A stretch of 64,000 bases of DNA, taken from NCBI GenBank assembly GCA_013697915.1, contig JACCVY010000247.1, forward strand, positions 62,001 through 126,000, given 5' to 3'. Shown here piece by piece: positions 1 to 64,000 of this stretch; positions within the stretch are counted from its first letter, which is position 1, and every line of letters starts with the position of its first letter. The notes under the pieces are model-generated. The model had not been told where the DNA came from and searched no databases. It was given only the letters and a program-made list of their open reading frames with translations. The translations under genes and the position numbers were made by a program. The DNA is from Blastocatellia bacterium. GTDB lineage: Bacteria > Acidobacteriota > Blastocatellia > Pyrinomonadales > Pyrinomonadaceae.

Positions 1-18
1 CTACACTGTAGCCAAAGA

Positions 19-56
19 AAAAACCGGGTGGCCCTTAAAAAGGCACACCCGGTTTT
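19..56 (-). terminator. Intrinsic terminator of the Oar-like receptor gene
   Basis: An inverted repeat AAAACCGGGTG-GCC / GGCACACCCGGTTTT with an 8-base loop lies just after the receptor stop codon. Read on the minus strand it is a strong GC hairpin followed by a T run (GGTTTTTTC), the usual shape of a Rho-independent terminator. Confidence 0.8.
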
Positions 57-77
57 GTTTGCTTTCCAGTTTAGAAA

Positions 78-3000
78 CTAGAAGTGGAAACGCACCGCGA
101 ACTGGACCTGGCGCTGGGAATACTTGTTACTGTCCGTCGAGGTCACACTTCCGAAAGTGGGCGTGTAGCACAACCCATTAGTAACCGGTGTGGTGATGCC
201 GTTAATGCCTCCACAATTAGTGTTGGTTCCGGTGTATAGCGTTCCGCTCTTACCAAACACCTGGGTGCGATTGAACAGGTTAAAGGCCTCTCCGAGCAGT
301 TCAAGATTATATCTTTCTGAGAAATTGATACGCTTCGAAAGTCTCAGATCGATATTCTTGACTGCCGGCAGACGGAACGAGTTACGCGGCAGACGGAAGT
401 AACGGAAGTCGCCGTTTGAGCCGTTCAGACCGTTAGTCACACCCGACGTTTCAGCACTGTATGGCTGGCCGCTGTAGAGCACAAAGATTGGAGAAATCGA
501 CCAACCGTTTAGCACATAGTCGCCGAACGAATCGCCGCCGCCCTTGTAAAGCGTAGGCGCATACACTGCGCTGGCTACGAACTTATGTCGCGTATCAAAG
601 TTACTCGGCCCGAAATCGTAGGCCTGGCGGTTAAATACATCCACGGGCTGATTAAAGATGCTCGTGGTGATCAGCGAGGTTTGTCCGGTATCAGTCGCCT
701 TTGAAAAGGTGTAGCTCGACTGGAATTGGAGACCATTAGTAAAGCGACGGTTGACCTGAAAAACCAGACCGCTGTATTCCGACTTTACTGAACTCTCTTC
801 GCGAAGCATCGATGGTTGCGAAGAAATGGCCTTGGCGTACTGCGGGACTGTAAAAGTCGTCCCGTCTTGAGGTCCACCAACAATCGTGTAGGTCTTGATT
901 ACGCCGGTTGGAGCAAGATTCATGTCGACGAAGGTGGGCAAGTCATAACCTCTAGCCCCGACGAACGAGACTGAAGCGACCGTATTCTTGGCAATCTCAC
1001 GCTCCAGAATGAAGTCGTACTGAACAATCTTCGGCGTTTGGAAATTTCTTTGGAAGAAGAAGATCGTCCCTGACGACGTAAGTGCCGTCGTGTTGGGTAG
1101 GACATTGGGGAAGACTGGGGCGCATGGAACCGTCGCCGCAGCAACGAGCGGGAAGCAACTGGCAGTCACGGTCTGCGCTACGGTGATCGTTCCCTGTCCC
1201 GCTAAATTACCCGTCTTTAACAGGTTGTTCCAAATGTGCCCGCCAAGGATGCGGCCAAAATAAACTCCGAACCCGCCGCGGATTGAAGTTTTGCCATCAC
1301 CGTTAACGTCGTAAGCAAAACCAACACGCGGACCAAAGTTATTCTTGTCGCTCGGCATCGTGGAGGTCGCTTGAGCAAGCGTTCTGCCGTCATTCGGAAT
1401 GACCACCGTACTAGGGTTAGGCAGGATGGCGGCAGGCAACTTTTGGTATTCGTAACGCAAGCCGGAATTCACGGTGAAACGTGGCGTTACGCGAGTGTCA
1501 AGCTGGCCAAAGAAGCTATACTCGTCTTCCTTAAACTTCACGCCCTGAATGCCAATACCCTGAAGGTAAGTGGAGGTATAGCACCGGCCCGCGAAACGTC
1601 GCACTGCGGCGGTGTCGGAAGTGCACGTTGTAGTTCCCGGTAATGGCGTCTGCCAATTGACGTAGTCAATCACAAAGTCTGTGATGTTGGCGTAGGAATA
1701 AGAACCCGCTTCAGAACCCCGGTTTAGGATTTCGTCGGTTACGTGATTATAGTCAGCGCCAAACTTGAGGGTATGAATACCCTTGGTCCAGGTTACCGTA
1801 TCCGCAAATTGAATGCGTCGCTCGTCCGGATACTTGATGCGTTCAAAGTTGGTCGTCGTGCCAAAGGTTAAGCCATTCGTCAAACGCACCTGAGGCGAAC
1901 GCGCGCCCAATTCAGTGGTTGCGGTTGACGGTTCGCCGGCCAGAGGCGGCTGGCTGAAAGCAAATTCAAAGTCTTTCGAATACTGAAAACGCGCTTCATT
2001 TAGCAGGTTCGGTGTAAGCGTTGACTGAAAGCGCGAGTTAATCGTGTCGACCCGGACAAAGTCATCGCCGAAACTATGTCGGGCGTTGGTGTTCGTCGCC
2101 TGTGTTTGCAAACCAGCAGGCGAGGCCCAGCGCAAACGGTTGTAAGAAAGAGTGAACAGGTTGTTGCTGTTCACCTGCCAATCAAACTTCGGAAAGATTA
2201 TTTTCTGGTCGCCACGACGAGGTGTTTCGCCAGTCAGCGAAGTAAGAAAGGCCAGAGTGTTGTCGATCTGAGTGGCACTTAGACCCTTGGCGAGCAAAGC
2301 CGTTCGTCCGGTGGTCGAGGGAACTAGTGTATTCAGGTAACCGGGTGCAAAGAAAACCGCCAGACCCGGGAAGTTGCGTTTTTGCTGATCGTAGCTGAAG
2401 AAGAAGAACGCTTTGTTCTTGACAATTGGGCCACCGATGTTGCCGCCGAATTGATGGCGAATGTCCAACGGCTTGATTCCGACGGGTGTCGAGATGCCAT
2501 TGATCAAGACGCTTCGGGTGGCGCGTGGGTTTCGCGCGCCAAATTTGTTATTGCGATAATACTCAAAGAGATCCCCATGAAACTCGTTCGTGCCGCTCTT
2601 GGTAACTGAATTGACGACGGCACCGGCCGAACGTCCATATTCAGCCGAGTAGTTCGAGGAGTTAACCTGAAACTCGCGAACTGCGGACTGGCTAACAACG
2701 TACGGGATGCGCGTGCGGCCACGTTCTTCTGAGTGGAACGATTGATTGTTGTCACCACCATCCACCGTGCTATTGTTCAGCAAACCTGAAACACCACGGA
2801 AACTAATCAGTCCGAATGGGCCATCGGGAACCGAAGCCGGCGTCAAGAGCACAAAGTCGGTAACACGACGACCGTTAACCGGCAGCTCGTTGATTGAGGT
2901 CTGATTGATATTGGTGGAAAACTCCTGCGAGTTGGTATTGATTACCGGCGCTTCTGCGGTAATCTCGACGCTCGCCGTAGTTCCAGCAACACCTAGCGGA

Positions 3001-3323
3001 ACATTCAGCGAGGTAACCTGTCCAACTTCGACTACGACTTTTTCCTGGACAAAATCAGCGAAGCCCCCCACTGCGACCTTAACGGTGTATGTTCCCGGTT
3101 CAAGGTTGACAACGCGAAAGCCACCATCGGAATCGCTCGTGGCCGTTGCTTCTTTGTTTGTTCCCACATTGGTTACCGTCACAGCAGCATTGGGAATCGA
3201 TGCACCTTGCGGGTCGGCGACCTTCCCGCTGATACCGCCAGTAAGCGTTGACTGTGCGAAGGCGATGGTGCTGAGCGCGAGTATCGAGAAAATAACAAGG
3301 GGTAGTCGTACAAATTTCGACAT
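78..3323 (-). CDS. Oar-like TonB-dependent outer-membrane receptor with carboxypeptidase-regulatory-like domain
   Basis: This is a 1081-residue outer-membrane protein of the Oar/TonB-dependent receptor type abundant in Acidobacteriota. The ORF track starts 33 codons too early. The ATG at 3323 is preferred because it opens a classic signal peptide (MSKFVRLPLVIFSILAL...AFAQ) and has AAGGAG a few bases upstream. After the signal peptide comes a carboxypeptidase-regulatory/CNA-B-like beta domain (about residues 26-110, with GTYTVKV), then a plug-like region (INELPVNGRRVTDF) and a long beta-barrel. The chain ends in FAVRFHF with a terminal aromatic residue, as expected for BamA-inserted barrels. 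The substrate is unknown; family members take up or bind large glycans or peptides. It is followed by its own terminator. Confidence 0.9.
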   Translation of the reverse strand: MSKFVRLPLVIFSILALSTIAFAQSTLTGGISGKVADPQGASIPNAAVTVTNVGTNKEATATSDSDGGFRVVNLEPGTYTVKVAVGGFADFVQEKVVVEVGQVTSLNVPLGVAGTTASVEITAEAPVINTNSQEFSTNINQTSINELPVNGRRVTDFVLLTPASVPDGPFGLISFRGVSGLLNNSTVDGGDNNQSFHSEERGRTRIPYVVSQSAVREFQVNSSNYSAEYGRSAGAVVNSVTKSGTNEFHGDLFEYYRNNKFGARNPRATRSVLINGISTPVGIKPLDIRHQFGGNIGGPIVKNKAFFFFSYDQQKRNFPGLAVFFAPGYLNTLVPSTTGRTALLAKGLSATQIDNTLAFLTSLTGETPRRGDQKIIFPKFDWQVNSNNLFTLSYNRLRWASPAGLQTQATNTNARHSFGDDFVRVDTINSRFQSTLTPNLLNEARFQYSKDFEFAFSQPPLAGEPSTATTELGARSPQVRLTNGLTFGTTTNFERIKYPDERRIQFADTVTWTKGIHTLKFGADYNHVTDEILNRGSEAGSYSYANITDFVIDYVNWQTPLPGTTTCTSDTAAVRRFAGRCYTSTYLQGIGIQGVKFKEDEYSFFGQLDTRVTPRFTVNSGLRYEYQKLPAAILPNPSTVVIPNDGRTLAQATSTMPSDKNNFGPRVGFAYDVNGDGKTSIRGGFGVYFGRILGGHIWNNLLKTGNLAGQGTITVAQTVTASCFPLVAAATVPCAPVFPNVLPNTTALTSSGTIFFFQRNFQTPKIVQYDFILEREIAKNTVASVSFVGARGYDLPTFVDMNLAPTGVIKTYTIVGGPQDGTTFTVPQYAKAISSQPSMLREESSVKSEYSGLVFQVNRRFTNGLQFQSSYTFSKATDTGQTSLITTSIFNQPVDVFNRQAYDFGPSNFDTRHKFVASAVYAPTLYKGGGDSFGDYVLNGWSISPIFVLYSGQPYSAETSGVTNGLNGSNGDFRYFRLPRNSFRLPAVKNIDLRLSKRINFSERYNLELLGEAFNLFNRTQVFGKSGTLYTGTNTNCGGINGITTPVTNGLCYTPTFGSVTSTDSNKYSQRQVQFAVRFHF

Positions 3324-3743
3324 GGGGAACTCCTTAAGCATGAGTTGACGTTGAAGATTGTGCGCAGCCGATTTGGGCGCAGGTTGATGTCTTAAAATTG
3401 AGAGCAAATTGAAGTTATGCAAAACAAGAAGGAAACGATCCGTAGACCCTAATTAGAGGCAAGCTTTTAGCACGCCTGAAGCAACTTTCGCAAGCCTGAT
3501 ACGTGTTAAAGCTGAGTAAAAATACATCATCGCAGTTTCGTGTTCCGAGAAGACCCACTTGGGCATGTCTTGATCGCATTCCTGTTCGCAAAATGCATGC
3601 CGAATTGAAGTGCACCGCTCGCTCCGCAGAACTCCTCACTTTTCAAGGCTTATCTGAAAATTTTGCTTCCACCCCGGCATAAACGTGGCCGAGAATTTGG
3701 ATCAATATTGGAAAATCAGGAAATTGCAGTTTGGGTCGAGCGA
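3324..3743. other. Intergenic region between thiolase and receptor genes
   Basis: This 420-base gap lies between the thiolase stop and the receptor start, both on the minus strand. It must carry the receptor's leader and probably its promoter, and it ends with AAGGAG before the receptor ATG. I see no convincing hairpin, repeat array or conserved small ORF. The track ORFs here (for example 3415..3639) have unremarkable composition and no ribosome-binding site. Confidence 0.5.
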
Positions 3744-4931
3744 CTACCCAGAGAAGCTCTCGACGATCATGGCAATGCCCTGGCCGCCACCGATGCATGC
3801 GGTCGCAAGACCATAGCGACCGGAGCGGCGGCGCAATTCATGAAGCAAGGTGAGCACCAGCCGGGTGCCAGTTGCCCCTAGCGGATGTCCGAGTGCGATC
3901 GCACCACCGTTGACGTTCGTCCGCGACCGATCCAAACCCAATTCCTTTTCGACGGCAAGATACTGACCGGCGAATGCTTCATTCACTTCAATCAGATCCA
4001 TGTCGGAGAGATCGAGTTTCGCTTTCTTCAAAGCCTGGCGCGTAGCAGGCACTGGGCCAATGCCCATGATTTCAGGTTCGACACCGGCATATGCCCAACT
4101 CACGATCCGGCCCATCGGTTTCTTGTCTGCCTGCTTCAAATAGTCTTCGCCGCATATGACCAACGCTGCCGCACCATCCACAATTCCTGAGGCGTTACCA
4201 GCAGTTACAAAGCCGTCTTTGGCGAACGCCGGTCGTAACCTGGCCAGCACCTCCATTGTGGTCTCGGGTCGCATGTGATCGTCATGGTCGAAAATAAAAC
4301 TCGACTTCCGGGATTTAACTTCAACCGGAACGATCTCCTCGGCAAAATATCCGACATCACTGGCCCGCTTCGCTTCTTGTTGTGAGCGCAAGGCGTACTG
4401 GTCCTGCTCTTCGCGTGAAATGGAAAACTTGCGCGCCAGATTCTCGGCGGTTCCCGCCATAGGCGTGTTGCAATAGGTGTCAAGCAACGCAACCGTCAGG
4501 CTGTCTTCGAGTTTGCCTTCGCCCAACGCAAAGCCCGACCGCGCGCCACGAATGACGTGCGGCGCCTGCGACATCGACTCCATGCCGCCGACTAGCGCCG
4601 TCTGCGCTTCACCAAGCTGAATCATCTGCGCGCCCGAAACAATCGATTGAATCCCGCTGCCGCAGAGGCGATTGACCGTGAGTGCCGGTCGATCAAAAGG
4701 AACGCCTGCTTTAAGCGCCACGTGACGTGCGCCATAGATCGCGTCGCCCGAAGTTTGTAACGCATTTCCAAAAACCGTGTGATCGATCTCTTCGGGAGCG
4801 ACCCCGGTCGTCTCCAAAGCAGCTCTTGCCGCAGTCGCACCAAGATCGATTGCCGAAATGTCTTTCAACGCGCCCACATACTCGCCCATCGGCGTTCGCT
4901 TGCCACCCAATATGAAAACATTTGTGCTCAT
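3744..4931 (-). CDS. Acetyl-CoA C-acetyltransferase (thiolase)
   Basis: A 395-residue thiolase of normal family length. It condenses two acetyl-CoA molecules to acetoacetyl-CoA, or thiolyses 3-ketoacyl-CoA, in the cytoplasm. All catalytic elements are visible: the acyl-accepting cysteine in NRLCGSG (Cys90), the histidine in ALGHPLGATG (His349) and the second cysteine in TACIGGGQG (Cys379). The N-terminus (MSTNVFILGGKRTPMG) is the usual first strand, so the annotated start fits. No other fatty-acid or PHA gene is adjacent, so its direction and chain-length preference (AtoB-, PhaA- or FadA-like) cannot be decided from context. Confidence 0.93.
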   Translation of the reverse strand: MSTNVFILGGKRTPMGEYVGALKDISAIDLGATAARAALETTGVAPEEIDHTVFGNALQTSGDAIYGARHVALKAGVPFDRPALTVNRLCGSGIQSIVSGAQMIQLGEAQTALVGGMESMSQAPHVIRGARSGFALGEGKLEDSLTVALLDTYCNTPMAGTAENLARKFSISREEQDQYALRSQQEAKRASDVGYFAEEIVPVEVKSRKSSFIFDHDDHMRPETTMEVLARLRPAFAKDGFVTAGNASGIVDGAAALVICGEDYLKQADKKPMGRIVSWAYAGVEPEIMGIGPVPATRQALKKAKLDLSDMDLIEVNEAFAGQYLAVEKELGLDRSRTNVNGGAIALGHPLGATGTRLVLTLLHELRRRSGRYGLATACIGGGQGIAMIVESFSG

Positions 4932-5155
4932 CTCAAATAATCAACCCTTCCATGGTTTCGAATTCCGCTCAGGTTAGAAACGGAAAGATTAACAAAGAAT
5001 GGATCGCCGGATCAATTTAGAAACCTCAGTGTGGTGTCGTAGTTTGAAGCACAGAGGAAATTTTAATTTAGGACACCCAGCGTGTTCGGCCTGAAATGTG
5101 ATTTGAATGGAAGAAGCAGCAGGTTTCTTGCGCCAGCGATGAGAAAAGTTTTTTC

Positions 5156-5977
5156 TTATTCTGAAAATCTATGATGAGCTCGATAACGGTGTAGCAGTTC
5201 TTCAAGAAATCCTTCGTAGGTAAACGTCGCCAGATCATATGTCGGGCGAATCTTGTACATAAGCGGGAGCGAAACGCGCCAGGCCATCCACTGCCTTGGA
5301 ACATCCGACAGATCCCAACGCCGGCGCAGGAAAGTTTCTACAACTTCGATTTCGCGCTCGGTGAGGCTGGTGAGTTCGCCGGAAAAATCCACTGGCTTGA
5401 ACGATCTTCGCAATGCCACGTCACTCACCGATGATTCAAACACCTGAGTAAATGCCGGCGCTTCGGCTTCGCGTTCGCGCACCACGACGGTGCCCGCAAT
5501 CATGTCGCCCACGCGCTGGTCCGAAGAACTAACAAAAACCGAGATCAGGCCGATTGAATAAAAAGGCGCGGGCATCATGTCGAAAGTCCGCAGCAAGTTC
5601 CTGACTGCGGCCTCCCAAAAAGTGACCGGGCGTCCATCTTCGCGAATAACGCGAAGCTTGAGCCAGCGCTTGCCGGGTGTTTGCCCATTCCAGATCCACT
5701 CAAAGAAAGCGAAGTAGCCGGACAGAATAAAAAAGAGGATCACCACTAGCGCGGCCAGCACCCATTTTGGCGCATTGGTAAGTTTCTCGCCGAAGCTTGA
5801 ATAGTTTGCAACCAACGTAAACGCGATGATCATCAGGATGAGGACGAGTATCTGCAAAGCATGATCAATCGCGCAGGCAAGGAAACGATTGCCAATAGAG
5901 GCGAGCGCAAAGTGAAGTGGCACGCGCTCCGGCGTTTCAATTACGAGGATGTCTTCAGTGGCTAGTGCTGCCGACAT
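5156..5977 (-). CDS. RDD family membrane protein
   Basis: A 273-residue integral membrane protein with an RDD domain in its first two thirds. The domain opens with the diagnostic IGNRFLACAIDH (Arg and Asp residues in helix 1), then a second hydrophobic stretch, then the family pattern GQTPGKRWLKLRVI before another helix. The C-terminal 80 residues (after about 190) are soluble and charged. The family is loosely linked to small-molecule or ion transport, and no substrate can be named here. The gene begins 21 bases after tyrS and is probably cotranscribed with it. Confidence 0.85.
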   Translation of the reverse strand: MSAALATEDILVIETPERVPLHFALASIGNRFLACAIDHALQILVLILMIIAFTLVANYSSFGEKLTNAPKWVLAALVVILFFILSGYFAFFEWIWNGQTPGKRWLKLRVIREDGRPVTFWEAAVRNLLRTFDMMPAPFYSIGLISVFVSSSDQRVGDMIAGTVVVREREAEAPAFTQVFESSVSDVALRRSFKPVDFSGELTSLTEREIEVVETFLRRRWDLSDVPRQWMAWRVSLPLMYKIRPTYDLATFTYEGFLEELLHRYRAHHRFSE

Positions 5978-5998
5978 GTCTGCTCTGGAATTCTTTCT

Positions 5999-7210
5999 CT
6001 ATAAACCGCGCACACGCATGAATCTTCGCTTGCCAACTTGAAGCAAAATCGATTTATCGGGACTTAGGTTCAGCTCAAACCCGCTGTCCGCTCGTTTTGT
6101 CCCATCAACAGAAACTCCCCCTTGCTCTATCAAGCGACGAGCTTCAGCCATTGACGCGACCAGATCAGAACTAACCAGCAAGCGTGGTAATTTCCAAAGG
6201 CCAGATTCAAGCGATGCTTCTTCAACTACATCAGGAGTTTGCTTCGCACGAAAGACCTTAACGAATTCTTCTTCAGCATTTTGGGCATCATCGCTCGAAT
6301 AAAAATCAGAAATGATTGACTTCGCAAGCTCCGCTTTAATATCCCGCGGATTGCGTTCTCCCTTCTCGGCCTGATTCTTCAGAGCAGCTATTTGTTCACT
6401 TGTTAGATCAGTAAGCAGTTCGTAATAGCGCCACATCAGCTCATCCGAGATCGACATTACTTTGCCGAAGATTTCCGCAGGCGGTTCATTGATGCCGATG
6501 TAGTTTCCCAAACTCTTGGACATCTTCTGCACGCCGTCCGTGCCTTGCAACAGCGGCATGATGACGCAGACTTGCGCGTCCTGTTTGTACTCGCGCTGCA
6601 GATTTCGGCCCATTAACAAATTGAATTTCTGATCCGTGCCGCCGAGCTCGACATCGGCATCAAGCGCGACTGAATCGTATGCCTGCGTCAGCGGATACAG
6701 CAGCTCGTGCAACGCAATCGGCTTTTCTTCATTCAAGCGCTTCGTAAAATCGTCGCGTTCCAGAATCTGTTTGACTGTGACGTGCGCAGCCAGACGTATA
6801 AAGCCGCCGGAACCGAGCTTGTCCATCCACTCCGAGTTAAAACGGATCTCGGTCTTTACAGGATCAAGCAACTTAAATATTTGTTGCTTGTAGGTTTCAG
6901 CGTTGGCGTTTATTTCCTCGCGGGTGAGTTGCGGCCGCGTCGCGGAATTGCCGGAAGGGTCGCCGATGAGCCCGGTGAAATCGCCTATCAGAAAAATAAC
7001 CGTGTGGCCCAATTCCTGAAAGGCGCGCAGCTTGCGAATGACAACCGTGTGTCCCAGATGAATGTCAGGCGCCGTTGGATCGACCCCAAGCTTCACGCGC
7101 AACGGCTTGCCTGTTTTGGCAGACTTTTCCAGCTTGGCGCGCAACTCTTCCTTGCGGATGATCTCCGTGGTGCCTTTGCGAAGGTAGTCGAGCTGTTCAT
7201 CGATCGTCAT
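5999..7210 (-). CDS. tyrS: Tyrosine--tRNA ligase
   Basis: A 403-residue class I aminoacyl-tRNA synthetase that charges tRNA-Tyr. The HIGH signature is HLGH at residues 51-54, after the tyrosine-pocket strand [10 protein letters not shown]. The KMSKS loop is present exactly at residues 229-233 (QKMSKSLGN), and a C-terminal S4 RNA-binding domain follows (about 335-403). The KMSKS form and length resemble the TyrZ/TyrRS-2 group. It follows purN on the same strand, and the 70-base gap contains a heptamer array that ends almost at the tyrS start codon. Confidence 0.96.
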
Positions 7211-7252
7211 TGGCTAATCGTAAATCGTCAATCGTGAATCGTAAATAGAATA
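7211..7252. repeat. Heptamer array in the tyrS leader
   Basis: Five consecutive 7-base units of the type AATCGTN can be read on the plus strand directly against the tyrS start codon. On the sense (minus) strand the leader is (ATTTACG/ATTCACG/ATTGACG)n ending in ATTAGCCA-ATG. The same heptamer occurs in the purM leader. Confidence 0.8.
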
Positions 7253-7280
7253 AGAGGCGGCGCGTCTTGTATCAGCGACT

Positions 7281-7898
7281 TTACTTGAGCACCACTCGCC
7301 TGCCAACAATCTCGTAAGCGCCGCCGTTAACGATAGCAAGTGCTTCTGCATACAGCGTGTGCTCCTCATCCAGTATGCGCGCGGAAAGCGTCTCTTCGGT
7401 ATCGTCGTCGCGAACGGGAACGATTCGTTGCGCGATGATTGGTCCGCCGTCAAGTGTCTGATCAACGAAATGCACTGTGCACCCGGTAAACTTTGCGCCA
7501 TGCTCGAGCGCCTGCCGCTGTGCGTCGAGTCCGGGAAAGGCCGGCAGCAGGCTTGGGTGAATATTCAAGATGCGATTGCGATAAGCTGAAAGAAAATGCG
7601 AAGACAAGAGCCGCATGTAACCGGCAAGACACACGAAATCAACCTGGTGTTCCTGCAGCACAGTTACGAGTTCACGATCGTGTTCGTCGCGCGAGCGGCC
7701 CCTTCTTTCAACAACTGCTGTCGGCAGATTTTGTGACTGAGCATGCGCGAGACCAGCGGCGTTTGGTTGGTCGCTGATGACTATCGCAATCTCCATCTGC
7801 GGAACACTTCCCTCACGAACGGCATCGGCAAGCGCCAGCATGTTTGAACCGCGCCCGGAAATGAGAATGGCGATTCTGGATTTAACTTCGCGTGGCAT
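7281..7898 (-). CDS. purN: Phosphoribosylglycinamide formyltransferase
   Basis: PurN transfers a formyl group from 10-formyl-THF to GAR, the third step of purine synthesis. The phosphate-binding loop ISGRGSNM is near the N-terminus, and the catalytic region shows the expected Asn-His pair in ILNIHPSLLP and the Asp in VHFVDQTLDGGP. I chose the ATG at 7898 (MPREVKSRIAIL, 205 residues) because PurN proteins begin a few residues before this strand. The track start at 7964 is a TTG with GAGG too close, and an ATG at 7937 is also possible. It lies downstream of purM and upstream of tyrS. Confidence 0.93.
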   Translation of the reverse strand: MPREVKSRIAILISGRGSNMLALADAVREGSVPQMEIAIVISDQPNAAGLAHAQSQNLPTAVVERRGRSRDEHDRELVTVLQEHQVDFVCLAGYMRLLSSHFLSAYRNRILNIHPSLLPAFPGLDAQRQALEHGAKFTGCTVHFVDQTLDGGPIIAQRIVPVRDDDTEETLSARILDEEHTLYAEALAIVNGGAYEIVGRRVVLK

Positions 7899-7969
7899 GG
7901 CTTGGTTGGCCGATGTCGAGTATTCAGGCACTGACATTAAAAGTTCGCATCGCTGCAGCTTCAACCTCG

Positions 7970-8127
7970 CAATGGCTCTGCCGTCTGATGTGCGGAAGGT
8001 CTGTGACCTTCCGGGCGTTTCAATTAATTTAGGGCTACGTCCTTGGGTTCAGAGCTTAGTCTTAAAATTTCCAGATGACTTCGCGGTGGGGGCAAGCCGC
8101 TACCGCACTATCTGACGGCAAAGCCGA
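7970..8127. repeat. Palindromic MITE-like element between purM and purN
   Basis: Imperfect inverted arms GCTCTGCCGTCTGATGTGCGG and its partner CCGCACTATCTGACGGCAAAGC bound about 150 bases. An internal small hairpin is GGAAGGTCTGTGACCTTCC, and the right arm carries GGGGGCAAGCCGCTACCG. The element occupies the whole purM-purN gap. The core GCTxTGCCGTCTGAT recurs at about 52065 and, more weakly, near 19110. Confidence 0.65.
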
Positions 8128-8143
8128 ATCTTCGGCGAGCCGA

Positions 8144-9178
8144 TTAGATCAAATTGACGAAGCGTTCGCCCTCGACTACGCGGCCAACTTCGAAGACCTG
8201 TTCATCGCGTTGTTGTAAATGCAACTTGACCGCATCAGCGTCTGATTGCGAAAGAACAATCACCATGCCCGCGCCCATATTGAACGTTCGATACATCTCC
8301 GCTTCAGACACGTTCCCGAGCCGCCGCATAAGCTGAAAAACCGGCAGCACGGGCCAACTTCCTTTTTTGATCTCCACGGCTGTTCCCGGCGGCAGGATGC
8401 GCGGAATATTGTCTGTCAGCCCGCCACCCGTGATGTGGGCGAGACCTTTTATCATTCCCGAATCAAGCAAGCCCTCGAGCGGTTTCAAATAACTGGCGTG
8501 CGGCCGCAACAGCGCTTCACCAACCGTCATGTTCAACTCATCAACGCGCGTGTTGACATCGTAGCCGGCTACTTCGAAAAACAATTTGCGCGCGAGCGAG
8601 TAACCATTGGTGTGCAATCCAACTGATGGTAATGCCAGCAGCACATCTCCCGCAGCAATTTGTTTACCGTCGATGATTTTTTCTTTATCCACAACTCCAA
8701 CGATGAAGCCGGCAACGTCATATTCACCCTCCGCATAAAAATCCGGCATCTCCGCGGTTTCACCGCCGAGCAGGACACAACCGTTTTCGCGACAGCCTCG
8801 GGCTATGCCTCCAACAATTGCGGCAACCACGTCGGGTAAAAGCTTTGGGGTAGCGATGTAGTCGAGAAAAAAGAGCGGGCGCGCGCCCTGGACCAGAATG
8901 TCGTTGACGCAGTGGTTAACCAAATCGCGCCCGATGGTATTGTGAACGCCGGCCAGAAACGCAATCTTCAGTTTCGTGCCGACGCCATCAGCCGAAGCAA
9001 CCAGCACCGGTTGCATCAGCTTGGGAAAGGCGCCGGCAAACATTCCTCCAAAGCTGCCAATCTCGGAAAGCGTCTGCGCATTGAAGGTCTGTTTCGCGAG
9101 CAGCTTGATCCTGTCGGTGGCACGCGTGGCGGCGTCGATATCAACACCGGCATCCGCATATGAAATTGGCTTTGTCAT
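8144..9178 (-). CDS. purM: Phosphoribosylformylglycinamidine cyclo-ligase
   Basis: A 344-residue AIR synthetase that closes the imidazole ring from FGAM with ATP in purine synthesis. Family landmarks are YADAGVDIDA at the N-terminus, SADGVGTKLKIA, the GGETAEMP loop and HITGGGLTDN before the C-terminal domain. The length is standard. The ATG sits directly after a heptamer array (ATTTACGA units then ACCA-ATG), so no conventional Shine-Dalgarno is visible. It is transcribed after purF and the MBL-fold gene and before purN. Confidence 0.96.
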   Translation of the reverse strand: MTKPISYADAGVDIDAATRATDRIKLLAKQTFNAQTLSEIGSFGGMFAGAFPKLMQPVLVASADGVGTKLKIAFLAGVHNTIGRDLVNHCVNDILVQGARPLFFLDYIATPKLLPDVVAAIVGGIARGCRENGCVLLGGETAEMPDFYAEGEYDVAGFIVGVVDKEKIIDGKQIAAGDVLLALPSVGLHTNGYSLARKLFFEVAGYDVNTRVDELNMTVGEALLRPHASYLKPLEGLLDSGMIKGLAHITGGGLTDNIPRILPPGTAVEIKKGSWPVLPVFQLMRRLGNVSEAEMYRTFNMGAGMVIVLSQSDADAVKLHLQQRDEQVFEVGRVVEGERFVNLI

Positions 9179-9180
9179 TG

Positions 9181-9312
9181 GTTCGTAAATCGTGAATCGT
9201 AAATCGTAAATAGAAAAATCCGAATAACTTACTTGGGCTTCAACTCAATTGCGAGTCTCAACCTGTGATAATGTCTGTCTTCACCATTTACGATTTACGA
9301 TTCACTATTTAT
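9181..9312. repeat. Paired inverted heptamer arrays between the MBL-fold gene and purM
   Basis: On the plus strand TCGTAAA/TCGTGAA units (9183-9214) face their inverse TTTACGA/TTCACTA units (9285-9310) across about 70 bases. They can therefore pair into a hairpin in the transcript just upstream of purM. The distal array overlaps the stop codon of the MBL-fold gene. Confidence 0.8.
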
Positions 9313-10447
9313 CGCTCTTTTTCGGTGGGGGTCCAAAGTCACCGTAGGCAATGAACCCGGACCGCGTGGCATCATCTTTCTGCCCGACCCGCCCCACCCA
9401 CACGTCGACCGCGCCTTCTTTTGCAGTCTTGATCACGTAATCCTTCTCCTTGCCGCGGGTCGTAATCGTTATCTCGCCTTGTAAGTCAGTCCTGAACAAC
9501 TTCGCATTCGCCGCCTTCAATCGATCGAGCACTACCTGCGAAGGATGGCCATAACGATTCCATTCGCCGCAAGAGATGACAGCCACTTCCGGCTTCACGC
9601 GATCCATGAAGTCCTGGGCGGTTGCATACTTCGACCCGTGATGACTAACTTTCAAGATCGTTGACCGAAGGTTTACGTCTTTCGTCAGCATGCGGTGTTC
9701 AGTTTGCTCTTCCGCGTCGCCCGTCAACAGCATCGAGAAATCGCCGTAGTCGAGCCTGATGACAATCGAATTCGCGTTAGGCAGGTTGCCGCCGGTCTTC
9801 ATCTGGCCTTTCGTAAACAACGGTTCGGTCGGCGCGAGCATTGTCAGCAGAGCGCCGCCACCGATATCGTATTTCGTGCCGGCTTGAGCTTTCTCATAGC
9901 TCGCGCCGCTTTGCGTGATCGCGTCTTTGTAATCATCGTAAAACTTTGTAATCGAACTGGACTTGGGGAGGGATGTTGCGGGTTTCTTGTCCTGAGCAGA
10001 TTTCTTTTGAACCGCTTTCGGATTTTGTTTCACGGCGAGCGATTCGGGAACGTCCGGCTCAGTGCCGTTATCGATGACGCGCAGAACTTTCGTGCCCTTC
10101 ATTACTTCGTCAGCGCCACCAATGTGATCGGGATGCGGATGAGTGGCGATAAAGAAGTCCAGCTGTTGCACGTTGTAACGCTTCAGCGCTTCCAGGACAA
10201 CTTTGCCTTTGTTAGTGTCGCCGGCATCGATTAGCACAGAGGTGCCGGTCGGCGAGATAATCAGAATTGAATCGCCTTCAACCGGGCCAACATCAAGAAT
10301 GTGCACTTGAAGTTCTTTGCCGGATGGCGTTGGTGGTTTCGTTTTCCACCAGGGCACTACATATTTCCAGCCGATGTAGCCCGCCGGAATCATCAGCAGA
10401 ACCAAAACTGCCCCGGCGCACCCACATCCTTTTGTCGCTCGACTCAC
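9305..10447 (-). CDS. ComEC/Rec2-like metallo-beta-lactamase-fold protein, membrane-anchored
   Basis: A 380-residue protein with one N-terminal membrane segment (about residues 9-28) and an extracytoplasmic metallo-hydrolase domain. The metal motif is THPHPDHIGG; later ligands are plausible in LLTGDAEE and SHHGSKYA, as in the soluble domain of ComEC. I prefer a GTG start at 10447 over the ATG at 10492, because GTG has AAGGA eight bases upstream and gives a compact Arg/Lys-flanked anchor. A charged Lys/Ser-rich insert lies in the middle. It has only the hydrolase part, so it is not a full DNA-uptake channel. It sits between purF and purM, an unusual place. Confidence 0.85.
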   Translation of the reverse strand: MSRATKGCGCAGAVLVLLMIPAGYIGWKYVVPWWKTKPPTPSGKELQVHILDVGPVEGDSILIISPTGTSVLIDAGDTNKGKVVLEALKRYNVQQLDFFIATHPHPDHIGGADEVMKGTKVLRVIDNGTEPDVPESLAVKQNPKAVQKKSAQDKKPATSLPKSSSITKFYDDYKDAITQSGASYEKAQAGTKYDIGGGALLTMLAPTEPLFTKGQMKTGGNLPNANSIVIRLDYGDFSMLLTGDAEEQTEHRMLTKDVNLRSTILKVSHHGSKYATAQDFMDRVKPEVAVISCGEWNRYGHPSQVVLDRLKAANAKLFRTDLQGEITITTRGKEKDYVIKTAKEGAVDVWVGRVGQKDDATRSGFIAYGDFGPPPKKSDK

Positions 10448-10500
10448 TGAAAGGTTCCTTGTAATTGAGTTTGAAAAGGCCAACCGAAGCAACGCCAGTT

Positions 10501-11931
10501 TTAGTTGTCAGCCGCCAGGGCTTCGTGATCGCGCTCCCACATCGTCTCGGCTTCACTAGTGATGCGGGTGGGATACTGTTCGGTCCAACACGCGACGCAC
10601 GACGAATCGCGGCTAATCCCAATCGCCTCAATCATGCCCTCAAGCGAAAGGTAACCAAGCGAATCAGCCTCGATAAACTTGCGAATCTCTTCGATCGACA
10701 TTTGCGCGGCGATCAAGTCGGCTTTATTCGGAGTGTCGATGCCGTAGTAACACGGACTAATCGTCGGCGGACAACTAATGCGCATGTGAACTTCGCTGGC
10801 GCCAGCCTCACGCACCAGGCGCACAATTTTCTTGGAGGTCGTGCCGCGCACAATCGAATCATCGATCAGCACCACTCGCTTGCCGGCGATCAACTCGCGC
10901 ACCGGGTTCAACTTGATGCGCACGCCAAACGAACGAATCGACTGGCGCGGTTCGATGAAGGTGCGGCCGACGTAGTGATTTCTTACCAAGCCGAAACGAA
11001 AGCTGACACCGCTTTGCGCGGAATAACCAATCGCTGCAACTGTTCCCGAATCCGGAACCGGCACCACTACATCAGCGTCCGCGGGTTGTTCGATGGCGAG
11101 TTGCGCGCCCATGCGGTGCCGTGATTCGTTCACCGACCGGCCATAGATAAGCGAATCGGGCCGCGCAAAATAGACGTGTTCAAACAAACACATCGAGGGC
11201 TGCTGTACCGGCAAGGGATGCGAAGACCGCAAGCCATCCTGATCGATTACCAACATCTCTCCGGGCTCGACGTCGCGAACATACTGCGCGTCGATCAAAT
11301 CAAAAGCACAGGTTTCCGAAGCAACTACCCAGCCGTCGCCCAAACGGCCCAGGGCCAGCGGACGAAAGCCGCGCGGATCGCGAATCGCGATCAGTTCATT
11401 CGGTGTTAGAAATAACATCGAGAATGCGCCTTCAGTCTCGCGCAAGACTTCCGGGATCGCTTCGCGTACAGACGACGCCTTTGATCGCGCTACGCCGTGC
11501 AGAATGACTTCAGTGTCTGAAGTCGCAGAAAAGATCGCGCCTTCACGTTCCAGCTTGCGCCGCTCTTCGCGCGCGAACGGCAAGTTGCCGTTATGACAGA
11601 TTGCAATCTGACCGTGCTGGCAGGTCACCAGGAATGGTTGCGCTTCGCGGATTGAAACTTCGCCGGCAGTCGAATAGCGCACATGACCAATGGCGCTGGC
11701 GCCCGGCAAGCGATCGAGCGTTGACTGATCAAACGCATCTGCTACATGGCCCATCGCGCGCTCAAGCCGCAACTCCGTACCGTTCGACGCCGTGATGCCG
11801 CACGATTCCTGACCGCGATGTTGCAGCGCGTACAATCCGAGATAAGTTAGTCGCGCAGCATCGGCATGTCCGTAGATCCCGAATACGCCACACTCATCTC
11901 TGAATTTGTCCTGCGTCAATTCGAACTGCAC
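10501..11931 (-). CDS. purF: Amidophosphoribosyltransferase, Fe-S type
   Basis: A 476-residue enzyme for the first committed purine step, PRPP plus glutamine to phosphoribosylamine. The sequence starts with a short propeptide ending before the N-terminal nucleophile Cys14 (DECGVFGIYGH), which implies self-processing. The PRPP loop VVLIDDSIVRGTTS is intact. Cysteines in MCLFEHVYFARP, SCPPTISPC and SSCVAC match the four 4Fe-4S ligands of the Bacillus-type enzyme. The start is GTG with AAGG upstream. It is the first gene of the purine group and is divergent from the cytochrome gene. Confidence 0.96.
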   Translation of the reverse strand: MQFELTQDKFRDECGVFGIYGHADAARLTYLGLYALQHRGQESCGITASNGTELRLERAMGHVADAFDQSTLDRLPGASAIGHVRYSTAGEVSIREAQPFLVTCQHGQIAICHNGNLPFAREERRKLEREGAIFSATSDTEVILHGVARSKASSVREAIPEVLRETEGAFSMLFLTPNELIAIRDPRGFRPLALGRLGDGWVVASETCAFDLIDAQYVRDVEPGEMLVIDQDGLRSSHPLPVQQPSMCLFEHVYFARPDSLIYGRSVNESRHRMGAQLAIEQPADADVVVPVPDSGTVAAIGYSAQSGVSFRFGLVRNHYVGRTFIEPRQSIRSFGVRIKLNPVRELIAGKRVVLIDDSIVRGTTSKKIVRLVREAGASEVHMRISCPPTISPCYYGIDTPNKADLIAAQMSIEEIRKFIEADSLGYLSLEGMIEAIGISRDSSCVACWTEQYPTRITSEAETMWERDHEALAADN

Positions 11932-12124
11932 CGTTATGCCTTTTTTGGATATTGGAATTTCTTTGCAACGCGAGCTTACTTCGCATTACCGCACGATTCA
12001 ACTCACGTACGCGATCCACGGATACACAAAACATTCTCAGTTGGGTATCATAAGTTTAGAAGATGCGGGCCCGCGCCAAAACTTGCGCACAATTCTAAAG
12101 CGTAAACGAGGAGAACAGGCTCAA

Positions 12125-12481
12125 ATGAAACATGTCTTTTTTGTTATTTTGCTGGCAGCATTCGCAATCAGTTATCCCAGTCTCCTCACGGCAACGTCGT
12201 TGACAACGAATGCCGGCACTGTCCCGGCGGTAAATGCCGCGCAACTATACGCAAAGCAATGCGCCTCGTGTCATGGCAAGGATGGTCGCGCAAAAACAAT
12301 CAAGGGCAAACTAAAACACGCGCGAAACCTGACAGCTGCGGAGTGGCAGGAAACAGTCAGCGACGAGCGCGTCTTCAATTCAATAACGAACGGCAAGGAA
12401 AAAATGCCGGCTTACGGGAAAAAACTCTCCCAGGAACAAATCGAGGCACTCGTCACTTACGTTCGCGCCTTTAAGAAATAA
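12125..12481 (+). CDS. Small periplasmic c-type cytochrome
   Basis: A 118-residue secreted monohaem cytochrome c. The track ORF begins 73 codons upstream. The ATG at 12125 is the real start because it follows GAGGAG and opens a signal peptide (MKHVFFVILLAAFAI). The haem motif is CASCH (Cys46, Cys49, His50) and the axial methionine is in EKMPAYGK (Met94), typical of class I cytochromes. It probably shuttles electrons in the periplasm. Its partner is unknown, and the next gene is an unrelated membrane-anchored protein. Confidence 0.9.
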   Translation: MKHVFFVILLAAFAISYPSLLTATSLTTNAGTVPAVNAAQLYAKQCASCHGKDGRAKTIKGKLKHARNLTAAEWQETVSDERVFNSITNGKEKMPAYGKKLSQEQIEALVTYVRAFKK

Positions 12482-12535
12482 CCTTTATGCTTGCGCAAAT
12501 CTTTAATCGCTCTGCGTGCCGTCCGTTGAAGCCTT

Positions 12536-13054
12536 TTGGATTTCATTAAGGTGAAACTTCCAAACACATTATGGCGCCTAACTGTTTTGCTTCTGCGGGC
12601 GACGCTCGTGGCGGCACTCTTGTTTTCAGGTTGGCTGATCTACTCGAAACTCCCGCACCGCTCAAACACCGACGCCCGCGCGTCGCATAATGAAACCTCG
12701 CTGCAGATCATGTTGCGGCCGCTCGGCATAAATGCCGCGGCACTGGACATTCCGGTGGAACTCTATCCGGTCGATATCGTTGCGGTGCGACACGAATACT
12801 TTACCGAACGTCGGGCCGGCAAACGCTTTGACGATTTCTTGAACGAAAGCATGCAGGGTCGGCATCCGATCAATGCCAAACTCGATAAGGATGGTCAGGC
12901 AACAGTGGTTGTCACTGCCGGCAGTTGGTGGCTCAACGCTGTCCTACCGGGCGAAGAAAATTTGGAGTGGCGTCTGCCGATTAATGTTGCGGGTAATAGA
13001 CAAATTGTGGAGCTCACCTCACAGAACGTCTACACGCGTACAAAGAGTTTTTGA
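12536..13054 (+). CDS. Membrane-anchored protein of unknown function
   Basis: I do not recognise this family. The 172-residue ORF has a short cytoplasmic N-terminus, one membrane segment (LTVLLLRATLVAALLFSGWLI, about residues 15-35) and a soluble domain of about 130 residues outside the membrane. That domain is probably beta-rich and contains two tryptophan-bearing strands near the C-terminus (GSWWLNAV, NLEWRLPI). The annotated start is TTG at 12536; a GTG at 12551 is equally possible, and neither has a clear ribosome-binding site. It lies 54 bases after the cytochrome gene on the same strand. Confidence 0.6.
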   Translation: MDFIKVKLPNTLWRLTVLLLRATLVAALLFSGWLIYSKLPHRSNTDARASHNETSLQIMLRPLGINAAALDIPVELYPVDIVAVRHEYFTERRAGKRFDDFLNESMQGRHPINAKLDKDGQATVVVTAGSWWLNAVLPGEENLEWRLPINVAGNRQIVELTSQNVYTRTKSF

Positions 13055-13060
13055 AGATTG

Positions 13061-13178
13061 GTCAGTTGTCAGTTGCATGCGAAGCTAACGGGCTGAGTTC
13101 CAACCGATCCTCGATTCAAATTGGCAACTAACAACTGACTACTGACAACTGACTACTGACTACTGACAAACTGACCAC
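13061..13178. repeat. Paired heptamer arrays before the MDR dehydrogenase
   Basis: Two GTCAGTT units at 13061-13076 face about eight inverse units of CAACTGA/CTACTGA type at 13124-13178. The distal array ends six bases before the ATG of the next gene and leaves no room for a normal Shine-Dalgarno sequence. Confidence 0.85.
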
Positions 13179-13184
13179 CCGCAA

Positions 13185-14138
13185 ATGAAAGCCCTTCGCG
13201 TAGACAAGAAAAAGCTGGCTGTGCGCGAGGTTGAAAAACCTGCGCGCGAAGATGAGACACTGGTGCGCGTGCTGCTTTCCGGCATCTGTAATACAGATCT
13301 GGAAATCGCGCGCGGTTATGCCAGCTTCAAAGGAACCATTGGACACGAGTTTGTCGGGGTCGTTGAAGAAGCCGCGGACGCATCCCTAATCGGTCAGCGC
13401 GTCGTGGGCGAAATTAATGCTGGTTGCGGAGAGTGCGAGCTATGCAGCGCCGGTGACCCACGTCATTGCTCCGCGCGAACTGTGTTGGGAATCGTTGGTC
13501 GCGATGGCGCTCACGCCGAATTTCTAAAGCTGCCGCAAAAAAATCTTTTCAAAGTTCCGGACATGGTGCTTGATGAGCACGCGGTTTTCACTGAACCACT
13601 GGCAGCCGCTTGCGGCGTTTTGGAATGCGTTGAAACTAAACCAACGGATCGGGTGGCGGTGATCGGTGACGGCAAACTCGGCCTGCTTTGCGCGCAAGTA
13701 CTGGCCCTAACGGGCGCCCAGGTTGTCTTGATTGGCAAGCATGCCGAGAAGTTGCGCATTGCCGAACGTCGCGGCATTGAAACCGTTACGACGAAGAGCG
13801 CAGCGAAGCGCAAGCGGGAATTTGACGTGGTGGTCGAAGCCTCGGGCTCGCCGTCTGGATTTGCCGGTGCACTTCAGTTGTTGCGTCCGCGCGGAGTACT
13901 GGTTTTGAAATCAACGTTTGAAGGCAAGGCGGAGTTCGTCCAGGCGCCGCTGGTCGTTGACGAGATCAGCATTGTTGGCTCTCGCTGCGGGCGTTTTCAA
14001 CCAGCGCTCGATCTGCTCAAAAAAGGCGCTATCGATATCGATAGTTTGATAAGTGAAGAGTATCCGCTCGCGCGCGGTGTGTATGGGATGGAACGCGCCG
14101 GAAAGAAAGGCGCGCTTAAGGTTTTCTTACGACCTTGA
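13185..14138 (+). CDS. Zinc-dependent alcohol dehydrogenase-like protein (MDR family)
   Basis: A 317-residue medium-chain dehydrogenase/reductase. Catalytic zinc ligands are visible as Cys35 (SGICNTD) and the His54-Glu55 pair (GHEFVG). The structural zinc lobe has the four-cysteine pattern Cys81, 84, 87 and 95 (CGECELCSAGDPRHC). The nucleotide-binding glycine motif is GDGKLGLL. It is about 30 residues shorter than typical ADHs. The substrate is unknown; the family includes polyol and threonine dehydrogenases. The start codon directly abuts a heptamer array. Confidence 0.87.
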   Translation: MKALRVDKKKLAVREVEKPAREDETLVRVLLSGICNTDLEIARGYASFKGTIGHEFVGVVEEAADASLIGQRVVGEINAGCGECELCSAGDPRHCSARTVLGIVGRDGAHAEFLKLPQKNLFKVPDMVLDEHAVFTEPLAAACGVLECVETKPTDRVAVIGDGKLGLLCAQVLALTGAQVVLIGKHAEKLRIAERRGIETVTTKSAAKRKREFDVVVEASGSPSGFAGALQLLRPRGVLVLKSTFEGKAEFVQAPLVVDEISIVGSRCGRFQPALDLLKKGAIDIDSLISEEYPLARGVYGMERAGKKGALKVFLRP

Positions 14139-14466
14139 GGTTCATAACTGAGACGCGCAGAAAGAAAATTTTCCATTTTCCATTTACCATTTTTCATTGG
14201 CCATTGCAGCTCACGACCGATCGAGTTAGAACTGGAGTTTTGGGGAACAAGGCAATCATTCCAATGAAAAATAGTAAATGAGAAATGGAAAATGGGAAAT
14301 CTCCTTTAACCTGCCCTGAGCCCTTTGCTCGCTGCGCTCGTATGTTTTGCTCCCTGATTGACCTTTAGCTATACTTCAACCCTTCCCTTCTGCGGCCTGA
14401 ATGACACCCAGGTTACTGGCGTTTCCAAAGGTCGCGACGTGCAGCTTTTCTTGAAGGCGGTGTTTT
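14139..14466. repeat. Intergenic region with inverted heptamer arrays upstream of htrA
   Basis: This 328-base gap holds a TTTTCCA/TTTACCA heptamer array (14167-14205) and its inverse, AATGGAA-type units (14262-14303), about 55 bases apart and able to pair. After the arrays a candidate sigma-70 promoter for the protease gene is seen (separate entry). No gene is apparent. Confidence 0.7.
14347..14375 (+). promoter_or_regulatory. Candidate sigma-70 promoter of the htrA/deg gene
   Basis: TTGCTC and TATACT are separated by 17 bases, about 90 bases upstream of the protease start. The -10 hexamer is good and the -35 moderate. This is an inspection-only match. Confidence 0.35.
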
Positions 14467-16065
14467 ATGCTCGAACCTAACAAAGATCACGCAACTGTCA
14501 ACGAACGGGCGATCCTGCGAAAGCTTCGGGTCTGGATTGTGGCGCTCGGGACCGCCTGCCTGTTGGCCGGCGTCGGCATCGGCGCAATGCTTTCGGGACG
14601 GCCCACGGTGGCGCAGAACGAAATGCAAATCGCGCGCGCGCCTGAAGCCTTGTCCGCTTCGTTTGCGGAAGTTGCCCGGCGGGTCGAGCCTGCGGTGGTG
14701 AATATCGATACCATTACCGCCGCGCCTGAAGTTAACGAGAAAGATAACGAGGACCAGGAAGACCTGCCTTCGAACAACCCATTGCTTGATATGTTTCGAC
14801 GGCAATCCCGCCGACCATCGCACGGCGTGGGCAGCGGATTCATCGTTAGTCCCAAGGGCTATATCCTGACGAATGAACACGTGGTCCAGGGATCGTCACG
14901 AATAATCGTCGGCTTGCAAAACGGTCAAACCTATATCGGAAAGATCGTCGGCATTGATGAAGAAACTGACGTAGCGGTAATAAAAATCGATGCGCCGCAG
15001 GATCTGCCAACAGTGACGCTGGGCGACTCGAATGCAGCGCAGGTGGGCGACTGGGTGCTGGCAGTTGGCTCTCCTTTTGGTTTGGATCAAACAGTTACCG
15101 CCGGCATCATCTCCAAGAAGGAACGAGAAACTCCATCCGCTAATTCAAATTTCCAGCGCTTCATCCAGACGGACGCCGCCATTAATCGCGGCAACAGCGG
15201 TGGTCCGTTGGTAAACATGCGCGGCGAAGTCATCGGCATTAATTCCCAGATTGCAACTTCGACCGGCGACTATAACGGCATCGGCTTTGCGCTGCCTGCC
15301 TCGGAAGCAAACTTCGTTTATCGGCAGATTGTGGACCAGGGCAAAGTGCGCCGCGGTTACCTGGGCGTAACGCTGGACTCCGTCAGGGACGAATTCGCGC
15401 GCGTTTATAGTTTGCCTGAGGCAAAGGGCGCGATCATTCTCGACGTGCAGCAAACAAAAGATGGCCAACCAACACCGGCGGCGAAATCAGGCCTACAGTC
15501 AAGCGACATCATCATCGAATTCAACGGACAACCGATTGCAAACGCCCAGGACCTGATTCAAAAAGTAGCCGGCAGCCCGATCGGGCAGTCTGTGGCGTTA
15601 ACCTATCTCCGCGAGCGTGACAACAAGTTTGAGAAGCATAGCGCGGACATAGTCCTTGGGGAGCGTCCCGGGCTGGCACAACTGCGCGACCCGGCGGATT
15701 CAGTGCAGCCGAAGCGCAAGGAATCGGATCCGAAGGGCAATGGCTTGCATCTCGGCGTTACCCTCGCCGAATTAACGCAAGCGCTGATCGCTGACAAGCA
15801 CCTCGCTGGCGTGCGGGGTCTCTACGTTAAAGAGGTTGATCCCAGCGGACTGGCGGCGGAAGTAAGAGGTGTCAGCGGACAGCCGACACTCGTCGAAGGC
15901 GACGTCATCACGCGCATCAATCGCGTGCCGGTAACTGCGCTTGCCGATTTTCAAAGGGTCATCAACTCATTGAAACCGGGCGATCCGGTGGTAATGCAGG
16001 TCTCGCGCTACTCCCGAGACCTCGATCGCATAACAACCAGAATCGTGCAGTTTACCTATCAGTAA
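14467..16065 (+). CDS. Deg/HtrA periplasmic serine protease with two PDZ domains
   Basis: A 532-residue envelope quality-control protease/chaperone. An N-terminal signal-anchor ([20 protein letters not shown]) is followed by a trypsin-like domain with the full triad: His138 (LTNEHVV), Asp168 (EETDVAVI) and Ser244 (RGNSGGPL). Two PDZ domains follow, about residues 290-395 (YLGVTLDSV) and 425-525 (LGVTLAEL). This organisation matches DegP/DegQ/MucD; without a LA-loop comparison I do not choose among them. The start has GAAGGCGG upstream. Confidence 0.95.
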
Positions 16066-16067
16066 AA

Positions 16068-16180
16068 AATGGGTGTCGGGTGTCAGGTGCCGGGTGTCAG
16101 TTAAAAATCGCCGAAACCGACACCTGACACCTGATACCCGACACCTAACCAAACCGACACCCGACACCCGACACCCAACC
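16068..16180. repeat. Paired heptamer arrays in the aldehyde dehydrogenase leader
   Basis: Four GGGTGTC-type units (16071-16100) face about nine CCGACAC/CTGACAC units (16116-16180). The distal array ends in CCCAACC directly before the ATG at 16181. Because seven is not a multiple of three, the array is open in frame and the track ORF wrongly runs through it, giving residues such as [10 protein letters not shown]. Confidence 0.88.
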
Positions 16181-17752
16181 ATGGCCCAGGCAAAAAAAGC
16201 TCTCGCAAAAAACAATTCGCGGCAAACATCTCCGCGCATCGTCCGCTCGTCTGTTAAGACCTACGACAATTACATCGGCGGCAAATGGGTGCCGAGCGAA
16301 TCAGGAGAACACTTCGAAAACATCAACCCTGCGGACACCAATGACATCATCGGACGTTTCGCGCTGTCGACCAGTAAGGATGTGAACGCTGCGGTGAATG
16401 CTGCGCGCGAAGCTTTCGACGGCTGGCGCAATACGCCCGCTCCAAGGCGCGCTGAAATTCTTTTTCGACTGGGCGAAATTCTGCTGGGAAACAAACCACG
16501 CTTTACAGCCGACATGACCCGCGAGATGGGCAAGGTTTTAAAGGAAGCCGGCGGCGACGTGCAGGAAGCGATCGACTGCACCTACTACACTGCTGGTGAA
16601 GGCCGGCGGCTGCACGGCTTTACCACGCCGGCGGAAATGCCCGACAAGTTTGCGATGTGCGTGCGGCAGCCGGTTGGACTCTGCGGCCTGATCACGCCGT
16701 GGAATTTTCCGATGGCGATTCCCTCCTGGAAATTAATTCCGGCGCTGGTATGTGGCAACACCGTGGTGCTGAAGCCTGCCGAAGATACGCCATTCTCAAC
16801 TTACAACCTGGTTGAGGCTTGCGAGCAGGCAGGCATTCCGCCCGGGGTCGTGAATCTCGTTACCGGCTACGGTGAAAACGCCGGTGCAGCCATTACGAAT
16901 CACACTGCGCTGCGGCTTATTTCTTTTACCGGTTCAACTGAAACCGGGCGAACCGTTGCGTCCGCTTGTGCCGAACGCAATGCGATCTGTTCGCTTGAGA
17001 TGGGCGGCAAGAACGTCATCATCGTCATGGAAGATGCCGACATCGACCTCGCGATCGAAGGCGCGGTCTGGGGCGCGTTTGGGACTTCCGGACAACGCTG
17101 CACCGCATCGTCACGACTGGTGGTCCATAAAAAGATCTATAAGCAGTTTTGCAAGAAACTCGTCGAGCATGCGAAACGTTTGCGCGTCGGTAACGGTGCT
17201 GACGCGAAAACCGACATGGGGCCGGTAATCAACGCTGACGCAGTAAAGAAGATCATGGGTTATATCGACATCGGTCAAAAGGAAGACGGCGCTACGCTGG
17301 CATGCGGCGGCAAGCGACTGACGCGCGGCGAGTATGCGCGCGGGTTCTTCATCGAGCCGACTGTCTTTACCGACGTCGCGCCGGATATGCGCATCGCTCA
17401 GGAAGAAATTTTCGGTCCAGTTACCACAGTCATTCCCACGCGCTCGTTGGACGAGGCGGTAGAGATCGCTAATGGCGTTCGTTATGGTCTGTCCGCTGCG
17501 ATTTACACTACCGACGTCAATCGCGCCTTTCGCGCCATGAACGATATGTACACCGGCATCTTTTATGTGAACGCCTCGACGATTGGCGCTGAGGTGCATC
17601 TGCCGTTCGGCGGCACCAAGGCTACCGGTAATGGCCACCGCGAAGCTGGCACGCAGGTGCTGGATATTTTTTCCGAATGGAAATCCATCTATGTTGACTA
17701 CAGCGGCAAACTGCAACGCGCGCAGATCGACATGGTGGAAGGGATGGGATAA
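16181..17752 (+). CDS. NAD(P)+-dependent aldehyde dehydrogenase
   Basis: A 523-residue ALDH-superfamily enzyme oxidising an aldehyde to a carboxylate. The catalytic cysteine is Cys307 in [11 protein letters not shown] and the general base is Glu273 in SLEMGGKN. The cofactor region includes [17 protein letters not shown] and FTGSTETG. The N-terminal NYIGGKW and the overall pattern resemble succinate- or aminoadipate-semialdehyde dehydrogenases. The start is set at 16181 because the 36 upstream codons of the track ORF are repeat DNA. It is followed by alanine dehydrogenase, so an amino-acid catabolic role is plausible but not shown. Confidence 0.92.
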
Positions 17753-17760
17753 GAAACAGA

Positions 17761-17879
17761 GGTCAGAAGTCAGAGATCAGAAGTCAGAAAACTAAGATCG
17801 GCTCTTCTTCTGACCTCCGACTTCTGATCTCTGACCTCTGACCTCTGACTTCTGACCTCTGATCTCTGACTTCTAACCC
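17761..17879. repeat. Paired heptamer arrays upstream of ald
   Basis: Four AGTCAGA/GATCAGA units (17761-17790) face about ten CTTCTGA/CCTCTGA/TCTCTGA units (17806-17879), the longest array in the window. The arms can pair extensively. Unlike other loci, a clear GGAGG lies between the array and the GTG start. Confidence 0.88.
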
Positions 17880-17894
17880 TGGAGGACTCCGCAC

Positions 17895-19031
17895 GTGATT
17901 GTCGGCCTGCCGAAAGAAATTAAGGACAACGAATACCGAGTTGGTTTGACGCCTGCGGGCGTGCGCGCGCTAAGTGACAGCAATCATCAGGTGATCGTCG
18001 AACCTAGCGCCGGTGAAGGCTCGGGCTTTGCGGATGCTCTTTACCAGAGGGCCGGTGCGCAGATCATTGATTCAGCCGACGACGTCTGGGCCAAAGCTGA
18101 CATGATCGTCAAGGTGAAGGAGCCGATCGAGCCTGAATACCCGCGCATGCGCGAAGGCCAGCTGCTGTTTACTTACCTCCATCTTGCTCCAGACCGAAAG
18201 CTCACGGAACAACTTGTTCAACGCAAAGTCACGGGCATTGCTTACGAAACAATTACGGATCGACGCGGCGGCCTGCCGTTGCTCACGCCAATGTCTGAAG
18301 TGGCCGGACGAATGGCGATACAGGTTGGTGCCCATTATCTGGAAAAGATGGCCGGCGGCCGCGGCATTTTGCTGGGCGGCGTTCCGGGCGTGCCCGCGGC
18401 CAGGGTCGTAATTATCGGCGGCGGCGTGGTGGGAACAAACGCCGCGAAGATTGCGGTGGGCATGGGTGCGCACGTTACGATGATCGATAACAATCTCGAG
18501 CGGCTGCGCGAGCTGGACGATATTTTTCTGTCGAAAATTTCCACGCTGGCTTCCAGCGCCTACATGATCCACGACGCGGTTTCAAATGCCGATTTGATCA
18601 TTGGCGCAGTATTGGTTCCCGGCGCTGCGGCGCCAATGCTGGTAACGCGAAATATGCTCAAAGACGTGCCAAACGGCGCGGTGATAGTTGATGTGGCGGT
18701 CGACCAGGGCGGCTGCATCGAGACAACGCATCCGACCACCCACTCGAATCCCACTTATTATGTTGAAGGCGTGCTGCATTATTGCGTCGCCAACATGCCC
18801 GGCGCAGTGCCACGCACGTCAACATTCGCGCTGACGAATGCGACGCTGCCTTATGCTGTTAAGCTGGCGAATCTTGGTTTCCTCGACGCCATCCGCAACG
18901 ACGCCGGATTAAAGGCGGGTGTAAACACCTACGCAGGTCACTGCACTTACGAAGCGGTAGCGCAGGCGCAGCAGATACCCTACACCGGCCTGGATGCGCT
19001 GATCGAAGTTACCAGCGCAACTACTGCATAA
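17895..19031 (+). CDS. ald: Alanine dehydrogenase
   Basis: A 378-residue NAD-dependent enzyme interconverting L-alanine and pyruvate plus ammonia. It begins with the family signature [20 protein letters not shown] and carries the substrate-binding MVKVKEP segment. The NAD-binding motif is [13 protein letters not shown] (about residue 170) and the conserved EVAGRMA precedes it. The start is GTG with GGAGG upstream. It follows the aldehyde dehydrogenase on the same strand and is closed by a strong terminator. Confidence 0.96.
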
Positions 19032-19055
19032 TCGAGATTGAATTCCGAAATAAGG

Positions 19056-19090
19056 AAGGCGACCCTGATAGTTTCGGGTCGCCTTTTTTT
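19056..19090 (+). terminator. Intrinsic terminator after ald
   Basis: A perfect 10-base stem AAGGCGACCC / GGGTCGCCTT with a 10-base loop is followed directly by a T run, 25 bases after the ald stop codon. Confidence 0.92.
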
Positions 19091-19106
19091 GTTCTTGACT
19101 TACGGC

Positions 19107-19166
19107 TCCGCCGTTTTCCGTGCGGTAAGGCACAGCCATTCCGCACGGAACGCGGCAAAGCCGCAA
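19107..19166. repeat. Palindromic REP/MITE-like element
   Basis: Arms GGCTCCGCCGTTTTCCGTG... and its inverse ...CACGGAACGCGGCAAAGCC enclose about 16 bases. The outer GGCTTTGCCG resembles the right arm of the element between purM and purN, suggesting a diverged member of the same group. Confidence 0.55.
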
Positions 19167-19191
19167 ATTAGTTTCATTGGAAAGGGATTAG

Positions 19192-19623
19192 TTAGTTCGC
19201 TCGCTGGCGCGCCAACAATTTTTCGATGCAGCCAACCAAATCTTCGCCGGCGACAGGCTTGGAGAGGAACGCGTCAACCTGTTCTCCCTCGCGCGGTTCT
19301 TTTTGTTCCAAAGCGCTCAACAAAATAACCGGCAGGTGAGCCAGCGTCTGACTGTTGCGAATAAAGCGGCAAAGCTCGTGGCCGCTGAGGTTCGGCATCA
19401 TCGCATCAGTTACCACAACATCGACGGGCGACGAGAGCGCAATCTTCATTGCTTCAAGACCGTCAGCCGCCGCCACCACTGTGTAACCGGCACGCTCCAG
19501 GATCACTTGTAAGAAGCGGCGCAGAGCGCGGTCATCTTCTGCAAGCAACACGCGCGCGCCTGGCGTTTGCACCTGGGGCGCGATACTAGTTGATTCTCGT
19601 AATGAAATCTTTTTCTGGGCCAT
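19192..19623 (-). CDS. Stand-alone response-regulator receiver protein
   Basis: A 143-residue protein consisting of one CheY-like receiver after an about 20-residue tail. The acidic pair is in LLAEDDRA, the phospho-acceptor aspartate is in VVVTDAMMP, and the conserved Thr/Ser and Lys are in ILLSALEQ and FLSKPV. There is no output domain, so it must signal by protein-protein contact. No kinase is adjacent, and the partner is unknown. Confidence 0.9.
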   Translation of the reverse strand: MAQKKISLRESTSIAPQVQTPGARVLLAEDDRALRRFLQVILERAGYTVVAAADGLEAMKIALSSPVDVVVTDAMMPNLSGHELCRFIRNSQTLAHLPVILLSALEQKEPREGEQVDAFLSKPVAGEDLVGCIEKLLARQRAN

Positions 19624-20023
19624 CTAACTAACTAGGGGAGTTGCGTGAGTAAGGTTACGAAGGCTTCACGCGACGCGCTCAACCAACTTCAGAATAAGAC
19701 TGGCGCAGACGCATTGTCAACGTTTCAAATTTGGGATCCTCATGCAGCTTTGGATTCGCTTCCAGATTATTGTCGATTCCTATTTGTCCCTGAGTAGCAT
19801 GAGGTCAGTACCACCTCGCGGTAGCGGGTGGGTCTTAGATTCGGTGCTCGGCACGGCGGAGATTCATGATGCTGTGAAATCGCTGAAGGCGCGCGGAACC
19901 CACCCGCTACCGCGAGGTGGTACTGACTTCATGTCACCGCAATGAAAGGGATTTAACGGCGTTCCGATAATCGCGAGGCTGCTGAAACTGCATCAGTACC
20001 AGTGTTCGCGGCTCCTTGCATCG
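19624..20023. repeat. Intergenic region with a 30-base perfect inverted repeat element
   Basis: This 400-base gap between the receiver gene and the first AsnB-type gene contains one MITE-like element. A perfect 30-base inverted repeat lies at 19804-19833 and 19898-19927 (outer end GTCAGTACCACCTCGCGGTA), extending a few bases further with one mismatch. The arms enclose 64 bases without an ORF. Nothing else was recognised. Confidence 0.8.
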
Positions 20024-21961
20024 TTAATCCAAAAACTGTCGCTGCCAAAGCTCAAGTGTCAACAACTGAAACACCTGAAGATTGTAATCCTCGCGGCCGG
20101 AAAGATTCGCGTCGATGATGGGACGCACTTCGTCGGGCCGAAACAATCCCCGGCGGCGGATTGTTTCTTCCGACAAGAGATCGTCAACCATTGGACGCAG
20201 CGGACCGCGCAGCCAGGAACGAATTGGCGCGCCAAAGCCCGCCTTCTTACGCCACACAACATCATGCGGCAACAATTTTTCCAGCGCGCGCTTGAGGATA
20301 TATTTCCGTTTGAAGCCGCGCAGTTTCAGTTCCGGCGGCATAGAGGCAGTGAGCTCAATCATCTTGCGATTGAGAAAAGGCACGCGCACCTCAAGATTTG
20401 CGGCCATCGAAGTTTTATCTGTAGTTATCAAATTCAAACAAGGCAGAAAAGTTTTTAGATCGACGTAAAGCAAACGATTCAACGGCGCGGCGTTTTCCAC
20501 GCGCGCAAAGTAACGACGATGCGCGGCATAAGCATCAAGGTCGCGCGTGGAGCTGCGCATCCCGTCGGAATAAAGTCGCTGCTTCATCTCATCGGTAAAG
20601 TAAGTGCCGTATCCCAGGTATCGTTCTTCAAAGTCGAGACCCGCACTGCGCGCAAACTTTTTGGCGTTACGCAATGGCGCCGTCAAGCGTCCCGGTAATC
20701 CGCCCGGCAACGTCCGCGCCAACGTCTTCATCAGCGGACGGCGCAACATTCCGGGCACTGGATCAAAGGCGCCGGCAATCTTCATTGCGAGCTGGCGTGG
20801 ATAGCCGGCGAAAACTTCATCACCACCCATGCCGGACAACATGACGCGCAGCGTTTCGCGCGCGGCTTGAGAAACCAGATAACTCGGTATGGCCATGTCT
20901 ATCGCCGGCTCGTCCAGGTGATAGACGAGTTTCGGCAGCAACTCGGCGACTGCCGGTTGCAACATGGTCTCGTGATAATCGGTGTCCAGATGTTTGTTAA
21001 CGCGGCGAGCCCATTCGACGTCGTCGGGAATGATGTCGTATCTCAGGTCCTCCGATTCGATGCCGACCGTGTAGGTGGAAACTCTGCGCCCGTTGCTATG
21101 ACGCTTCATCATCGCCACGATGCCTGAAGAATCGATCCCGCCTGACAGAAACGATCCGAGCGGCACGTCGGCAACCATCTCCATGTTTACTACTTCATCC
21201 AGCGTTTCCAGCACGCGGTCCTGCCACCACCTCTCGCTGCGCCCTTCTTCAATTTCGTCAAACGAGACATCCCACCATTCGTCGATCTTGATTTGGTCCT
21301 GCTGGAACGTAAGTGCGTGAGCCGGAGGCAACGTTTTGACTCCGCGAAACAAGGTGTTCGGATCGGGCGCCCAAAGGAAGGTCAGAAACTGGTGAAGTGC
21401 TTCGGGATCGAGCGCCCGTTCAACGAGGCCCGTCGCGAGTATTGCTTTAACTTCCGAGGCGAAAATGAACAAACCCGGTTGGGTTCCTGCCGCGGGTTGG
21501 TAGAAATAATAAAGCGGCTTAATGCCGACGTGATCGCGGGCAAGTGTCAGCGCCCGTTCGTGGTTGTCCCAAACGGCGAAGTGAAACATGCCGTTGAGAC
21601 GCGGCAGACATTCCTTGCCCCACTCCGCAAATGCGTTTAGCAGAACTTCCGTGTCGGTTTCCGTTTGAAAGACATGGCCTTTGCTTTCAAGTTCTGCGCG
21701 CAGCTCGCGATAATTATAAATCTCGCCGCCAAAAGTCAGAACGTAACGGCCGTCAGCCGAAAGCATTGGTTGGTGGCCGGCCGAGCTGGTATCGATGATT
21801 GCCAGACGGCGATGGCCCAGGCAGGCGCGACGTCCGGAATCGTCAATTATTTCTGAGGTCCAGACGCCTTCATCGTCACGGCCACGATGCTCTATTGCCA
21901 GCGACATTCCGGCGATGTGCTTGGTTGGCTCAGCAGAGATTATTCCAGCAATGCCGCACAT
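20024..21961 (-). CDS. AsnB-type glutamine amidotransferase of the polysaccharide locus (copy 1)
   Basis: A 645-residue class II glutamine amidotransferase/ATP-dependent amide synthetase of the asparagine synthase family. The ATG at 21961 is chosen because it places the nucleophilic Cys at position 2 (MCGIAGI); the 20 extra track codons are repeat-derived. The glutaminase domain shows HRGRDDEG, where most AsnB proteins have HRGPD. The synthetase domain shows the PPi loop LSGGIDSSGIV and the GMGGDEVFAGYP motif. Given its position in a glycan locus, it more likely amidates a sugar carboxylate or other precursor than free aspartate. It is the last gene of the minus-strand run. Confidence 0.88.
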   Translation of the reverse strand: MCGIAGIISAEPTKHIAGMSLAIEHRGRDDEGVWTSEIIDDSGRRACLGHRRLAIIDTSSAGHQPMLSADGRYVLTFGGEIYNYRELRAELESKGHVFQTETDTEVLLNAFAEWGKECLPRLNGMFHFAVWDNHERALTLARDHVGIKPLYYFYQPAAGTQPGLFIFASEVKAILATGLVERALDPEALHQFLTFLWAPDPNTLFRGVKTLPPAHALTFQQDQIKIDEWWDVSFDEIEEGRSERWWQDRVLETLDEVVNMEMVADVPLGSFLSGGIDSSGIVAMMKRHSNGRRVSTYTVGIESEDLRYDIIPDDVEWARRVNKHLDTDYHETMLQPAVAELLPKLVYHLDEPAIDMAIPSYLVSQAARETLRVMLSGMGGDEVFAGYPRQLAMKIAGAFDPVPGMLRRPLMKTLARTLPGGLPGRLTAPLRNAKKFARSAGLDFEERYLGYGTYFTDEMKQRLYSDGMRSSTRDLDAYAAHRRYFARVENAAPLNRLLYVDLKTFLPCLNLITTDKTSMAANLEVRVPFLNRKMIELTASMPPELKLRGFKRKYILKRALEKLLPHDVVWRKKAGFGAPIRSWLRGPLRPMVDDLLSEETIRRRGLFRPDEVRPIIDANLSGREDYNLQVFQLLTLELWQRQFLD

Positions 21962-21973
21962 AAATAAAAATAG

Positions 21974-22130
21974 TGCTGAGTTATGAGTTGAGTTATGAGC
22001 GTCAAGAAGTTCAGAGTTCAAGCTTTAGCTTGTGTTTTACCAGCGCAAGAGCAACCTGAAGGTTGGAATCTGAACTTCTTGACGCTCATCACTCATCACT
22101 CATCCCTTATCACTCATCACTCATCACTTT
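21974..22130. repeat. Inverted repeat and heptamer arrays between the bi-domain gene and asnB copy 1
   Basis: GAGTTAT-type units (21978-21998) and six CTCATCA-type units (22084-22128) flank a near-perfect inverted repeat (AGCGTCAAGAAGTTCAGA and its complement) around about 45 bases. The CTCATCA array runs into the end of the bi-domain gene and supplies its last codons and TGA stop. Confidence 0.82.
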
Positions 22131-24287
22131 TCTAGCTTGCCCGGTACGGAGAGATTCTCGAATAGCAAAAGTCGCGCGCGCTGTCGCCGCCAGATCCTTT
22201 AACGAAATAGGCGCGGGACCTCCATTAAGGACGACCTCGCAGATGGCACGCACCTCGGCGGCCTGACCCTTGTCCTGCGAGCCTGCGCGCGTCTTCTCTT
22301 CGTGGCCCTTGTAGTAAAGGCTGGCGCTGCGAAAATCGTCGAGTACGAAAGTTTTGCCTTCACCGAAAATCTCCACGCGCTCTTTCGCTAAAGCTTTGTC
22401 GCCTTCCGCCAGATAAGCGATGCAGCCATTCGAGCCATCCGCAAATCGGAGCGTGATAAAGACAGAGTCGTCGTTGGTAATGTCGGCTCTATCGGCGTTG
22501 ACCGCTTCGGCGAACACGGAAACTGGAACTGAGCCGGTCCAGAACTGCATCAGGTCGACGAAGTGACAAACCTCGCCGATGATCCTGCCGCCACCCTCCA
22601 CTGGATCCTGGATCCAATCCTGCGGCGAAACTCGTCCGGCGTTTACGCGATAAAGAATCGATAGCGGCGCGCGCCGTCCGGAAAAGAACTCTTTCGCTTT
22701 GACCGCTAGCGGAGAAAAGCGCCGATTGAACCCAACCATCAACTGCGCCTCAGAACCGCTGGCGGCACGAATAACCTCGTCCAACTCCTGCGCGTTCATT
22801 GCGAGCGGTTTTTCGACAAACACATGCTTGTTGCGCTTGAGCGCCCTGGCCGCGAGCTCGGCGTGCAGGTTGTGGTGGGTGCCAATCACGACGAGGTTAA
22901 TATCCGCGTCCTGAATGATTTCATCGGTTCCGGAAACTGCCCGCGCGAAGCCAAAGTTTTTTGCGGCATCCAGAGCAGTCACGCCGGAGGCAGTGGCGAT
23001 GGAAATTAGATTCGCGCCCTCACTTTTGAAAAGCGGCAGCAACATCGCGCGCACGTAGTTGCCCGCACCGATCATGCCCACGCTTACAGACCGAGCTTCT
23101 TTCCCCGGCTTACGGCCTTCTGATATCGCCACATCCCAATCAAGTTGCCGCTCGGGATCGTAACGAAGCAAGACACCGAGATAAGGCTCGGCAACGTCGC
23201 CTGCGATCAGTTGATAAGCTCGCTCCGCATCGTCAATTTCAAACCGATGACTGATCAATGGCTCGACATCTATCCGCCGCTGGCCCACGAGCTCCAGAAA
23301 CGCTTCGATATTTCTATTCTCAGTCCAACGGACATAACCGAAAGGATAATCCTGTCCCCGCTCTTCGTAATCCGGATCGTACCGCCCCGGGCCATAAGAC
23401 ATTGAAAGCTGTAGAGACAACTCACGCGTGTAATAGCTCTGTCGCGGAATCTGCAAACCCGCGACCCCAACCACGACCACTCTGCCTTTCACACGCGATA
23501 TCTCGCCGGCCAACTCCACCGGCTGGTTAGAATCGGTTGCGGTCGTGATTACAACTGCATCGGCGCCTCTCCCGCGCGTCCAACTCATCACCGCGTCTTT
23601 AATTTCCGTGCCCGGTGTTCCACCCGTAGTACCTCCAGCCTCAGCGCCAAGTCGACGCGCCAAGTCAACGCGCGCCGAATGCAAATCTATTCCAAACACG
23701 CGACAGCCGTTCGCCTTCAACAGTTGCACTGCCAATTGGCCCACCAAACCCAGGCCGATAACTACTATCGACTCGCCCAGCGTCGGCTCAGCCAAACGTA
23801 CGCCCTGCAGCGCGATCGCGCCGAGCGTGCCAAATGCTCCCGCTTCAAAGTCGACCTCTTCAGGCAAGCGCACGCAAAGATTCCGCGGCACTGAAAGCAC
23901 TTCAGCGTGTGATGCGTAACCCACGCCCGCGCAAGCGACGCGATCACCAATTCGGAAGTCAGTTACATCCTCGGCAACCTCAATCACAATACCCGCCGCG
24001 CTATAGCCCAGGGCCTGCGATGCCGCCAGTTTCTCTCGCACCGAATTGAATGTCTGGCGCAGTCCTGCACTGCGCGCTTTATCGATCACAGATCGCACCA
24101 GGTCAGGACGCTCCCGCGCTTCCTGCAACAGGCTTTTGCGCACAGTCTCCACGGCCACCCGTTCCGTCCCCGCACTGATCAATGACGCCACGCTGCGCAC
24201 CAGGACACGTCCGCGCTGTAGGGCCGGCACCGGCACATCCATCGCTGCCGCCTTTCCAGTCTTTCTATTTTGGATAACTTGTTTCAT
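22110..24287 (-). CDS. Bi-domain oxidoreductase: MDR dehydrogenase fused to Gfo/Idh/MocA
   Basis: A 725-residue fusion. Residues 1 to about 375 form a zinc-less MDR dehydrogenase domain (ALGYSAAGIVIEV, nucleotide loop VIGLGLVGQLAVQLL). Residues about 395-725 form a Gfo/Idh/MocA oxidoreductase, with GMIGAGNYVRAMLLP for NAD binding and EKPLAMNAQEL as the family signature. Such proteins recur in bacterial glycan loci beside heparinase-like and glycosyltransferase genes, and are presumed to modify a nucleotide sugar or lipid-linked sugar. The substrate is unknown. The start overlaps the upstream GT4 stop by 4 bases (ATGA), so translation is coupled. Its last residues (VMSDE) come from a heptamer array. 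Confidence 0.88.
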   Translation of the reverse strand: MKQVIQNRKTGKAAAMDVPVPALQRGRVLVRSVASLISAGTERVAVETVRKSLLQEARERPDLVRSVIDKARSAGLRQTFNSVREKLAASQALGYSAAGIVIEVAEDVTDFRIGDRVACAGVGYASHAEVLSVPRNLCVRLPEEVDFEAGAFGTLGAIALQGVRLAEPTLGESIVVIGLGLVGQLAVQLLKANGCRVFGIDLHSARVDLARRLGAEAGGTTGGTPGTEIKDAVMSWTRGRGADAVVITTATDSNQPVELAGEISRVKGRVVVVGVAGLQIPRQSYYTRELSLQLSMSYGPGRYDPDYEERGQDYPFGYVRWTENRNIEAFLELVGQRRIDVEPLISHRFEIDDAERAYQLIAGDVAEPYLGVLLRYDPERQLDWDVAISEGRKPGKEARSVSVGMIGAGNYVRAMLLPLFKSEGANLISIATASGVTALDAAKNFGFARAVSGTDEIIQDADINLVVIGTHHNLHAELAARALKRNKHVFVEKPLAMNAQELDEVIRAASGSEAQLMVGFNRRFSPLAVKAKEFFSGRRAPLSILYRVNAGRVSPQDWIQDPVEGGGRIIGEVCHFVDLMQFWTGSVPVSVFAEAVNADRADITNDDSVFITLRFADGSNGCIAYLAEGDKALAKERVEIFGEGKTFVLDDFRSASLYYKGHEEKTRAGSQDKGQAAEVRAICEVVLNGGPAPISLKDLAATARATFAIRESLRTGQARKVMSDE

Positions 24288-25492
24288 GCGCTCATGTTTG
24301 CCGACTCTTTTTCCGCTAGCTTCTTCTCAATGAGATCGCTCACCCATTCAGCCCGGGCGTCCCAGGTGCCATCTTTGACGGCTGCTTGTCGTCTGCCCGG
24401 GGCGGCCGGGTCAGTTTCTGCCAGTGCATCATCAATCAAATTAAAAAAGTCTTCGCGGCTGCGCGCGATGCGCAGCACATCGCCGAGCGACTCATATTCC
24501 GGCAAGGCCGCAATCACTACCGGCTTTCCGGTTGCCAGATATTCCCGCACCTTGATTGCCGAGCCATAACTCGTAAAGGCGTTCTGAATGTCCCAGGGCA
24601 GCACGCAGACATCGAAGCCCGCAGCGTAGCGCGGTAGTTCTTCGTAAGCAACCGGTGGGAGGAAATGCGTATTTTGCAGCGCTTCTATTTCCAGTCCGCG
24701 CGACTTATTGCCGATGAAAACCCATTGCCACTCCGGCCGTTCGCGCGCCGCACGTTTGATCAACTCCTGGTCAATCAGCCAGGGTTCAATGGCGCCAAAA
24801 TAGCCCAGGCGCGGTCCGGCAATTTTTTCCAACTCCCGCGCGACCCTCACTTTGGTCAATTCGCCGCCGCGCACGCTCGCCCAGTGGTCAAAATCTACTG
24901 CCTGCTCCAACAGGTATGAACGCTCTCGGCCTCGAGTTGCTTCGGCAAGAAGTTTCCGGCCCGAATAGAGAATTATGTCAGCGCCGGCAATTGCCTTTTC
25001 ATGCAAAGTCGTAATTAGCGCCGGATCGGTGGCATGGTCCATCGCGTTCGAATCATACTTGTCAGACACCTGGTAGACCACCAACGACTCATCCAACCGG
25101 CCCATCATTTCGACCGCGGTCGGAATCGCAATCCAGAGAATCGGATTTCTTAGTCCACGACGTTTTGCGAGCGCCGCAATCTGCGTAGTTAGCAAATGGC
25201 GATTGGCAAACCGCGCGGACCTGCTGCCGTAAAATGGTATCGCCGCCGGCGAAACGACGGTGATTCCTTCCGCGGTTTGGCGCGCAAGTTTTGCGTAGCT
25301 GCGTAACTTGCGCGCGATTCGCGGCACGAAGTCTTTGTTCGCGATAGGGGCGAGCCCCATCGAGATAGAGTTGACGAAAAGCACGCGGTTACCGGCGCGC
25401 GCGAAGCGTCGCATCAAGTGTTTTTTGGAGTGAGGATGGTGATACCACCAGTCTTCGCCACCGAAACAGATAATGGATCGATCCCGAATCAC
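24284..25492 (-). CDS. GT4-like glycosyltransferase
   Basis: A 402-residue GT-B-fold glycosyltransferase. The N-terminal half starts with IICFGGEDWWYHHPHSKKHL. The donor-binding half contains RLGYFGAIEPW and the acidic loop SAIKVREYLATGKPVV, which matches the GT4 E-x7-E region in position. It probably adds a sugar to a lipid-linked precursor at the cytoplasmic membrane face. It lies 12 bases after the GT39-like gene and overlaps the bi-domain gene by 4 bases. Confidence 0.85.
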   Translation of the reverse strand: MIRDRSIICFGGEDWWYHHPHSKKHLMRRFARAGNRVLFVNSISMGLAPIANKDFVPRIARKLRSYAKLARQTAEGITVVSPAAIPFYGSRSARFANRHLLTTQIAALAKRRGLRNPILWIAIPTAVEMMGRLDESLVVYQVSDKYDSNAMDHATDPALITTLHEKAIAGADIILYSGRKLLAEATRGRERSYLLEQAVDFDHWASVRGGELTKVRVARELEKIAGPRLGYFGAIEPWLIDQELIKRAARERPEWQWVFIGNKSRGLEIEALQNTHFLPPVAYEELPRYAAGFDVCVLPWDIQNAFTSYGSAIKVREYLATGKPVVIAALPEYESLGDVLRIARSREDFFNLIDDALAETDPAAPGRRQAAVKDGTWDARAEWVSDLIEKKLAEKESANMSA

Positions 25493-25504
25493 TAATAAAT
25501 CAAT

Positions 25505-26836
25505 TCACGCTACAGCCTTGCGTGTGCGAATCTGCCAAAAACGTTTGGCGGCCCAGGTTAAAGAGACCGCCGCGAGTATGAAAAGAAAATAGTGCACTGC
25601 CAACACGTACCGATATTCCGTATGAACTGCCGACTGGATGCAGACAAAGTAGGCGGGAACTATAAGCAAGATCGCGAGTGCGTGGGTTTTTCCGCGCCTG
25701 AAAAGCAGGAAAGCCCCTAATAAGATTAGCGGAAGATCGATGGCCGTTATGAATAGGTTTTGTATTTTGCCGATTACAAAACGCGGGACTAGCGTCAGAT
25801 AAGTCACAGGCGGACCAGTGGAAATCCTCCTTGCCCTTTCCAATCTCAGCATGGAGGCGCCACGCTGAATCATCACCCCAAGAAACCATGCTGGGTGCGC
25901 ACGCACAATCCCTAACCAGCGAGAAATGCGCATTCGGTCGCGTTTGATTCCCTCAGGCTGCCACAGCGTTCCATAGTAATCCGGCCGGTTTAGTTCTTCA
26001 GCCTCCATCTTCATCAACTCGATATCGGTATTTGGTATTCCAAACCTGCGCTCGGGATCGTAGTCGCCGATGCCTTCGAGCATTGTCTGTCCAGCGCCCA
26101 GGGAGACCGGAACAAAACGATGAAACACGATCCAGTTTCGCACGGTCATTGGCGCGATTACGACGATGGCGCTCCCTAACAATGCTGCCGCGAAACGAAG
26201 CCTCTGGCCGCGTCGAAACAAGAGAGGTAACACGAGAAGCATGAACGGCGCCAGAAGTAACGCATTTGCCCTTAGCCAGCACGAGAGACCCGCGCATGCG
26301 CCGGCAACAATGATGAATTCAACGCGCGGATTTTTGTAGGCCTTCGCGAGAAAGTAGGTCGCAAGCAAGATGGGCACAACCGAAAGAGTGTCAGGCAGAA
26401 GCAGCACTGAGTTCCAGGTAAACTGCGGCGACAAAGCAACCAGCAATCCGGATACTATCGCCGTGCTCGTGGCCAGCAACTCCTTTGCGATTAGGAAAAC
26501 AATCAAGGCGGCCAGGGCATCAAGCGTGATCTGCAAAAGTTGTATCGCTGTACTTGACTCCCCAAAGAACCGAAAGATAAGTGCCAGCAAAATCGGATAA
26601 CCTGGTGGGTGTCCCAGCAAATTAGTGTCAGCGAGCGGGCTCGCCGGATTGAACAAAGAGCCAGGTCCGCCCGCCAGAATCAACCTGGCCGTATTCCAGT
26701 AGTCATTCACAACTCCGGTTTGTACTTTCCAGACGTCGGCTCCCGCCTCTTGCCGCAACAAGAGACGCACGCCCAATGCGGCGAGGAAAACCATCAGTCC
26801 GAAAAGCACAAGACGTGAACGATTGCGAGTCATCAA
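25505..26836 (-). CDS. GT39-like polytopic membrane glycosyltransferase (copy 1)
   Basis: A 443-residue protein with about ten hydrophobic helices and a PMT/ArnT-like layout: N-terminal helix, extracytoplasmic loop with HPPGYP, then CWLRANALLL in a middle helix and further helices. Such GT-C enzymes use a polyprenyl-phosphate sugar donor on the outer membrane face. A soluble segment with EGIGDYDPERRFG is shared with the other GT39-like protein at 29.5-30.9 kb, so the two are paralogues. It is divergent from the deacetylase-like gene with 65 bases between starts. Confidence 0.82.
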   Translation of the reverse strand: MMTRNRSRLVLFGLMVFLAALGVRLLLRQEAGADVWKVQTGVVNDYWNTARLILAGGPGSLFNPASPLADTNLLGHPPGYPILLALIFRFFGESSTAIQLLQITLDALAALIVFLIAKELLATSTAIVSGLLVALSPQFTWNSVLLLPDTLSVVPILLATYFLAKAYKNPRVEFIIVAGACAGLSCWLRANALLLAPFMLLVLPLLFRRGQRLRFAAALLGSAIVVIAPMTVRNWIVFHRFVPVSLGAGQTMLEGIGDYDPERRFGIPNTDIELMKMEAEELNRPDYYGTLWQPEGIKRDRMRISRWLGIVRAHPAWFLGVMIQRGASMLRLERARRISTGPPVTYLTLVPRFVIGKIQNLFITAIDLPLILLGAFLLFRRGKTHALAILLIVPAYFVCIQSAVHTEYRYVLAVHYFLFILAAVSLTWAAKRFWQIRTRKAVA

Positions 26837-26901
26837 GCGAAACGGCCCGATTGGCCGACGGGAGATAGTACAATAGCCGCCTCGTTAATCGCACAAATAC
26901 C
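26837..26901. promoter_or_regulatory. Divergent intergenic region within the polysaccharide locus
   Basis: Only 65 bases separate the starts of the GT39-like gene (minus) and the deacetylase-like gene (plus), so any promoter for the plus-strand gene must lie here or inside the GT39-like gene. It contains GATAGTACAAT, a possible -10 element, but no confident -35. The call rests mainly on gene orientation. Confidence 0.3.
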
Positions 26902-28053
26902 ATGAAGCCTGTAATCCATTTAGCGCTCACACATGATTGGGAACTGCGTGGCGACGGTTCGGGCGATATCGAACAGATTCAGTTTGCGCCGATGCGGCGT
27001 TTGCTGAAACTTTATGGCGCCTTCGGAATCCGCACCACGTTTTTTCCGGATGTGATGCAGCAACTTGCCTTCAGAGAACTGGAGAGCGGGCACCCTGAAC
27101 TAAAGAAACGAGCCGATTCATGGGATCAACACGTGCGCGATGCCTATCAGCAGGGTCACGACGTTCAATTGCATCTTCATTCCCAGTGGGATGATGCAGT
27201 CTACGATTCCGGCAAATGGCAACTGCGCGGCAAGTGGTCCATCCTGGATTATGACCCGGGCGTTGCGTATCGGATGTTGAAATCATCCAAAGAATATTTG
27301 GAGCGGACTTTACGTTCTATCGATCCAGCATATCGTTGCCAGGCCTTTCGCGCGAGCGCGCTCGCCCTCGCTCCTTCTCCTCATCTGCTTCAGCAACTGG
27401 TCAACCTGGGAATAACTCTCGACGTGAGTCTGGCTCCAGGCCTTCACCTAAACACGCAAAATCTGGAACTTGACTATCGGGAATGTGATTCAACATTTCT
27501 TCCGTTCTATCCGCAAATGGACGACGCTCGTCGAATCTCACGCAACCGGGAGCCAATAATCTGCGCACCGATTCACACATTTCGGGCGTCGCGTTACGGT
27601 GTTTCCAAACAAAACCTGTCCCTCCTAGGAAGGAAAATCAAAAACGACATGGAAGTGATGCTTTCGGGCGCAGATCGAAAAACCGCTGAAGACTATGGAA
27701 ATAAACAATGGCTGCCTAAGGGCCGCTCGTCCCCACTCGCACAGGCTTATGAAAAGGTCATCCTTCCCGGTCTTAAAGGAAAGCATTTTGTTTCCGACAC
27801 AGCCCGCCTCAGCTATTCGCTGCTGGATGAGATGCTTAAAGACATTCGCCGCCGTGCGTTGGCCTATGGCTTGGCCCAGGTACCCGTGGTGCTGATAAAC
27901 CATCCGAAAGAGATCAACAACTATTCCGCAATTGAACGCTTCATCAGCGAAGCCGCGCGGGCCGACGACATCAAGTTCATCACCCTCTCGGAATTGACGT
28001 CTAAGTTACAAGACGGGGAGTTCTACGTGGCGAGGCGCTCACACGATAAGTGA
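26902..28053 (+). CDS. Polysaccharide deacetylase-like protein
   Basis: A 383-residue protein resembling NodB/CE4-type deacetylases. An aspartate-bearing strand (LALTHDWE) corresponds to the metal-binding Asp motif, and GHDVQLHLHSQW to the His-x-x-x-His/His-x-His metal motif. A later FRASALAL segment and a C-terminal VVLINHPKE...FITLSEL block complete the match. The same elements in the same order occur in the middle domain of the 933-residue protein of this locus (ITIDYETW, GHDVQMHLHPNW, CFRAGAYA, FVMISHSK, FLTLSEM), so the two are homologous. It is the only plus-strand gene in the locus. Activity on an N-acetylated sugar is inferred. Confidence 0.75.
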   Translation: MKPVIHLALTHDWELRGDGSGDIEQIQFAPMRRLLKLYGAFGIRTTFFPDVMQQLAFRELESGHPELKKRADSWDQHVRDAYQQGHDVQLHLHSQWDDAVYDSGKWQLRGKWSILDYDPGVAYRMLKSSKEYLERTLRSIDPAYRCQAFRASALALAPSPHLLQQLVNLGITLDVSLAPGLHLNTQNLELDYRECDSTFLPFYPQMDDARRISRNREPIICAPIHTFRASRYGVSKQNLSLLGRKIKNDMEVMLSGADRKTAEDYGNKQWLPKGRSSPLAQAYEKVILPGLKGKHFVSDTARLSYSLLDEMLKDIRRRALAYGLAQVPVVLINHPKEINNYSAIERFISEAARADDIKFITLSELTSKLQDGEFYVARRSHDK

Positions 28054-28131
28054 GTGAGTAACTTGGTTCAATTTGAACTTTTAGGTTCGAAGGACCGGGA
28101 GTTAGTCGCCCGGCCGTGAAGGCGGTGTAGT

Positions 28132-29070
28132 TTAGTGATGGCTTGCGAGATATTCCTGAGAGTAAACAGCCCGCGGGTAGCAAGTGATTCCGTTCTTCGC
28201 AAGCCGCAGCATCTCGACAAAAAGTCCGGCCGCATCGACTCTCAAGAACTTCATCCCCTTGATGTCCAGTTCCTGGCTCAACGCCTCCGGAATGTAACTC
28301 TTCATGTAGCGCTCCGCATTGTGACGATTCCCGATGTCCATGTTTTGCGCATAGGTCTCAACAATTTCCGTCTCGCCGCAATAGTTAATACAAGGCGCTT
28401 TGAAAAGCTGCGAATGATATATCCGGACCGGGAAATCATCCTTTAAGGCATCGGCCACGCAGTACGTGAACGAGAGACTGGCATGGCCCACTCCGAGTCC
28501 AATAATTTTGGCGTTATGTTCAACGAGCTTGAAAAAAGGGCTGCCCTTGTCATAGGGGTACGGCGAATGTTGGTGCGTGGCGGTCAACTCTTTGGCCAGC
28601 GGGCCGATGGCGCAAACTGATTTTGTGGGATGAAGACTTCTTACGGCATCAGCGTGCCTCCGGGCAAACTCCGACAGGAGTCCCATATAAGAAGGCGTCC
28701 GGCGCACATTAAACACATGTCCTTGCAGCAGGTATTGGTAAGAAGAAATGCGATGATTGGAGTAGGTGGGGAAAAGAACTGTGCCTTGCGGGCCAATCGC
28801 GTCTCGAATCAACGCGATGATACGATAAAAAGGGAAGCCCAGATTGAGCTTATCGACCGAGCTGTGAACAAAGACAGTGTCTCGCTTACCTAAACCCAGA
28901 TCGTTTGCCAGAATATCTGAAAAATCAGTTTCACCGAGAACTGGGAGCCGAGCGATTCGAGCCTGTTGAAGTTTATGTTTGGAGCGCCTAAGCGACGCGA
29001 CTGCGCTTGCCGGTAATACTCTCCTCGCAAAAGCTTGAACGCTCCTTTTCATGTGCTTAACAACCGGCAC
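28132..29070 (-). CDS. AAC(3)-family N-acyltransferase
   Basis: A 312-residue protein of the aminoglycoside 3-N-acetyltransferase fold. Matches include FVHSSVDKLN (the usual VHSSL position), FPTYSNH, SLHPTKSVCAIGP and PYDKGSPFFKLVE, all in family order. AAC(3)-like proteins also serve in glycan and siderophore pathways. Here it follows an acyl carrier protein gene by nine bases, so N-acylation of an amino sugar from an acyl-ACP is more likely than drug resistance. The start at 29070 is GTG; an ATG at 29052 is an alternative. An N-terminal basic, possibly membrane-associated stretch precedes the domain. Confidence 0.83.
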   Translation of the reverse strand: MPVVKHMKRSVQAFARRVLPASAVASLRRSKHKLQQARIARLPVLGETDFSDILANDLGLGKRDTVFVHSSVDKLNLGFPFYRIIALIRDAIGPQGTVLFPTYSNHRISSYQYLLQGHVFNVRRTPSYMGLLSEFARRHADAVRSLHPTKSVCAIGPLAKELTATHQHSPYPYDKGSPFFKLVEHNAKIIGLGVGHASLSFTYCVADALKDDFPVRIYHSQLFKAPCINYCGETEIVETYAQNMDIGNRHNAERYMKSYIPEALSQELDIKGMKFLRVDAAGLFVEMLRLAKNGITCYPRAVYSQEYLASHH

Positions 29071-29079
29071 TTCCCGGCG

Positions 29080-29391
29080 CTAACCAATCTCTCTCGGCAA
29101 CAGGCTTTCGAGATAGTCCGTTAAACTTCCGAGAGTGGTGAACGGGCTATTTTCTTTCGATATCAGATCATCGTCTACTCTAATCGCTATTTCGAGGTTG
29201 AAGTCCTCTTTGATCTTCTCTTCAACTTCCATAATAAACTCTACGAAATCCAGCGACGTTTCAAAGGCGCTCGATTTTCCGTACAAAATAGTTTCCGGCG
29301 ACTTCTCCAGCTGAACCGCTTTTGGAAGCTTGCGGTTAATCTCATCCACCGCGCCGTAAATCGCCTTCATAATCTTTTCTCGATTAGCCAT
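29080..29391 (-). CDS. Dedicated acyl carrier protein
   Basis: A 103-residue acidic helical protein of the ACP/phosphopantetheine-binding family. The attachment serine is seen in FETSLDFVEFIMEVEEK, which corresponds to the usual DSL(D/T)xVE motif with Thr in place of Asp. It is about 20 residues longer than housekeeping AcpP, with an extra loop before the serine (LYGKSSA). AAAGGAG lies five bases before the ATG, one of the best ribosome-binding sites in the window. It is immediately followed by the AAC(3)-like gene and no fatty-acid genes are near, so it probably carries an acyl group for glycan modification. Confidence 0.82.
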   Translation of the reverse strand: MANREKIMKAIYGAVDEINRKLPKAVQLEKSPETILYGKSSAFETSLDFVEFIMEVEEKIKEDFNLEIAIRVDDDLISKENSPFTTLGSLTDYLESLLPREIG

Positions 29392-29487
29392 GGTTCTCCT
29401 TTAGGGCGAAGGCTTCACGCAAGCCGCGAAGAAAGTGAAACTTGCACACGATGGGAATGCCGGACAGTCTAAAAGTCTTTTCTTCAA

Positions 29488-29525
29488 AGAGAGCGGTCAC
29501 CCAGGCAATTGCCCGCTTCTCTCTC
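29488..29525 (-). terminator. Weak terminator-like hairpin between GT39-like copy 2 and the ACP gene
   Basis: On the minus strand GAGAGAAGCGG and CCGCTCTCTTTG pair with a two-base bulge directly after the GT39-like stop codon, without a strong T run. It may attenuate rather than stop transcription. The ACP gene lies upstream in a minus-strand reading only if transcription is read from 43.7 kb downwards, so the hairpin falls downstream of the GT39-like gene and upstream of the ACP leader. Confidence 0.22.
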
Positions 29526-30927
29526 AGTGTTCCAGGTGACTTGCGGGCGCAGCCAGCTTATGTCTGAGTATATTCGCCAGGGAGAGCAATTCAGAAATCG
29601 CGACACCCGCAATCACCAGCAGGATCGCCTGCATCGGCAACCCATAACGAATCTCCATGTGCATGGCAGAACCTGCCGACAGGTAGTAAAGCGGCGTGCT
29701 GATCACCAAACTCGCCATTCGCCAGTCACTCTTGAATGCGAACCATAACCCCAGGATAACCAGAAACAGTAAAACGTGCCGCATCACGCTTTGGGCCATG
29801 CCTAATACGTTGACAACGAGAGCCAAAATTCCAGTTTGCCGGTCTGGCGGCAGAAGCCTTTTACTCGTCAGATTGATTCCGAGATAGCCATAAAATGGTG
29901 ACGGCTCGCCGGCAAAGTTGAGCGTGCCCCACATTCGTCGCGCCATGACCTTTAGATACCACAGTGGATGTGAAGCGATCACATGGATCGCTTTCCGCGT
30001 TCGCTCGCGATCCCTCTGGACGCCGTCAGGCGAATAAAGACCGAATGGCGCATCGGCCGGCAGGCCGCGCGCGGCACGTTCCTGCTCCACAACAGCGTCA
30101 TCGCCATATACCGCGCCAAACTCCGCGGCCCGCTCGGTTTCGCCGATGCCTTCCCAAAGATTTGTTCCGAGGCCGAGGCCGGTAGGCACAAATGCCTGAA
30201 AGGCTTTTGCATTGCGCACAATGATTGGTGTCACAACCAACACCATTCCCAGGACCGCGGAGCCGGCTAATAAACTCCTCCTTCTCACATCGGATTTTAT
30301 TACCAGCAGGAGAGCGAGCGCCCAAAAGAAAACCAGCAACATCGCATTAGCTCTGAACCAACAGGATGTGCCCGCTATCAAACCGGCAGCCAGCGCCCAT
30401 CTCCAACATTGTCGCTTTGCTGAGATTACTAAGCACCACACGCCAACCAGCACAATCCAACTCGTGGGCGCGTCGGCGCCCGGCGCAACTCCATACAAGG
30501 CGAGCAGTGGAGATAGAGCGGCTAAAAGCCCGGCCCACAATCCAACCCGCCAATTGAAAGCGCTCATTCCGATCCCAACGACAAGCAATAAGGAAAGCGC
30601 ATCAAGTATCCATTGAACTCTTTGCACTGCGGCAGCGGATCGTTCACCAGTCACTTTGTAAATGAAAGCGATCCACAGCGGGTAGCCGGGTGGATAAATT
30701 GCGCTTTCGATTTGCGACGGATCGTCCATCCAAAGAATTGATGATTTTCCGTCGAGTATGCTTTGCGCAGTTCTGTCCACGATCGCGTAGGATCCGGACT
30801 GAAACCATCCCCGGTCCGTCAGGCGATCTCGAATGAAGCGCATCGTTAGACCACGCACGGCAAACGACAGCGCGCTAATCGCCAAAAGGATCAGCAGGCA
30901 TCGTTTGAAAGAAAGCGCTTTGTTCAT
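29524..30927 (-). CDS. GT39-like polytopic membrane glycosyltransferase (copy 2)
   Basis: A 467-residue polytopic protein with the same plan as the GT39-like protein at 25.5-26.8 kb. It has an N-terminal helix, SAIYPPGYPLW after the first periplasmic loop, SCWFRANAMLL in a mid-chain helix and NLWEGIGETE in a soluble segment, each aligning with the other copy. It probably moves a sugar from a polyprenyl-phosphate donor onto the glycan outside the cytoplasmic membrane. It lies 59 bases after the GT4 gene. No Shine-Dalgarno is evident before the ATG. Confidence 0.82.
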   Translation of the reverse strand: MNKALSFKRCLLILLAISALSFAVRGLTMRFIRDRLTDRGWFQSGSYAIVDRTAQSILDGKSSILWMDDPSQIESAIYPPGYPLWIAFIYKVTGERSAAAVQRVQWILDALSLLLVVGIGMSAFNWRVGLWAGLLAALSPLLALYGVAPGADAPTSWIVLVGVWCLVISAKRQCWRWALAAGLIAGTSCWFRANAMLLVFFWALALLLVIKSDVRRRSLLAGSAVLGMVLVVTPIIVRNAKAFQAFVPTGLGLGTNLWEGIGETERAAEFGAVYGDDAVVEQERAARGLPADAPFGLYSPDGVQRDRERTRKAIHVIASHPLWYLKVMARRMWGTLNFAGEPSPFYGYLGINLTSKRLLPPDRQTGILALVVNVLGMAQSVMRHVLLFLVILGLWFAFKSDWRMASLVISTPLYYLSAGSAMHMEIRYGLPMQAILLVIAGVAISELLSLANILRHKLAAPASHLEH

Positions 30928-30986
30928 TCGGCTTTGGCTTTATAGGTTTATTTGCGGAGGCGATGATGAGATTCCGCGAAAAATAT

Positions 30987-32642
30987 TTAGTTGCCGTTTA
31001 GCCACGATTCATAAGCGGTCAGCACGCGCTCGGCATTGTGTTTCCAGGTGTAATGCAACGCAACTGCTTTTCTTGCCGCTGAACCGAGACGTTCGCGCAA
31101 CTCGCGCGAACCTGCAAGACGCATAATTGCATCCGCCAACTCTCGCACATTACCTGGTTCTACCAGTAACGCAGTCTGCTCATGATCCAGCAGATCTCCA
31201 ATTTGGCCCAGCCTGCTGGCAACGATCCCTTTGCCCATCCCCATATACTCGAAGAGCTTCGTAGGCGAGCCAAAAAAGTCAGCTCCTTCAGCGAGCGGGA
31301 CATGCGGCGATACCAGAATGTCACAAGCGTCAAGAAATGCCGGCACCCGTCCGTGCTCAACGGCGCCGGTGAAGATCACGCGCCCGGCTTTGACCTCTGT
31401 GCCCAGGCGACGGCTCATCTCACCCTGCAGGGCGCCGGCGCCAATCAGGACAAAGCGCAGCGGCAATTCAGCCGGAATCAATTTGATCGCTTCCGCCAAC
31501 TCCAACACACCGTGCCACGGCCCAAACGTACCGACAAAGCCAACCAGCACTTCACCGTCTTGGATACTCAACTCAACACGCATCCGATCACCACCAACAC
31601 CAGGACGGAATACGTCGATGTCTACGCCATTTGGATTGACGACGATCTTTTCGGGTGGGACGCCGGCGACTTCCAGGTTGTTTCGCTCGACGTTGGAGAC
31701 GACAAAAATACGCGCAGCCGCGGCCAGGTTCAAACGCTCGTAGCGCGCCAGCAGGTCAAGCTTACCGACACGATCCCAGTGGCGTCCGAGCCACACTTCC
31801 GATCCGTTGTATTCGAGAAAGAGTGGACGATTTGTGCGCAAGGTTGCGACTACGCCGGCCCAGCTAAATCGAGCGTAACGTTGATAGATAAAATCGGGCG
31901 GGTCCTCTTCAATAAGATCGACAGCGCCGCGCGTTAAGACCTGGTTGTTGTGAATGTCGAATACGGGACGGGTCGTCCCCTGGGGCTCCGGACCAATGAT
32001 CGTCAACGGAATCTTCGTCTCAGCAATGCCGGCTATCGTGTCGTTGCTGATGAGGTGTACGTGCGCGCCAAGCTCAAGCAACCCTTCGATTACGCCCTTG
32101 ATATGACTCGATGCTCCACCTCCCTGCGTTCCTGGAGCAGGTGTAGCGCGCAGGTAGATGATGCGGTGCTGAGGGTCCGCAACCCTCGTGTGCTTTGGCA
32201 GAATACTGTCAGGGCCAGCGGATAGGGCCGCTCTTTTTTCTATCTCAGTTTCGAGTTGTCGCAACTCGCGCCGCGCCCTTGTCAACGTGGCTGCACTCGA
32301 CATGGCTTCACCTACGATTCTTGGGAACGCGCGTAAGAGAAGACGAGCGCGCGACTCTAATCGTAACGCACCATAAGCATCCAGAATCCCACTTTGTGAC
32401 GCGCCCGCCAGCGCGCCAAACAACATGAAGAGGTTTTGCCCGCGCTGCCACTCAAGCCGCTCTGTAGCCACAATGAATATGTCTGGACGGCGCGCACGCA
32501 AGGTAGCAAAACGCTGAGGGAGACTGCCGCCTTCAAACTCTGCGCGCGTGATTTCCTCGATCGAGGCTTGCGGGAAACGCTCTTCGAGCGCTTCGAGTGC
32601 ATTCTGAACTCGGCTATTGAGCACTAGCAGGATGATTTTCAT
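30987..32642 (-). CDS. GT4 glycosyltransferase with extra N-terminal domain
   Basis: A 551-residue cytoplasmic GT-B glycosyltransferase. The track start is 67 codons too early; the ATG at 32642 begins MKIILLVLNSRVQNA and overlaps the end of the four-domain gene by 29 bases. Residues 1 to about 170 form an extra domain of unknown role, with many Arg/Glu and a helical RELRQLETEIEKR segment. The GT4 core follows: GGGASSHIKGVIEGL, then VGFVGTFGPWHGV and the donor-site motif SPTKLFEYMGMGKGIVAS with its E-x7-E arrangement. Confidence 0.87.
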   Translation of the reverse strand: MKIILLVLNSRVQNALEALEERFPQASIEEITRAEFEGGSLPQRFATLRARRPDIFIVATERLEWQRGQNLFMLFGALAGASQSGILDAYGALRLESRARLLLRAFPRIVGEAMSSAATLTRARRELRQLETEIEKRAALSAGPDSILPKHTRVADPQHRIIYLRATPAPGTQGGGASSHIKGVIEGLLELGAHVHLISNDTIAGIAETKIPLTIIGPEPQGTTRPVFDIHNNQVLTRGAVDLIEEDPPDFIYQRYARFSWAGVVATLRTNRPLFLEYNGSEVWLGRHWDRVGKLDLLARYERLNLAAAARIFVVSNVERNNLEVAGVPPEKIVVNPNGVDIDVFRPGVGGDRMRVELSIQDGEVLVGFVGTFGPWHGVLELAEAIKLIPAELPLRFVLIGAGALQGEMSRRLGTEVKAGRVIFTGAVEHGRVPAFLDACDILVSPHVPLAEGADFFGSPTKLFEYMGMGKGIVASRLGQIGDLLDHEQTALLVEPGNVRELADAIMRLAGSRELRERLGSAARKAVALHYTWKHNAERVLTAYESWLNGN

Positions 32643-35415
32643 AGCCCGCTTTAATCTTCCAGAAAGCTTGACGGGCCCGCCCGGCCGCCGAACGGGTCTC
32701 GTAGTCAACCTTGAAGCATCTCTCAAAAGCCCACTTCGTACAGTACAACTCATAGCCACGCTCCCGGAATCGCTCATCCGGCTCGCGCTGCTCAAACACC
32801 GGCAAGGCCAACTCAGGGTCAGCGACCAATTCTGTGAAAGCACGCCCGTTGAAGTAGACGTTGCACGTCGGGTCTGTCAGATGCCAGCGCCCGTCTATTT
32901 CCACTTCGATCATCGAGTGCGTATCTGTCTGCTCGGCCCCGCGCCCGCGCGGGTGTGGCTTCATTAAGAAGGTCACTCTTCGGGTTCGATAATTCTCGCG
33001 CTCCAGCAGGTACTGGAAAACTTTTGTGTAGCCCGCACACCAGGCGAAGCCACCGGCGATGATCTCCAGCGGACGATTAGAGGACTGGTTCTGCTCCGGG
33101 TGGAGATGATGATAAACCCAGTCCATTATTTCCAGCAGACGCTCTACCTCGGAAGCCGCTCCCGCACGCTTCCAGCCCCGCAAATAGATCATCTTGTCGT
33201 TTGAAGGTGGATAGGGAGCAAGCCCGAATCGGCGACGCGTGTCAATCTCATCAATCTCGACATTGACGAAACCGGCTCGCGCCAGCCGCAGGCTCACTTC
33301 ATGCGGCGCGGTTTTCCAGGTGTGATTGTCACGCCCGCGCTTCGGGTTACGCGCGTCGCTCGCGATAGCCGCCACCAGGACGCCGCCATATTTGAGCACC
33401 CGGTTGACTTCGAGTAACGCTCGATCCACGTCATACGAATATTCCAGAACGTTGTCGGCGAATACACAATCAAGGGAGCCGTCTGAAAATGGGAGTACAG
33501 CAAAGTCTCCCGCCAGAAAAGAAATCTTCGCGGAAGCGTACCGGCTTTGAGCCTGTCTGATCAAATCCGCGCCGCAATCCACACCGATGAGCCGCATCCA
33601 CGGATACAATTCTGCGATACGAGCCGACGAGTAACCCTCGCCACAACCGAGATCCAACACCTGTCCACGATCAAGCGGAATCATTTCTTGCAGGTGATGG
33701 CTCTGTGCCTCATTGCGCTCCTCACCGAGAATCGCCTGATACTTCTTCTCGACTGGATGTTCATCTTCTTCCAGAGCGTTGCGGCGCGCTCTTGCCTTAA
33801 GTTCTTCCAGCGCTATCGCTGCCATCTCGGAAAGCGTGAGAAACTCAAAACGCGCATCGGCCTTAAGCCGTCGAAAGTTCTTTGCGATGGCATCAAAATG
33901 TAAATCGGCTTTCGAATGGCTTATCATCACAAAAAATTCATGACCGGCAAGATTTTCCTGTTCGAAACCCGTCATGAAATCAGTCAGCTTCCTGGGCAAG
34001 AGCGAATGCAGGCCGCGATGCGCAGGCGTCAGGCGCCGGTGCGCGGCGCTCAGAGCTGATTTGAGCCATTGACGCCGACGGTAATCTTCGCTTCCAGGCG
34101 CACTCTCCGCCTTATTTACAAAGCTAAGGAGACGCGTGGCGAACCGCTTCCCTTCCTCGCCGTCTAAAGACCATCGCTGATTCCACTCATAAGTGAAGAC
34201 CGGCAATTCGATCAGACTCTGTTCGCTCGGCGGCGCTTTTAGCTGCGGGTCGTAAGGGTTAGCGAAATATGGACGATGACTCGAATAAGCGAGCGAGTAA
34301 TCGTACCCTCTCTCGCTGGAGACGCCTCCGGCATAGACAGACGTCTCGCAGAAGATTCCGTTTGCGACCAGAGCATCGTGCAATTTTCTGAAAGGCTGCG
34401 TCGCGTAAGCCCCGGCGCGAAAGCAGGTCACGCGATAGGCCGGGGCAACCCGGCGCAGCACATTCTCAAGCGCCGCTTTGCACCTGCCGATCAACTCCAC
34501 CACGTCACCTGGATAATTGCAGATGCGAGCCAACGACCAATCCCAAAACCATTCGCCGTTCGCGTGGCTTGCGCCCAACTCGGGTAGCCAGTTCGGATGC
34601 AAGTGCATTTGCACATCGTGGCCGCGACGGATCGCCTGGGCCCACTGTTGCTCCATGCGTTCGGCGAGCGTCGGGCGGTTCTCTCTAAGCCAGAAATACT
34701 CTCCCAGCTCAGCCATTAACGTCAGCTTCACCTGCTCCCCATCGCTGATCCGAAGCAATTGATCCGTAGGCTGAAAGACATCCCGCTCCCAGTCGATAGT
34801 CTTACCTTCGGGGATGGGATGCCAGGTTTCGTAATCGATGGTGATGGCGATGAGATGTCTTTTCCGGCGCGCGACAAAGACAGCATGCTGGCTCTCCAAA
34901 AAATACTTCTTCTCAATGACGAAGTACTTTTCCACCAGCCGCTTGAATTCGTCGAACTTTAAATACTTGCTACCGGGGCTCCATCCGGCGATGAACGCCA
35001 GACCATCTTTTTCCAGATGCTCCGCGATCCATTTAAGCGATGTACGCTTGCCGCGCTCGTCGAGATAGTAGATTACATCGCTGTAGATGATGGCGTCGTA
35101 GAGGCGCTCGCCGGCCTCGGTCTGATCCAACCGGTCGGCTGAGCCTTGAATAAATTTGATGCGTGGATGTAGCTCTCGGGCTTTGGTAATCGCTTCCCGG
35201 CTCACTTCGACGCCGAACAATTCCTGAAAATCATTTTCCAGGCGCGAGAGGAAAGCGGCCATGCCGCAGCCTATGTCGAGGACGGTTCCGTTGGCGCGGG
35301 CATGGGCCGTGATGAGCTTGTAATAGAAATTGTACCTGTCGGAATCGGCGCGCCCGATGCCCCAGGGGTCTGACTCTGTCTGGTAAATCTTTTCAAAGTT
35401 TCGCGTGACCTTCAT
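32614..35415 (-). CDS. Four-domain protein: methyltransferase, deacetylase-like, methyltransferase, transglutaminase-like
   Basis: A 933-residue fusion (residue numbers follow the 941-residue track ORF). The first SAM methyltransferase (about 12-190) has VLDIGCGMAAF at 53. A CE4-like deacetylase domain (about 195-545) has ITIDYETW (Asp202) and MHLHPNW (His279/His281). The second SAM methyltransferase (about 575-740) has VLDLGCGEGYSS at 594. A C-terminal transglutaminase-like domain has Cys801 (AWCAGYT), His841 (THSMIEV) and Asp856 (LTDPT) in the right order for a Cys-His-Asp triad. I prefer the ATG at 35415 (AAGAG upstream), which overlaps the flippase gene by 23 bases. Substrates are unknown; the deacetylase part is homologous to the 383-residue protein of the same locus. 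Confidence 0.83.
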   Translation of the reverse strand: MKVTRNFEKIYQTESDPWGIGRADSDRYNFYYKLITAHARANGTVLDIGCGMAAFLSRLENDFQELFGVEVSREAITKARELHPRIKFIQGSADRLDQTEAGERLYDAIIYSDVIYYLDERGKRTSLKWIAEHLEKDGLAFIAGWSPGSKYLKFDEFKRLVEKYFVIEKKYFLESQHAVFVARRKRHLIAITIDYETWHPIPEGKTIDWERDVFQPTDQLLRISDGEQVKLTLMAELGEYFWLRENRPTLAERMEQQWAQAIRRGHDVQMHLHPNWLPELGASHANGEWFWDWSLARICNYPGDVVELIGRCKAALENVLRRVAPAYRVTCFRAGAYATQPFRKLHDALVANGIFCETSVYAGGVSSERGYDYSLAYSSHRPYFANPYDPQLKAPPSEQSLIELPVFTYEWNQRWSLDGEEGKRFATRLLSFVNKAESAPGSEDYRRRQWLKSALSAAHRRLTPAHRGLHSLLPRKLTDFMTGFEQENLAGHEFFVMISHSKADLHFDAIAKNFRRLKADARFEFLTLSEMAAIALEELKARARRNALEEDEHPVEKKYQAILGEERNEAQSHHLQEMIPLDRGQVLDLGCGEGYSSARIAELYPWMRLIGVDCGADLIRQAQSRYASAKISFLAGDFAVLPFSDGSLDCVFADNVLEYSYDVDRALLEVNRVLKYGGVLVAAIASDARNPKRGRDNHTWKTAPHEVSLRLARAGFVNVEIDEIDTRRRFGLAPYPPSNDKMIYLRGWKRAGAASEVERLLEIMDWVYHHLHPEQNQSSNRPLEIIAGGFAWCAGYTKVFQYLLERENYRTRRVTFLMKPHPRGRGAEQTDTHSMIEVEIDGRWHLTDPTCNVYFNGRAFTELVADPELALPVFEQREPDERFRERGYELYCTKWAFERCFKVDYETRSAAGRARQAFWKIKAGYENHPASAQ

Positions 35416-36667
35416 AACTCTTAACGCCCTGGCTGGCATAAATGTAACAAAGCAGGAGCACCACGCCGTAACTAATCAGGGAAGATAGAGCCGCGCCGCG
35501 AATCCCCAGGCGAGGGATGGTCAATGCGTTCAGCAAAACATTCAAAGCCGCACCGATGATCCAAATGTAAACGGAGAACCAGGGTGAACCGATGGAAGCC
35601 AGATAGTTAGCGAACATATTGTTCACGGCGTAAAATATCATCGCCACGCTCAGAATCAAAAAAGGACCTACCGACGGAAGAAAGGCCGCTCCGTACAGGA
35701 TGCGAATCAAGGGCTGGGCCAACAACATGAGCAACACGACGAGCGGGCAGACTAACAGTCCAACGCCCAGAGCCGCTTTTCGAGTCATCTGCCATTTCGC
35801 CTGTACATCCGCGAGCGCGGAAAGCTTCGGGAACAAAATACTGCCAACCACCGCCGGCAGAAGATAGATCAAATCCGCCATGTTGGCCGCAATCGAATAA
35901 TAGCCAGTCTCGGTTGTGCCGAGCAGATACCGAATCATCAGCAAATCTACGCGCAGCATCAAAAAAGCGAAGAAGGCCCCGAGGTAAAGTTTGATGCCGT
36001 AACCAAGATTCGCCTTGAGAAGCAGAAACGAAGGTCGCAAACTCCTCTCGATGCGGGCGCGCAATTGCCACAAACATCCCAAAAAACTTGCGAACATCGC
36101 GACCAGGCTGGCGGCAAAAATATTCTCTACGGTTGCAAACCCTGAGACCGCCACGCATCCGACGAAGACCAGTGCCAGGATCCTGCTCGCCAACTCAATC
36201 TTGTTGAATGCGCGAACTTCCTGAATGCCGAGCAGTAAGTTCTGCAGCAACATGAAAGCGAGACCAAAGGGTATCCACACGAGAGCCAGGCCCAGAAGCA
36301 AGCCGTGCACTGGAGCCGAATGAGGCCACACAGAAAAGACGATCCACGCCAGGCCCGCGCCCGCACCTCCGAAAACAAAGCTAAGCAGGAGAGAATTTCC
36401 CAACAGAGGCGCGAGCAAGCTACGGTCCCGCGCGACATGATAAGTATTTGAAGCGTGGAGTCCGAGGTTGCCAAACTGCATGCCCAGGGCTCCGACGGTA
36501 GCAGCAAGCGCATACAAGCCGCGACCTTCAGGCCCGAGAGTTCGGGCAATCAGCACGTTCATCGCGATGCCGATTCCGACAAGTATGAGGCGGGTGCCGA
36601 AAGTTTCAGCCACTTTGCGTGTGAAATCGGAACCCATCAGCCGGCGGTAGAGTTTATTGGCGGTCAT
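35393..36667 (-). CDS. Wzx-like polysaccharide flippase (MOP superfamily)
   Basis: A 424-residue polytopic protein with 12 or more predicted hydrophobic helices, of the PST/MOP flippase type that moves undecaprenyl-linked oligosaccharides across the inner membrane. It begins MTANKLYRRLMGSDF followed by FGTRLILVGIGIAMN, the usual first helix with the LGPEGRGLYALA loop. The track start at 36751 (TGA-ATG after asnB copy 2) is possible through coupling, but adds 28 residues of poor composition. No O-antigen polymerase gene was seen nearby. Confidence 0.87.
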   Translation of the reverse strand: MTANKLYRRLMGSDFTRKVAETFGTRLILVGIGIAMNVLIARTLGPEGRGLYALAATVGALGMQFGNLGLHASNTYHVARDRSLLAPLLGNSLLLSFVFGGAGAGLAWIVFSVWPHSAPVHGLLLGLALVWIPFGLAFMLLQNLLLGIQEVRAFNKIELASRILALVFVGCVAVSGFATVENIFAASLVAMFASFLGCLWQLRARIERSLRPSFLLLKANLGYGIKLYLGAFFAFLMLRVDLLMIRYLLGTTETGYYSIAANMADLIYLLPAVVGSILFPKLSALADVQAKWQMTRKAALGVGLLVCPLVVLLMLLAQPLIRILYGAAFLPSVGPFLILSVAMIFYAVNNMFANYLASIGSPWFSVYIWIIGAALNVLLNALTIPRLGIRGAALSSLISYGVVLLLCYIYASQGVKSYEGHAKL

Positions 36668-36751
36668 TTGAACAGCACGATTGCGTGGGGGTGAACAGCT
36701 TGAGCCTCCTTGCTCGCCGTGGTCCTGTGGCAGTACAGTTCCGCTCTCCAT

Positions 36752-38686
36752 TCACCGCTCGCCATCGATCCAGCGCTCATACCACAAACTTAAATTTAGC
36801 AGGACCCATAGATGAGCACCCCAATCACGAGCGCCGCGCCGATGCTCATCTAAAAGGCGCGCCACGAATGAGTAGTCCAGGAAGTCGCGTCGTCGCATTT
36901 TGGAGTTCATAAGGTGCGCATCAAACCATGGGCCCAGATCGTTTCGGAACCACTCGCGAATCGGCGCGCCAAACCCGCGCTTGCGGCTGTAGAGAAGATC
37001 GTGCGGCAAAATATCTTCCAGAGAGCGTTTAAGGATGTGCTTGCCACTCGCGCCTTCCACTTTCAGCGAGCGCGGCAACGCCATCGCATATTCCACCAAC
37101 TTGTGATCGAGGAAAGGAACGCGCGCCTCAACTGAAGTGGCCATCGTTATTTTGTCCACCCGCATCAGCAACAGCTCAGGCAACCGCAGTTTCAATTCGA
37201 GATATGTCATGCGCGTTAAGAAATCAGACTCGGGACGCTCATGAGCAATATGCTCGAGGTGACGATTGATGGCCTCAAGCGAAGAGCTGCCTTGCCAGCG
37301 CTTACGCATCCCGGGCGAGAGCACTCGCGGCTTAAACGTTTCATCGTAGACCACGGCTCCGCCCCAGAATAAAGGCTCGTTTGCACCCAGCCGGCGGATC
37401 AACTCAATAGCCCCGCGTTTACTTCCCGTGGCCTCGAGGGCGGGCCGCGCCAGCGCGCTTGCGGCACGCCGCATTGACCGTGGAAACTTTTCGGCGTGCC
37501 GCCAGAACTTTTCGTAGATATTCAAGTACGTTACGTAGTTCGCGTAGCCACTGAAAATTTCATCTGCGCCCTCGCCTACCTGCACTACGATGGTTCCCGA
37601 ATCGCGAGCGAGTTTCGATACGTAATACAGAGGAATACAAACCGGATCGGCAATCGGCTCGTCCTGATGGAATACCAAAGCCGGCAGAAACTCCTGCATC
37701 TCTTTTTCTGAGATGATTACTTCATGATGATTCGTCCCAAACTCGTTTGCGATGCGCCGCGCTGAATCAAGCTCGTTAAGATACTCGGCATCCTTGAAAC
37801 CGACAGTGAAAGTCTGAACCGGACGCGACATCTGCTCCGCCATCAAGGCAACGTTCGCTGATGAATCAACCCCGCCGGATAAAAACACGCCGAATGGCAC
37901 ATCAGACATCATTCGCTTCGAGATAGATTCCCGCAACAGTCGCAACACCTCTGCTTTGTGTTCTTCATCGTTACGGGGTGGGAGGGCAGCCGCGGGCGGC
38001 AACGCATCCCAGTATTGCCGGATGCGTGTCGAGCCGTCCCGGCCCACTACCAGCATGTGTCCCGCCGGCAACTTCTGGATGTCGCGAAAGAGAGTTTGTG
38101 GTCCTGGCGTAGTAACGAAAGTTAAATAATGATAGAGCGACTCTTCGTCAACCTCGGCGGTCACCGCCGGGTGGGCCAGAATGGCTTTGATTTCGGAAGC
38201 GAAGATAAAGCGCCCATCGCGTTGATAAAAGTAGAGCGGTTTTACTCCGAGGCGATCACGCGCCAGCACCAGTTGCTCGCGCTTAGCATCCCAAAGCGCG
38301 ATGGCATAGTCGCCCTCGATCTCATTAACAAAATCGAGACCGCGCTCTTCGTACAGATGCAGAATGGTTTCTGAATCGGTGTGGGAGGCATAAACGTGGC
38401 CGCGCTGTTCCAGGCCTGCGCGCAGCGAAGCGTGGTTGTAAATCTCGCCGTTGAAAACCAACCAGACGCGATCGGTGCAACCTCGCATCGGCTGGTGGCC
38501 GGCCGCGGACAAATCGATGATCGACAAACGGCGAAAGCCTAAACCACCGCGACCTTCGTCAAAGATATGCGCGCCGGCATCGTCCGGCCCACGGTGTGTC
38601 ATCACATCGCGCATCCGCTCGACCAGCGCACGCTCGATGCGGCCTTCGCTAGCTCCATACTCCCAAACTCCGCAGATGCCACACAT
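36752..38686 (-). CDS. AsnB-type glutamine amidotransferase of the polysaccharide locus (copy 2)
   Basis: A 644-residue class II amidotransferase starting MCGICGVWEYG with Cys2 as nucleophile. HRGPDDAG is canonical here, unlike copy 1. The synthetase half has the PPi loop LSGGVDSSANV and VGEGADEIFSGY, and C-terminal KRGFGAPIREWF. The two copies are clearly paralogous but diverged. It sits between the heparinase-like gene and the flippase. WbpS-like members of this family amidate uronic acids in O-antigens, which is a plausible role here. Confidence 0.9.
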   Translation of the reverse strand: MCGICGVWEYGASEGRIERALVERMRDVMTHRGPDDAGAHIFDEGRGGLGFRRLSIIDLSAAGHQPMRGCTDRVWLVFNGEIYNHASLRAGLEQRGHVYASHTDSETILHLYEERGLDFVNEIEGDYAIALWDAKREQLVLARDRLGVKPLYFYQRDGRFIFASEIKAILAHPAVTAEVDEESLYHYLTFVTTPGPQTLFRDIQKLPAGHMLVVGRDGSTRIRQYWDALPPAAALPPRNDEEHKAEVLRLLRESISKRMMSDVPFGVFLSGGVDSSANVALMAEQMSRPVQTFTVGFKDAEYLNELDSARRIANEFGTNHHEVIISEKEMQEFLPALVFHQDEPIADPVCIPLYYVSKLARDSGTIVVQVGEGADEIFSGYANYVTYLNIYEKFWRHAEKFPRSMRRAASALARPALEATGSKRGAIELIRRLGANEPLFWGGAVVYDETFKPRVLSPGMRKRWQGSSSLEAINRHLEHIAHERPESDFLTRMTYLELKLRLPELLLMRVDKITMATSVEARVPFLDHKLVEYAMALPRSLKVEGASGKHILKRSLEDILPHDLLYSRKRGFGAPIREWFRNDLGPWFDAHLMNSKMRRRDFLDYSFVARLLDEHRRGARDWGAHLWVLLNLSLWYERWIDGER

Positions 38687-38756
38687 TAGTTATTCCTGAT
38701 TTCCTGTCTTTGGTTCGTTGTCATTATGACTTCTACTGCTTCATGAATTCCCGCAC

Positions 38757-40892
38757 TCAATTGGCAACCGCCTTTGGAACTACTCTCAGTCGCACCTCCA
38801 AATTTTCACCAGCGCACACCGGCACAAGCGCCCACAGCAACTTCGTCGGCACGCTTCGCTCGAGCGTCCAACAGGCCGAAATCGAAGGATTCCTGGAACC
38901 GTAATGCCTCGAGCTAAAAAGGCTCTCGAAGACTGGCTGCTGAGGCAAACCTATAGCTTGCACCAGCAACTGTGAACCGGTCGTGTTATCACGTGCCGAA
39001 ACAACACCTTCCCTCTCGATGGCGATGTCCAGGCCGGAGTTAAAGTGAAATCGCGCGGCTATCACATGCTTTCCTTTGCCCAACAGCTCGTCTTCAATCA
39101 GCCACCAATGATCCCTTTTGAAAAACTTGACCGACCGGCGATGTCTCACGCCGTTCGTTAGTCGTTCGTAGCCGGCGTGCTCCGCGACAACATGATCGCT
39201 CTCCGGCCCTGTTTCCCAAAGCAGCACCTTGGGACGGGCCTCGTCGCCAATTACAAACGGAACCAATTCCTCAGTCGTGTTTTGTTCGACGCCGTCTAAT
39301 TGGATCGTCGAATGATAGGCCGTCGAGCGAAAGAGGTGACGCTCGTGCAAATCGGCGGTGTAAACATAAGCGCCGGGATCGACGATGAACGGACAGCCAC
39401 AAGCGCTGACGTCGATGCTGAGCGCATCGTTATGCCCATGGGATCCGCGACCGTTTGCACCGGCGCCGCCGGCATTGAAAAGAAGAAACAGATCCTCGCT
39501 CCTAAGCGAATGGATTCCCGCCTCAGGGAAAGCCTGCGACTGCAGCGGGTCAGGATTGGTCTTCAGGCTCTCGTATTCCCTCAGCCCTTTCTCGCCCAAT
39601 ATCCATAACAGTTCTTCAGAAACCGGCTGCCCCGGAAGTTTGAATTGCGAGTCTCCGAAGACAACCGCCCCGATTGGCAGCAGATAATCGTGTTCATCCG
39701 CCGCGCGAGAAACCAGCGGAAAGACTTGCCCGCCATCGGTATCGCCGACCAGGGGCGCTGTTTGATCGGGCCGCAAGTAACCACGTAAATAAACGAGCAT
39801 CGAGTGAAGCGTACGCCAATATTTTTCTTCGATGACGAGATTAGTCGTGCGACACAGAATGAAGGAGTAGAGGAATAACTCCAGCACGAAACGATGATAA
39901 CCAGTTGATGCTTCGAAGTCGGCTCCATCAGCAAGAATCTGTTTGTCCATCTCGCTTAGCATTTGGCCGAGCGCCCATTCGCGCCATTCAGCCGCTGTCT
40001 TCAGCTCAGGCAACGCGATTCCAATCCATAACAAGCCCGCAACGTCTGATAAGTAATGATTGCTGGTGCCGATGTGGGAAAACTCGAGGTTGCGGCGAAT
40101 GTGCGCTCCGTGCTGGTCGAGCATGGTGAGAAAACCCGCTAACCTTTCTGCGGTGAGACCGGGAGAGTGGCGGAAGAGCGAGAACGCTCCCAGCAGATTC
40201 ATGGCCCGCAATGCGACTTCCATCGGGCACGACCAGTTAGCACCGCGCCCGACCGGGTTTTGTTCTCGCCAACTTTCGAACTGCGAAAAATATTCTCCTG
40301 CAAACTCCTCGTCTTCGGTTAGAGCATAAGCGCGTCCCAGGGTTAGGAGTTGACCAAGGCGATTTAGTTCCCACAAAACTCGAATGTCCGACCCGTCGTT
40401 GTGCCACCGGGAAATGTCAGCGTGATAATCAAGCGGCCAGGTTCTTCCGGAAAGAGGATCGCGATGCCAGTCAATCGAGTGCCCAAAATCCTTTTCGCCA
40501 AAACCCAACAGCGGCCAGCGATGTTCTTTAACAATGACCCGGGCCGATTCGATCAGTCGCTCGGATTCATTAGGAAAAAGATCTTGCTGCCTCGCCGCGG
40601 TGGAGCGCGACAGTTCAAAACCGGGCAGAAATGAAGGCGCAGCTCGTTCGCGAAAGTGCTTTAGGAGATCGGATGAGGAGAGGCTTTCAAATTCCGGTCG
40701 CAGCCGCGCGCTTTGCGAACTAAGTTCGTCAAGCATCGCGCATTCGCGGCGCGATTTCACCCTCGCTCGCTCTCGGCGAAAAGCCTCGCGCAGACCTCCG
40801 ATGAAGCTTATTCGGCCACTAAGCACGCTGCGAATACCCGTCAGCAGGAACTTAATGCGTAGTTTGTTGGAACGCTCGGAAGAGTTTGGCAA
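38757..40892 (-). CDS. Heparinase II/III-family (alginate lyase-like) protein
   Basis: A 711-residue protein with an N-terminal alpha/alpha-toroid region (NWSCPMEVALRAMNLLGAF, FSHIGTSNHYLSDVAG) and a C-terminal heparinase II/III-like beta domain (GSHGHNDALSIDVSACG...IVDPGAYVY, then STAYHSTIQLDG). The His and Tyr residues in these motifs are those expected for beta-elimination on uronic-acid glycans. No classical signal peptide is seen; the first 60 residues are basic. In Wzx-type loci such proteins often accompany uronic-acid polymers. It lies between wecB and asnB copy 2. Confidence 0.88.
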   Translation of the reverse strand: MPNSSERSNKLRIKFLLTGIRSVLSGRISFIGGLREAFRRERARVKSRRECAMLDELSSQSARLRPEFESLSSSDLLKHFRERAAPSFLPGFELSRSTAARQQDLFPNESERLIESARVIVKEHRWPLLGFGEKDFGHSIDWHRDPLSGRTWPLDYHADISRWHNDGSDIRVLWELNRLGQLLTLGRAYALTEDEEFAGEYFSQFESWREQNPVGRGANWSCPMEVALRAMNLLGAFSLFRHSPGLTAERLAGFLTMLDQHGAHIRRNLEFSHIGTSNHYLSDVAGLLWIGIALPELKTAAEWREWALGQMLSEMDKQILADGADFEASTGYHRFVLELFLYSFILCRTTNLVIEEKYWRTLHSMLVYLRGYLRPDQTAPLVGDTDGGQVFPLVSRAADEHDYLLPIGAVVFGDSQFKLPGQPVSEELLWILGEKGLREYESLKTNPDPLQSQAFPEAGIHSLRSEDLFLLFNAGGAGANGRGSHGHNDALSIDVSACGCPFIVDPGAYVYTADLHERHLFRSTAYHSTIQLDGVEQNTTEELVPFVIGDEARPKVLLWETGPESDHVVAEHAGYERLTNGVRHRRSVKFFKRDHWWLIEDELLGKGKHVIAARFHFNSGLDIAIEREGVVSARDNTTGSQLLVQAIGLPQQPVFESLFSSRHYGSRNPSISACWTLERSVPTKLLWALVPVCAGENLEVRLRVVPKAVAN

Positions 40893-40928
40893 TTGAGAGT
40901 GCTTTCGAATTAACTCGCCCTTACTTCT

Positions 40929-41172
40929 CCAAAACCCGCGTAGCGGGTGGAAGCATAAAGCCCGGGGGTAGAGCGGAGCGGAACCCCAGGATAACGAAGG
41001 TAAGAAGACCGAGCGCGCGGAGCGTGAGATAGCGCAATGGCTACGATTTATTCATCGCGTGTCGCTGTCGCCCACGCGGGCTCTTACATCGTATGTCCAA
41101 CGATCCTGGGGTTACGCTCCGCTCCACCCCAGGCTTTATGCTCACGCCACGCTTCGCGGGCTCGATGCAAAC
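40929..41172. mobile_element. MITE-like element, family 2, copy A
   Basis: A 244-base palindromic element. The outer arms share AACCCGCGTAGCGGGTGG-like ends and then GCATAAAGCCCGGGGGTAG / GGAGCGGAACCCCAGGAT, inverted at 41104-41142 (ATCCTGGGGTTACGCTCCGC, then GGCTTTATGC). A core of about 110 bases contains CGAGCGCGCGGAGCGTGAG and GTCGCTGTCGCCCAC. Copy B at 47394-47675 carries the same arms and a homologous core in the opposite orientation. No transposase is encoded. Confidence 0.82.
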
Positions 41173-41175
41173 TCT

Positions 41176-42261
41176 TCAAAGGGCGTCGACAATGCGCTCT
41201 GCGGTGTGGCCATCCCAGAGCGGAATGCTAACAGGTTTTTTCGAGGTTTCGCTAAGCGCGGTTAAAGCCGCAGCAATGATCTTTTCGGGATCTCTTCCGA
41301 CGATCTGATTTGTTCCCATCGAAACCGTGATCGGTCGTTCGGTATTTTCCCTTAACGTCAAACAGGGAATGCCCAGGACGGTCGTCTCCTCCTGAATGCC
41401 GCCGGAGTCTGTCAGCACCAGCCGCGCGCTGCTGTAGAGACTGAGGAAGTCCAAATAGCCCAGCGGATCGATCAACCGCAAGCCCGGGGTATTTGTAATT
41501 CGGTCTCTTAGTCCCAGTTCCGCAATCATCTTCAGCGTACGTGGATGGACCGGGAACACTATTGAAATTCGACGGCCAATTTCTTCCAACGCTTCGAGGA
41601 TGCGCGTGAGAGTTTGCCGGTCATCAACATTTGCGGGCCGATGCAGCGTCAGGACCGCATAATCTTTGCCGCGTAGTCCCAGGTCTTCTTTGGTGGTTGA
41701 TTTATCCGCAAGCGGAAGATACTTGAGCAGTGAGTCAATCATCACGTTGCCCACAAAACGTATTCGTTCCGACGGAATGCCTTCGTTGGCCAGATTTTGA
41801 TCGGCATCCTCGGAAGGCGTAAAAAGTAGATCCGCGATCTGATCAGTCAGGACTCGATTGATCTCTTCCGGCATGGCGCGGTCGCGGCTGCGTAGCCCCG
41901 CTTCTACGTGCGCAACTTTAACACCCAGCTTCGCACAAACAAGCGCGCAGGCGAGCGTTGAATTGACATCCCCAACCACCAGCACCCAGTCGGGTTTTTC
42001 GCGCACGACAACTGGTTCAAAGCTTGCCATGACCGCCGCTGTTTGCGCCGCATGCGAGGCCGAACCGACGCCAAGATAAACATCAGGTTGCGGCAGCTCC
42101 AGATCGTGGAAGAAGGCGTCGGACATGGTTGCGTCGTAGTGCTGTCCCGTATGAACGACAAGCGGCGAAAACTCTCGTTCGCGCCGCGTCATTGCTTCCA
42201 CGATTGGCGCGACTTTCATGAAGTTTGGCCGCGCGCCGACGACGTTAATTATCTTGAGCAT
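41176..42261 (-). CDS. wecB: UDP-N-acetylglucosamine 2-epimerase (non-hydrolysing)
   Basis: A 361-residue GT-B-fold epimerase converting UDP-GlcNAc to UDP-ManNAc. It starts MLKIINVVGARPNFMK, the canonical opening. Further landmarks are HTGQHYDATMSDAF, VVGDVNSTLA, HVEAGLRSRDRAMPEEINR and TDSGGIQEET. It follows the nucleotide-sugar dehydrogenase gene, so the pair probably makes a UDP-HexNAc uronic acid. The start is preceded by a heptamer array (CCACTGACAACTGAC then GGTTTTC-ATG). The 3' end abuts MITE family 2 copy A. Confidence 0.94.
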   Translation of the reverse strand: MLKIINVVGARPNFMKVAPIVEAMTRREREFSPLVVHTGQHYDATMSDAFFHDLELPQPDVYLGVGSASHAAQTAAVMASFEPVVVREKPDWVLVVGDVNSTLACALVCAKLGVKVAHVEAGLRSRDRAMPEEINRVLTDQIADLLFTPSEDADQNLANEGIPSERIRFVGNVMIDSLLKYLPLADKSTTKEDLGLRGKDYAVLTLHRPANVDDRQTLTRILEALEEIGRRISIVFPVHPRTLKMIAELGLRDRITNTPGLRLIDPLGYLDFLSLYSSARLVLTDSGGIQEETTVLGIPCLTLRENTERPITVSMGTNQIVGRDPEKIIAAALTALSETSKKPVSIPLWDGHTAERIVDAL

Positions 42262-42262
42262 G

Positions 42263-42338
42263 AAAACCGTCAGTTGTCAGTGGCCAGTTGCTCGTCGTAA
42301 TCCTTTCCAACTGACTACGGACCACTGACCACTAACGT
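42263..42338. repeat. Paired heptamer arrays upstream of wecB
   Basis: GTCAGTT/GTCAGTG/GCCAGTT units (42264-42285) face inverse CAACTGA/CTACGGA/CCACTGA units (42309-42334). They occupy the whole space between the dehydrogenase stop and the wecB start. Confidence 0.82.
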
Positions 42339-42339
42339 A

Positions 42340-43677
42340 TTACAACCTGATTATCCGCGCGCTACTATCACGTCTCAAATCACCGTTCAGTGCGTTTCGC
42401 GTATCGACGATTAGCGAACCAAGCCGGCAAACCCGCTGGTAATCAATCCCGGAATGGTTTGTAACGATCACGATGCAGTCGGCCGTGCGCAACTCATCAT
42501 CTGTTAACGGTACTGAGTCGAGGGGCTGCCCACCGCCTTCCGTGTGGGCGTCTTCAAATCGCACTTCCTTTACGAATGGATCGTGATAACTCACCTCAGC
42601 GCCTTTCGTGCGCAACCGATCGATAATAGACAACGCCGGGCTCTCGCGGACATCGTCTATGTCCTGCTTGTAAGCCACGCCGAGCAGCAGGATGCGCGAA
42701 CCTTTCATCGACTTGCTTTCGTCGTTCAGGCCGTCCGCGACGAGTTGGACCACATGATCGGGCATGCGTGAATTTACTTCTTCCGCCAGCCCGATGAAGC
42801 GAGAATCGAAACCATGTTGGCGGGCCTTCCAGGACAGGTAATGCGGGTCCAGCGGAATGCAATGGCCGCCAATGCCCGGACCCGGATAAAAAGCCATAAA
42901 ACCAAACGGCTTGGTGGCGGCCGCGCGAATCACTTCCCAGGTGTCGATGTTCAGCGCGTAACAGAGTCGCGCCATCTCGTTTGCCATGCCAATATTTACC
43001 GCGCGAAAAGTGTTTTCCAACAACTTTGCGGTTTCGGCAACGCGGGCTGAGCTGACTGCGTGTACCTCGTTGACGATCTGCGAATATAGAAATGCGGCAA
43101 CGTCGGTTGAATCCGAGGTCACGCCGCCAACAACTTTTGGAATGTTATGCGTTTGAAATTGCGGATTACCCGGATCGACGCGTTCCGGCGAGAAGGCGAG
43201 CAGAAAATCCTCGTCAAGCTTCAATCCGCTCGCTTCAAACATCGGCAACAACACTTCATCAGTCGTGCCCGGATACGTGGTGGATTCAAGAATGATTAAC
43301 TGACCGCGATGAAGGCGCTGTTTGATTTCGTCAGCGGCGGCAAGAATGTAGGAGACATCCGGCTCCTTGGTCTTGCGCAAAGGCGTCGGCACGCAAATGA
43401 TGACGGCGTCGCAATCCTGAAGTTGATCAAAATCAGTGGTAGCGCTGAGACGCTTACTGTCAACCAGCTCCTTGATGACTGACCGGGGCACATCACCGAT
43501 GTATGAATCGCCGGCATTGATCCGCGCGGCTTTATCCGAATCAACTTCGAAACCAATGGCTTGAAATCCAGCGCGTGCGAACTCTGTAAGTAGGGGCAAG
43601 CCAACGTAGCCCAGGCCCACGACCCCGATACGGGCACGTTTCGCTTTAATTGAAGCAGTTATTTGTTCCTTGACCAT
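42340..43677 (-). CDS. UDP-N-acetyl-hexosamine 6-dehydrogenase (WbpA/WecC family)
   Basis: A 445-residue NAD-dependent nucleotide-sugar dehydrogenase oxidising C6 to a carboxylate in two steps. The NAD motif is VVGLGYVGLPL, the middle domain has LLAFSPERVDPG, and the catalytic cysteine is in GIGGHCIPLDP. The CVPTPLRKTKEPD segment resembles UDP-GlcNAc/UDP-ManNAc dehydrogenases (WbpA, WecC) rather than UDP-glucose dehydrogenase. It is the first gene of the minus-strand polysaccharide run and is divergent from the permease gene. Confidence 0.91.
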   Translation of the reverse strand: MVKEQITASIKAKRARIGVVGLGYVGLPLLTEFARAGFQAIGFEVDSDKAARINAGDSYIGDVPRSVIKELVDSKRLSATTDFDQLQDCDAVIICVPTPLRKTKEPDVSYILAAADEIKQRLHRGQLIILESTTYPGTTDEVLLPMFEASGLKLDEDFLLAFSPERVDPGNPQFQTHNIPKVVGGVTSDSTDVAAFLYSQIVNEVHAVSSARVAETAKLLENTFRAVNIGMANEMARLCYALNIDTWEVIRAAATKPFGFMAFYPGPGIGGHCIPLDPHYLSWKARQHGFDSRFIGLAEEVNSRMPDHVVQLVADGLNDESKSMKGSRILLLGVAYKQDIDDVRESPALSIIDRLRTKGAEVSYHDPFVKEVRFEDAHTEGGGQPLDSVPLTDDELRTADCIVIVTNHSGIDYQRVCRLGSLIVDTRNALNGDLRRDSSARIIRL

Positions 43678-43757
43678 GTAATCAGTTTTTCCTCAGCCCA
43701 TCGGAGCGAAAACGCGCACAAGATTCAAAGAGGCAAGACTATTGGAGCGTCGCGCGG

Positions 43758-43807
43758 AGTGTCAAGCGAGCTTTTTCTTGACACTGACCCATGAACACAA
43801 CTATACC
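43758..43807 (+). promoter_or_regulatory. Candidate promoter and operator-like palindrome of the APC permease
   Basis: TTGACA (43778) and TATACC (43802) are spaced by 18 bases, just upstream of the permease ATG. A perfect 9-base inverted repeat, AGTGTCAAG / CTTGACACT with 10 bases between (43758-43785), overlaps the -35 hexamer and could bind a dimeric regulator. Confidence 0.42.
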
Positions 43808-43818
43808 CACACAAATTT

Positions 43819-45357
43819 ATGAGCGAAGCGGCTGAAAATTCTTCTCCTAAACTCGTCCGCGGCCTGGGCCTGCTCGACGCCAGTATGATTGTCGTCGGGT
43901 CGATGATTGGCTCGGGAATTTTCATTACCTCGGCTGAGTCGGCGCGGCTGGTAGCATCCCCCGGTTGGTTACTCGTCGCCTGGGCACTGGCCGGACTACT
44001 GACTATTACGGGGGCACTCTGCTGCGCGGAGTTGGCGGCGATGATGCCACATGCCGGCGGGCAGTACGTCTTTCTGCGCGAAGCCTACGGACCAGCAGCC
44101 GGATTTCTTTTTGGCTGGTCCTTCCTGCTGGTTATACAAACCGGCACTATCGCGGCCGTCGCTGTTGCTTTTGCGCGCTTCATGGGCGTGCTCGCACCGC
44201 AGGTCTCAGAATCAAATTACATTGTCGCGCCGGTGCATTTGTTCGGCAGTTACGCCATCAGCCTGTCGACTGCGCAACTGGTCGCGATCGTTCTGATTAT
44301 GTTGTTGACTGCGACCAACACGCGCGGTCTAAAAACGGGCAAGCTCATTCAGAATACTTTTACCTTGACGAAAACTGCCGCGCTCGCCGGCCTCATTCTG
44401 GTTGGCCTGTTATTGGGCTGGAACAGCAACAGCGCTGCTTATACTTCCAACTGGTGGCATCCGGCCGCTAACGGTTGGAATCCGCAGGTGGTCCAGCCGG
44501 GCCTGACGGCGACCGGAACGACCGCCCTGCTGATGCTGTTAGGCCTGGCGATGGTGGGGCCGCTGTTTGCACAATCGGCGTGGAACAATGTCACATTCAC
44601 CGGCAGCGAGATTCGGGATCCCGGCCGCAACCTGCCGCGTGCTCTGCTCATAGGTTGTCTTGCGGTGGTGGCTCTATATCTTCTCGCTAATGTCGCATAC
44701 ATCGTGACGCTGCCACTCGGGACAATTCAAAAGCCGCCGAATAGTGTTGCGACTGCCACGATGCAGGCTGTCTTTAATCGCCCGGGCACGATCCTGATGG
44801 CCGTGGCGATTATGATCTCGACATTTGGATGCAACAACGGCCTGATTCTCGCAGGCGCGCGCGTGTATTACGCCATGGCGCGCGACCGTTTGTTTTTCTC
44901 ACGCATCGGCATTCTCAACTCCCGGCAAGTCCCGGCGGTCGCGCTGGTAGTGCAAGGTATTTGGGCATCACTACTGACATTGCCGCGTACGATTTCTACA
45001 GCAACCAACACACAAGCCGGTGCAACTACGGTGAGCTACAGCAACGTCTACACGCAGCTACTCGAATACATTGTTTCCGCTGATCTAGTTTTTTATGCGC
45101 TGATGGTGGGAGCGGTGATCGTCATGCGGCGCAAGTCTCCGGCGCTCGAGCGCCCTTATCGCACCTTCGGTTATCCGGTTGTGCCACTGATCTACATTTC
45201 ACTCGCGCTGTTGCTGGTGATCGATCTTGCTTTGCTAAAGGCACAAACATCCGGCATTGGCTACTTATTAGTTCTAACCGGAATTCCGATCTTCTTCATC
45301 TGGCGCAAGCGCGCAGTTCCAAGAGGGGGTAAACCCACCTTCCCAACCATGAGCTGA
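43819..45357 (+). CDS. APC-superfamily amino-acid permease
   Basis: A 512-residue polytopic transporter with about 12 to 14 hydrophobic helices. Helix 1 contains the diagnostic substrate-site GSMIGSGIFI, followed by GALCCAELAAMMPHAGGQYVFL, as in LAT/APC exchangers. An extended loop around residues 395-410 (TATNTQAGATTV) is unusual. The substrate cannot be named. The final residues (RGGKPTFPTMS) and stop codon are encoded by the left arm of a MITE-like element, so the original C-terminus was probably different. Confidence 0.9.
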   Translation: MSEAAENSSPKLVRGLGLLDASMIVVGSMIGSGIFITSAESARLVASPGWLLVAWALAGLLTITGALCCAELAAMMPHAGGQYVFLREAYGPAAGFLFGWSFLLVIQTGTIAAVAVAFARFMGVLAPQVSESNYIVAPVHLFGSYAISLSTAQLVAIVLIMLLTATNTRGLKTGKLIQNTFTLTKTAALAGLILVGLLLGWNSNSAAYTSNWWHPAANGWNPQVVQPGLTATGTTALLMLLGLAMVGPLFAQSAWNNVTFTGSEIRDPGRNLPRALLIGCLAVVALYLLANVAYIVTLPLGTIQKPPNSVATATMQAVFNRPGTILMAVAIMISTFGCNNGLILAGARVYYAMARDRLFFSRIGILNSRQVPAVALVVQGIWASLLTLPRTISTATNTQAGATTVSYSNVYTQLLEYIVSADLVFYALMVGAVIVMRRKSPALERPYRTFGYPVVPLIYISLALLLVIDLALLKAQTSGIGYLLVLTGIPIFFIWRKRAVPRGGKPTFPTMS

Positions 45358-45459
45358 TCACAGTTGCGCGAATTTCTGATCTGAAAGGCTCTCAAGGAAG
45401 GAGTCGATTTGCAACGAGACTAACCTCATGGTCGGGAAGGTGGGTTTACCCCCGCTCTT
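45321..45459. mobile_element. MITE-like element, family 1, copy 1
   Basis: Inverted arms of about 33-35 bases (left GGGGGTAAACCCACCTTCCC at 45321-45353, right its complement at 45425-45459) enclose about 70 bases. The left arm supplies the end of the permease gene. The family is recognised by GAGCGGGGGyaArCCmmCCTTCC ends. Confidence 0.85.
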
Positions 45460-45492
45460 ACCTGCACTACTTTCAGTCTTCGCGGTTGACAC

Positions 45493-47274
45493 CTACTTCA
45501 CCCATTCCTCGGCGATTTCTGTCTCCACTTTCACTGGTACAGTTTTCACATACTCTTCACCTGCGACGCGCATCGTTCGCTCCACTTTTTCCGCAACCTC
45601 TTCAGCTTCGTCCGAATCAGCTTCAACGACTATTTCGTCGTGAATGATGTTGACGATCTGCGCGTTTGTATTGCGGAGCTCATCGTTTAGCAGCCGCAGC
45701 GCGCGCTTGAGAATGTCGGCACTGGTGCCCTGGATGGGCGTGTTCTTGCCGTTGCGCTTGGTCATGGAAATCTGTTGGCGGTCCTGTTCGTCGTAGCGGA
45801 AACGCACCAAACGGCCGGATGCCGTTCGCGCCTGACGCTCGCGTACGGCGCGATTCGCTGCTTCATGAAGATAGGTGTCGAGCTGACGATAGGTGCCAAA
45901 ATACTTGCGCAAAACGTTTTCAGCTTCCCCTACGCTCAAGCCGGTCATAATCGAAAAGCGCTGCGCGCCGATGCCATAGACCACACCGAAATTGAGCCGC
46001 TTGGCAAAGTCGCGCTGTTCTTTCGTGACCTGGTCCAACGGCGTATTGAAAACTTCGGCGGCCGTTACGCGATGCAGATCGGCGCCGGAATTAAACGCCT
46101 TGATGAAGCCTTGATCGCCGGAAAACTCCGCCAGAATGCGCAGCTCGATCTGCGAATAGTCCGCAATGATCAATTTTCTGCCTTCCGGATAACCGGAAAA
46201 GCAGCGGCGATATTCAACCGCGTGCGGCACCTGCTGAATGTTGGGATTGGTGCATGAGAATCTTCCGGTCGGCGCGCCAATCTGGCGAAAGTCAGCATGC
46301 AGCCGTCCGGTTGTTGGATTGATCAAGTCAATCATGTTCTGACCGTAACTCGTCAACGCCTTCTGCACGGTGCGGTATTCCAATAGCGTGGCGATAACGG
46401 GATACACGGCAGCCAGCGGCTGAAGTTTCCAGTTGCGCGTTGAATCGGGAACAGGAATGCCAAGGCGATTCAGTGCTTGCGTTAATTGCTGGTGCGAATC
46501 CAAATTGATGTCATCGCGCTGCGGTCCGCCAAATAGCGAGCCCTGCGAAGACTCCTCCGCCAGAATATCTTGCAACTCATCCGCTAACTGCTCTCTTCTC
46601 TTCTCAATTAATGACAACTGCTCGAGCCAACGATCCTTATGCATGTAAAAACCGGCCAGCTCAATGTCGGCAACGGTGGTTACACACTCAAACTCAAGCT
46701 GCGCACAGGCAATGAGTGAATCGCTGCGCAGCCGCTCGATCAGCTTTTCTCGTAACGGCAAAAGAACCGCGGCGTCGCGCGCGGCGTATTCGAGTTGTGC
46801 TTCGGACAACTCAAAATTCCAATTGCTGAGCCGTTCCGTTTTATCGACCGCTTCGTTCAGGTACCGCGAGGCAACGGTTTCCAGTCCATGCCGTTCTTCG
46901 ATGTCACCGGCGCTGACGATTTGGCTGGCCAGCAGAGTGTCAAATAGCCCGCCCAGATCCACGCCGAGTGTGTGCTTGATAAATTTCGCATCGAACTTTG
47001 CGTTGTGCGCAATCTTGATGGGACGAGCGGCTTGCAACAACCGTTTCAGCGGATTGAGTGCCTCATTGTTCTTCAGATCACCGTTGGCAAAAGCATCGAG
47101 GTCAATAACCTCTACACCCGCCGGGGTCGCGAGCTGAATCAGGCGCAGGCGGCCAAAATAAGGGTCGAGTTCTGTAGTTTCCGTGTCGAGCCCAATCACC
47201 TGATGCGCAGACAACACCTCCACTGCCTGGCGCAGTTCTTCCGCATTCTTGATGACTCGATAACGCGTGCTCAT
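45493..47274 (-). CDS. Family A DNA polymerase with 3'-5' exonuclease, no 5' nuclease domain
   Basis: A 593-residue PolA-type enzyme. Residues 1 to about 190 form an RNase D/DnaQ-like 3'-5' exonuclease with intact metal residues (IGLDTETTEL, Asp30/Glu32; later YAARDAAV). The polymerase domain shows motif A (IIADYSQIELRI), motif B (RDFAKRLNFGVVYG) and motif C (IIHDEIVVE). The approximately 300-residue 5'-3' exonuclease of E. coli Pol I is absent; the N-terminus is intact, so this is a family type rather than a truncation. I set the start at 47274 (MSTRYRV); the track adds five codons. Confidence 0.93.
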   Translation of the reverse strand: MSTRYRVIKNAEELRQAVEVLSAHQVIGLDTETTELDPYFGRLRLIQLATPAGVEVIDLDAFANGDLKNNEALNPLKRLLQAARPIKIAHNAKFDAKFIKHTLGVDLGGLFDTLLASQIVSAGDIEERHGLETVASRYLNEAVDKTERLSNWNFELSEAQLEYAARDAAVLLPLREKLIERLRSDSLIACAQLEFECVTTVADIELAGFYMHKDRWLEQLSLIEKRREQLADELQDILAEESSQGSLFGGPQRDDINLDSHQQLTQALNRLGIPVPDSTRNWKLQPLAAVYPVIATLLEYRTVQKALTSYGQNMIDLINPTTGRLHADFRQIGAPTGRFSCTNPNIQQVPHAVEYRRCFSGYPEGRKLIIADYSQIELRILAEFSGDQGFIKAFNSGADLHRVTAAEVFNTPLDQVTKEQRDFAKRLNFGVVYGIGAQRFSIMTGLSVGEAENVLRKYFGTYRQLDTYLHEAANRAVRERQARTASGRLVRFRYDEQDRQQISMTKRNGKNTPIQGTSADILKRALRLLNDELRNTNAQIVNIIHDEIVVEADSDEAEEVAEKVERTMRVAGEEYVKTVPVKVETEIAEEWVK

Positions 47275-47393
47275 AGTAGTTAGTAGCACAGACTTAAGTC
47301 TGTGCTTTCGTGCGCGTCACAGACTATTTAGTCTGTCTCTTCGTAGATGACACGACTGAAGGAGACTTTGAACAAGCTGGTGAAAGTCTGCAC
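47275..47393. repeat. Small palindromes upstream of the DNA polymerase gene
   Basis: A perfect 20-base palindrome GCACAGACTTAAGTCTGTGC (47286-47305) and an 18-base palindrome ACAGACTATTTAGTCTGT (47319-47336) lie just before the polymerase start. The same ACAGACT/AGTCTGT unit recurs at 63416-63431. Confidence 0.8.
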
Positions 47394-47675
47394 TGAGCCC
47401 GCGAAGCGCGGCGATAGCATAAAGCCTGGGGTGTAGCGGAGGGGAACCCCAGGTTCGTTGAAGTAAAAAACGAAAAGCCCACGGAAAGTGGGCGACAGCT
47501 TTGTATGACTGCTAAATCGCAGCGTTTGCGCTATCGCACGCTTCGCGCGCTCCGGTTTTTTGACTATCGTCGTCCTGGGGTTCCGCTCCGCTACACCCCA
47601 GGGCGGGGTCCCCGGCCGAGCATCTCGGCTGGGGTGCTAGACTTTATGCTTCCACCCGCTACGCGGGTTTGGAAA
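47394..47675. mobile_element. MITE-like element, family 2, copy B, with nested insertion
   Basis: A palindromic element of about 280 bases filling the gap between the polymerase and ribE. The arms are GCATAAAGCCTGGGGTGTAG and its inverse, with outer ACCCGCTACGCGGGTTTGG. The core is homologous to copy A in the reverse orientation. The right arm is interrupted between CCCCAGG and CTTTATGC by about 38 bases that form their own hairpin (CCGAGCATCTCGG inside CCCC/GGGG), probably a nested insertion. Confidence 0.8.
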
Positions 47676-47742
47676 CGCCAGCTCGCATTACTTGTTCAGA
47701 CCTTACTAAAGTCTATGCCACCTCTTGATCTACCTAGCGAGT

Positions 47743-48351
47743 TTACTGTTGCGGAGGGGTTTCTGCGAAACGCAGGATGCGTTCGACATATTTGGCGATC
47801 ATGTCGACTTCAAGATTCACTTCATCGCCGGGTTTGAGTTGAGAAAAGTTTGTCACTTCCCAGGTTTTCGGAATGATGGCAACTTCAAAATAATTGTCAG
47901 TCAACGCGGCAATGGTAAGGCTGATGCCTTCCACTGCAACCGAACCTTTGAAGATAAGATAACGCGCAATGTCCTTTGGATATTCAATACGGATCGTCCA
48001 TGAACCTTCGTGATCAGCAACACTCAAAAACTTTCCGCATGCATCGACGTGACCCTGAACGATGTGTCCGCCGAGGCGCGTGACGGGTGTGACTGCGCGC
48101 TCGAGATTTACGGCGCTGCCCGGTTGCAAATGCCCCAGCGTGGACCGATCAAGAGTTTCGCGCGAGACATCCGCGGCAAACGAATTTGGCTGGATATCAA
48201 GCGCTGTCAGGCATACCCCATTAACCGCAATCGAGTCGCCGTGCTTTGTATCTTCAACCACCGCGTGCGCCTCAACCACGATGTAAGCGTTTTCGCCACG
48301 CGGCTCGACGTTGCGCACGCGGCCAAGTTCTTCAATGATTCCAGTAAACAT
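47743..48351 (-). CDS. ribE: Riboflavin synthase alpha chain
   Basis: A 202-residue enzyme that dismutates two 6,7-dimethyl-8-ribityllumazine molecules to riboflavin. Both lumazine-binding barrels are present: MFTGIIEELGRV...DSIAVNGVCLT and GHIVQGHVDACG...GSVAVEGISLT, matching the two-repeat family plan. The track start is 37 codons early; ATG 48351 gives the invariant MFTGIIE. No other rib genes are adjacent. A short heptamer array (AATTCGA/AATTCAA units) runs into the start codon. Confidence 0.95.
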   Translation of the reverse strand: MFTGIIEELGRVRNVEPRGENAYIVVEAHAVVEDTKHGDSIAVNGVCLTALDIQPNSFAADVSRETLDRSTLGHLQPGSAVNLERAVTPVTRLGGHIVQGHVDACGKFLSVADHEGSWTIRIEYPKDIARYLIFKGSVAVEGISLTIAALTDNYFEVAIIPKTWEVTNFSQLKPGDEVNLEVDMIAKYVERILRFAETPPQQ

Positions 48352-48381
48352 GTTTTGAATTTCGAATTTCGGATTTGTCAG
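48352..48381. repeat. Short heptamer array in the ribE leader
   Basis: TTTTGAA, TTTCGAA, TTTCGGA and TTTGTCA follow one another on the plus strand between the ribE start and the stop of the 39-residue ORF. Confidence 0.65.
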
Positions 48382-48497
48382 AGCATACGTCTTAGAATCA
48401 AGACGATTAGGAAAATGAAGAGGCCCACCAGTGCCGGTGCAAATGAGAACAGCAGCATCCACACCGGCTCGCGCTTAAATGAAAACTTGATGAACAT
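48378..48497 (-). CDS. 39-residue single-span membrane protein (below the ORF-track cutoff)
   Basis: This short ORF is not in the track. It encodes 39 residues: a basic start (MFIKFSFKREPVW), one hydrophobic helix of about 22 residues (LLFSFAPALVGLFIFLIVLI) and a basic end (LRRML). The charge pattern on both sides of a clean helix is what a real small membrane protein looks like. It lies 26 bases upstream of ribE on the same strand and downstream of a MITE-like element. No clear Shine-Dalgarno is visible. I do not recognise a family. Confidence 0.5.
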   Translation of the reverse strand: MFIKFSFKREPVWMLLFSFAPALVGLFIFLIVLILRRML

Positions 48498-48504
48498 GGA
48501 TCAT

Positions 48505-48640
48505 GGGCGGGGGCATGCCCGCCTTCCTGACCTCGAGACTATGCAACTTGCGATGTGGCTTCTAACCTGGACGCTCTTCGCCGGCTCTAAGGAATTCATT
48601 CTAAAAACCTCGGTCGGGAAGGGGGCATGCCCCCGCTCTT
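48505..48640. mobile_element. MITE-like element, family 1, copy 2
   Basis: Arms GGGCGGGGGCATGCCCGCCT (48505 onward) and CGGGAAGGGGGCATGCCCCC (to 48638) enclose about 70 bases starting CTCGAGACTAT, which matches the inner end of copy 4. The right arm overlaps the end of cmk. Confidence 0.82.
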
Positions 48641-49288
48641 TTCTTGGACCGCCGCCATCATCTTTTGAAACACTTCCTCGATCGACAACCCGGTTGAGTC
48701 AACCACGATCGCGTCGTTGGCAACTTTCAGCGGCGAATCCGCGCGCGTCTCGTCGCGGCGATCTCTTTCCGCCATGTCGGCAAAAGTTTCTTCGAACTTT
48801 ACGTTTGGATCCTGGGCACGTTCTTCGTTGAAGCGTCTTTTCGCTCGCTCCTGCGCCACGGCAGTCAGAAAAAACTTGATGTCTGCGTCAGGAAAAACCA
48901 CGGTGCCGATGTCGCGCCCGTTCATCACCGCGCCACGCCGGCCCAGCTCGCGCTGTCGCTTGACCATGGCGCGCCGCACTTGCGGGATGGTTGACACAAT
49001 CGACGACATTTCGGTTACTTCTTCGCTGCGTATCTCGTCTGTCACGTCGCGGCCTTCGAGCGTGACTTTCAGCGCATCGGGATCGCCGGCCAAATCAATA
49101 TCCACCCGTTCCGCCAATGACCCAACCGCCAAATCATCTTTTGAATTAACGCTGGATTCCATCACCGCCAGCGCCACCGCGCGGTACATCGAACCCGTAT
49201 CGATGTAAAGCAGGTTCAGCGCGCCCGCCAGCATGCGGCCCAGCGTCGACTTGCCCGCCCCGGATGGTCCATCAATGGCAATGATCAT
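48596..49288 (-). CDS. cmk: (d)CMP kinase
   Basis: A 230-residue nucleoside monophosphate kinase phosphorylating CMP and dCMP. The P-loop is AIDGPSGAGKST, followed by YIDTGSMYRAVAL; the NMP domain and lid show GRDVTDEIR, NGRDIGTVVFPDA and ERDRRDETR. The last 15 or so residues (GGMPPSRPRFLE) are encoded by a MITE-like arm and are not part of the family fold. The start follows a CCACTGA/CAACTGA heptamer array with no visible Shine-Dalgarno. Confidence 0.94.
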   Translation of the reverse strand: MIIAIDGPSGAGKSTLGRMLAGALNLLYIDTGSMYRAVALAVMESSVNSKDDLAVGSLAERVDIDLAGDPDALKVTLEGRDVTDEIRSEEVTEMSSIVSTIPQVRRAMVKRQRELGRRGAVMNGRDIGTVVFPDADIKFFLTAVAQERAKRRFNEERAQDPNVKFEETFADMAERDRRDETRADSPLKVANDAIVVDSTGLSIEEVFQKMMAAVQEKSGGMPPSRPRFLE

Positions 49289-49289
49289 A

Positions 49290-49324
49290 AAAACGTCAGT
49301 TGTCAGTGGTTCGTAGTCAGTGGT
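49290..49324. repeat. Heptamer array in the cmk leader
   Basis: GTCAGTT, GTCAGTG, GTTCGTA and GTCAGTG units fill the 36-base gap between the hemW stop and the cmk start. The heptamer is the same as at the wecB and MDR loci. Confidence 0.8.
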
Positions 49325-50461
49325 TTACACAAACGCTGCAAACACTTCGTTCGATAGCAACGCGCCGGCGCGCGTCAGCTTCAACAAATCGCCGTCAAAC
49401 TCAATCAAGCCCGCCTGCTGAAAATTCTCCAGATCGTTCGCATGCGCAGCGCCCAGATCAACTCCGAACAACTCTTTGAATTTGCCGGTTCTAACCCCGG
49501 CCATCATGCGCATGCCGAGAAACACGGCTTCAGCGCGACGGTCAGCTTCGGTCAGCCTGCGATCTTCCACGAGCGGCGAAGCGTTACGTTCCACCATTGC
49601 CACATACTTTGCCAGATCGCGTTCATTGGCCCAGCGCCGCGACTCGCCGTCAAAAGAGTGCGCGGAACAACCAAAGCCATAATACGGCGCGCTCGTCCAG
49701 TACTTGGTGTTGTGCCGCGATTCGAATCCTGGCAAACACAAATTCGATATTTCGTAATGTACGTAACCAGCGTCCGCGGCGCGCTCAAGCATCACCCGAT
49801 ACATTTCAGCCGCCAGATCTTCATCCGGCGACTGTTGCAGCCCCGATTTGATGTGGCCCGCGAGCGGCGTTCCCTCATGGACTTCAAGTAAGTAAAAAGA
49901 CAAATGCTCCGGTCTTAACGCGAAAGCTTCATCAAGGTTGTGCAGCCAGGCACTGAGACTTTGTCCGGGCAGGCCTGCAATCAAATCAAAACTTACGTTA
50001 CTAAATCCGGCCTCACGCAAAAGCGAAAACGTGTGACGCGTGTCGGCAACTGTATGTGAACGGCCCAGCCGAGCCAGCTCGCGATCGTCGAACGTTTGCG
50101 CGCCAAAGCTGGCGCGATTGATTCCGAGTTCCCTAAACGCCGCCAGGGATTCACCTGTAACCGTGCCCGGGTTCATCTCCATCGTCACTTCCGCGTGAGA
50201 CGAAACATCAAAACGCTTGCGCACCGCATTCATGAGTCCTTCCAATTGCGCCGGCGAAAGCAGCGATGGAGTGCCGCCGCCAAAGTAGATCGTGTCCACG
50301 GCTTCTGGCGGATCAACTTCGCGCCACAACGCAATCTCGCTGATGACGCTCGCGACGTAGCGCTCTGCAAGTGCAGACTCGTACAACCCCGTTGCAAAGT
50401 CACAATACGAACAGCGCGAACGACAAAACGGAATGTGAATGTAGATACCGGCTGGCTTCAT
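49325..50461 (-). CDS. hemW: HemW-like radical SAM protein
   Basis: A 378-residue radical SAM protein of the coproporphyrinogen-III-oxidase-like group, now regarded as haem chaperone HemW. The 4Fe-4S motif is CRSRCSYC (Cys13, Cys17, Cys20) after the typical GIYIHIPF. FGGGTPSLLS, EMNPGTV and RASFGAQTFDD follow in family order. HemW proteins differ from true HemN by a shorter N-terminus, as here. It lies upstream of cmk on the same strand. Confidence 0.92.
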   Translation of the reverse strand: MKPAGIYIHIPFCRSRCSYCDFATGLYESALAERYVASVISEIALWREVDPPEAVDTIYFGGGTPSLLSPAQLEGLMNAVRKRFDVSSHAEVTMEMNPGTVTGESLAAFRELGINRASFGAQTFDDRELARLGRSHTVADTRHTFSLLREAGFSNVSFDLIAGLPGQSLSAWLHNLDEAFALRPEHLSFYLLEVHEGTPLAGHIKSGLQQSPDEDLAAEMYRVMLERAADAGYVHYEISNLCLPGFESRHNTKYWTSAPYYGFGCSAHSFDGESRRWANERDLAKYVAMVERNASPLVEDRRLTEADRRAEAVFLGMRMMAGVRTGKFKELFGVDLGAAHANDLENFQQAGLIEFDGDLLKLTRAGALLSNEVFAAFV

Positions 50462-50706
50462 AGTCTCTAGTCCGCAGATTACGCAGATTACGTGGATTCT
50501 TCAAACCCTGACGGCTCAAGACGGTTTGTAGCCCTGGTTTCAACCGCGGCTGGCTGACCTAAACAATTCTAGCTGGCTAACCTCACAGGTTGGGAAGGGT
50601 GGCTTGCCCCCGCTTAGATTGAGAGGCATTCTACGTGAGCGGGGGCAAGCCACCCTTCCCAACCTGTGAGATTTTGTATTTTGAAGGATTCAGACAATGG
50701 GCTTGC
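50462..50706. repeat. Intergenic region with MITE-like element (family 1, copy 3) and a 9-mer repeat
   Basis: A perfect 33-base inverted repeat (50582-50614 and 50638-50670, inner end GGGAAGGGTGGCTTGCCCCC) with only 23 bases between is the most compact family 1 copy. Nearer hemW, GCAGATTAC is repeated in tandem (50474-50498) with a third degenerate unit. No gene was recognised. Confidence 0.85.
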
Positions 50707-51978
50707 TTACTTAATGCGATGCAGGCTGCCGTCGCCGCTAATGTTTTTGCTTATGCTGTGCGCGACACCTTCGGCGTCAGCAAACACACGCAGCAAATTT
50801 TCACCGAGTATCTTGCGAATGTCTTTCTCGCTGTAGCCGCGTTTCAAAAGTTCATAGGTGATGTTCGGCAGCATTGAGACGTCTTGCGCGCCTTCGGGAA
50901 AATCCATTGCGCCATCGAAGTCGGCGCCTAAGCCAACGTGATCGATGCCCGCGATCTTCACAATGTAATCAATGTGATCGATCAGTTTGGAGAGCGGCAA
51001 AGGCGGCAACGGATTTGCCGCCTCGAGTTTGTCGCCTTCTTCAGCCAGCCGTTCCGGATCATTCTTGTATTTTTCATTTAGTGAATCCTGCTCGGCTTTC
51101 AAACGTTTGTCCCGCGCCTCGCCTTGCGGGCCAACCGTCGCAGAATCGAGGAAGTAGCTATAGAAATTCACCTGAACTACCCCATCGTTTTTTGCAATGC
51201 GCCGCAGCAGATCGTCGGGAATGTTTCGCGGCACGTTGCTGAGCGCGCGAGCCGAAGAATGCGACGCGATGATCGGCGCTTTGGAAACGTCGAGCGCGTC
51301 GCTCATCGTTTCGTCGGAAACGTGGGAAACATCCACCAGCATTCCCAGACGGTTCATCTCGCGCACTACATCTTTGCCAAACTCAGAAAGGCCGTTGTGC
51401 TTGACTTCGCCACGCGCAACATCTCGCGCGGAGTCGGCCCAATCGTTCGTGTTGTTCCACGTCAGCGTCATGTAGCGCACGCCCAGTCGGTGAAACTCGC
51501 GCAAGGTTGCAAGCGAATTCTCAATTGCATGTCCCCCTTCAATGCCCATCAGCGCGGCAATCTTCTTCTGCTTCTTGGCGCGGCGAATGTCAGCTGCAGA
51601 GGTTGCCAGCATTAGATCGTTTGGATGGCGTTCGACGGCGCGATAAACGGAATCGATCATGTCGAGCGTGCGTCGAGCGGCGCCGCCGTGCTCCACATAC
51701 CAGGGCCGCACATACAGCGAAAAGAATTCGGCAGTCATGCCGCCCTGCTTCATGCGCTCAATGCTGGTGCGATAAGGAACCGGCGGCGTGCCGCTGAGAT
51801 CGTAGTCATCGTTCGTCATCGGCGTCGTCACATCGTTGTGCGTGTCGATGACGATCGCGCGCCGGTGAATTGCCAACGCTTTCTGCCAAAGCTTTTCATC
51901 GCGCGGGGTTTGAGCGGAAACCATTGAACCGCAGATTAAAGTCAGAAGTAACAGGCCGCCCGGAACACAAGTTTTCAT
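50707..51978 (-). CDS. Secreted membrane-type dipeptidase (peptidase M19)
   Basis: A 423-residue zinc dipeptidase of the renal-dipeptidase/M19 family. The ATG at 51978 is chosen: GAGGA lies eight bases upstream and it opens a signal peptide (MKTCVPGGLLLLTLICGSM...SAQ). A cysteine at residue 4 is too early for a lipobox. Metal-ligand motifs are VIDTHNDV near the N-terminus, IEGGHAIENS (bridging Glu), DVSHVSDETM and IASHSSARAL, then GLGADFDGA. It probably degrades peptides in the periplasm. Confidence 0.92.
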   Translation of the reverse strand: MKTCVPGGLLLLTLICGSMVSAQTPRDEKLWQKALAIHRRAIVIDTHNDVTTPMTNDDYDLSGTPPVPYRTSIERMKQGGMTAEFFSLYVRPWYVEHGGAARRTLDMIDSVYRAVERHPNDLMLATSAADIRRAKKQKKIAALMGIEGGHAIENSLATLREFHRLGVRYMTLTWNNTNDWADSARDVARGEVKHNGLSEFGKDVVREMNRLGMLVDVSHVSDETMSDALDVSKAPIIASHSSARALSNVPRNIPDDLLRRIAKNDGVVQVNFYSYFLDSATVGPQGEARDKRLKAEQDSLNEKYKNDPERLAEEGDKLEAANPLPPLPLSKLIDHIDYIVKIAGIDHVGLGADFDGAMDFPEGAQDVSMLPNITYELLKRGYSEKDIRKILGENLLRVFADAEGVAHSISKNISGDGSLHRIK

Positions 51979-52004
51979 TTGATTATCCTCAACCACGGCT
52001 CTCG

Positions 52005-52115
52005 CTCCGTAGGAGCGAGATGTTTATAACACGCGCGCCAATAATGAAGACAAATGCTGCGGCTGTGCCGTCTGATATAGGCGGCAGAGCCATATCCTCA
52101 GGTGTGGCAAGCCAC
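52005..52115. repeat. Small palindromes in the gap between dipeptidase and response-regulator genes
   Basis: CTCGCTCCGTAGGAGCGAG forms a tight hairpin. GGCTGTGCCGTCTGATATAGGCGGCAGAGCC forms a second; its GCTGTGCCGTCTGAT half matches the element between purM and purN. Confidence 0.55.
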
Positions 52116-52141
52116 ATTCACGCAAAGGCGCCTTTCACGTT

Positions 52142-52933
52142 ATGATCCGCACAATGTCCATCCTGATCGCCGAAGACAACGTGGCCCAGCGCCACTACCT
52201 GAAAGAAATTCTCGAAAAAGAATTTCCGACACACGCGCCCGTGGTTGAAGCTGCCGATGGCGAAGAGACGGTGAAGCTGGCGCTTGAAGGCAAGCCGGAG
52301 CTTTGCATTCTCGACATTCAGATGCCCAAGCTTTCCGGGGTGAAGGCCGCGCGCGCAATCTGGCGCGACTTCCCGACCGCGCGAATAATCTTCTGGACGC
52401 AGTTTCCGCACGAGATCTACATCAACGAAATTCGCAAGATTGTGAAGTCAGTCGATCCGCCTCCGGCTTACGGCTTTATTCATAAAAACAATCCTGAATC
52501 GCGTTTCCTTCGTTTTGTCGCTGCCGTGCTTGAAGACGGCGCGGACATGATCGATCCGGCATTCAAAGATTCCTTCAAACGCCCGCTGCTTACCGAGTTT
52601 GAATCAGAAGCGCTTTACTACCTCGCGCTCGGCTTGTCGAACTGGGCCATCGCGCGCAAGTGTTCGCTAAGTCTGCGCGGCGTCGAGAGTCGTCTCGCCA
52701 CTCTCTATGAAAAACTTTTCATGTCGCTTGCCGAAGGCACCGAGCACGAGGCTTATGAAAAGCTGGCCTACAACGTGCGCACGCGCGCCTTCTTCGAAGC
52801 TTTGCGTCGCGGCTTGCTGAATAATGATGAACTGGAAAAAGCCGCGGAAGATTTAGAGGCCTGGATCGAACGCGATCAGAAAAAGTTTGCAGAAGAGCAA
52901 AAGCGGGAAGAGGCGAAAACGCGGAAACGTTAA
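52142..52933 (+). CDS. Response regulator with LuxR/NarL-like DNA-binding domain
   Basis: A 263-residue response regulator. The receiver (about 5-130) shows LIAEDN, the phospho-acceptor in ILDIQMPKLSG and a conserved Lys in GFIHKNN. The output domain (about 155-215) has a LuxR-type helix-turn-helix (LTEFESEALYYLALGLSNWAIA then SLRGVESRLATLYEKL). A charged helical tail follows. The stop codon overlaps the kinase start by one base (TAATG), so the two form a coupled pair. The start may be 52142 or ATG 52154. Confidence 0.88.
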   Translation: MIRTMSILIAEDNVAQRHYLKEILEKEFPTHAPVVEAADGEETVKLALEGKPELCILDIQMPKLSGVKAARAIWRDFPTARIIFWTQFPHEIYINEIRKIVKSVDPPPAYGFIHKNNPESRFLRFVAAVLEDGADMIDPAFKDSFKRPLLTEFESEALYYLALGLSNWAIARKCSLSLRGVESRLATLYEKLFMSLAEGTEHEAYEKLAYNVRTRAFFEALRRGLLNNDELEKAAEDLEAWIERDQKKFAEEQKREEAKTRKR

Positions 52934-55900
52934 TGTTTGCTCAACGTTCATTGTTCGTCATCTTGCTGCTCTCTGCCATCTGCCTACTGCCTGCTGCTTT
53001 CTCTTCAGCACAAAACGAAGCGGGACAATCACAACCGTCTCCATCGCCATTACCTTCCCCCTCGCCGTTGCCCTCGCCGTCACCGACGCCTCTAACCGGT
53101 CTGCATCAATGGGGCGCGGTAACGCTGTTTCATGGTCTGCCATCGGATCGAGTGCGCGCGATCACGCAAGGACTCGACGGCATGATGTGGTTCGGAACGG
53201 AAGCGGGTCTCGCAAGATTCGATGGTCGTCGCATGCAAACGATCAACGACGCGCAAATGCCGCAGGGTCGAGTACTTTCTCTCTTGACTGATGCGAACGG
53301 CGCGCTTTGGGTGGGAACAGACAACGGCGCGGCGCGTATCTTGAACGGCAGAGTCGATGCGGTGAAAGAGCTTCAAGGCCAGACCATCAATGCGATCATC
53401 GAACCGGAAAACGGCCATCTGCTGATGGCCAGCGAACAAGGCATGGTCTATGAATGCCGCACAAACAGCAGTGCGTTCCAGATAAAACAACTTCTCGCCA
53501 AGCCGCTTGAAAGCGCGGACAAAGACAAGCCCGGCGCTTTACCACTAACGAGTCTCACAATCGCCAACAACAAGCTATTAGTCGGTTCGCTCAGCCGTGG
53601 TTTGCTGGCGATTGAAAACAATTCGGCCACAGAGATGCAGGCGCGGCGGCCGGCCTTTTTTGTGCGCGCGTTGGCCACCGATGCGCGCGGGCAATTGTGG
53701 GTGGGAACCAGGAGCCGGAAAGATCAGCAGGCCTTGCATTCGGAGGATGGCTTTTCAGAAATGGCGAGCGCCGGAACGGTGACGAGAACGGTGGTCGCAT
53801 TGCGTCCCGGCCGCGCTGACGACATGTGGGTAGGAACTGACGGTCGCGGCGTATTCTATTTTCCCGCTTCCAGAAAAAGTGTGAACCTCACGTTTGACGG
53901 CACTGAGGGCGGCCTGCGTTCGGATCATATATTCGCGATCTTTGTCGATCGCGAGGATGTAGTCTGGTTTGGCACCGATCGCGGCGTTAGCCGTTACGAC
54001 CCGAACTCTCCGCGAGTTGAAAATATTGGCGACAACGCGGAAAGCAATTTTGTGCGCACGCTGTATCAAGCTTCCAGCGGTCACGTTTTGGCGGGCACAA
54101 ATCGCGGCTTGTTTGTTTACGATCCGAAGGCCGCGCGTTGGAATTCAATCAGCGACCTTTCGCGCAACATTATTTATTGCATTGCCGAAGACGACGCCGG
54201 GAGATTGCTAATTGGCTCGGCGGCGGGATTCTTCGTCGGTCCAAAACTGACGGGCGACCTGCAGCTCGAATCGCAAACTTTCGCGCGCATCGAGATTAGT
54301 TCCGGCGCGGCCGATGCAATTGGCAGCATTCGCGCGATAGCGCGTTTTCGCGGCGCTACTTATCTCGCCAGCTATGGTCGCGGCCTCGAACGCTTTGCGG
54401 ACAATCGCGTGACCAGCGTCTGGCCCAACGATGCCAACAACAGCCGTGAAATAATCAGTCTGTTTGCTGATGGCGACCTAAGACTATTGCTGGGGACGAG
54501 CAAGGACGGTGTGCTTAGTTTCGACGGCGCACAAGCGAGCAGCGAGCCGGAGTTTGCAAAACTAAACAACATAACCGTGCGCTCGATCACTCAAACAGCA
54601 GCGCAGACACTTTGGTTTGCTACCAGTCGCGGCGTGTTTCTTTGTCGCGCCGGCAACGATTGTGTTGCCGCGGCCACAGGCTATGAAGCACGTTTTTTGC
54701 AGCGAGGGTCAAACGAGAAAGATAACGCCGTGTGGTGCGCGACGACTGCAAGCGGCCTTTTGAAAATCTCACTTGACGACAAACTCGATGCGCCGCTCGT
54801 CTCCCAACTTGATGCCGAGCAGGGCTTGCCTTCGCAGAATGCTTTCACCGTGCTGCCGCTGACGGGAGCGGATGGACGCGCATCATTATTGGTTGGCACC
54901 AGCCGCGGCATTGCGCGTTTCGCACCGGACACTTTCGCGCCCACAGTCTACGCTGCGCGCGTCATTAGCAAACGGGTCCACTCGCCTGCAGAATTGCAGT
55001 CGGGTATTTATCTCGAATACCCGCAGAACGGTTTGTTACTCGATGTAGCAGCCATTAGCAGCCGAACTTTTCCGGAGCAGTTTCAATATGCGTTCACGTT
55101 GACGAATGCAAAAGGCGAACTGATCAAACAGAAAGTTTCGCATGAATCGCAATTCGCGATGGAGAGTTTGTCGCCGGGCAAATATCGCGTGACCGCCCGT
55201 GCTTTCAGCCGGGACCTCGTCTCGTCTGAACCACTGTCATTTGAATTGACGATTGCGAAAGCGCCTTTCCCATGGACCTCAACAGCGCTTGCGATCCTGT
55301 TGACGCTTGCTCTGCTGGCATTGTTTTGGGCGATCGAAGAACGGCGCAGGATCGCAAGAACAAGCGCGGCATTGGTCACCGCAAATCGTGAACTCGCAGA
55401 TGCGCGTTTGAATCTCGCCAACGAAGCCGAGCGCGAACGACGCCGTATTGCTCGGGACCTTCACGATCAAACGCTGGCTGACTTGCGACATCTGATGTTG
55501 ATGAGTGATCAGTCGGTTGCAGACGGACGCCCGTCTCCAGGCGCGGATACGTTGCGCACCGAGATAGAATCCATCTCGCAGGAAGTGCGCCGCATCTGCG
55601 AGGACCTCAGTCCGTCGGTGCTACAAAATGTTGGTTTTGCCGCGGCGCTTGAGTTTGCTTTGTCACATGCGGTGCAGGACGCGCCGGCAGAACGAAAGTT
55701 TGAGTACGAATTTGTCTGCGACGATGCGCTGGAAGAGCAAGTGCAATTAACGCCGAACGTGCAGATGCAAATCTATCGTATCGTGCAGGAGGCCTTGAAC
55801 AACATTTGCCGTCATTCGGGCGCGAGCCGTGTAAAGATGCACGTGGGTGTTACGGCGAACAGCGATTTTGAGTTAACGATCACTGATAATGGTCGGGAGT

Positions 55901-56061
55901 TTGATCCCGCGCGGGAAACGCGCAAGGAAGGTCGGGGTCTGGCAAACATGCGCGCTCGCGCGAGTTTGATCGATGCGAAGATTAGTTGGGAAAAACTGGA
56001 GGGCGCTGGAACTGTTTTTACTTTGCAGCTCAAAAGAGCGGGGGCAAGCCACCCTTCCTGA
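52933..56061 (+). CDS. Beta-propeller hybrid-type sensor histidine kinase (HisKA_3)
   Basis: A 1042-residue membrane sensor. After a signal peptide (to about residue 26) comes a Pro-Ser tract of near-repeats (PSPSPLPSPSP, about 36-55). About twelve propeller blades with W(F/V)GT repeats (MWFGTEAG, LWVGTDNG, VWFGTDRG) span about 58-670, and then a Y_Y_Y-like domain. The membrane helix is at about 778-800. The kinase core begins ERRRIARDLHDQTLADLRHL with His844 as phosphorylation site, followed by HATPase motifs QIYRIVQEALNNICRH and GRGLANMRARA. It probably senses a glycan or ligand outside and phosphorylates the coupled regulator. Its last residues (RAGASHPS) come from a MITE arm. Confidence 0.93.
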   Translation: MFAQRSLFVILLLSAICLLPAAFSSAQNEAGQSQPSPSPLPSPSPLPSPSPTPLTGLHQWGAVTLFHGLPSDRVRAITQGLDGMMWFGTEAGLARFDGRRMQTINDAQMPQGRVLSLLTDANGALWVGTDNGAARILNGRVDAVKELQGQTINAIIEPENGHLLMASEQGMVYECRTNSSAFQIKQLLAKPLESADKDKPGALPLTSLTIANNKLLVGSLSRGLLAIENNSATEMQARRPAFFVRALATDARGQLWVGTRSRKDQQALHSEDGFSEMASAGTVTRTVVALRPGRADDMWVGTDGRGVFYFPASRKSVNLTFDGTEGGLRSDHIFAIFVDREDVVWFGTDRGVSRYDPNSPRVENIGDNAESNFVRTLYQASSGHVLAGTNRGLFVYDPKAARWNSISDLSRNIIYCIAEDDAGRLLIGSAAGFFVGPKLTGDLQLESQTFARIEISSGAADAIGSIRAIARFRGATYLASYGRGLERFADNRVTSVWPNDANNSREIISLFADGDLRLLLGTSKDGVLSFDGAQASSEPEFAKLNNITVRSITQTAAQTLWFATSRGVFLCRAGNDCVAAATGYEARFLQRGSNEKDNAVWCATTASGLLKISLDDKLDAPLVSQLDAEQGLPSQNAFTVLPLTGADGRASLLVGTSRGIARFAPDTFAPTVYAARVISKRVHSPAELQSGIYLEYPQNGLLLDVAAISSRTFPEQFQYAFTLTNAKGELIKQKVSHESQFAMESLSPGKYRVTARAFSRDLVSSEPLSFELTIAKAPFPWTSTALAILLTLALLALFWAIEERRRIARTSAALVTANRELADARLNLANEAERERRRIARDLHDQTLADLRHLMLMSDQSVADGRPSPGADTLRTEIESISQEVRRICEDLSPSVLQNVGFAAALEFALSHAVQDAPAERKFEYEFVCDDALEEQVQLTPNVQMQIYRIVQEALNNICRHSGASRVKMHVGVTANSDFELTITDNGREFDPARETRKEGRGLANMRARASLIDAKISWEKLEGAGTVFTLQLKRAGASHPS

Positions 56062-56254
56062 CTTCGAGACTATTCTAATTGTTAGTGCAGACGAAGCTTG
56101 AGGGACCTTCAGTGAAGAACTAAGCCGCTCTTCCTGACTTCGAGACCATTCTACTTATTGGTGCAGATGAAGGTTGAAGGGCTTTCAGGGAAGAAGAAGT
56201 ATTAACTCAGATTGTCTCAAGGTCAGGAAGGGCGGCTTGCCCCCGCCGACTTGA
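56034..56254. mobile_element. MITE-like element, family 1, copy 4, with internal tandem duplication
   Basis: Outer arms AGCGGGGGCAAGCCACCCTT (56036 onward) and their inverse (56213-56247) bound about 210 bases. Inside are two direct copies of about 77 bases starting CTTCCTGACTTCGAGAC (56052 and 56130). The left arm lies in the kinase gene and gives its stop; the right arm ends about 20 bases before psuG. Confidence 0.83.
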
Positions 56255-56271
56255 GCTGGGCAAATCGAAAA

Positions 56272-57177
56272 ATGGATAATTCGTTTTTTAATCTCAGTCC
56301 GGAAGTCGAATCAGCGATTTCATCAAAAGAGCCAATCGTTGCGCTTGAGTCAACCGTCATCGCGCACGGCCTTCCACGCCCGCAAAATCTCGCCACGGCG
56401 CGCCGGCTTGAAGAAATTGTTCGCGCAGCAGGCGCAATGCCGGCAACGATTGCGATCCTCGATGGCAAACTCCGGGTTGGACTAACAGAAGAACAAGTTC
56501 GCTTCATCGCTGAAAACAACGACATCAAGAAAGTCAGCATTCGCGATCTGCCAATCGCTGTCGCGCAGAAGTGGAATGGCGCAACGACGGTGGCGACCAC
56601 GAGTTGGATTGCTCAACGCGCCGGCATCGAGGTCTTTGCTACCGGCGGTATTGGTGGCGTACATCGCGGCTCGTTGCCGGATATTTCCGCCGACTTGGCG
56701 GCGCTCGCTTCGACGTCGATCATTGTTGTTTGCTCCGGCGCCAAGATCGTTCTTGACCTGGCCGCGACGCGCGAATGGCTTGAGACCAACGGCATCACAG
56801 TGGTCGGTTACGGCTGCGACGAAATGCCCGCATTCTATTCGCCAGGCAGCGGCTTGCCAGTTGACGTTTCAGTTGATGGTCCATCCGACGTCGCGCAACT
56901 TTTTCGCGCGCAGCAGGGATTGGAGCTGGATCGCGCATTGTTGGTAACTGTTCCAGTGCCCGCGGAATTTGCAGTCCCGGCTGATCAGTTGCAGCAAACG
57001 CTTGCTGCCGCTTTGAAGCAAGCGGAAGCGCAAAGCGTTTCCGGACGGGAGTTAACACCGTTTCTGTTGTCGCGCATGGCCGAAACCAGTAAAGGGGCCA
57101 CGCTGAGAGCCAACATCGCGTTGCTCGAAAACAACGCGCGCGTGGCCGCAGAAATTGCCTACACGCTTTCAGCGTAA
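56272..57177 (+). CDS. psuG: Pseudouridine-5'-phosphate glycosidase
   Basis: A 301-residue enzyme cleaving pseudouridine 5'-phosphate to uracil and ribose 5-phosphate. Matches are VALESTVIAHGLPRPQNL, TVATTSWIAQRAGIEVFATGGIGGVHRG and VVCSGAKIVLDLAATREWLE. The track start is 20 codons early and translates MITE DNA; ATG 56272 (MDNSFFNL) is preferred. The pseudouridine kinase psuK normally paired with it is not adjacent. Confidence 0.94.
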   Translation: MDNSFFNLSPEVESAISSKEPIVALESTVIAHGLPRPQNLATARRLEEIVRAAGAMPATIAILDGKLRVGLTEEQVRFIAENNDIKKVSIRDLPIAVAQKWNGATTVATTSWIAQRAGIEVFATGGIGGVHRGSLPDISADLAALASTSIIVVCSGAKIVLDLAATREWLETNGITVVGYGCDEMPAFYSPGSGLPVDVSVDGPSDVAQLFRAQQGLELDRALLVTVPVPAEFAVPADQLQQTLAAALKQAEAQSVSGRELTPFLLSRMAETSKGATLRANIALLENNARVAAEIAYTLSA

Positions 57178-57264
57178 TAATCCGGGACTGGTTGAGCAGG
57201 ATTAACTGCGAAGCGCGGGGTGTGTTACTCTATGCGCCCAATCATCAAGCAGCAGGAGGAAATC

Positions 57265-57420
57265 ATGGCGGACCAAAAAGAGAAACAATGCAAAAACCCG
57301 GTGTGCACCTGTCCACCCCAACCCGACGGCAAGTATTGCAGCGCCTCATGCGAAGGCGCAGGCAAGACTCTTGAACTTGATTGCGATTGCGGCCATCCGG
57401 ACTGCCAAGGAAACTTCTGA
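57265..57420 (+). CDS. Bacterial metallothionein
   Basis: A 51-residue Cys-rich metal-binding protein. AGGAGG lies close before ATG 57265, so the first 15 track codons are excluded. Eight cysteines (9, 14, 16, 25, 29, 40, 42, 47) and His44 are arranged as in SmtA/BmtA metallothioneins: CKNPVCTC, YCSASCEG and CDCGHPDC. It should bind zinc or cadmium in a small cluster in the cytoplasm. Unlike SmtA, no ArsR-type regulator is adjacent. Confidence 0.9.
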   Translation: MADQKEKQCKNPVCTCPPQPDGKYCSASCEGAGKTLELDCDCGHPDCQGNF

Positions 57421-57444
57421 TTATTTTCCGGATTCAGCGTAGGC

Positions 57445-58242
57445 TCACTTCTGATGTTTCGCGATGAGAATCGCCAGGCGGTTCGCTGCAAGTGGATCAA
57501 GCTGGAGCAGTTTTTCTTTCTGCTCCAGCGCCTTCTCAGTATTGCCCAAAACCAAATAACTGATTCCGAGATTGTAATAGAACGAAGGGTTATCAGGCCG
57601 CAGACTGATAGCCTTTTCGTGAAGCGCAATGGCTTCACGCGTTCGACCCGATTTCGCAAAGGTTACGGCCATGCCGTCGTAACCGAGATCGTAATCGGGA
57701 TGATCGCGCATCAGCACACGGTAAACAAACTCGGCGTATTGCAATTGGCCCATCTGGCTGTAGCTGAGGCCCATGTTGAATTGCGCAATAAGCAGATTGC
57801 GATCGAGTTGGGTGGCCCGCTGAAAAGCTGTGACCGCCTGCGAGTATTGTTTTAGATACGCGAGCGCTTCACCCAGGTTGTTGTAAGCTTCCGCAGAATT
57901 CGGTTCGAGCAGGATGGAGTGCTGAAACGCGTTCACAGCATCAGTGTACTTTTTGAACTGTAGATAGACGGTGCCGGCGTTGAAGTACGCCAGGGCCGCA
58001 CTTCTGGGCGCTTGTTTACTTAACGCTACTACCTGGCGATAAGCGCGGATCGCATCATCGTAATGACCCTCTTCCTGCGCCGTCTGTGCGACGCTCATTA
58101 AACGCTCAACTTCGTTGGCTGCGTCGTTTTGCTGTTGCGCGGCCACGCCACCCGCTACGATCGCCAGAATAAAGAGGAGTGCCGGCAACCGAGCCAGTGC
58201 GACTCTTATGTAACCATTGAAATTTGTAGAATGTGCAACCAT
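57445..58242 (-). CDS. TPR-repeat protein with N-terminal membrane segment
   Basis: A 265-residue protein with one N-terminal hydrophobic stretch (LPALLFILAIVAGGVAAQ), read as signal peptide or anchor, then about six tetratricopeptide repeats (for example GHYDDAIRAYRQVVAL, AEAYNNLGEALAYLKQY, PSFYYNLGISYLVLGN). TPRs serve as protein-binding scaffolds; no partner is evident. ATG 58242 is preferred to the TTG at 58248. Confidence 0.85.
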   Translation of the reverse strand: MVAHSTNFNGYIRVALARLPALLFILAIVAGGVAAQQQNDAANEVERLMSVAQTAQEEGHYDDAIRAYRQVVALSKQAPRSAALAYFNAGTVYLQFKKYTDAVNAFQHSILLEPNSAEAYNNLGEALAYLKQYSQAVTAFQRATQLDRNLLIAQFNMGLSYSQMGQLQYAEFVYRVLMRDHPDYDLGYDGMAVTFAKSGRTREAIALHEKAISLRPDNPSFYYNLGISYLVLGNTEKALEQKEKLLQLDPLAANRLAILIAKHQK

Positions 58243-58336
58243 TCGCAAATCGCGTCGTCTTGACTAAATAACCAACCAATCACGCCAAATGTTTCCGCAT
58301 CCTCGCCTGTTGTCGTTTTAACAATCTGATTTTCAA

Positions 58337-59038
58337 TCAGCTCCCAGCTAGTTGCAAAAACTCCGCGGCCAAACGCGGGCCCGTTCCTTCATCTTCGTGT
58401 TTGAAAAATACAAAAGTCTCGTTCCAATTCTGCTCCCGAATCCGCGTTAGCCAATCCTTCAAATGCTCTTCTGAATACAACACGCGCCGCAGACGCAGAT
58501 AACCCCAATCCGCTGTCTTGTCGATGTGCGTCGCCGGCAAATCATCGGTATCGGAAATGCAAAGCGCACAATTTCTCGCTCGTAACAGCGCCAGCACGTC
58601 ATCGTCGAACCAGGTGGGATGACGAAACTCAAAAGCCGCGCGCGGCTGAGAGGGCAGTTCGCCAAGAAAGGTTTCCAGCCGCGGCAAATCTTTTTTCATA
58701 TTGGGCGGTAGTTGGAAAAGTACCGCGCCAAGTTGATCTTCCAGCATGGCGGCAATGTCCAGGAAATACTTTGCATCGTCGCCCACTTCTTTCAGTCGCT
58801 TAAAATGAGTGATGCGTTGCGGCGCCTTGAGCGAGAAGCGAAACGTTTTCGGCACCTGCTCTTTCCAATTTTCGAGCGTGCTCTTTTGCGGCAAGCGGTA
58901 GAAGGTGGCATTTATCTCAACCGTGCTCAGGCGCTCGGAATAAAAACGCAGCATTTCTTTCGCGGGAATCTTTTCGGGATAGAAACTTCCTTTCCATTCT
59001 TTATAGCTGTAACCGCTGGTGCCGACGTGGAGATTCAT
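58337..59038 (-). CDS. DUF72 family protein
   Basis: A 233-residue TIM-barrel-like protein of the YecE/DUF72 family. The N-terminal LHVGTSGYSYKEWKGSFYP is diagnostic, followed by STVEINATFYRLP and FRFSLKAPQRITH; AAFEFRHPTWFD and YLRLRR are also family positions. The biochemical role is not established. The start is set at ATG 59038, four codons inside the track ORF. Confidence 0.9.
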   Translation of the reverse strand: MNLHVGTSGYSYKEWKGSFYPEKIPAKEMLRFYSERLSTVEINATFYRLPQKSTLENWKEQVPKTFRFSLKAPQRITHFKRLKEVGDDAKYFLDIAAMLEDQLGAVLFQLPPNMKKDLPRLETFLGELPSQPRAAFEFRHPTWFDDDVLALLRARNCALCISDTDDLPATHIDKTADWGYLRLRRVLYSEEHLKDWLTRIREQNWNETFVFFKHEDEGTGPRLAAEFLQLAGS

Positions 59039-59187
59039 AGGAGGGATCAAGGCAGTCTAACTGCATCAGTTAACCGAGCTTTGCCGTCATAGTGCTGGTA
59101 ACCCGTTGTCGCGTCAAGTGCTTCTGTGGTACACAAGCGGCACAGATACTGACGACGTAATTAATTCCGCGAGCACGAGCAAGGTCT

Positions 59188-61140
59188 ATGTCTACAGTCA
59201 CAAACATCGAATCGCTACAGCGCGAAGATCGGGTCTTTCCACCGCCGCCAGAATTCTCGGGAAAAGCTTACGTCAAATCGATGGCCGAGCTGGAAAAGCT
59301 TCGCGCAGAGGCGAGCGCTGATCCGGAAAGCTTCTGGGCGCGTATGGCCGAAGAGCTGCACTGGTTTAAGAAGTGGGACACGGTGCTAAACTGGAAACCG
59401 CCCCATGCTGAATGGTTCGGAGGCGGGCGCATCAATGTTTCCTACAATTGCCTCGATCGCCATCTGCAAACGTGGCGGCGCAACAAGGCGGCGTTGATCT
59501 GGGAAGGCGAGCCGGGCGACGCACGGACTTTAACTTACCAACAGCTTCACACCGAAGTCTGCAAATTCGCAAACGTTCTTAAAGGCGCGGGAGTGGAGAC
59601 GGGTGATCGCGTCGCGCTTTACATGCCGTTAATTCCCGAGTTGGCAATATCGATGCTGGCCTGCGCGCGCATCGGGGCCACTCATTCGGTCATCTTCGGC
59701 GGCTTCTCGAGCGCTGCCTTGGTCGATCGCATCAACGACGCAAGTTGCAAACTTGTCGTAACGTCAGATGGCGGCTGGCGGCGCGGCAAGGAAGTGAAAC
59801 TGAAACCTGCGGTTGATGAAGCACTAAAACAAACTCCTTCCGTCAAGAACTGCATCGTCGTACGGCGCACCGGCGAGCATATTAATATGCAGCCCGGCCG
59901 CGATCACTGGTGGCATGAGTTGATGGCCAATGCAGCTTTAACCTGCCCGGCTGCCGAGTTGGACAGCGAGCATCCGCTTTACATTCTGTACACTTCGGGA
60001 ACCACCGGAAAACCGAAAGGCATTCTGCACACGACTGCCGGTTATTTATTACAGGCACACTTGACGACAAAGTGGGTGTTCGATCTCAAGGATGAAGACG
60101 TCTACTGGTGTACCGCGGACATCGGTTGGGTGACCGGTCATAGTTACGTTGTCTATGGTCCGCTCTCAAACGGGGCCACGGTTTTGATGTATGAAGGCGC
60201 GCCAAATCATCCCGAACCTGATCGCTTTTGGGATATAGTCGAACGTCATCGAGTTAATATTCTTTATACTGCCCCGACTGCAATTCGCGCCTTCATAAAA
60301 TGGGGCGAGCAGTGGCCCCTTAAACACGATCTCTCGAGCCTGCGCTTGTTGGGCACAGTGGGCGAGCCAATAAATCCGGAAGCGTGGATGTGGTATCACC
60401 AGATCATCGGCAAAGGCGCCTGTCCGATCGTCGACACCTGGTGGCAAACAGAAACCGGTGCGATTATGATCACCCCGTTGCCGGGCGCGACGCCGACAAA
60501 ACCCGGGTCCGCAACTAAACCCTTCCCTGGAATCGATGTGGCGGTGATGACGCGGGACGGACAAGAAGTCGGCGCAAACGAGGGCGGCTATCTGGTTATC
60601 AAACGCCCCTGGCCCTCGATGCTGCGGACCATCTGGGGCGACGACGGGCGTTATCGCGAGCAGTACTGGTCGCAGATTGAGAATATTTACTTTGCAGGGG
60701 ATGGCGCCCGGCGTGATGAAGACGGCTACTTCTGGATCATGGGACGCATCGACGACGTGATCAATGTCAGCGGCCATAGGCTGGGAACTGCAGAAGTGGA
60801 AAGCGCGCTGGTTTCGCATGAAGCAGTAGCTGAAGCTGCCGTAGTCGCCCGTCCGGATGAATTGAAAGGCTCGGCAATCGTCGCTTTTGTAACGCTTGAA
60901 GGTTCGCACACGCCCTCGGACCAATTGAATGCAGAGTTGCGCACGCACGTGGCAAAACAGATCGGCGCGCTGGCTCGACCTGATGACCTTCGGTTTACAG
61001 ACGCGCTGCCAAAAACACGATCCGGAAAAATCATGCGCCGCTTGCTGCGCGAGATTGCAACCACCGGCTCGGTTGCCGGGGATGTCACCACGCTCGAGGA
61101 TTTTTCTGTACTCGAGAAACTAAGGACCGGCGAAGAGTAG
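59188..61140 (+). CDS. acs: Acetyl-CoA synthetase
   Basis: A 650-residue AMP-forming ligase activating acetate to acetyl-CoA. Motifs: ATP loop [20 protein letters not shown], the hinge region [21 protein letters not shown], and the C-terminal catalytic lysine in [13 protein letters not shown], the usual acetylation control site. Length and architecture are standard. It is followed by two PilZ genes on the same strand, but a 136-base gap with repeats separates them. Confidence 0.96.
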
Positions 61141-61141
61141 T

Positions 61142-61256
61142 TTTTGAATTCCGTTGCATTTTGTGCCTGGTGCTTGAGACTTTTGTTTTGAGTTTTCAGT
61201 TTGAACTTCTGAATTCTGTCTTCTTGAATTCTGAATTCCGCTTTAGCGCTTTCGTC
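61142..61256. repeat. Degenerate heptamer array upstream of the PilZ genes
   Basis: Units such as TTCTGAA, TTCTGTC and TTCTTGAA (about 61207-61248) follow a more degenerate TTTGTGCC/TTGAGAC stretch. A GGAG ribosome-binding site lies after it, before the first PilZ start. Confidence 0.55.
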
Positions 61257-61276
61257 TGACCCAGGAGTAGCAAATA

Positions 61277-61687
61277 ATGTCTCGTGATATGGAAACAGAA
61301 ACTCGTTCAGGACCACGTTATCTAGTATCATTCGAAGTGCGCGCGGAGTGGGACGAGGCGGACGGATCGCACGTAGTCGTTCAGGGAACCACCGAGAATG
61401 TTGGCCCCGAAGGCACGTTGGTCCATCTGCCGCGCCAGCTTCCGGACGTCGGCAGCACGGTGCGCCTGGAGGTAGCAGGCGAGGACGGCCAGAAGTTACA
61501 GGTAATTGCTGAAGTGCTGCGTATCGAACGCAACCCGGGACATCCGCTGGCGGCGCTACAACTTCTCGGCGAGACAAACGAATGGAAGGGACTGATTTGG
61601 GAACCAGCTGCGCCGCGTGTTTCTGCGCCCGCGCGTAAGGTTGAGGATGACGACGAGGACGAAGAGGACGATGACTTCTCCAACTGA
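61277..61687 (+). CDS. PilZ-like domain protein with acidic tail
   Basis: A 136-residue protein. It resembles a PilZ domain with an incomplete c-di-GMP site: the usual N-x-S-x-x-G motif is NVGPEG here (Ser replaced by Gly), and the RxxxR arm is not clear (SGPRYLVSFEVRAEW). The chain ends with a strongly acidic tail (DDDEDEEDDD). Binding of c-di-GMP is therefore doubtful. It lies 12 bases before a second PilZ gene. Confidence 0.75.
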   Translation: MSRDMETETRSGPRYLVSFEVRAEWDEADGSHVVVQGTTENVGPEGTLVHLPRQLPDVGSTVRLEVAGEDGQKLQVIAEVLRIERNPGHPLAALQLLGETNEWKGLIWEPAAPRVSAPARKVEDDDEDEEDDDFSN

Positions 61688-61699
61688 AGGAGTTTCCCG

Positions 61700-62053
61700 A
61701 TGAGTGCAGCCCACACGTTGCCCTATGATGAACGACGCAAGTATCCACGTTATGACGTCAACACGCGGCTGACCCTGGCGATCGGAGATGAAAGTTTGAA
61801 TGAATCGATTGGATTGGGTGAGCCGGGCTACATCAGCCTTGGTGGCTTGCGCGTTTGCAATCTGCCCGCTTGCCCTAACGTGCGGGTAGGCGATCAACTA
61901 GGGCTGTTGCTCATCGATCAGGAAGAAGCACTTTCTTTGCGCGGCGAGGTGGTCCATCACGCCACGCCGGACACGTTTGGCGTGGAGTTTCGCAGCGTCA
62001 CACCGAGTGACCAACGAGCCGTCGGCAGTATCATCGCCCGGCTCTACACCTAA
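61700..62053 (+). CDS. PilZ domain protein
   Basis: A 117-residue single PilZ domain. The N-terminal RRKYPRYDV fits the RxxxR c-di-GMP arm well. The second motif is YISLGG, keeping Ser and Gly but lacking the usual Asp/Asn. It is probably a c-di-GMP-responsive or protein-interaction adaptor. It follows the first PilZ gene by 12 bases and precedes the AI-2E transporter gene by 12 bases. Confidence 0.85.
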   Translation: MSAAHTLPYDERRKYPRYDVNTRLTLAIGDESLNESIGLGEPGYISLGGLRVCNLPACPNVRVGDQLGLLLIDQEEALSLRGEVVHHATPDTFGVEFRSVTPSDQRAVGSIIARLYT

Positions 62054-62065
62054 CCAATTCAAAGA

Positions 62066-63358
62066 GTGCGCGAACAAGACACTAAAGAGATTGCCGGAGT
62101 GGCCCCGAAAGTTGCTCCCGACGCATCCTGGCCGCAGACGCGAGTTGTATTTCGCGTGATCTTCATTGTTCTGACCGTGGCGTTGCTGCTTTGGATAATC
62201 GTAAAACTGACCGGCGTCATTCTGCTTCTGGTTCTCTCGATTTTCTTTGCCTACTTCGTATCACCATTAGTCGAGTTTCTGCGCCGTCCGGTACGCATCG
62301 CCGGACGCGAACGCACTATGCCGCGCGCGCTGGCTATCGCGCTTTCGTACATCATCATTGTGGCGGTGATTGTTGTTGGCATTTATCTGCTGGCGCCTCG
62401 TTTAGGAAATCAGTTCCCCGAGTTTACCGAACAGGCGCGCGCTTACTGGACTGCCGTTGGCACAAGAACGCAGGGCTTTGTCGAGTACTTTCGTTCCCAT
62501 CGCATGCCCGGGCCGCTGCTGGACGCGATCAATGGCGCCATTCCGAGCGTGATTGAAAAAGTCAGTTTGACGGTGAGTGCGGTGCTGACGAGTGTGGCCG
62601 GCTGGGTGATCTACATTCCCTGGCTCGTTCTAATTCCGATTTTGAGTTTCTTCTTTCTGAAAGACGTCGAAACGTTTCGCCGGTCCGCGTTGCAGATGCT
62701 GCCCAAAGGACGTTGGCGCTGGCGCGGTGACGAATTTTTCCAGGACATAAACAGCACCCTGGCCGCCTACATCCGCGCGCAACTCACTGCTTGCGTTTTT
62801 ATCGGGGTCATCTGCGCGCTTGGCTTCACGTTGTTCGGCTTGCCGAGCCCGCTGGTGTTGGGCGTTATCGCCGGTGTCTGTGAATTCATTCCGCTGGTTG
62901 GTCCATTACTGGTGGCCATAATCGCGGCGCTGGCGGCCTTGATTCACGGTGGTATGTTCCTGGCTTTTTTGGTGCTGGTGTTTTTGGTGGTGCTGCGCAT
63001 TGTTCAGGATTATGTTGTCTATCCGCGCTTGATTGGCCAGGGAATCCATCTGCATCCGCTGGCGGTAATCATCGCGATACTTTCCGGAGCGGAACTCGCC
63101 GGCATTGCAGGAATCTTTCTGGCTATTCCCGTGGTCGCGATTCTTACCGTAAGTTACCGGCACTGGCTGGAACATCGTGGCAGTGAAGGCTTGGCTGATC
63201 TTCTCGAACCAGCGCCAGCCACAGCGGCAACAGAATCAGCGGGTACGACTCCAAATGGTTTGCGCGAGCATCCATCTCCTGATACGACTCCGGAAGAGAT
63301 GACGCGCGCGCGTCCAGACCTCACCACCGGCGAACTCAAAATGCCGGTTGAGGACTGA
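62066..63358 (+). CDS. AI-2E family membrane transporter
   Basis: A 430-residue polytopic protein of the AI-2E/PerM family. Helices occur at about residues 30-80 (LTGVILLLVLSIFFAYFVSPLVEFL), a central soluble amphipathic domain, and then a helix cluster from 215 (GVICALGFTLFGLPSPLVLGVIAGVCEFIPLVGPLL) typical of the family. The C-terminal 50 residues are disordered and charged. Some members export AI-2 or act as ion antiporters; the substrate is unknown. The start is GTG. It is grouped with two PilZ genes. Confidence 0.9.
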   Translation: MREQDTKEIAGVAPKVAPDASWPQTRVVFRVIFIVLTVALLLWIIVKLTGVILLLVLSIFFAYFVSPLVEFLRRPVRIAGRERTMPRALAIALSYIIIVAVIVVGIYLLAPRLGNQFPEFTEQARAYWTAVGTRTQGFVEYFRSHRMPGPLLDAINGAIPSVIEKVSLTVSAVLTSVAGWVIYIPWLVLIPILSFFFLKDVETFRRSALQMLPKGRWRWRGDEFFQDINSTLAAYIRAQLTACVFIGVICALGFTLFGLPSPLVLGVIAGVCEFIPLVGPLLVAIIAALAALIHGGMFLAFLVLVFLVVLRIVQDYVVYPRLIGQGIHLHPLAVIIAILSGAELAGIAGIFLAIPVVAILTVSYRHWLEHRGSEGLADLLEPAPATAATESAGTTPNGLREHPSPDTTPEEMTRARPDLTTGELKMPVED

Positions 63359-63362
63359 CGTA

Positions 63363-63431
63363 GCCCAGACTTCAGTTCTGTGTTTTCGCCCGAGGAACGC
63401 GGTTGGTCACAAAACACAGACTAAAGTCTGT
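63363..63431. repeat. Convergent-gene hairpin with ACAGACT palindrome
   Basis: CAGACTTCAGTTCTGTGTTTT and its inverse AAAACACAGACTAAAGTCTG pair across about 25 bases between the convergent AI-2E and carA genes. It shares the ACAGACT unit with the element at 47286. It may act as a bidirectional terminator. Confidence 0.65.
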
Positions 63432-63435
63432 ACAA

Positions 63436-64000
63436 CTAAGTCCGACTTTCCATCAGATCGATAAAACGTTGGAAGTGATGAGCGGCATCGTGTGGTCCGG
63501 GTGCGGCTTCGGGGTGATATTGCACTGAGATTATCGGCAGTGTCTTATGCCGCATGCCTTCAACGCAGCGGTCGTTAAGATTGATATGCGTTACTTCAAC
63601 CTCCGCGGGCAGACTGCCGGCCTCGACTGCAAAGCCATGGTTGTGAGAAGTGATTTCCACCTTGCCGTCGGCTGAATCCTGCACCGGCTGATTGCCGCCG
63701 CGATGGCCGAAGACCAGCTTAAAGGTCTTGCCGCCAAACGCGCGGCCCAGCAACTGATGGCCGAAACAAATGCCAAACGTGGGCACCGACGTCTGGACCA
63801 GCTTTCGAATCTGTTCAACTTCTCGATCCATTGACGCTGGGTCGCCTGGTCCATTAGAAAGAAATATCCCATCCGGCTTAAGCGCCAGCACCTCAGCGGA
63901 AGATGTTGCGGCGGGCACCACGGTAATGCGGCAACCACGGGCTGCCAGTTCGCGCAATGAATTCCGCTTTACGCCAAAGTCATAACAGACGACGTGAAAA
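63436..64000 (-). CDS. carA: Carbamoyl-phosphate synthase small chain, 3' part (cut by the window end)
   Basis: The glutaminase domain of carbamoyl-phosphate synthase, supplying ammonia for pyrimidine and arginine synthesis. The reading frame continues past the track's TTG start to the window edge ([14 protein letters not shown]), so the gene is cut by the window rather than truncated. The nucleophile is in [11 protein letters not shown], and the His-Glu pair in [16 protein letters not shown] is a further CarA position. The large subunit carB is not in the window. Confidence 0.95.

Follow-up and report, generated by a model that had tools for sequence, protein, structure and literature searches.

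Between the genes for cytidylate kinase (cmk) and riboflavin synthase (ribE) in a genome of the Pyrinomonadaceae lies a short open reading frame (ORF), and the question it raises is whether it encodes a real small membrane protein or acts as a leader for ribE. Both options had been put forward in a sequence-only reading of the window, that is, the whole stretch of 64,000 nt that was analysed. The features of the locus are as follows.

48378..48497, minus strand: gene for a predicted small membrane protein, 39 aa, ATG to TGA, identified by its homologues and by selection
48596..49288, minus strand: cmk (cytidylate kinase), the upstream partner and a conserved neighbour (Pfam Cytidylate_kin, E 7e-71)
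47743..48351, minus strand: ribE (riboflavin synthase), downstream (Pfam Lum_binding in two stretches, E 2e-51)
48507..48636, no strand assigned: REPIN-like inverted pair of palindromic arms (arms at 48507-48527 and 48616-48636)

The ORF spans 120 nt and reads cleanly from ATG to TGA on the minus strand, as described in the sequence-only reading; its 39-aa translation (48497..48378) is MFIKFSFKREPVWMLLFSFAPALVGLFIFLIVLILRRML. Its position on the ribE strand, 26 nt from that gene, was also confirmed, with the ribE ATG at 48351 and a product starting with MFTGIIEEL... On the other side, a gene-free interval of 98 nt separates the ORF from the cmk stop, on the same strand. The expectation of basic flanks and one 22-residue hydrophobic helix held as well: an uncharged stretch of 22 residues (M14-L35) is flanked by K4, K8 and R9 and by R36 and R37, the best 19-residue hydropathy mean is 2.78 (Kyte-Doolittle), and AlphaFold2 predicts a single helix over residues 10-38 with a mean pLDDT of 82. 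The remark that such ORFs fall below common length cut-offs was only partly right, as 120 nt exceeds the minimum gene length of 90 nt used in common gene finders. Beyond ribE, a DNA polymerase I-like gene (45493-47289, 598 aa) has 3'-5' exonuclease and polymerase domains and no 5'-3' exonuclease match, and a separate inverted pair, CCTGGGGTGTAGCGGAGGGGAACCCCAGG, lies between the two genes (47425-47602, arms 97% complementary and 120 nt apart).

The small-protein family and its linkage to cmk

When the peptide sequence by itself, without a profile, was searched against 59 related genomes, relatives matched at 1.6e-15 and 5e-10. Identities within the genus were 82% (G004), 64, 62, 56, 53 and 50%, and weaker matches were found at the family level. 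Every one of these same-genus homologues (50-82% identity) sits between cmk and ribE, and tblastn with cmk and ribE gave nine homologue loci in the order cmk, ORF, ribE. In an alignment of 18 sequences, from which a family profile was built, Met and Trp are invariant and Phe-Lys is nearly so; the shared pattern consists of FxFKxExxW, approximately 22 hydrophobic residues and then basic residues, in single-pass proteins of ~37-43 residues. The profile detected 35 copies at E<1e-5 in 34 of 119 Pyrinomonadaceae genomes, and the window copy scored E 8.7e-17 against profile A1, a profile that includes this copy. Profile E-values of family copies are ~1e-16, and start, frame and position are kept across genera that are saturated at synonymous sites. 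By motif, predicted helix and position, the window ORF is thus a member of the cmk-linked family of predicted small membrane proteins defined here. Outside the Pyrinomonadaceae, only a handful of profile matches were obtained in 347 genomes of the phylum, as was the case within the class, and a second profile, built from copies located elsewhere, did not extend the family past the class. On this sampling, the family is confined almost entirely to the Pyrinomonadaceae (Acidobacteriota, Blastocatellia).

No Pfam-A or NCBIfam family matched the ORF at its curated threshold. The 18 family members gave only scattered weak matches in Pfam and NCBIfam (best E 0.009, none credible), a PDB profile search returned only chance-level matches, and no literature on this gene was found. 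Several single copies deserve mention. A weaker copy in G076 (L189, ~700-830 of the contig) is placed between genes reading like nuoF and nuoG, and the copy in G109 lies behind a gene reading as Ada-like. Two copies were seen outside the Pyrinomonadaceae, in G055 and G048; in G048, two tandem relatives (L111:5008-5290) are flanked by genes whose sequences suggest fatty-acid oxidation enzymes.

To survey linkage, the sequence preceding ribE and that following cmk were read in 105 genomes. Directly behind cmk we found 26 of the 35 copies, including that of G122, whose contig begins inside cmk so that linkage was read from the cmk C-terminal sequence; the contig of G138 ends before cmk. The next gene after the ORF is ribE in 14 of the 26, and no ribE occurs within 700 nt in the other 12 (G063, G065, G066, G067, G068, G070, G071, G093, G098, G110, G111 and G122). 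The start of the ORF shares exactly 4 nt (ATGA) with the end of cmk in G012, G017, G137 and G139, and 14 nt in 9 genomes. Judging from these loci, the ORF goes with cmk, and ribE follows in some lineages only. Eight copies are located away from cmk (G016, G020, G024, G033, the second copy of G071, G084, G087 and G113), in differing surroundings: as read from sequence, a gene resembling the window's M19 dipeptidase or a multihaem cytochrome-like gene precedes the copy, or a secA-like gene lies beside it. No neighbour common to these copies was found, and their existence indicates that partnership with cmk is not obligatory.

The 98-nt interval in the window is explained by the REPIN-like insert, whose distal arm sits inside the 3' end of cmk, where it now supplies the coding sequence for the C-terminal tail of the kinase. 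The arm pattern has 71 matches in the genome, compared with 0 for a reversed-pattern control, and the arms often form inverted pairs ~115 nt apart genome-wide; in being an inverted palindromic arm pair repeated across the genome, the insert is REPIN-like. It resembles REPINs and BIMEs in having two inverted palindromic arms ~90-115 nt apart in many genome copies and in the presence of Y1 transposase homologues in the window genome (13 Y1_Tnp matches, candidates for a cognate RAYT transposase), but differs from them in that its sequence is specific to the window lineage. It is common to the window genome, G004 and G014 and absent from the junction in G012, whose cmk and ORF share the 4 nt ATGA. 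Repeat insertion has thus created the gap in the window lineage, and the separation of the two genes is secondary. Further REPIN-like inverted pairs lie between genes at 45313-45465 and 50579-50673.

The ORF product could be a membrane tether or regulator that serves cytidylate kinase specifically, for instance by holding Cmk at the site where CMP is set free in phospholipid synthesis. Such a role would fit the immediate linkage to and overlap with cmk, which are conserved in many genera whether ribE is present or not. However, copies lie beside unrelated genes (M19 peptidase, Ada-like, an apparent nuoF-nuoG junction, secA-like), and most genomes of the family carry cmk without the ORF. A dedicated tether is a possible function, weakened by the copies elsewhere in the genome, and we consider it unlikely. 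That the protein is a Cmk membrane adaptor coupling CMP recycling to phospholipid synthesis in the Pyrinomonadaceae, made in step with the kinase via overlapping stop-start codons, seems to us quite improbable.

Loss, expression and the relation to ribE

The related records are nearly all draft environmental genomes, in which a single absence can be a gap; judged at loci where cmk and ribE were both read through, the ORF is missing from 6 of the 12 same-genus relatives that have cmk, whereas 7 genomes of the genus retain it, and at least 20 genomes lack an intact ORF while carrying cmk and ribE no more than 700 nt apart. The ribE gene of G003, G005, G011 and G015 starts before cmk has ended, with 20 nt shared between the two, and in G007, a residual start overlaps the cmk stop and the frame closes after a few codons. 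Decayed copies were also found: the G029 copy has an apparent frameshift, the G125 copy has lost its helix through a frame change, in G109 a stop codon stands where its nearest relatives carry the conserved Trp, and in the first of the two tandem G048 copies the Trp position is likewise taken by a stop. Frame-disrupting changes in close relatives, which the sequence-only reading had named as what would refute the ORF, are thus seen in part: the frame is undamaged in the nearest relative, but elsewhere among the relatives the gene is missing or disrupted. Given the repeated loss and the broken copies, the gene is dispensable and its role not essential; these events speak for dispensability and not for a non-coding status.

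Patchy distribution, differing loci and decayed copies would be explained if the ORF were some selfish small gene, such as one for the toxin member, acting on membranes, of a type I-like toxin-antitoxin pair, and the single hydrophobic helix with basic ends would suit such a product. Nevertheless, the position in the cmk operon is stable across genera, the ORF overlaps translationally with a housekeeping gene, it is usually present in a single copy, and the window contains no Rfam match, all of which make this reading very unlikely.

That the ORF is a leader, or an upstream ORF controlling the translation of ribE through coupling or attenuation, is suggested by the placement on the same strand, 26 nt before ribE, and by the 14 cmk-linked copies that precede ribE. 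This option of the sequence-only reading was not borne out. The 12 homologues behind cmk that have no ribE within 700 nt, together with the at least 20 genomes in which cmk is next to ribE and the ORF is absent, argue that the ORF is not a ribE leader. Co-occurrence with ribE at a conserved short spacing was not observed, the distance ranging from 6 to 215 nt across genomes and eight family copies lying elsewhere. In addition, an Rfam search of the whole window detected neither an FMN riboswitch nor any other Rfam family, and it is the amino-acid sequence that is under selection (see below). The leader reading is thus largely refuted, and we give it very little probability.

With regard to expression, a Shine-Dalgarno-like core is not enriched just upstream of the ORF (8 of 29 versus 9 expected), and the nearest AGGAAGG in the window ends 24 nt before the ATG. 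Considered together with the cmk overlap, from which we infer the mode of initiation, the lack of enrichment makes stop-start coupling from cmk the better fit than initiation of the ORF on its own.

Selection on the reading frame

The nearest pair, G000 and G004, shows 15 differences with 0 indels and 0 differences at second positions (dS 0.32, dN 0.09). When 11 largely independent pairs were pooled, 253.5 nonsynonymous and 140.5 synonymous changes were counted. Neutral simulations for these pairs gave 278-303 expected nonsynonymous changes and a mean of 8-11 stop codons, and the observed value was reached in 0, 0, 0 and 2 of 2000 simulations at transition biases of 1, 2, 4 and 8; the five closest pairs alone were weaker (0, 8, 41 and 114 of 3000 simulations). 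These data show that purifying selection acts on the protein encoded by the ORF. The conservation with synonymous-site bias that the sequence-only reading had proposed as a check is therefore seen in related genomes, with frame and start kept and codon tests indicating purifying selection. Its suggestion of a real small membrane protein is supported by this selection and by homologues sharing motif, frame and position, membrane placement being predicted. At the level of sequence comparison, the coding status of the ORF and its linkage to cmk can be regarded as established. A chance open frame in an intergenic region, in keeping with the short length, the lack of Shine-Dalgarno enrichment and the absence from several congeners, is refuted by the profile search (E ~1e-16, with start, frame and position conserved across genera with saturated synonymous sites) and by the pooled test for purifying selection, and its probability is negligible.

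Proposed role and significance

Taken as a whole, we consider it likely that the ORF is the gene of a single-pass inner-membrane micro-protein, usually located behind cmk and stop-start coupled to it, with an accessory or regulatory role. The ORF would probably be translated through stop-start coupling to cmk, and its product probably enters the membrane as a single helix whose basic, amphipathic N-terminus (FxFKxExxW) lies on the cytoplasmic side. The peptide probably assists or regulates a larger membrane protein or complex as one of its subunits. CydX, KdpF, AcrZ and MgrB are operon-encoded, single-pass small accessory membrane proteins, and the candidate is similar to them in type, with 30-50 residues, one helix, a basic flank and an operon location. 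It differs from these proteins in showing no sequence similarity, as judged from the lack of a credible Pfam or NCBIfam match, and in that its neighbour is the gene of a cytosolic kinase and not of a membrane complex.

These results correct an obvious but wrong guess, that of a ribE leader, and bring to a little-studied soil phylum a micro-protein family that is conserved and as yet unnamed. The REPIN-like insert shows how a putatively coupled gene pair has been pulled apart with the downstream gene retained, and the repeated loss of the gene provides natural presence/absence pairs inside one genus. The conserved overlap with cmk, in turn, points to a concrete, testable partner and expression mechanism for this family.
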